In this document: positions 1-22,239 of the stretch, piece after piece | Layout: each line of letters starts with the position of its first letter | Numbering within the stretch: position 1 is the stretch's first letter | IMG/VR virus record: IMGVR_UViG_3300045961_000155 | Coordinates: 1-22,239 of that record | DNA from: a virus | Direction: 5' to 3' (one strand) | Length of the DNA: 22,239 nucleotides | The notes under the pieces: generated by a model | What the model was told of the DNA's origin: nothing | Databases searched by the model: none | The model's input: the letters and a program-made list of their open reading frames with translations, nothing else | Translations under genes and position numbers: made by a program

Positions 1-1
1 C

Positions 2-118
2 AATGGTGCGATCGAGAGTATGACCATCAACAGCTTTGAGCTGGCACTCGAAGAGCTCGAATCGATCCTGTCGCACGGAGGGTGGCCACCAAATTGGGTG
101 ACGGAGAGACGACCGTGA
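2..118 (+). CDS. 3' end of an unidentified upstream gene (partial)
   Basis: An open frame enters from the left edge and runs 38 codons to TGA at 116-118. The visible residues read like genuine protein: an amphipathic acidic helix (SFELALEELESIL) followed by an aromatic end (GGWPPNWVTERRP). No other frame here looks as protein-like. Only the C-terminus is present, so the family cannot be named. It lies on the same strand as the late genes and could be the last gene of the preceding module. It could also be a chance open frame, since 38 codons is short for this base composition. Confidence 0.5.
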   Translation, partial: NGAIESMTINSFELALEELESILSHGGWPPNWVTERRP

Positions 119-131
119 CCAGAGGCACTTT

Positions 132-191
132 GCGAGGCGCGGCGAGGCAAGGCAGGGCCCGGCGAGGCTTGGCGCGGCAAGGCAAGGGCCC
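132..191. repeat. imperfect tandem repeat, two ~30-bp units
   Basis: Units at 132-160 and 162-191 share the pattern GCGAGGC, then GGCG(A/C)GGCAAGGCA, then GGGCCC, with an offset of about 30 bp. They lie in the non-coding stretch between the upstream gene end and the first complete gene. A + strand open frame crosses them, but its Arg/Gly/Gln-rich translation simply reflects the repeat, so I do not call a gene. Function is unknown; a recombination remnant or regulatory spacer is possible. Confidence 0.5.
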
Positions 192-210
192 ATACGGGCA
201 CGACTCAAAA

Positions 211-239
211 CGCCCCGCTTGGTTGCAGCTGGCGGGGCG
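211..239 (-). terminator. GC-rich hairpin, terminator-like on the minus strand
   Basis: A perfect 8-bp stem (CGCCCCGC at 211-218 with GCGGGGCG at 232-239) encloses a 13-nt loop. AAAA at 207-210 becomes TTTT immediately after the stem on the minus strand, the layout of an intrinsic terminator for leftward transcription. No T-run follows on the + strand, so it is a poor rightward terminator. No leftward gene is visible nearby, so its client, if any, is unclear. Confidence 0.35.
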
Positions 240-286
240 GCTCGGGCAGCGGCAACAGGGACAAACGCAACGGAGTTTTCAGCTGA

Positions 287-1141
287 ATGCCAGCAATAGC
301 AATCCCAGGTCAGCACGAAGCTGAGCTCAGGCGCTACATGACGATCGGCGCGGTCGGTGATCGGTCAACCATGGGCGCGCTCCTTGACCGGGCGCGGCTG
401 TTTGCCGTCCACGCGAGGCCCTGCACCGCCTGCGGTGGCGACGTCGCCCGCGGCGTTCCTGGCCGCGGATTCGTCTGGGGCGCCGGCACCGGGACCGACT
501 ACGAACGGGCGCTGAGGCATGAGATCGCCGTCGCGGAATTCCTGGGGCTCGACCCCGAGCGAGACCTGGATCCTGGCTTGTTCGGCGAGACGTGCTCGCA
601 GTGCGACGGTCGCGGCTGGGTCGTGGACGAGCGTCGCAGCCACGACCGGCCACGACCGCCGCCGACCGAGCCAGGCGCTACGCTGTGGGCCCGAGGCGCC
701 GTCCGCGACCTCTGCACCGCCCACCCAACTGGGAGCTCCCAGGAGCCAGCTACGAGCCGCGACGAGGTCTCGGACCACGAGACCCTAGCCCTGCTCGGAC
801 TCGTGTCGCGCCGGCTCCTGGCGATCGGCGAGAGGCATGCCGACGTACTCCGCGCATACTACCTGCCGACCACGGTCCGTGAGAGCCCGCGAGCCGTCTG
901 GCCACTCACCCCGGCAGGGCGCACCCTGCTCCGCGCCAGCGCTCCTGGTGTCGGTCCCTGGCAGGCGATTGAAGCTCTGCTCCGTGCGCAGGCGGAGAAC
1001 CCAACGGCGAATCGACGCGCCCAAATCGACGCGGCGAACGCGCAATCCGAGCGCATGATCGCGTCCGCCGTCGCCGCATGGGTCGCACTGGTCGAGCGAG
1101 ACGCAGAGGAGCGCGCAGCCGTCCTCCTGGGGGCCCGGTGA
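287..1141 (+). CDS. double-CxxC zinc-finger-like phage protein, possible late regulator
   Basis: A 284-residue protein with two cysteine pairs in the N-terminal half: CTACGG near residue 46 and CSQCDGRGW near residue 104. They resemble the CxxCxGxG zinc-binding knuckles of DnaJ and of phage Q-type antiterminators. The C-terminal half is helical and Ala/Arg-rich, with a stretch (GERHADVLRAYYLP, about residues 183-196) that recalls sigma-region-4-like segments of phage late regulators. I do not recognise the exact family. The start is uncertain: ATG 287 has GGAG 11 nt upstream, while ATG 338 and ATG 371 are in-frame alternatives. The stop overlaps the next gene in a GTGA junction. Its place directly before the packaging genes would suit a late-gene regulator; that role is inferred. 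Confidence 0.7.
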   Translation: MPAIAIPGQHEAELRRYMTIGAVGDRSTMGALLDRARLFAVHARPCTACGGDVARGVPGRGFVWGAGTGTDYERALRHEIAVAEFLGLDPERDLDPGLFGETCSQCDGRGWVVDERRSHDRPRPPPTEPGATLWARGAVRDLCTAHPTGSSQEPATSRDEVSDHETLALLGLVSRRLLAIGERHADVLRAYYLPTTVRESPRAVWPLTPAGRTLLRASAPGVGPWQAIEALLRAQAENPTANRRAQIDAANAQSERMIASAVAAWVALVERDAEERAAVLLGAR

Positions 1142-1608
1142 CCCCGGCAGACACCGAACTGGTGACCATGATCGAGGCCGCTCGGAGGCTAGGGCTCGTC
1201 CAGCGGAGCGCACCGCGGAGAACCCAGGCCCGCGTCGCCGGCAGCCTACGGACGCGCCTCCTGGCCCGTGAGAGGGAGACCGGGACGCGGGTAATCGCAG
1301 AGACCGCGTCGGCGAAATCCCGGTGCGTGACCGTGAACGGCATCCGCGCAGCCCTGCCCGAGCTCGGGGCGGAGATGCGCCAAAAAAACGCGCACCGCCG
1401 AGCTAGCGCCATGCTCGATGAGCGTATCGACACCCGGTGCCTGATCCTGACCGAGCCGCGATTTGCCGCGATTTCCGAGACCACCGACACCCTCGCGGCT
1501 GCCGATCGAATCCTCCACCGGAGGCAGGTAGAACTCACCCGCCGCGTGGAGTCGCTAGAGACCCGAATGGGCCGCCGTGAGCCACCATGCGCCGCTGGAG
1601 GCGAATAG
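1138..1608 (+). CDS. putative helix-turn-helix DNA-binding protein
   Basis: A 156-residue protein from GTG 1138, chosen because GTGA overlaps the upstream TGA by 4 nt; the earlier in-frame ATG at 1078 would overlap the previous gene by over 60 nt. The N-terminal segment has the layout of excisionase or MerR-like helix-turn-helix domains: LVTMIEAARRLGL, then an Arg-rich helix (RTRLLARERETGTRVI), then VTVNGIRAALPEL near residue 69-81. The C-terminus has a heptad-like helix (RRQVELTRRVESLETRMG) that could be a short coiled coil for dimerisation. It is translationally coupled to the double-CxxC gene, so the pair probably acts together, perhaps on late transcription. The specific function is not known. 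Confidence 0.6.
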   Translation: MTPADTELVTMIEAARRLGLVQRSAPRRTQARVAGSLRTRLLARERETGTRVIAETASAKSRCVTVNGIRAALPELGAEMRQKNAHRRASAMLDERIDTRCLILTEPRFAAISETTDTLAAADRILHRRQVELTRRVESLETRMGRREPPCAAGGE

Positions 1609-1609
1609 T

Positions 1610-1631
1610 GGGGGGAGGGAAGGGAGAGGGG
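1610..1631 (+). other. G-quadruplex-type motif in the intergenic region
   Basis: Four G-runs of 6, 3, 3 and 4 bases (1610-1615, 1617-1619, 1622-1624, 1628-1631) are separated by loops of 1, 2 and 3 nt. This fits the canonical four-tract G-quadruplex pattern with very short loops. It starts two bases after a stop codon and lies on the coding strand, so the RNA of the preceding operon could also fold. The rest of 1609-1732 shows no gene. Confidence 0.55.
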
Positions 1632-1717
1632 TCCCGGCGACGGCAGGGCGCCCCAGCCGCCGAAACGGGCCCCGGAGCCGTGAGCGACGAGGCAACCCGG
1701 ACGCGACCGAGAGCCGG

Positions 1718-1726
1718 TGCTAGGCT
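1718..1726 (+). promoter_or_regulatory. possible extended -10 promoter, leaderless layout
   Basis: TGCTAGGCT matches the extended -10 pattern TGnTAnnnT, with the hexamer TAGGCT at 1721-1726. Only 6 nt separate it from the GTG start at 1733, so transcription would begin at or next to the start codon. No convincing -35 hexamer is seen at the usual distance. It follows the only sizeable gap before the packaging genes, which is where a structural-operon promoter would be expected. Confidence 0.3.
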
Positions 1727-1732
1727 CCGTCC

Positions 1733-1972
1733 GTGACCACAGTCGTACGGTGCTGGTGCTGCGGGTGCCTCGCCGAGCGATACCCGAAGGTCACGAGAGA
1801 CGGGCGCCTGTTCCTCGCTGACGGCGGTCCACCGGTCCGATACGTGTTCCGCGTCTCGGTGCCGTGCGAGGCATGCGGCGACGATCGAGTGGAGCTGAGC
1901 GAGCGAGATGGCAGCTGGAGGAGAGCGCCGAAAGCCGGCGAAGGCACCAGCGGTAAGAAAGAAGCGACGTAG
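1733..1972 (+). CDS. small zinc-ribbon-like protein
   Basis: A 79-residue protein starting at GTG 1733. Cysteines are grouped as CWCCGC (C7, C9, C10, C12) and VPCEACGD (C45, C48), consistent with a small zinc ribbon. The C-terminus is basic and Gly/Lys-rich. No ribosome-binding site is evident, but a possible -10 box lies just upstream, so the message may be leaderless. The last 65 nt overlap the small terminase gene. Comparable small zinc-binding proteins occur beside phage terminase genes, but I cannot name the family. A role in DNA binding or packaging is inferred from the position only. Confidence 0.6.
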   Translation: MTTVVRCWCCGCLAERYPKVTRDGRLFLADGGPPVRYVFRVSVPCEACGDDRVELSERDGSWRRAPKAGEGTSGKKEAT

Positions 1973-2444
1973 CGTCTGCAACGACGAAGCTGTCAGGTCC
2001 AAGTTCCTTGGGCTCCTACGTGAGGGCCTGCCGATCGAGACCGCATTGCCTGCGGCTGGGCTCTCGAGCTCGAGCGTCTACTATCTGAAGTCGCAGGGTG
2101 ACCCATTTTGGGGAGAAATCGAACGCGCGAGAGCTGAGGGTCAACTGGCGCTCTATCGCCGCGCGCGACGTGGAGACTCGCAAGGACTGGGCTTCGGACC
2201 AGCGCGCGCGTCGCTGGAGCTCCTGCAGAGAGTCAACCCCAGGACGTTCGCGCAAAGGATCAACGTTAAGGTCGAGGAAGAGCTCGACGACCTGATCAAC
2301 ATCGCAGCGGGCGTGCTGCCAACCGAGCACTTCGAGGCGCTTTTGCGAGCCATCACGGCGCACCGACAGGGAGACGATGGGCTGGGTCAGGGATCAGATA
2401 CGGGCGAAGCGGGACCAGAAGATCCTGCCGCGCCTCGCGGCTGA
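1908..2444 (+). CDS. terminase small subunit-like protein
   Basis: A 178-residue protein in the slot before the large terminase. It has a basic, probably disordered N-terminus (residues 1-22, many Lys/Arg) followed by a helix-turn-helix-like segment at about residues 30-62 (FLGLLREGLPIETALPAAGLS... VYYLKSQ), typical of terminase small subunits that recognise viral DNA and pass it to the motor. A helical middle (ERARAEGQLALYRRAR) and an acidic C-terminus follow, as expected for oligomerisation and large-subunit contact. ATG 1908 is the only good start. The gene overlaps the zinc-ribbon gene by 65 nt and the large terminase by 68 nt. The small-subunit call rests on fold-like features and position. 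Confidence 0.7.
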   Translation: MAAGGERRKPAKAPAVRKKRRSVCNDEAVRSKFLGLLREGLPIETALPAAGLSSSSVYYLKSQGDPFWGEIERARAEGQLALYRRARRGDSQGLGFGPARASLELLQRVNPRTFAQRINVKVEEELDDLINIAAGVLPTEHFEALLRAITAHRQGDDGLGQGSDTGEAGPEDPAAPRG

Positions 2445-3834
2445 ACGCCTCGCCAAGCTGCAGGCTCTCCGGCACGTCGAGCGGGCAGACTGGTCGCTCC
2501 CGACCATAGAGCTGGTCCCAGCGCTCTCAGGCGGTCAGCTCGAGGCCCCGCGCCACCTCGCTCCGTACGGTGAAGCGCTCGACGGTGCGATCGGCGGGAG
2601 CCTTCGGCTCGTGTTCTCTGCTCCTCCGCAGCATGGGAAGACCGAGACTACGAAGGCCGCAATCTGCCGGTGGCTCGCGACCGCGCCTGGAAAGCGCCAC
2701 GCTTACGTCACATACAATCAGGACCGCGCCGAATCGGTAGCGTACTGGGTGCGCGTGATGGCCTCCGAGGCCGGGCTGGTGCCGTCCGGGCACCTCGACC
2801 ACTGGCACTTCGCGAATCGTTCCGAGGTGAAATGGACCTCGATTGGAGGCTCGCTCACGGGGCAGCCAATCGACGGCGTGCTGATCATCGACGACCCCTT
2901 CAAGGACGCCGACGAGGCACGATCGAAGCTGTCGCGTGACCGCGCTGACGAATGGCTCCAGAAGGTCGGCATGGCCCGCCTTCACCCCGGGGCTAGCGTG
3001 ATCGTGATGGCCACCCGGTGGCACGAGGACGACCTCTCGGGCAGGCTCATCAAGCGCGGCTGGCGCGCGCTGAACCTGAAGGCCATAGCAGACGGGCCAG
3101 CGGACGAAAGCGGTGTGGTGCTCGACGACCCTATGGGTCGCAGGCTCGGCGAAGCGCTCTGGCCATCGCAGCGCCCAGCGAGCTTCCTAGCAGAGGCACG
3201 GCGCAACGCGCACACCTGGGCGGCTCTCTACCAGGGGGAGCCGAGGCCGCGCGGAGGTAAGGTCTTCGAGGGTGAGCCGGCGCGGTATATCGACCTCCCC
3301 GCCGGACCGTTCAGGGTCGGATATGGCGTCGATCTGGCGTACTCCTCAGCGACAAGCGCGGACTGGTCCGTGTGCCTTCGCGGGCGCCTCGTCGCGGGCA
3401 AGATCTACCTCACCGATTGCTGGCGTAAGCAGGTCGACGCGCCGTCGTTCGCTCTGACGCTGCGCGCGGCGCAGTCACAGCAGCGCGGCACCATGATCTG
3501 GCACGTAGCCGGCACCGAAAAGGGCGCGGCGCAGTTCATCGCAAAGAAGATCTCGAACTTCAGAGCTGTCCCGGCGACATCGGACAAGTACACCAGAGCG
3601 CAGCCTGCAGCCGAGCGCTGGAAGGCCGGCGAGATCTTGATCCCAGCCGAACAGAGCCCGCATTATGGCGAGTGGGTGAACGACTTCATCGACGAACTCG
3701 AGCTATTCTCCGGTCTGAAGGACCCGCACGACGACCAGGTCGATGCGCTCGGGTCACTGATCGAAGCGCTCGGCTCAGGCAGTTCCAAGCTCGACCCGCA
3801 ATTCGATCACGACCTACCGACCTTCGGACTGTAA
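2377..3834 (+). CDS. terminase large subunit (packaging ATPase/nuclease)
   Basis: A 485-residue motor protein that translocates DNA into the prohead and cuts it. The ATPase domain has Walker A SAPPQHGKTE (residues 81-90), Walker B GVLIIDDPF (167-175) and the coupling motif MATRWHEDDLSG (211-222). The C-terminal RNase H-like nuclease domain shows YGVDLAYS (316-323, first acidic residue D319) and HDDQVDALGSL (451-461, later acidic cluster). All expected motifs are intact and the length is normal for this family (Mu gp28-like/Terminase_6C type). ATG 2377 is preceded by AGGGAG at a short spacing. The gene starts inside the small terminase gene and its TAA overlaps the portal ATG by one base, implying coupled translation. 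Confidence 0.95.
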   Translation: MGWVRDQIRAKRDQKILPRLAAERLAKLQALRHVERADWSLPTIELVPALSGGQLEAPRHLAPYGEALDGAIGGSLRLVFSAPPQHGKTETTKAAICRWLATAPGKRHAYVTYNQDRAESVAYWVRVMASEAGLVPSGHLDHWHFANRSEVKWTSIGGSLTGQPIDGVLIIDDPFKDADEARSKLSRDRADEWLQKVGMARLHPGASVIVMATRWHEDDLSGRLIKRGWRALNLKAIADGPADESGVVLDDPMGRRLGEALWPSQRPASFLAEARRNAHTWAALYQGEPRPRGGKVFEGEPARYIDLPAGPFRVGYGVDLAYSSATSADWSVCLRGRLVAGKIYLTDCWRKQVDAPSFALTLRAAQSQQRGTMIWHVAGTEKGAAQFIAKKISNFRAVPATSDKYTRAQPAAERWKAGEILIPAEQSPHYGEWVNDFIDELELFSGLKDPHDDQVDALGSLIEALGSGSSKLDPQFDHDLPTFGL

Positions 3835-5540
3835 TGGCGCGCCGCTTTCTTCGCCCCCACGGGGCCACATCGGGGCGCGGCGGGCCCGGTCAGATCGTCG
3901 TGATGCCGATGTCGGCCTCGACGGTACCGTTCACGACGTGGACGGTTGATACCGTGCTCTCTGCGATCGATCAGCATGAGGAGGGCAGTTTTTGCGAGTC
4001 GTCAAAGCTGATTGACTCGTTCGGCCGTGACGAGCGCATCCGAGCCGACCTCGCGACACGCGCGAACGCGCTGGTCGGAAAGAACGCTCTCGAGTTTTCG
4101 ATCGTCGGCGAAGACAACGGGCGACCGGCAAGCGCGAAGGCCGGCGCCAAGGGTAAGCACGTCGAAGAGGTCGAGTCGTGGTTCTGGGATGCGATCCCGG
4201 AAGACGTCCAGCGCGCCACGATCCGCTCTGCTGTCATGTGCGGGGTGGCGTACGGACCGATCCGGTGGACGCCGGTCGATGGTCAGTGGCTACCGCGCGT
4301 GGAGATCTGGCCGAACGAGGCGCTCTGGTGGGACGACTCGCGGAGCGTCTATCGCGCCGCGACGCAGCAGGGGCAGGTCGATATCGTACCCGGGACCGGC
4401 GAGTGGTTTCTGTTCGCTCCCGACGGTGCGCGATCGTGGATGGCTGGCGCGGTACGTGCGCTCGGCCTGCTCGCGCTGATGCGGCGGTTCACATATCGCG
4501 GCTGGTCGCGATTCTGCGAGCGTCACGGCCTGCCGATTATCGCGGTGACCGAGCCTGGCGGCGCCGACGATCCGAACGACACGAGCAAGCGGTCGTTTTA
4601 CTCGTCGATGCGAAACCTCGGCTCGACCGGCGTGGTCCGGCTGCCGAGTGACGAATGGAAGCTCGACCTCAAGGAGCTGAGCTCCACAGGGTGGAAGGCT
4701 TTCCAGGAGTTTTTGCGGGACGCCTCGACCGCGATCAGCATAACACTGCTCGGGCAGAACCTAACGACCGAGGTCCGCGGCGGCAGCTACGCCGCGGCCC
4801 AGGCGCACCTCCGCGTCCGACAGGACTACCTCGACAGCGACGCGAATGGCTTCGCCGACGCGATCCGCGATTGCGTGGTCAAGCCTTGGGGTCGATTCAA
4901 CCTCCGCGGCTGGAACGACACAGACGCGCCGTGGCCCCAGTGGAACACTGGCATCCCGGAGGACAGGAAGGCCAAGGCCGACACTTGGAAGTCCGCTGGT
5001 GAGGCGCTGAAGGGCCTACGTGACCAGCGCATTCCGGTGGACGTCGCCGGCTGGTGCGAGCAGTTCGGAATCCCGCTGATCGATGGCGCCGTGATGCCGG
5101 AGCTCCCTGAGGAGCGCCAGGCGCAGCCGGTGCCCACACCTCCAGACGATGACGAAAGCGAAGCCGAGGACGAGGGCGACGATACCGACGAGCCACCGGA
5201 CTCGAACGCCGGCGGGGCAGTCGAAGCGCGCCACCGCGCCCGCCCCCAAGCGGCCGCCTCCGATCCGGACCCCGGCGATCAATACGTCTCCCGGCTCACC
5301 GAGAGCCTGAGCGGCACGGTCGCCACCGACCTCGACGGGCACATTGCCGAGATCTTGGCGATCGTCCAGCGCGCCGAGAGCCCCGACGACTACGAAGCGA
5401 TCAGGCAGCAGATCGTGGACTACTACCGCGACAAGATGGACCCCGGCACCATCGCCGATCTGACGCGCGCTGGCCTCGTTCTCGCGCAGCTCGCCGGGCG
5501 ATTCACCGTGCTGGGCGAGGTCGCCGACGGTGAGCCGTGA
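3834..5540 (+). CDS. portal protein, Mu gp29-like (DUF935)
   Basis: A 568-residue portal forming the dodecameric DNA gate at the head vertex. Family-like segments are the N-terminal block around SFGRDERIRADLATRANALVG (about 62-82), the middle FCERHGLPIIAVTEPGG, and the signature LLGQNLTTEVRGGSYAAAQAH followed by VVKPWGRFNLRG. An Asp/Glu-rich linker (about 438-458) joins a C-terminal helical domain seen in DUF935 proteins. I chose ATG 3834, which overlaps the terminase TAA (TAATG), rather than the in-frame ATG at 3672 that would bury over 160 nt in the terminase gene. No clear ribosome-binding site precedes it, so it probably relies on translational coupling. The stop overlaps the next gene by 4 nt. 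Confidence 0.92.
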   Translation: MARRFLRPHGATSGRGGPGQIVVMPMSASTVPFTTWTVDTVLSAIDQHEEGSFCESSKLIDSFGRDERIRADLATRANALVGKNALEFSIVGEDNGRPASAKAGAKGKHVEEVESWFWDAIPEDVQRATIRSAVMCGVAYGPIRWTPVDGQWLPRVEIWPNEALWWDDSRSVYRAATQQGQVDIVPGTGEWFLFAPDGARSWMAGAVRALGLLALMRRFTYRGWSRFCERHGLPIIAVTEPGGADDPNDTSKRSFYSSMRNLGSTGVVRLPSDEWKLDLKELSSTGWKAFQEFLRDASTAISITLLGQNLTTEVRGGSYAAAQAHLRVRQDYLDSDANGFADAIRDCVVKPWGRFNLRGWNDTDAPWPQWNTGIPEDRKAKADTWKSAGEALKGLRDQRIPVDVAGWCEQFGIPLIDGAVMPELPEERQAQPVPTPPDDDESEAEDEGDDTDEPPDSNAGGAVEARHRARPQAAASDPDPGDQYVSRLTESLSGTVATDLDGHIAEILAIVQRAESPDDYEAIRQQIVDYYRDKMDPGTIADLTRAGLVLAQLAGRFTVLGEVADGEP

Positions 5541-7123
5541 CCGCGCTCCGTGCGACCGCTGACGTACAGCGGTTCGATGAGGCGGTGAACTGGTTCCAGC
5601 GCCGCATCCCGGTGACCCGCGCCATGCGGGACCAGATGCAGGAGTGGGCCGGCACCCGCGTCTGGTGGGTCTCGGGGACGCAGCATCTTGATGTGGTGGT
5701 CACGACTCACGCGATCATCGCGAACGCGATCGAGAAAGGCACCCCTCCACACCTCCTGGTCAAGGAGCTGAAGCACGTCCTCCCGCAGCTCTCTGACTCA
5801 CGTCTTGCCACGGTAGCGCGCACGAACCTGCATAGCGCGTTCAACGCGGGTCGCTGGCAGCAGCTGAACGACCCGGACATCCGGGAGCTCCGCCCGTTCT
5901 GGCAGTTTGACGCGACCGACGACTTTCGCACCACCGACGGGTGCAGGGCACTCGACGGGACCGCGCTGCCGAACGATGACCCGTTCTGGCTGACGAATTG
6001 GCCGCCGAGGCACTTCCAGTGCAGGAGCCAGGTCCGCGCGATTCGTCGCAAGGTCTACGAGCGGCTGCCGCCGGAGAAGAAGCGACTCCCGGACGACTAC
6101 GAGAAGGCCGGCAAGGGCTTCGGACTGCCTCCGGACCTCGAGGTGCCGTGGAGACCAGACTTGTCGAAGGTGCCGGCTGAGGTCCGGTCGATCTTCGAAG
6201 CGAAGGCCAAGCGCGCATCAGACGCCGCGGAGGCCGCATCCGAAGCGGAGCGGAAGAAGCGCGTCACTCACACCCCAGAGCACTGGCTCCCGGAGTACGA
6301 GCAGCAGTATGGGCCCGAGGCGGGCCTGGCTGTGGCTCGAGGGCGAGCAGCACTTGAGGCGGGACTCGACGAGCCGGCGTCCAGCGTGCTCGACGAGTTC
6401 GAGCGGCTGTCGGCTGCCGGAGTGCCGGGGTTCGACGCCAGAGATCTCGAGGCGGTTCGAGGCTACATCGGGAAGCGTGGCACGGGGGACGTGCGCAGCG
6501 CCCTCGAGGGGATGCCGCCGGGCAAACGGCAAGCGGTCGAGGCAGCCGCCGCCATCGCAGGCCATTCGCTGGCGCTCGACAGGGGCCCCGCTCGCAGGAT
6601 CGAGCGACGGATCGCCGTCATGCACCCGGAGTCGAGACCGACGGCAGAGCGATACGCGAGAGCCGCCGAGCGGTTCTTCTCCGAGCTGAGCGGGCGCACC
6701 GTTCGCTTTCCGAGCGGCTGGAAGTTCGATTACGGCTTCGTCCAGCGGTCGCACTGTGCAGTGGGTGCACAGGAGATTCGCTCCGCGCCGATGAAACCGA
6801 CCGACTTCATCCACGAGATTTGCCACGCGCTCGATGCGCTGAACCCATCACTCGCCAGGAGGGCCGTTGAGTTCCTGGCTCGCCGCACCGCTGGCGAACT
6901 GGCGATCTGGCTCGGGCACCTCACCGGCGATCCGAGATACTCCGAGCGCGAGACGGCCAAACCCGACCGGTTTTTCACCCCGTACCTCGGGCGGCAGTAT
7001 CCCGACGGTAGCACCGAGATCACCGCGATCCTGGCGGAGTCGGTCGCGAAGTCGTTCTGGCGTCTCTACGCCGAAGATCCCGAGGCGTTCCTGTTCATCC
7101 TTGGGCAACTGCAAGCCGCGTGA
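5537..7123 (+). CDS. Mu gpF-like minor head protein fused to an HExxH metallopeptidase-like domain
   Basis: A 528-residue protein starting at GTG 5537 in a GTGA overlap with the portal. Residues about 60-170 are a Mu gpF/SPP1 gp7-type minor head domain: RTNLHSAFNAGRWQQL, RPFWQFDATDDFRTTDGCRALDG (123-142 region) and NWPPRHFQCRSQVRAIRR (154-171). An Ala/Glu/Lys-rich helical linker (219-245) leads to a C-terminal extension. There, TDFIHEICHALD contains HEICH at 426-430 (H426, E427, H430), a zinc metallopeptidase HExxH motif. STEITAILAESV (492-503) offers E494 or E501 as the third ligand of a gluzincin. MuF proteins are known to carry variable C-terminal effector domains. Peptidase activity, and delivery with the DNA, are inferred. 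Confidence 0.88.
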   Translation: MTALRATADVQRFDEAVNWFQRRIPVTRAMRDQMQEWAGTRVWWVSGTQHLDVVVTTHAIIANAIEKGTPPHLLVKELKHVLPQLSDSRLATVARTNLHSAFNAGRWQQLNDPDIRELRPFWQFDATDDFRTTDGCRALDGTALPNDDPFWLTNWPPRHFQCRSQVRAIRRKVYERLPPEKKRLPDDYEKAGKGFGLPPDLEVPWRPDLSKVPAEVRSIFEAKAKRASDAAEAASEAERKKRVTHTPEHWLPEYEQQYGPEAGLAVARGRAALEAGLDEPASSVLDEFERLSAAGVPGFDARDLEAVRGYIGKRGTGDVRSALEGMPPGKRQAVEAAAAIAGHSLALDRGPARRIERRIAVMHPESRPTAERYARAAERFFSELSGRTVRFPSGWKFDYGFVQRSHCAVGAQEIRSAPMKPTDFIHEICHALDALNPSLARRAVEFLARRTAGELAIWLGHLTGDPRYSERETAKPDRFFTPYLGRQYPDGSTEITAILAESVAKSFWRLYAEDPEAFLFILGQLQAA

Positions 7124-7127
7124 CCCC

Positions 7128-7415
7128 ATGCCCTACCGCTGGCGCTTGTCCGACGAGACTATCGTAACGGCCAGCGATGGCAGCGTGCGCGTGGTCGGTT
7201 CGTCCGATGCCGCAGACGCTATCCGCGCCGACGTCGCAAGTCACGCCCTGGTCTACTCGCCCGACGGTGGCGTTCACGCGCTCGATCCGGAGAGACCGGC
7301 TGACGTTGGCGAACGGGTCATACTCCAGGCGCGACGACACGGAGTCAGGGTTACCGAGGCGCCCGAGCTGACTCGTGAAGAGCTCGGGACGTTCGATCCC
7401 ACCGTTCTCTACTGA
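7128..7415 (+). CDS. small hypothetical phage protein downstream of the gpF-like gene
   Basis: A 95-residue protein from ATG 7128, four bases after the gpF-like stop; an earlier in-frame start would lie deep inside that gene. It has no cysteines, membrane segment or signal peptide. Its visible features are a beta-rich start (YRWRLSDETIVTASDGSVRVVG) and a segment YSPDGGVHALDPERP followed by ARRHGVRV, a pattern of small head-module proteins that I cannot tie to a named family. Position suggests a minor head component. Because it directly follows a MuF protein with an effector-like domain, a cognate inhibitor is another, purely speculative, possibility. Confidence 0.65.
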   Translation: MPYRWRLSDETIVTASDGSVRVVGSSDAADAIRADVASHALVYSPDGGVHALDPERPADVGERVILQARRHGVRVTEAPELTREELGTFDPTVLY

Positions 7416-7426
7416 TTCGAGGCCCC

Positions 7427-7705
7427 ATGTTCGAGATCGAACCGCTCGACGACGTGCAGCAGTTCACGTCATTCGCTACCCGTATCGACTGCTCCTCGGT
7501 CGCGGTGTCGCCGGTGGCAGCCGTTCGCGGGCACGCTCGGTGGCTCCGCATCGAGTCCGTCGGTAGCGGCACCCTCGCCGTCAAGATGGCCGGCAGCGGC
7601 GGGACCACCCGCACGCTCACCGTCCTGAACGGCACCGAGATCACGGGCAAGATCCTGTCGATTGAGACGACCACGAACGTGGCTCGCCTCTCCGTGGGGT
7701 GGTGA
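7427..7705 (+). CDS. small beta-rich virion protein candidate
   Basis: A 92-residue protein starting 11 nt after the previous stop. The sequence is predicted to be nearly all beta: alternating hydrophobics in ARWLRIESVGSGTLAVKMAG, then a turn, then RTLTVLNGTEITGKILSIET and NVARLSVGW. This is the style of small phage beta-sandwich proteins encoded near capsid and decoration genes. No enzymatic motif is present. Its TGA overlaps the protease ATG (TGATG), placing it firmly in the head operon. A minor decoration or fibre-like role is inferred. Confidence 0.65.
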   Translation: MFEIEPLDDVQQFTSFATRIDCSSVAVSPVAAVRGHARWLRIESVGSGTLAVKMAGSGGTTRTLTVLNGTEITGKILSIETTTNVARLSVGW

Positions 7706-8994
7706 TGGCGACCCGGGCGTTTGGATTCCGCGTGCGCGGCGTTGCTGGCGCACCGAGGACACTCGAGATCGACGTCTTCGACGTGATCGGCGAGACCTAT
7801 GACGGCGAGGGATTCGGCGCGAAGGCCCTGCGAGCGCGGCTGAAGGACGCTGGCGAGATTGACGCTATCAAGCTGCGAGTCAACTCTCTCGGCGGCGACG
7901 TATGGGATGGGTTCGCCTCCTACGAGCTGCTGCGCGACCACCCGGCGCGCGTCGAAGTGACGATCGAAGGCGTGGCCGCGTCGATGGCCACCGTGATCGC
8001 AATGGCCGGCGACCGCATCGAGATGGCCGCAAACGCCGACTTCATGATTCACGAGCCGTGGTCGGTCTCGATGGGTGCTGCGGAAGACCTCGAGCACGCG
8101 GCGCAGCACCTCGAGAGCCTGGCCCAGAACATCGCGGCGACCTACGCCTCGCGCACCGGTCGGAGCGTCGAGGAGGTCCGCCAGTGGATGAAGGACGAGA
8201 CCTGGATGAGTGCGACGCAGGCGAAGGAACGCGGCTTCGTGGACGCTGTCCTGCCGCGCAAGGAGCGCGCCGCGGCCGCTCTCTCGCCGGAGCAGGTCGA
8301 GGCCTACCGCCGCGCCGACCCTGCCGCGCGAGCGCTGATGGTGGCCCCACGCTTCGCCGCTCCGGAGGCGCTGGCCGCCGCGCGAGCGGCTGAGACTGAC
8401 ACCGAAACCCAAACTCACGCGGCGCCACAAGCCGCCCAAGGGGCGCCACAGGCTGCCCGAGGAGACATGTCCATGAATGCGATCCTGAAGGCGCTTGGCG
8501 CCGCGTCCGAGGCCGAGGCGCTCACCCTGGTTGCCACCCTGATGGCACTCACTGCCAAGAGCTCCGGCGTCGAGTCGCTGGGCGTGATCGAGGCCTGGAA
8601 GACCAGCGCCGAGAAGGGCGCTCGCGCGGAAGCGGAGCTCGCTGGTGTGCGCGCTGCGCTCGCCAAGCGCGAGAAGGAGGACGCCGAGGCCGACGCCGCG
8701 CGGCTCATCAATTCCGCCGTGGAGGACGGGCGCCTGCCTCCCGCGAAGCGCGCGAACGCCGAGACCCTGTTCGCGAAGTTCGGGCCTGACGCGCTCCGAG
8801 CGCACCTCGAGGGACTGTCCCCCGTGGTGCGTATCGAGGGCAAGGACGACCGACAGCCGGCGCAGCCGATCAACGTCCCCTCTGGCCTCAACGCCGAGCA
8901 GCGCGCCGCGGCGAAGGCGTGCGGGATGACCGAGGAAGAGATGCTGGAGGCCGTGAAGCTCGAGCAGGAGCAGGCCGCCGCGCGAGCCCGCTGA
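7705..8994 (+). CDS. prohead protease, ClpP (S14) type, fused to a scaffold-like C-terminus
   Basis: A 429-residue protein. The N-terminal ClpP-like domain (about 1-185) has the substrate strand LRVNSLGGDVWDG, nucleophile S93 in GVAASMAT, H116 in FMIHEPW, and D164 in MKDETWMSA, with spacing close to the ClpP Ser-His-Asp triad. The C-terminal half (from about residue 240) is helical and charged. It contains NSAVEDGRLPPAKRANAETL, similar to the C-terminal scaffold region of Mu gpI. The enzyme would trim scaffold and capsid proteins inside the prohead. I chose ATG 7705 in the TGATG overlap; GTG 7699 is two codons earlier. A strong internal start creates a nested scaffold protein, listed separately. 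Confidence 0.92.
   Translation: MATRAFGFRVRGVAGAPRTLEIDVFDVIGETYDGEGFGAKALRARLKDAGEIDAIKLRVNSLGGDVWDGFASYELLRDHPARVEVTIEGVAASMATVIAMAGDRIEMAANADFMIHEPWSVSMGAAEDLEHAAQHLESLAQNIAATYASRTGRSVEEVRQWMKDETWMSATQAKERGFVDAVLPRKERAAAALSPEQVEAYRRADPAARALMVAPRFAAPEALAAARAAETDTETQTHAAPQAAQGAPQAARGDMSMNAILKALGAASEAEALTLVATLMALTAKSSGVESLGVIEAWKTSAEKGARAEAELAGVRAALAKREKEDAEADAARLINSAVEDGRLPPAKRANAETLFAKFGPDALRAHLEGLSPVVRIEGKDDRQPAQPINVPSGLNAEQRAAAKACGMTEEEMLEAVKLEQEQAAARAR
8473..8994 (+). CDS. nested in-frame scaffolding protein (internal start within the protease gene)
   Basis: GAGGAG at 8459-8464 sits exactly 8 nt before ATG 8473, an optimal ribosome-binding arrangement in the middle of the protease frame. 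A second ATG at 8467 is too close to it. The start lies right after an Ala/Pro/Gln-rich linker that ends the protease domain. Initiation here would give a 173-residue helical, charged protein beginning MNAILKALGAASEAE and sharing the protease C-terminus. Phages Mu (gpI/gpZ) and lambda (C/Nu3) are known to make their scaffolds this way. The role is therefore well grounded, although translation from this site is inferred from sequence only. Confidence 0.75.
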   Translation: MNAILKALGAASEAEALTLVATLMALTAKSSGVESLGVIEAWKTSAEKGARAEAELAGVRAALAKREKEDAEADAARLINSAVEDGRLPPAKRANAETLFAKFGPDALRAHLEGLSPVVRIEGKDDRQPAQPINVPSGLNAEQRAAAKACGMTEEEMLEAVKLEQEQAAARAR

Positions 8995-9034
8995 CACGCA
9001 ACGCCCGACCCTCTCAAGCTGAAGGAATACCACA

Positions 9035-9853
9035 ATGGCTCTCACCACCGAACGAAACACCACGCAATATGGCAGCACGGCCGACCCCGAGCTGCTGTCC
9101 CTGCCCGTCGCGGCAGCCACCAAGATCTACCAGGGATCGATCGTCTGCGACAACGGCTCTGGCTACGCCACGAAGGGCGCCGTCTCCACGGCGCTGATTG
9201 CGTGCGGCATCGCCGAGCAGACAGTCGACAACACGGGCGACGCTGGCGCGCTTCAGGTGCCTGTGCGACGCGGCGCGTTCTGGCTCCAGAACAGCACCGG
9301 AAACGCGGTCACCATCGCCGAGCGTTACTCCTATTGCTACATCGAGGACGACTCGATCGTGAGCAAGGAGAACGGTGGCGGCACGCGCTCGATCGCTGGC
9401 ATCGTGCTCGATGTGGACGCTTCGCAGGGCGTGCTGGTGCTCGTCGGCGCCGCAACGCAGGTCGTGTCCAGCACGGCGAGCGCGAAGGCGATTCAGACTC
9501 GCTCGGTCCGCATCCGCGACGAGGACGCAGCCGTCACCGGCGCCAGCGCCGCGATCAACATCGGAGCCGTGCTCCCGACCGGCGCCATCGTGCTCGGCCA
9601 TGAGATCAACATCGTCGAGCAGTTCGCCGGCGAGGCGGATACGACCCTCACGATCGGCGGGACTGACGCTGACGCGATCGTGGCGTCGTTCGACCTCGAC
9701 GCGCAGGCCCCGGGCAACATCTCGCCGCGCACCGGCGTTCACGCCCAGGGCAGCTTCAGCGGGGAGCAGTTGGTGGCAACGCTGGCCGCAACCGCGCTCG
9801 GAGACCTCACCGCCGGAGACATGACGATCACCGTCTGGTTCTTCGTCCCCTGA
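9035..9853 (+). CDS. two-domain head decoration-like protein
   Basis: A 272-residue protein with AAGGA 8 nt before the ATG. Residues about 20-142 resemble the capsid cement/decoration family seen before Mu-like capsid genes: LPVAAATKIYQGSIVC, GYATKGAV, GIAEQTVDNTGDAGAL and CYIEDDSIVS, a beta-tulip-like pattern. Residues about 150-272 form a second beta-rich domain (NIGAVLPTGAIVLGHEINIV, IGGTDADAIVASFDL, LTAGDMTITVWFFV) that looks like a separate class of small virion protein. The fusion appears genuine: one continuous frame and no internal ribosome-binding site seen. Its place between protease/scaffold and major capsid protein matches Mu gp33. Surface stabilisation of the shell is the likely role. 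Confidence 0.78.
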   Translation: MALTTERNTTQYGSTADPELLSLPVAAATKIYQGSIVCDNGSGYATKGAVSTALIACGIAEQTVDNTGDAGALQVPVRRGAFWLQNSTGNAVTIAERYSYCYIEDDSIVSKENGGGTRSIAGIVLDVDASQGVLVLVGAATQVVSSTASAKAIQTRSVRIRDEDAAVTGASAAINIGAVLPTGAIVLGHEINIVEQFAGEADTTLTIGGTDADAIVASFDLDAQAPGNISPRTGVHAQGSFSGEQLVATLAATALGDLTAGDMTITVWFFVP

Positions 9854-9900
9854 TAGGCGGGCAATACCCTCTCTCTTCTGATCGATCGAAAGGCAACATC

Positions 9901-10836
9901 ATGGACCTGAGCCCCAGCACGGTTCGCGCTCTGCGGACCTCCTTCAACAAGTCCTTCCAGGACGGCTACAGCGGCGCCGCGACCTTCTATGAGAAGCTCT
10001 GCACGGTCGTCCCGAGTTCCACTTCGCAGAACGACTACGGTTGGATGGCAGACCTCCCGAACATGCGGGAGTGGCTCGGCGAGCGGCTGATCGTGAACCT
10101 CGCCACGCACTCCTACCAGCTCAAGAACAAGGACTTCGAGCTGACCGTTGGCGTCGATCGAAACGACATCGAGGATGACAACCTCGGTCAGTATTCGATG
10201 CTATTCGCTCAGATGGGCGAGAGCTCGAGGAAGCACCCGGACGTGCTCGTTACCCCGCTTCTGAAGGGTGGCGAGGACGCGACCTCGCTCTGCTTCGACG
10301 GGCACCCGTTCTTCGACACCGATCACCCTGTGTCCCCGTACGACTCGAGCAAGGGGACATACCTGAACTACAACTCGACCGGCGTGGCTCTCACCCAGGC
10401 GAACTTCCTGGTTCGCCGCGCGGCCATGATGGGTCGCATGGGCGACTCGGGTCGTGCGCTCGGGATCATCCCGAACCTCCTGGTTGTGCCTCCGGCGCTC
10501 GAGGGGATGGGGCTCCGCATCCTGAGGGCCTCGACCATCCACACCGAGGACAGCGGCGGCGCTTCCGCGGCCGCGCCGGCGAACATCACCCAGGGCATGG
10601 CAGACTTGCTGGTGCTCCCGGAGCTCGCCGGAGAGGATACGACCTGGTACCTGTTCGCCACCAGCCGCGTGATCAAGCCGTTCGTGTTCCAGCGTCGCAA
10701 GGCGCCGGAATTCGTCACGAAGACCGCTGTCACCGACGACAACGTATTCCTGACGAAGAAGTTCCTCTACGGCGTGGACGCCCGCTACAACGCCGGTTTC
10801 ACGCTGCCGTTCTTGGCAGACAAGAACGTGGCGTGA
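9901..10836 (+). CDS. major capsid protein, Mu gpT-like
   Basis: A 311-residue protein preceded by GAAAGG 7 nt before ATG 9901. Recognisable gpT-like features are the N-terminal ALRTSFNKSFQDGY, then YGWMADLPNMREWLGER and LKNKDFELTVGVDRNDIEDD (about 76-95), the middle CFDGHPFFDTDHP, and the C-terminal TKKFLYGVDARYNAGF. It forms the HK97-fold icosahedral shell. The normal length and a separate upstream protease and scaffold indicate the standard Mu assembly route. It follows the decoration protein and precedes a gp35-like gene, which is the Mu order. Confidence 0.93.
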   Translation: MDLSPSTVRALRTSFNKSFQDGYSGAATFYEKLCTVVPSSTSQNDYGWMADLPNMREWLGERLIVNLATHSYQLKNKDFELTVGVDRNDIEDDNLGQYSMLFAQMGESSRKHPDVLVTPLLKGGEDATSLCFDGHPFFDTDHPVSPYDSSKGTYLNYNSTGVALTQANFLVRRAAMMGRMGDSGRALGIIPNLLVVPPALEGMGLRILRASTIHTEDSGGASAAAPANITQGMADLLVLPELAGEDTTWYLFATSRVIKPFVFQRRKAPEFVTKTAVTDDNVFLTKKFLYGVDARYNAGFTLPFLADKNVA

Positions 10837-10846
10837 GGCTCGGACG

Positions 10847-11134
10847 ATGCTTGTCGAGGTTCGATCGATCACCTCTGCACCGTTCTGCCGCTGTGGCAGG
10901 TCGTTCCCAGTCCAGTGGACCCAGTTCGACCTGCCTCCGCACGTCGTGTCCATGCTGAGGGAGGAGAGGGCCCTCAGCGTGCGCGACGCCGCGTTCGAGC
11001 GGCCGGCGCCTACTCCGGCGCCGAGTCGCTCGGAGCCGCCTCCGCAGGCCGAGCAGCGGCAGCAAGCGCCGGTGCCCCAGCGGGCACAGCAGTTCACCGT
11101 CCAGCGGCAACAGCAGCAGCACAACCGGCGGTAA
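10847..11134 (+). CDS. gp35/FluMu N-like small protein
   Basis: A 95-residue protein ten bases after the capsid gene. Residues about 8-48 (PFCRCGRSFPVQWTQFDLPP, then a helix LREERALSVRD) follow the compact N-terminal pattern of Mu-like gp35/HI1506 proteins, in which an (R)xGxxF turn precedes a helix ending in LxV. A CxC within the turn is less usual. The rest (about 50-95) is a disordered Pro/Gln/Arg-rich tail. It probably acts at the head-tail connector or as a capsid accessory, inferred from synteny. The stop is three bases before the next ATG. Confidence 0.68.
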   Translation: MLVEVRSITSAPFCRCGRSFPVQWTQFDLPPHVVSMLREERALSVRDAAFERPAPTPAPSRSEPPPQAEQRQQAPVPQRAQQFTVQRQQQQHNRR

Positions 11135-11137
11135 CCG

Positions 11138-11557
11138 ATGAGCCAGTACGCGACCGCCGTGCAGTTCTACTCCCTCGGGCTACGGCAAGACGCCGTGCCT
11201 TCGGGCGCAGACGTCAACCTGGCGCTGCAAGCCTGCAGTGGCATGGTCGACTCGGCGGCGGCCGCGTCTGGTCGATTCAATCCTCCGTTCACGACGTGGA
11301 CGGAGGCGATGACGCTCAACGTATGCAAGCTCGCAGCGTATGAGATCTTGAGCACGGAGGGATTCAATCCCGACACGAACCGGCAAGATCGAAACGTGCT
11401 CACTCGGTGGCAGCAGGCAATGTCTTGGCTCAAGGAGCTGAAGGCCGGCGAAGCGTTCCTGTCTGGTGCGGTGGACACACCCGCTGAAGGCTCCGCGCTC
11501 CCTGCGCTTTCCGCCGAGGCCTTCAGCGACGATCTGCAGGGCTGGGAGAGCGCGTGA
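11138..11557 (+). CDS. head-tail connector, Mu gp36-like (DUF1320)
   Basis: A 139-residue helical protein with the layout of the gp36/DUF1320 family. The start is MSQYATAVQFYSLGL, followed by a helix with ACSGMVDSAAAASGRFNPPF and then MTLNVCKLAAYEIL. The end, RDRNVLTRW-like helix plus SWLKELKAGEAFL, has the family's Ry..A..WLk...G pattern. Such proteins bind the portal as adaptors between head and tail. The position straight after the gp35-like gene agrees with Mu. The stop overlaps the next gene's GTG in a GTGA junction. Confidence 0.8.
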   Translation: MSQYATAVQFYSLGLRQDAVPSGADVNLALQACSGMVDSAAAASGRFNPPFTTWTEAMTLNVCKLAAYEILSTEGFNPDTNRQDRNVLTRWQQAMSWLKELKAGEAFLSGAVDTPAEGSALPALSAEAFSDDLQGWESA

Positions 11558-12000
11558 TCAACATCCGCGTGCGCGGGGTCCAGAAGCTCCGCGCACTCGC
11601 GAGGACGCTGGAGGACCCGCAGAAGTTCCTCGTTCTCGCCTCGCAGGATGGCGCCGAAGAGGCGCTGAACCTCATCTCCGAGGGATTCAAGGCCGGCAGC
11701 GACCCCTACGGAAAAGGGTGGGGCGCGCCGAACAATCTTCAGATCACTGGCGGGATCAAGGACTACACCGAGGGCCGTATCGGCGCCGACGGCTTCGTGG
11801 TCCACTCGACGGATCAGAAGGCCATATGGCACCACGCGCCGCAACCGCGAGCCGCCTGGGGCGGCAAGGCACTACCAACCAGACTCCAGGTGCCGACCGC
11901 GGCTCAGGGGCTTCCGGCGGCTTGGAAAGAGCAACTCTCTGAGGCTATGGAGGACGTGATCGCCTACGCGATCCGCAAGGCGGCGCGCCGGACTGGTTGA
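11554..12000 (+). CDS. virion morphogenesis protein, Mu gpG / phage tail S-like
   Basis: A 148-residue protein from GTG 11554, overlapping the previous stop by 4 nt. The segment SEGFKAGSDPYGKGWGAP (about 45-62) is the hallmark F...DPxGxxW block of the phage virion morphogenesis / tail completion family, here followed by a basic-helical C-terminus (DVIAYAIRKAARRTG). These proteins act in joining heads to tails. In Mu itself gpG lies directly after gpF, whereas here it sits after the gp36-like gene, a placement seen in many Mu-like prophages. Confidence 0.82.
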   Translation: MINIRVRGVQKLRALARTLEDPQKFLVLASQDGAEEALNLISEGFKAGSDPYGKGWGAPNNLQITGGIKDYTEGRIGADGFVVHSTDQKAIWHHAPQPRAAWGGKALPTRLQVPTAAQGLPAAWKEQLSEAMEDVIAYAIRKAARRTG

Positions 12001-12102
12001 CCGGCGAGCTAGCTCCCAGGCCTGCGCGGTTCGGCCGCTCCGCGTGCATCTGCCCCTCCCGGATGTCGAAACAAAGGCGGCCGCTTTCCGTGGTGGTCAC
12101 GC

Positions 12103-12696
12103 ATGCCCACGACTTCGCCCGACGACATGATCGCGGCCATCGTCGCGACGCTGAACGCGGCGCTCGAAGCCGGTGGCGGCACAAGCACGGGCACCGCCAG
12201 GATCGGGCGGCTTGCGCGCGAGCGCGCACGTACCGGGATCTCGATCGTCTGGGACGATGCGCCGCGCTGCACCGTTGAACCTCCGGTGTTCGCGGGCGGC
12301 AACGCCCGGGGCGAGACCGAGAAGAACAACCCGCGGATCCACAGCGTCGACCACGCCCGATATGAAGTGATCGTTCGCGCCGGGACGCGCGCAGCGACTC
12401 GAACGATGTTCGAGAATTTGCTAGCCGCCTCGCACCTCACCTATCCCAACCGACGAGCGGTGAAGTGGGGCGGCTACTCCATCGTACCGGACGAGTTCCT
12501 GCACGACGGGTGGGCGATTATCGCGCAGGTAGAGATCTCGATGGCGCTCACAGACACGATCATCCCGATCATCACCCTCGAGGGATTCGATGGCGACGTG
12601 CTCCTGATGCCTGAGGAGGAGGACGTCGGAGACCTGCCGGGGCCATATGCCCCAGAGCCTGAGCCGGACCCGGAAGAACCCGAGCCCGAGCCCTGA
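12103..12696 (+). CDS. tail terminator-like protein (gp37 position)
   Basis: A 197-residue protein in the slot of Mu gp37, between the gpG-like gene and the sheath. It begins with a helix (DDMIAAIVATLNAALEAG) and continues as mixed alpha/beta: ISIVWDD, ARYEVIVRAGTRAATRTMFENLLAA and WAIIAQVEISMALTD, a pattern compatible with tail terminator proteins. The last about 30 residues are Glu/Pro-rich, acidic and disordered (PEPEPDPEEPEPEP). I see no diagnostic motif, so the role is inferred mostly from position. ATG 12103 is chosen; ATG 12127 is an alternative. The 102 bases before it hold no gene. Confidence 0.6.
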   Translation: MPTTSPDDMIAAIVATLNAALEAGGGTSTGTARIGRLARERARTGISIVWDDAPRCTVEPPVFAGGNARGETEKNNPRIHSVDHARYEVIVRAGTRAATRTMFENLLAASHLTYPNRRAVKWGGYSIVPDEFLHDGWAIIAQVEISMALTDTIIPIITLEGFDGDVLLMPEEEDVGDLPGPYAPEPEPDPEEPEPEP

Positions 12697-12705
12697 GAGG
12701 ACACC

Positions 12706-13074
12706 ATGAGCGAAGAGCTGAAGCTGCCCGAGGAGTGGGCGGAGTCGCTGGGTCACGTCTCGAGCGCGCCGCGCGATGGGCGCCGAGTGTACTCCCCGGA
12801 GTACCGCGCTGCCGCCGCGCTGCACCATTGGACCGACGACGCTTACCACGCGAGCGGAAGCCGCCTCCGGGTCACTCGAGCGGTTTTCGACGCCGCGTTG
12901 ATCGCACCCGGGGTGGCCCCGCCTGGCCGTCGCGAGCCGGCGCCGGTGGCCGAGGCGCTGAGTCCGTGCGCCACGGCAGCGGTGAAGGCGAAGGCGATCC
13001 GGATTTCCGCACCAACGACAACCCCGGCCGAAGTCGCCGGCAAGAGTAGCAGACACAGCAAGGAGATCGGCTGA
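12706..13074 (+). CDS. small hypothetical protein upstream of the tail sheath (gp38 position)
   Basis: A 122-residue protein with GAGAGGA four bases before the ATG. The N-terminal two-thirds is helical, with LPEEWAESLGHVSSAP, YRAAAALHHWTDDAYH and RVTRAVFDAALIAPG; the remainder is Ala/Pro/Lys-rich and probably disordered. No known catalytic or binding motif is visible. It takes the place of Mu gp38, between the tail terminator and sheath genes, and its TGA overlaps the sheath ATG. It is probably a minor tail assembly factor. Confidence 0.65.
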   Translation: MSEELKLPEEWAESLGHVSSAPRDGRRVYSPEYRAAAALHHWTDDAYHASGSRLRVTRAVFDAALIAPGVAPPGRREPAPVAEALSPCATAAVKAKAIRISAPTTTPAEVAGKSSRHSKEIG

Positions 13075-14534
13075 TGACCCTCCCCGGCCAGACTTTTACC
13101 ATCATCGACCCCGGCATGGGGACGGTGCAACCGCTGACGAACGTCCCGCTCGTGATGGGCATCACGTCCTCGGGCACATCGGCGACGCTGACCAGCGTCA
13201 ACTCGATTGCGACCCTGGTATCGACGTTCGGCTACGGCCCTGCTGTCGATATCGCGGCCGCGATTCTCGAGCGCGCCGGTGGACCGATCTGGTTCTGCAA
13301 GGTCGCCGAAAGCTCCGGCGGCGACGTGAGCGCTATCGTCAAGGTGGGCTCGCACACCGACCCGGACATCACCGACAACTCGTCGGCGCCTTACAACGAC
13401 TACGAGTGTGTTCTGAACATCCTCAGCGACGGAGCGCTAGGCGTTGCGCGGTATGAGTATTCGCTCGACGGCGGCCGCACATTCTCGCCGTCGCTTCTGA
13501 CCCCCTCAGGCGGCGCGCTGACGATCCCGAATACAGGGATCGTCCTCACCATGGCTGCCGGAACCTACGGCTACCATGCGGGGAACAGCTACACATTCAC
13601 CACGTCGAGTCCGGACTACACCTCAACGCAGCTTGCGCTCTGCAAGACCGCGATCGACGCGGCCGGTGCCGGGTGCCAGTTTGATTGGGTCGTGTTGGCC
13701 GGCAAGCACGCCACCGCGTCCGCGGCAAACACGATCGCCGGTGTGCTCGCCGGCTACCTCGATAGCTGGGAAACCAAGTTCCGGTTCGTCCGAGCGATGA
13801 TGGATGCCGGGTCTACCGACACGGCTGCGAACGTCGCATCGACGGTGACGACCGAGGACCAGCGGCTGATGGCGGTCTATGGCACCGCCGACACGGCGAT
13901 TTCGAACCCGCAGACCGGCAGGAGCCAGCCATCGGTTCCGGCGTTGCTTCACACCGCCGTCCGCGCCGCGTCGCGCCCGATCTCTGAGCACCTTGGCCGA
14001 GTCGCCACCGGCTCACTCGCCGGCGTCGCGGGGTACTCCACCGAGTTCGGAGCGGGCATCTCGCACGACGAGGCAACCGCGGCGACCCCGCTGGATGACA
14101 GCAAGTTTGCTACCCTTCGCACGTTCCAACAGTTGACCGGATACTACATAACGAGAGCGAACCTGCGGTGCCCGGTCGGGAGTGACTTCCGGCGCTGGGA
14201 GCTCGGGCGCGTCTTCGATGCCGGGCTGAAGGTCGTCTATCAGCAGCAGCAGGCAGCGGTCAACCGTACCTTCCGCACGAACGCGGACGGCACCATCTAC
14301 GAGGCCGACGCGGCCGCTTTCGAGGCGATGGTGAACGCGGCGCTGAAGCAGACTCTCCTGCAGCCGACGAACAGCGAAGGGACGAAGGGGCACGTCTCGG
14401 CGGTGAGCTACACGGTCGATCGGACCGAGGTAATCAACCTCACCAACACCCTTCGGGCCCAGCTCGCAATCCGCCCGCTCGGTTACTCGGAGTACATCGC
14501 AACCACGGCATCGATGCAGCTTCAGGTCGCCTGA
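13074..14534 (+). CDS. contractile tail sheath protein, Mu gpL-like
   Basis: A 486-residue protein with AGGAG 8 nt before ATG 13074. Sheath-like segments include FGYGPAVDIAAAILERAGGP (about 53-72), which leads into strand IWFCKV. An inserted beta domain contains YEYSLDGGRTFSP and VLTMAAGTYGYHAGNSYTF. The conserved C-terminal core contains TLRTFQQLTGYYITRANL and GSDFRRWELGRVFDAGLKVV. The C-terminal strand region (YSEYIATTASMQLQVA) would join the interlocking sheath mesh. Its presence shows the particle has a myovirus-type contractile tail. Length is typical. Confidence 0.92.
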   Translation: MTLPGQTFTIIDPGMGTVQPLTNVPLVMGITSSGTSATLTSVNSIATLVSTFGYGPAVDIAAAILERAGGPIWFCKVAESSGGDVSAIVKVGSHTDPDITDNSSAPYNDYECVLNILSDGALGVARYEYSLDGGRTFSPSLLTPSGGALTIPNTGIVLTMAAGTYGYHAGNSYTFTTSSPDYTSTQLALCKTAIDAAGAGCQFDWVVLAGKHATASAANTIAGVLAGYLDSWETKFRFVRAMMDAGSTDTAANVASTVTTEDQRLMAVYGTADTAISNPQTGRSQPSVPALLHTAVRAASRPISEHLGRVATGSLAGVAGYSTEFGAGISHDEATAATPLDDSKFATLRTFQQLTGYYITRANLRCPVGSDFRRWELGRVFDAGLKVVYQQQQAAVNRTFRTNADGTIYEADAAAFEAMVNAALKQTLLQPTNSEGTKGHVSAVSYTVDRTEVINLTNTLRAQLAIRPLGYSEYIATTASMQLQVA

Positions 14535-14566
14535 GCGAGCACCGCTGAACCATAGGAGCAAAGACC

Positions 14567-15019
14567 ATGAGTGAAGTCCTTGGCCAGTCCTACGACCACG
14601 GAGACGCGGAGCTGCAGGTCGCGATCGGTGATTCCGTCCGCACCTTCGATTTCGAGCACATCCAGTACAGCGCCCCGCGTTCGCGCGGCGCCCTCTGGGG
14701 GACCCAGCGCGTCCCCGTGTCGCGCACGAAGGGGCGCGTCGACCCCGAGGGCGAGGTCGCCTTCAGCAAGTCCGTCGGCGACGACTTCATCCGCTTCATC
14801 GGCGAGAAGGCGGGCGGCATCTTCGATGCGTCGATGACCTTCACGATCATCCGCGGTAGCGGGTCCCAGGAGAAGGTAACCGACATCCTCGAGCAGGTCG
14901 AGCTCGATGGCGTACAGGACGAGTCGCAGTCTGGCGAGGAGCCCGCGCTGCAGACCTTCCCGTTCAAGTGGCGGAACGGCACGATCAGTGGGGTGCCGCT
15001 GTTCGGCGGCGCCGTCTGA
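14567..15019 (+). CDS. tail tube protein, Mu gpM-like position
   Basis: A 150-residue protein with AGGAG 8 nt before its ATG. It is a compact beta-rich protein with one helical segment: VAIGDSVRTFDFEHIQYSAP, then VAFSKSVGDDFIRFIGEKAG, then MTFTIIRGSGSQEKVTDILEQVELDG, fitting the tail tube fold with its alpha-loop. The size and place directly after the sheath and before the tail chaperone are diagnostic. It polymerises into the inner tube around the tape measure. Confidence 0.87.
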   Translation: MSEVLGQSYDHGDAELQVAIGDSVRTFDFEHIQYSAPRSRGALWGTQRVPVSRTKGRVDPEGEVAFSKSVGDDFIRFIGEKAGGIFDASMTFTIIRGSGSQEKVTDILEQVELDGVQDESQSGEEPALQTFPFKWRNGTISGVPLFGGAV

Positions 15020-15054
15020 CGCATGTGAGACAGTGACGATAGGAGGGAACCATC

Positions 15055-15402
15055 ATGTCTGAGATTCTGACGCCAGAGCAGATTGCGGAATTCGAGGCGC
15101 AGTCGGGACAGAAGGCCTACCACGTCCGAGATCGAGCGCTCGGAAGCATCCTCTTCGGGCTCCCGTCCGAGGAGGACTTCCGCGCGTACAAGCGCGAGAT
15201 CAATCGTGCAGTCCTCCAGCGCACCGGCGACGTGTGGAACGCGGAGAAGAATCTGGTCTCTTCGTGCCTCCTCCACCCGACGCCGAAGGCCTATTTCGCA
15301 GCGGTCGAGCAGGGCAGGCAGTTCGGCCTGACGAGCCGCCTGGCGCGCAAGATCTTCGAACTCGCCGGTGGTGACGACGCGGAAGACGAGGGAAAAGAGT
15401 AG
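15055..15402 (+). CDS. tail assembly chaperone, zero-frame product (gp41-like)
   Basis: A 115-residue helical protein with a near-perfect ribosome-binding site (AGGAGGG, 7 nt spacing). RDRALGSILFGLPSEEDFRAYK and then LVSSCLLHPTPKAYFAAVEQ followed by RLARKIFELAGG show the pattern of phage tail assembly chaperones (lambda gpG, Mu gp41). These coat the tape measure protein during tail assembly. The acidic end contains the heptamer G GGA AAA in the correct phase two codons before the stop, so a fraction of ribosomes probably shifts to the -1 frame and makes a longer product. Confidence 0.85.
   Translation: MSEILTPEQIAEFEAQSGQKAYHVRDRALGSILFGLPSEEDFRAYKREINRAVLQRTGDVWNAEKNLVSSCLLHPTPKAYFAAVEQGRQFGLTSRLARKIFELAGGDDAEDEGKE
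15390..15396 (+). promoter_or_regulatory. programmed -1 ribosomal frameshift slippery heptamer
   Basis: GGGAAAA is read as G GGA AAA in the chaperone frame, exactly the X XXY YYZ phase needed for a -1 slip. It sits two codons (GAG, TAG) before the zero-frame end. Slipping gives GGG AAA AGA GTA... and opens a frame to TGA at 15615-15617. Programmed frameshifting in this gene position is conserved in tailed phages (lambda uses GGGAAAG). Confidence 0.8.
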
Positions 15403-15617
15403 AGGCGATCCGGAAGTCCCCCGCGCTCGCGGCCGAGGCCGTATCGGCGCTGTATCGCGGGGAGGACTCCGAGCTCGCATATCAGGGCGCGTGGCTCATC
15501 GCTGAGCAAGCATTGCTTATTCGGGCGCTCGTGCTGTCTCTATCGAGGGACGGCTCCGGCGCCCGTTCGGCGCACCAAGGCAAGAGATCAAGGGCCAGAC
15601 GTGTCACAAGACGTTGA
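15396..15617 (+). CDS. -1 frame extension of the tail assembly chaperone (G-T type)
   Basis: After the slip the frame stays open for 73 residues. The first part is convincing protein: RVEAIRKSPALAAEAVSALY, then RGEDSELAYQGAWLIAEQ and ALLIRALVLSLSRDG, two amphipathic helices around an acidic turn. The last part is basic (GKRSRARRVTRR). It has no good start codon of its own and fills what would otherwise be a roughly 200-bp gap before the tape measure gene, which it overlaps by 17 nt. The fused protein would be 187 residues (114 + 73). By analogy with lambda gpGT the extension links chaperone-coated tape measure to tube subunits. Confidence 0.75.
   Translation, partial: RVEAIRKSPALAAEAVSALYRGEDSELAYQGAWLIAEQALLIRALVLSLSRDGSGARSAHQGKRSRARRVTRR
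15419..15462 (+). other. possible stem-loop downstream of the slippery site
   Basis: CCCCGCG (15419-15425) can pair perfectly with CGCGGGG (15456-15462). The 30-nt loop holds a smaller CGGC/GCCG hairpin at 15430-15441. It could pause ribosomes at the heptamer, but it begins 22 nt downstream, farther than the usual 5-9 nt, so a role in frameshifting is uncertain. Confidence 0.3.
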
Positions 15618-17538
15618 ACTGAGCGTCGGTCTCGACGACGAACTGTCCGGGCCCGCGCGCGCCGAGGCGCGGGCTCTGCAGCAGCTCGACACGCAGTTCA
15701 AGACCATCCAGCGCTCTGCCGTGGCCGCTGGCGCGGCCCAAGCGCAGATGGCGCAGGCAACGCGATCTGCCGCGAACGCGACAACGGCAGCAGCACAGAA
15801 ACAGCTCTCGAGCACTACGAAGGCGATCGCGGCTCAGCGGAAACTCGCTAATGCAACGAAGGCGGCCAATGGCGCCGCTGGTGTGCGGAGCCAGGGCGGG
15901 GGGATTGGTGCCGGCAGCCTGTTCGGTGCGGCATTCGCCGCCGATGTGATGGGCAACGCACTTCAGACGCTCACCGGCGGTGGTGTGCTCTCGTCGATCG
16001 GATCAACGATCGGCGCTGGCATCGGCGGGCCGATCGGAGCCGCCATCGGTGGCGCCATCGGCGGCTCGTTCGATATGATCATCCGCGCGGCGCAAGCGGC
16101 GGCCAGCGCGGTCTATCGATTCGGCAAATCGTTTTTTGAGGCTGTCGCTGGCGCTGCGGTGCTTCGAGATCGCGCCGTATCGGCGTTCGAGGCACTCCGC
16201 GGCAAGGGCCAGGGCCTCCAGGGATTCGCCGATGTTACGCGCGTCTCGCAGGAGATGGGCGCCAGCGTGGCCACCACGTTCGACGGCATCCGCGCATTGA
16301 TGGCCGCCGGCTTCAAGACGGGTGACGCGGAGCGCTGGTTCAAGCGCATGCAGGACTTGAGCGCTATCGGTATCAACGAACAGACGCAAGGCCGCGTTGT
16401 ACTGGCCATGAGCCAGATCAAGGGGGCCGGCGTGCTGCAGGGCGACGAGCTCCGACAACTCCAAGAGACCGGCCTCAACATCGAACTGATCTGGCAGTCG
16501 ATCGCAAAGCAGCTCGGGACAACAACAAATAAGGCGATGAAGCTGAAGGAGCAGGGCAAGATCTCTGCCGATGTCGCGCTCAAGGCGATCGAGGAAGCCG
16601 TCCAGAAGATGACCGGCGGCGGCGCTGCCGGCGAGGCCCGAAAGGGCTACCTCGATAAGACCTTCGGCGGGTCGCTCGCACGACTCAAGAGCGGTGGCGA
16701 GCAGTGGTTGATGCAGGTCGCCGAGAAGGCGGCGCCGTCGTTCCAGCGGCTCACCGCGACGGTCAAGACCATGGCGGCATACCTCAAGTCGAAGGAGGGC
16801 GCGGCGTGGGTCAAGCAGGCGGCGGTTTGGATTGACGCGATCGTCGCCGGGCTCGAGCTCGCAGGCGGTCTGGTCGTGGCGTTCGCTCAAGGGATGGGCC
16901 TCATTGGCACCGATGCCACCAAGGGACTTGCGGAATCGCTCCGAGAGATCGGGAAGAACAAGGACGTTTTCGAGGCGATGCGCGCGGCGGGCGCCGCCAC
17001 GGCGATGGCGATCAACGGGATCGTGCTTCAGGTGCGGCTCCTGATCGATGCGCTCAACGCGCTGTGGCCGCTGCTGAGCGGGCTCTCCGGGCTCAGTGGT
17101 ATCCAGGCGGTCTACCAGCTCGCTAGCGGCGATAGGGCGGGCGGAGGCTCCGGGAAAGGCAAGGACAGCGGCGGGATCATAGGGTGGCTCCCCGGTGGCG
17201 GAGAAGCCCTGCGAACACCGGAGCTCAACGGAGTGAAGCTGCCGGTTGCCTCGCCGTTCATGGGCGGGTTTTCGGCGCTCGCAGGGAGTGCGGCCCCGTT
17301 CGCTGGCGCTCTGACCTCGACACCAGCGCTTGCGGGCCTGCCGCAGGACCCAGTTCGAGCTCTTCGCGCGCCACAGCCGCAGGACTTTACCGCGCGCGGC
17401 TCGCAGACGACGAACCACAACCAAACCAATTCGTTTGCGATTTCTGTGCAAGGCGGAGAAGACGGCGGGCTCGCGGCGAAGATCGCGAGCGAGGTCAAGC
17501 GTCAGTTGAGCCTCGTCGGCTCCCAGCTCGGGGTGTGA
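15601..17538 (+). CDS. tail tape measure protein
   Basis: A 645-residue protein from GTG 15601 with AGGG six bases upstream. Residues about 15-95 are Ala/Gln-rich helices. Residues about 130-155 form a glycine-zipper hydrophobic segment (SSIGSTIGAGIGGPIGAAIG) that could insert in a membrane during DNA entry. Residues about 180-360 carry the conserved tape measure domain with AMSQIKGAGVLQGDELRQL, GLNIELIWQSIAKQLG and LKEQGKISADVALKAIEEAV. The C-terminus is Gly/Pro-rich and then has a short NHNQTNSFAISV strand region. It sets tail length. At the usual 0.15 nm per residue the tail would be near 100 nm, short for a myovirus (inference). Confidence 0.92.
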   Translation: MSQDVELSVGLDDELSGPARAEARALQQLDTQFKTIQRSAVAAGAAQAQMAQATRSAANATTAAAQKQLSSTTKAIAAQRKLANATKAANGAAGVRSQGGGIGAGSLFGAAFAADVMGNALQTLTGGGVLSSIGSTIGAGIGGPIGAAIGGAIGGSFDMIIRAAQAAASAVYRFGKSFFEAVAGAAVLRDRAVSAFEALRGKGQGLQGFADVTRVSQEMGASVATTFDGIRALMAAGFKTGDAERWFKRMQDLSAIGINEQTQGRVVLAMSQIKGAGVLQGDELRQLQETGLNIELIWQSIAKQLGTTTNKAMKLKEQGKISADVALKAIEEAVQKMTGGGAAGEARKGYLDKTFGGSLARLKSGGEQWLMQVAEKAAPSFQRLTATVKTMAAYLKSKEGAAWVKQAAVWIDAIVAGLELAGGLVVAFAQGMGLIGTDATKGLAESLREIGKNKDVFEAMRAAGAATAMAINGIVLQVRLLIDALNALWPLLSGLSGLSGIQAVYQLASGDRAGGGSGKGKDSGGIIGWLPGGGEALRTPELNGVKLPVASPFMGGFSALAGSAAPFAGALTSTPALAGLPQDPVRALRAPQPQDFTARGSQTTNHNQTNSFAISVQGGEDGGLAAKIASEVKRQLSLVGSQLGV

Positions 17539-17539
17539 A

Positions 17540-18364
17540 ATGGCCTCGACTCACACGGTCATCGAAGGCGACTACGGCATCAAGATCGCCCAGCAATACG
17601 TGGGAGACGGCTCGCGCTGGGTCGAGCTCAAGCCGCTGAACACCTTCGTAACCGAGCGGGCCGACCCCAAGAAAACTGGGTTCCCGATCTTCGTCGGCGA
17701 CGTGATCACGCTGCCTTCGGATTGGGGACAGACGCCGAGCCCTGATCCGGTGCCAGGCGCGGCAATGCCGCTCGCGTACTGGGCCGCGACCGAGGACAAC
17801 TTCGACGGATACTCGGGCGAGGCCAGCGAGTGGTCGGCGCTCTGGCTCGGCGGTGAGTGCCTGCCCGGCGAGTGGCAGGTCGATGTGATCCTGAACCCCG
17901 ACATCGAAAAGAAGAAAGCCAAAGGGCAGCGCGGAGCAGCGATCAACGACCAGGGCGATCACCCGACACAGGTGAGAATGCGCGGACAGCTCCACATGCG
18001 GAGCCACTGGGAGGACTGGCAAAGGCTGGTGCCTGTCTTGTTCGCGAAGAAGAGCAACGTCGAGCGAAAGCCGTTGGCGATCGATCACCCGCAGACGGCG
18101 TGCTACGGTATCAGCGTCGTCTATTGGGAGAAGCTCGAGGCGCAGCAGCCAGACCAGGATATCATGGTCGTGGCCATCGACGCGATCGAGTGGACCCCGC
18201 AACCGAGCGAGGCAAAGACCTCCGCGATCCCGAAGCAATCGGAGCAGGCGAGCGCGGACGAGGCGCTGGCGCAAGTCTGGGAGGCGTATCAGCAGAGCAT
18301 CCCGCCAGGGACGCGCACGACGTTCGAGCGCGCCCCAGTGAGCGCGCCGACGAGGGTCCGGTGA
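17540..18364 (+). CDS. LysM-containing baseplate protein
   Basis: A 274-residue protein one base after the tape measure stop. The N-terminus is LysM-like: HTVIEGDYGIKIAQQYVGDG and SRWVEL (residues 5-30), closing with FPIFVGDVITLPSDW (48-62). A short insertion (about 35-47) lies between. LysM binds peptidoglycan-type glycans and is common in baseplate and inner-tail proteins. The middle has a beta-rich segment (RMRGQLHMRSHWEDWQ, then FAKKSNVERKPLAIDHP and CYGISVVYWEKLE). The C-terminus is a charged helical tail. By position it replaces Mu gpN. It probably contacts the cell wall or joins tube to hub. Confidence 0.75.
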   Translation: MASTHTVIEGDYGIKIAQQYVGDGSRWVELKPLNTFVTERADPKKTGFPIFVGDVITLPSDWGQTPSPDPVPGAAMPLAYWAATEDNFDGYSGEASEWSALWLGGECLPGEWQVDVILNPDIEKKKAKGQRGAAINDQGDHPTQVRMRGQLHMRSHWEDWQRLVPVLFAKKSNVERKPLAIDHPQTACYGISVVYWEKLEAQQPDQDIMVVAIDAIEWTPQPSEAKTSAIPKQSEQASADEALAQVWEAYQQSIPPGTRTTFERAPVSAPTRVR

Positions 18365-18365
18365 G

Positions 18366-19526
18366 ATGAGCGCCCCGAGCCCCACTGTCAACGGACTCCG
18401 CCTGCTGTCCGCGCGCATCACGGAGCCGGCTATCGGTGCGTGGACCGCGGACATCGAGCACGACGGCACCGAGGCCCTGAGCGGCGCGGTGAAGATCGCA
18501 CTCGACGGAGAGACCTGGAGTGGCACCGCGGCCACATCGAAGGTCGAGGCGGGCCGCGTCAAGAGCAGGATCGTCGGCGGAGCGAACGGGCTCGGGGTCG
18601 AGCTCCAGGCGCGGTCCTACAGCCACCCGAGCGGGTCACTCACGCTCGCAACCCCGTTCGCCGACATCCTTCGCGAGGCCGGCGAGACCGCATCCTCGAC
18701 GGCAGAAACGCCCACGACGGCCGTAGCGAACTGGGTGCGCGGGCTTGGCACGGCTGCTGCCGCGCTGAAGGCCATCGCGTCGAAGTCTGGGCGCTCCTGG
18801 CGCGTCCTGCGAGATGGGACCGTTTGGTTCGGGGTCGAGACCTGGCCCGAGCATGTCCCGCTGGTACCGCCGATCGAGATCGATACAGACTGGTCCGACG
18901 GCAACGTCGAGCTCCGCGACGCGGCGAGCTTCAGCCCTGGCGTCACCTACCAGGGCCATCGGATCCAGCAAGTGGTCCACGAGTACCGCGGCTCCGGCAC
19001 ATCGACCACGCTATCGACCGAGAGCTCGAGCGGGACATTCGATCGCATCCTTGACGCCGTTCGGCGCGAGGTGGACTACCGAACGGTCTGGCCCGGCAGG
19101 GTCACCAAGCAGCACACCGACCACACGCTGGAGGTCGTCTGCGATGACCCGCGGATATCGGGCTCCGGGATCGACCGGGTGCCTATCGCTCCCGGCCTTC
19201 CTGGGATTCTGGTCGAGGTCCCGCTGGGCGCGCGCTGCTTCGTCGAGTTTGCCGGCGGTGACCCGGCGCGACCCCGCGTGTGCGGCTGGGATCACGAGAC
19301 CGCGTTGACCCTGATCACCGTCGGCGGGACAGGCGCGGATTTCGTTGCGCTCGCTGGACTCGTCAAGTCGCAGCTCGACAACATCAAGGCCGAATTCGAC
19401 CTACTGAAGACAGCCTACAACGCTCACGTCCACCCGACGGGCGTAGGACCGAGCGGACCGACGACGCCTTACGCGGTCACCTACGCGGCCGCAGCAGTAG
19501 CCGCGACGAAGCTCAAGACCGTCTGA
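18366..19526 (+). CDS. baseplate hub/spike protein with gpV-type OB fold
   Basis: A 386-residue protein. Residues 1-240 look hub-like (gp27/gpP type), including FSPGVTYQGHRIQQVVHEY (189-207), a typical hub segment. Residues about 241-310 are an OB-fold module of the gpV/gp45/gp5 class: WPGRVTKQHTDHTLEVVCDD, GLPGILVEVPLGARCFVEF and GGDPARPRVCGW. A short helix (FVALAGLVKSQLDNIKAEFD) suits a trimeric coiled coil. YNAHVHPTGVGPSGP places an HxH pair (H354, H356), a motif that binds a metal ion at the tip of some phage spikes. It thus seems to join hub and spike, two genes in Mu (gp44 and gp45), in one chain. Its TGA overlaps the next ATG. Confidence 0.8.
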   Translation: MSAPSPTVNGLRLLSARITEPAIGAWTADIEHDGTEALSGAVKIALDGETWSGTAATSKVEAGRVKSRIVGGANGLGVELQARSYSHPSGSLTLATPFADILREAGETASSTAETPTTAVANWVRGLGTAAAALKAIASKSGRSWRVLRDGTVWFGVETWPEHVPLVPPIEIDTDWSDGNVELRDAASFSPGVTYQGHRIQQVVHEYRGSGTSTTLSTESSSGTFDRILDAVRREVDYRTVWPGRVTKQHTDHTLEVVCDDPRISGSGIDRVPIAPGLPGILVEVPLGARCFVEFAGGDPARPRVCGWDHETALTLITVGGTGADFVALAGLVKSQLDNIKAEFDLLKTAYNAHVHPTGVGPSGPTTPYAVTYAAAAVAATKLKTV

Positions 19527-20002
19527 TGCTCGACCAGCCCGCGCTCGCCGCCGCGCTTCAGGCGACATTCGAAAGCATGCCAGCGGCGGCTGCCGATGCG
19601 GCGGATGCGCTGGCCAACGACTACGCCACCTATGCCTCCGCGGCAACGTTCGGCGCGTCGCAACTCGAGGTGAGCGAGGCGGTAGCAACGGCGATGGGAG
19701 ATACTCTCTTCGCAGCAATCAGCGTCCCGGCGTCCGGTCTTCCGGCGACATTTGCCGCCGCGTGGGCGGCTGCTGTCGCGGCGTTCTGGGTCGGTCTCCC
19801 GGTGGTCGGGGCGCAGTCCGGAGCCACCGCAGGGTGCCCCGGCGCCGCATCGATCGCGGCCACGTTGACCGCCGTATTTGCGAACCTCGCCAACAGCGCC
19901 GGCGTCTGTGCCGTCGCGCTCGCCGCCGCTCTCCACGGCGCAACGCTCACCGTGACGGCCACGGTAGCACCTCCCGCCGGGACCGTCCTTCCGATCGCGT
20001 GA
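19526..20002 (+). CDS. Ala-rich small phage protein of unknown function
   Basis: A 158-residue protein from ATG 19526 (TGATG overlap with the hub/spike gene); an earlier in-frame ATG at 19280 would overlap that gene by about 250 nt. It is dominated by Ala and small hydrophobics. It starts MLDQPALAAALQATFESMP with helices, then has TFAAAWAAAVAAFWVGLPV (about 75-93), which is hydrophobic enough for one membrane-like helix, and ends in a beta-like LTVTATVAPPAGTVLP. The family is not recognised. A baseplate accessory is plausible because of the tight coupling. The hydrophobic segment leaves holin-like or membrane function open, but charged end regions and topology do not clearly support it. Confidence 0.65.
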   Translation: MLDQPALAAALQATFESMPAAAADAADALANDYATYASAATFGASQLEVSEAVATAMGDTLFAAISVPASGLPATFAAAWAAAVAAFWVGLPVVGAQSGATAGCPGAASIAATLTAVFANLANSAGVCAVALAAALHGATLTVTATVAPPAGTVLPIA

Positions 20003-20006
20003 ACCC

Positions 20007-21119
20007 ATGGCCTACACTAATCCCTTCACCGGCTCGTCCGCTCTCCGAACCGCTCGTCACGCCGAGTCGATCGTCGGCATGTCCGACGGCGACGCACTCA
20101 CGGGCGCGAACGAACTCGATCAGGCGAACCGGATCGGTGAGTCGCTGCTCGCGCTCCGGCGAGCGTCGCTACTTCAGATCACGGGGTTTGGCGCATCGGC
20201 ACCGTATGGCGCGATCGAGGCGCGGTACAACGTTGGAACCTATCTGCTGTTTGATGCGTCGACCTACGACTACTGTTCCAGGATGCTGGACTACGATCCG
20301 CCCCTTCTGAGCCCCACCGCGTGGCCCGGAGCCGGGTCGAATCCAAATTCGTTCGTGCCTGGCGCGCACTCGACAAGCAGCATGTTCTCCGTGGTCGCGT
20401 TCCGCGGCTATTCCTACGCCGTGAGCGCCGGGACCGGCCTTTTCGCTGCCGGGCTCGCGCTCCCGGACTCGATGGTCGACGTTGGTGATATGGCCGTCGC
20501 GTCGAAGACTGGAGGAGACGTCGCACTGGTGTGCGGACTCACCGCAGGCTCGTCTGCGGTCGCCGGCTGGAGCAACGCGCCGGGGACCAGTTGGACGGCG
20601 GCAACCGGGACTCCTGCGGGTGACTCCAACTGGGCGGGGCGAGGGCGATTCGCGGTCGGGGGCGCCGACGGAACCAGCGTGATCCTCATGCCGACCGACG
20701 CCACGTCTGGTGTGAGCGCGATCTGGTGGTCGGAGGACAGCGGCGAGACCTACACGAAGGTGGTCCATGGGATCTCTGGCGTGAAGTTCTTCGCCGGTGG
20801 CGGGTACGATGCAGCGCTCGGTCGCTGGCTCCTCGCTGACGCACAGACGGATGATCTCTACGCCTCCGCGGCGCCGGGGACTCCAGGATCGTGGTCGAAG
20901 CTGACGGACATAGGGACTCAGACGGTGGATTTCTTCGTCCTCCGCGGCGGCCTATACCTGTCGTGCGGGACGGGCATGATTCACGCCTCGTGGGACGGCG
21001 GTACCAGCTGGGAATCGATCCGGTGCCCGACCCCTACGTTTACGCGCGGCAGGATCGTGGACGGCCGTCTCTGGATGTTCGGCACAGTGGACACGTTCTG
21101 CACCGGCGTCGTCGAGTGA
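20007..21119 (+). CDS. Asp-box (BNR-like) beta-propeller protein, putative receptor-binding tail protein
   Basis: A 370-residue protein four bases after the previous stop. Residues 1-60 are helical and polar and may anchor it to the virion. The rest is Gly/Ser/Trp-rich with Asp-box motifs (SxDxGxxW/Y): WSEDSGETY (241-249) and SWDGGTSWESI (328-338), plus degenerate copies WSNAPGTSW (188-196) and SAAPGTPGSW (287-296). Spacing of about 42-53 residues fits blades of a beta-propeller as in sialidases and glycan-binding proteins. No catalytic Arg triad can be assigned, so binding rather than hydrolysis is the safer guess. It interrupts the usual hub-to-gp46 block and is probably a receptor-binding component. 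Confidence 0.72.
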   Translation: MAYTNPFTGSSALRTARHAESIVGMSDGDALTGANELDQANRIGESLLALRRASLLQITGFGASAPYGAIEARYNVGTYLLFDASTYDYCSRMLDYDPPLLSPTAWPGAGSNPNSFVPGAHSTSSMFSVVAFRGYSYAVSAGTGLFAAGLALPDSMVDVGDMAVASKTGGDVALVCGLTAGSSAVAGWSNAPGTSWTAATGTPAGDSNWAGRGRFAVGGADGTSVILMPTDATSGVSAIWWSEDSGETYTKVVHGISGVKFFAGGGYDAALGRWLLADAQTDDLYASAAPGTPGSWSKLTDIGTQTVDFFVLRGGLYLSCGTGMIHASWDGGTSWESIRCPTPTFTRGRIVDGRLWMFGTVDTFCTGVVE

Positions 21120-21127
21120 CCGGTCAC
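21116..21127. repeat. 12-bp perfect palindrome at the convergent gene junction
   Basis: GTGACCGGTCAC is its own reverse complement and contains both convergent stop codons: TGA of the propeller gene and TCA (minus-strand TGA) of the lipoprotein gene. The genes are separated by only four bases. It has no loop or T-run, so it is not an obvious terminator. Confidence 0.45.
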
Positions 21128-21984
21128 CGATCCCAGACGCACACCACCCGCGCGGTACCATCGTTCGCAGCGACGCAGCTTTGGCCCTCTCCGCACCTGA
21201 GGCCGCACGCTCCGCAATTCTCCGGGTCCGGCATGCGCTCGCATTTGTTTGCTGGGTCGCCGTCGCAATCGTAGGTCGCATACAGTCCAGGGCACGGCTC
21301 GCAGCGCGGCTCCGCCCCTTCCCAGGGCACCCAACACCAATAGGCGCCCTGGTAGACCGACCAGCACGTTCCGGGGCCCGTCCAGGCGCCGCCGGGGTGG
21401 CAGTCGAGGATGCGCGGGGCACCGCCGCTGCCGCCCGCAGGAGCGCCACCGCTCGTAGCTCCACCGGAAGGCGCTCCGCCCGACGGAGCCCCACCGGAGG
21501 TAGCGCCGCCGCTCGTAGCGCCGCCCGCTGGTGAGCCTCCCGACGTGGCGCCGCCCATCTCCGACGCACCGCCGACCCCGGCGCCACCCTCGCCGCTCGC
21601 TGCTCCCTGACCGCCAGCTGGAGTTCCGGCCGCGCCCGCTGCGCCCGCTGTTCCGGACCACCCGGAGCTACCAGAGATCGAGCCGCCGGCCACACCGCCT
21701 GCTGCCCCGCCGGACGCGCCGGCCGCACCAGACGCGCCAGCGCCCGAGGCTCCACCCAAAGTCGCACCAGCGGTCCCTGATGCGCCGCCAGAGACCACGG
21801 CCGGGCTGCCGGCGCCCGGCGCTCCACCGGTGGTCTCGAGCCCTCTGGAGCCTCCCGACGGAGCTCCGCCGCTCGTCTCGACGAGACCGCCGCTCCCTCC
21901 GCTGACGAGGGGCCCGCTCCCCGCGCTCTTCAGCCCGCAACCGCTCACCATGGCCGCCGTCAACACGATCGATTCGATGCGCAT
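21124..21984 (-). CDS. cysteine-rich lipoprotein with Gly/Ala/Ser linker (candidate moron)
   Basis: A 286-residue protein on the opposite strand to every other gene. The N-terminus is a lipoprotein signal peptide (MRIESIVLTAAMVSGCGLKS) with lipobox VSGC, so C16 would be lipidated. Residues about 20-190 are a low-complexity linker of Gly, Ala, Ser, Thr and Pro, including eight GGxxx pentads at 144-183. The C-terminal about 95 residues hold 12 cysteines (195 to 282), enough for six disulfides, with PENCGACGLRCGEGQSC typical of secreted myxobacterial proteins. A likely -10 box sits 6 bases before the start codon. It looks like a cell-surface protein made by the lysogen, not a virion part; receptor masking or superinfection exclusion would be guesses. 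Confidence 0.8.
   Translation of the reverse strand: MRIESIVLTAAMVSGCGLKSAGSGPLVSGGSGGLVETSGGAPSGGSRGLETTGGAPGAGSPAVVSGGASGTAGATLGGASGAGASGAAGASGGAAGGVAGGSISGSSGWSGTAGAAGAAGTPAGGQGAASGEGGAGVGGASEMGGATSGGSPAGGATSGGATSGGAPSGGAPSGGATSGGAPAGGSGGAPRILDCHPGGAWTGPGTCWSVYQGAYWCWVPWEGAEPRCEPCPGLYATYDCDGDPANKCERMPDPENCGACGLRCGEGQSCVAANDGTARVVCVWDR
21436..21555 (-). repeat. 8 x 15-bp tandem coding repeat in the lipoprotein linker
   Basis: Eight consecutive 15-bp units encode pentapeptides GGATS, GGSPA, GGATS, GGATS, GGAPS, GGAPS, GGATS and GGAPA (residues 144-183). In-frame repeats of this size can gain or lose units by slippage, so linker length is likely to vary between relatives. Confidence 0.8.
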
Positions 21985-21990
21985 CCCGAG

Positions 21991-21996
21991 ATCATA
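21991..21996 (-). promoter_or_regulatory. -10 box for the lipoprotein gene
   Basis: On the minus strand the hexamer is TATGAT, five of six matches to TATAAT, standing out in a very GC-rich context. It lies 6 nt before the lipoprotein ATG, so the transcript would be leaderless or nearly so. No good -35 is seen at 16-18 bp. It lies in the 15-bp gap between the divergent lipoprotein and gp46-like genes. Confidence 0.45.
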
Positions 21997-21999
21997 ACC

Positions 22000-22239
22000 A
22001 TGTCCGCGGAATACGGCACCGATTTTTCATGCGTCACCGACCTGGACGCCGGTCTCTCCGTCGTCTCAGGGTCCCTGGCGCTGGTTCAGGCGGTGGCGCG
22101 CCGGTGGCTCTGCCCTGCCGGCGGACTCTGGTACGACCCGACATACGGCTACGGTCTGCTCCGGTGGCTCGGCGTGTCGGAGCCGCCGTTGCGGAAGATC
22201 TCTGCCGGCATGATCGCCGAGGCGCTGAAGGACGAGCGC
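22000..22239 (+). CDS. baseplate wedge protein, gp46/gp25-like (5' part, runs off the window)
   Basis: The frame opens at ATG 22000 and continues through the window end (80 codons visible). MSAEYGTDFSCVTDLDAG, then SGSLALVQAVARRWLCPAGG and LWYDPTYGYGLLRWLG match the layout of the Mu gp46 / T4 gp25-like baseplate family (D.....G...l.qai.rRl....G.l.yDp.YG..L). It is divergent from the lipoprotein gene with only 15 bp between starts, and has no clear ribosome-binding site. In Mu this gene follows the spike directly, so the baseplate block resumes here and a gp47-like gene would be expected next. Confidence 0.8.
   Translation, partial: MSAEYGTDFSCVTDLDAGLSVVSGSLALVQAVARRWLCPAGGLWYDPTYGYGLLRWLGVSEPPLRKISAGMIAEALKDER

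Follow-up and report, generated by a model that had tools for sequence, protein, structure and literature searches.

Phages encode superinfection-exclusion lipoproteins of the Cor/Llp type. The phage surface lipoprotein Ltp of TP-J34 likewise acts in superinfection exclusion (PMC3952083). Previous work has defined a moron as a coding region that has come to lie between two genes which are neighbours in related phages; morons usually have their own flanking promoter and terminator and a composition unlike that of their neighbours, and in some cases they are expressed from the repressed prophage (PMC4378225). Lambda bor encodes an outer-membrane lipoprotein that is expressed in lysogens, and moron loci antisense to late regions are also known, in which the accessory gene opposes lytic genes and has its own promoter (PMC7067206).

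Lipoprotein morons such as lambda Bor are thus already known, and what is new here is the presence of host-module lipoproteins, encoded antisense, at a recurrent junction within the baseplate operon of Mx4-like phages. Like lambda Bor, the protein described below is a phage lipoprotein that is predicted to reside in the outer membrane, is encoded in a late-gene region and is not conserved among relatives; unlike Bor, it has a long Gly/Ala/Ser/Thr stalk and a host-type Cys-rich domain, and its gene lies inside the baseplate operon. It is about three times as long as Bor, and we know of no sequence relation between the two. With Ltp and the Cor/Llp proteins it shares being a phage-encoded surface lipoprotein and, by the analogy that we propose, its role; it differs from them in location, size and domain, and no family match between them was found.

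The DNA analysed, referred to as the window, is an entire IMG/VR record of 22,239 bases carrying a Mu-like head-tail operon, in which we recognised terminase, Mu gpF, ClpP-type protease, gpT, sheath, tape measure, gp45-like and gp46-like genes. The closest isolated relative is Myxococcus phage Mx4 (gpT 43%, sheath 35%, gp45 27%), which has syntenic head-tail genes and orthologues of both gp45 and gp46. Because no lysogeny gene was recognised within the 22-kb window, we infer the temperance of this phage from its integrated relatives. The features of the gp45-gp46 region are collected in Table 1.

Table 1. Features between the gp45-like and gp46-like genes of the window, with their flanks
Feature	Position	Strand	Remarks
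gp45-like gene, left edge of cargo slot	18366..19526	+	tblastn to Mx4 p61/p62 and many prophages; alignment A1
Accessory gene, 158 aa, Ala-rich, in gp45-gp46 junction	19526..20002	+	like-placed Ala-rich ORFs in L002, L091
Accessory gene, 370 aa, left neighbour of lipoprotein gene	20007..21119	+	two Asp-box motifs, fold unconfirmed
Lipoprotein gene, 286 aa, ATG start	21124..21984	-	preferred by gene caller over + strand shadow ORFs; C-terminal unit homologous to host proteins
C-terminal 12-cysteine domain, residues 191-286	21127..21414	-	no relative found for first half
One Myxococcota 'NCGACG' Cys-rich repeat unit, CDGDPANKCE..DPENCGACGLRCGEGQSC	21166..21267	-	HMM E 9.8e-8; aligned with 14 host units
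Gly/Ala/Ser/Thr linker, 173 aa, residues 18-190	21415..21933	-	82% G/A/S/T, 6 charged residues
Signal peptide and lipobox VSG-C, Cys16	21937..21984	-	+2 Gly, +7 Gly
TATGAT hexamer	21991..21996	-	chance-level, no -35
gp46-like baseplate gene, right flank, cut by contig end	22000..22239	+	PHROG baseplate wedge E 2.3e-5

An earlier note, made from the letters of this DNA, had described a lone minus-strand lipoprotein gene with a lipobox, a linker of about 170 Gly/Ala/Ser/Thr residues and a 12-cysteine C-terminal domain, and each of these elements was recovered, at exactly the same coordinates and with exactly 12 Cys after the linker. At the start of the product stands MRIESIVLTAAMVSGC, which includes a short signal peptide and a lipobox; its lipoprotein signature, MRIESIVLTAAMVSG followed by C, passes a strict lipobox filter, so that lipidation is predicted from sequence. 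Across roughly 0.8 Mb of DNA from related phages, only 27 ORFs pass this filter, the window lipoprotein included. It is the sole credible minus-strand gene in the window, since the other minus-strand call of the gene caller, 2016-2363, is a shadow of a small-terminase-like ORF (1908-2444). Sorting of myxobacterial lipoproteins to the outer membrane has been reported to follow a rule of no Lys at +2 and no Ala at +7 (PMC5562445); as the window lipoprotein satisfies the rule at both positions, it is predicted to sort to the outer membrane. The gene has a GC content of 73.8% vs 66.8% for the window, and the excess lies in the Gly/Ala linker, the Cys domain (GC 68.7%, GC3 0.80) resembling the neighbouring genes.

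Searches with the lipoprotein returned no match in Pfam, NCBIfam or PHROG, none in the PDB by sequence, no close relatives in IMG/VR, phage records or Polyangiales genomes, and no homologue with a tested function. In its Cys domain there is a single unit with the consensus DCDxxxxDGCE..DPxNCGACGxxC..C, which is repeated in Myxococcota proteins and which we call the NCG unit. AlphaFold, run on the Cys domain with 15 alignment rows, was confident only at this unit (pLDDT about 80, last 30 residues). Longer-looking matches to the Cys domain in two genomes, G074 and G180, were judged on inspection to be due to chance. We built an HMM from 95 host units and ran it against the six-frame translation of 738 kb of phage DNA. 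Only four ORFs were matched, all antisense and all adjacent to baseplate genes: those of L096 (E 1.8e-22), the window (9.8e-8), L092 (3.4e-5) and L077 (2.3e-3). Because the window ORF both matches this host-repeat HMM and passes the strict lipobox filter, it is not a chance ORF. Against the MXAN_6577-like family NF041328, the best E-value was 0.0198, under the curated 100-bit cut-off. Judged by its residues, then, the window protein carries a unit related to NF041328 (the shared DC-D/N-G..CE..NCG.CG..C pattern) and lies outside the family itself; unlike the host proteins with NCGACG repeats, which are chromosomal and mostly multi-unit, it has a single unit.

The host-style architecture claimed in the earlier note was thereby supported, the Cys-rich unit being a massively repeated host module and the lipobox rule predicting the outer membrane. 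In several Polyangiales the unit has about 150 matches or more in each genome; the number of NCG matches per genome ranged from 143 to at least 150 in G241, G292, G293, G001, G296 and G322, and was only 2 in G337 and 9 in G390, whose prophages (L093 and L091, respectively) bear other lipoproteins. The prophages of G293 and G322 carry no NCG lipoproteins despite their NCG-rich hosts; with these exceptions, and among few genomes, the correlation between cargo and host NCG content is consistent with local capture from the host.

That the unit belongs to a host family matched well over a hundred times in a genome, and that cargo follows the host repertoire (NCG lipoproteins in the prophages of several NCG-rich genomes, others in the NCG-poor G337 and G390), would also suit a moron that benefits the host. 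Such a lipoprotein would have a social or predatory role, joining the NCG surface lipoproteins of the cell in adhesion, prey contact or self-recognition, or as goods handed on by outer-membrane exchange, raising host fitness and so paying the prophage's way without excluding phages. Prophage-borne social lipoproteins do exist in myxobacteria, SitA on Mx-alpha being the example (PMC5562445). Nevertheless, the searches made found no function for any NCG lipoprotein, and a single-unit protein on a stalk may be structural or a decoy; we regard this alternative as rather unlikely. It and the antisense-RNA effect discussed below are the chief rivals of the explanation that we favour.

SitA also raises the question of a polymorphic toxin delivered by outer-membrane exchange. 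Like the SitA toxins of Mx-alpha prophages, the window protein is a lipoprotein carried as cargo by a phage element of myxobacteria (PMC5562445), but unlike them it has no toxin domain detectable in Pfam or NCBIfam and no adjacent minus-strand immunity gene, and it ends in a Cys-rich knob. A toxin of this type is the least credible of the readings that we considered.

Mx4-like phages and prophages were gathered by searching IMG/VR, phage records and Myxococcota genomes for gpT and gp45, and the gp45-gp46 junction was read in 30 of them, with a few ends approximate (tblastn). A peptide-pattern search for gpT in genome contigs confirmed nothing. The two genes adjoin (82 bp or less) in 22 of the 30 junctions, in Mx4 and 21 other relatives, in agreement with the claim that the site is normally gapless. 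The other eight are occupied (window, L077, L092, L094, L113, L093, L002 and L091). In the window the junction measures 2473 bp, and the insertion is larger than the earlier note had supposed, since two plus-strand genes lie between gp45 and gp46 along with the lipoprotein gene. The right flank was correctly assigned as gp46-like: it matches PHROG and has syntenic orthologues (an alignment of 11, with 51% identity to that of L013). In contrast, the "propeller-type" label of the left neighbour was not confirmed. Its product had no match in Pfam, PHROG or NCBIfam and no relatives in IMG/VR, phage records or Polyangiales genomes, its AF2 model was unusable (pLDDT 35), and a motif search showed only the two Asp-box motifs.

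Antisense lipoproteins occupy the junction in the window and in three Polyangiales prophages, L077 (G241), L092 (G292) and L094 (G293), and this class of gene is absent from the junction in most relatives. Further antisense lipoproteins lie directly after gene J in L095 and L096. Lipoproteins are not the sole antisense cargo of the slot, because that of L113 is a non-lipoprotein that looks cytoplasmic; L002 and L091 have only Ala-rich or small plus-strand genes. On the gp45 tree, antisense occupancy requires at least three changes with bootstrap values of 3-5, and given such weak branching the antisense cargo may have had either one origin or several. The gp45 sequences diverged too far for their alignment to serve in a viral scan.

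Other lipoprotein genes were seen in these prophages. The G337 prophage junction is filled by a plus-strand lipoprotein (L093, oriented, 9504-9995) with the metzincin motif HELGHAMGLDH and weak matches to M12/M10 peptidases. At the right ends of L097, L098, L099, L101 and L102, from prophages of G397, G392 and G396, long antisense lipoproteins lie near sigma-factor-looking genes; those of L097-L099 have 28-29 Cys, and G397 has four gpT matches.

With 2473 bp between two genes that adjoin in most relatives, the window gene is a moron in the sense of an insertion. The synteny part of the earlier moron claim therefore stood, the gene being accessory; the part that relied on an independent promoter was not supported by the sequence. 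A TATGAT hexamer is indeed present upstream, but it occurs at chance frequency (3 copies in the window vs 1.46 expected) with no -35 element, and a transcription start set by it would coincide with the lipoprotein ATG. A scan of 20000-22239 for promoters of the sigma-70 type and for intrinsic terminators gave 0 sigma-70-like sites and no terminator. The start codons of the lipoprotein gene and gp46 diverge 15 bp apart, and its stop codon converges on that of 20007-21119 at a distance of 4 bp. Because these gaps leave no intergenic room, any lipoprotein promoter would lie inside gp46.

A promoter in that position means that the transcript must overlap gp46, and with the stops only 4 bp apart it could run through the gene into 20007-21119. 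It is conceivable that this antisense RNA is what matters, the protein being secondary, and that in the lysogen it dampens the late expression of baseplate genes, or silences this expression in superinfecting phages. There is precedent in the Salmonella prophage BTP1, where the tail-antisense RNA STnc6030 excludes superinfection (PMC7067206). We nevertheless think this improbable, given that a lipoprotein is encoded in most antisense-occupied slots, something that an effect of RNA would not call for, and that strong protein-level selection acts on the antisense frames of relatives.

That selection was measured in G241, where homologous lipoproteins are encoded three times: once in the L077 slot, and twice on a different contig, next to fragments of a truncated gp45. 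Their antisense frames differ mostly at third positions, with a dN/dS of 0.25-0.28 overall for the three copies and 0.05-0.22 in the Cys-rich end. Thus, the antisense lipoprotein frames of these paralogues, from the genome of a related prophage, are under purifying selection, and since their dN/dS is low, the antisense lipoproteins of the slot are real, selected proteins. The second G241 locus (L110, G241:C79:36000-51443, reverse complement) consists of two tandem units, each a truncated 3' part of gp45 and then an antisense NCG lipoprotein (features at 2899-3747, 4201-4689, 4855-5493 and 5588-6079), and thus of orphan gp45-lipoprotein cassettes; in its 15 kb we recognised nothing else from the L077 prophage. 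We abandoned the idea that gp45 decays there and only the lipoprotein is maintained, as both have a dN/dS near 0.25.

These results also bear on whether the window gene is a neutral passenger, that is, recently captured host DNA of no function. It has no close homologue and the exact gene occurs in one phage only, as such an origin would predict; against this, the 286-codon frame is intact and fits precisely between a stop and a start codon, the same class of gene recurs at the same slot, and relatives are under selection. We judge a passenger to be slightly less probable still than an effect of antisense RNA.

In some relatives a gene for a small membrane protein lies beside the antisense lipoprotein gene: L077 (12380-12736, minus strand), L092 (oriented, 9510-10076, minus strand), L095 and L096. 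This arrangement suggests a two-gene cassette from which the membrane member is missing in the window. Such a pairing of membrane protein and lipoprotein, which in L095 and L096 lies near J, might equally be read as a lysis module, in which a spanin-like lipoprotein of the outer membrane would have the small membrane protein as its inner-membrane partner. Unlike an o-spanin, which is a small lipoprotein encoded together with an i-spanin in the lysis cassette, the window protein is 286 aa long, is encoded antisense to the late operon and has no partner gene in the window, and the gene is missing from most relatives. A role in lysis therefore appears very improbable.

We conclude that the gene very probably encodes an accessory lipoprotein of host type. 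The fuller explanation that we favour, with moderate confidence, is a moron-type outer-membrane lipoprotein made of host modules and encoded antisense in the gp45-gp46 slot, which alters the surface of the lysogen, with exclusion as its likeliest role. We favour a surface-altering lipoprotein moron because lambda bor, the antisense accessory gene and Ltp-type exclusion are established analogues. We expect the protein to be exported, to receive its lipid at Cys16 and to reach the outer membrane; there, the flexible stalk of about 170 residues would hold a disulphide-rich knob off the membrane. Since the gene runs counter to the late operon and is missing from most relatives, expression from the prophage is likelier than production as a part of the virion. 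Related phages might then adsorb to, or inject into, the changed lysogen poorly. Superinfection exclusion is, by analogy, the likeliest single role, and we propose it tentatively. More generally, related prophages probably bear such genes to change the surface of the host cell.

Mx4 has its own antisense lipoprotein further downstream. Its gp45 and gp46 abut (2 bp), unlike those of the window, and its lipoprotein, encoded after the tail genes, is dissimilar. The CDS, WNM70406.1, is annotated as 'hypothetical' (OR576728.1 40561-40965, corresponding to L121 4562-4966, minus strand; L034 15561-15965, minus strand) and reads as a lipoprotein, MKNLVMLAVLALGAC followed by DGG; another Mx4 record, OK085710, annotates two small plus-strand ORFs at this site. 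Because Mx4 is already grown in the laboratory and its own antisense lipoprotein is comparable, the idea is open to immediate testing.

A broader and more speculative proposal, which we consider doubtful at present, is that in Mx4-like phages of Polyangiales the gp45/gp46 and post-J junctions are capture sites, into which surface lipoproteins made from the repertoire of the current host are swapped in antisense orientation. If true, this would give prophages a standing mechanism to redress the outer surface of their hosts. Phage cargo in myxobacteria has been little studied, and these social predators rely on outer-membrane lipoproteins. The recurrent antisense lipoprotein slot offers a simple rule for finding such cargo across many genomes, and it may provide a first phenotype for the NCG Cys-rich proteins, a very large family in Polyangiales.
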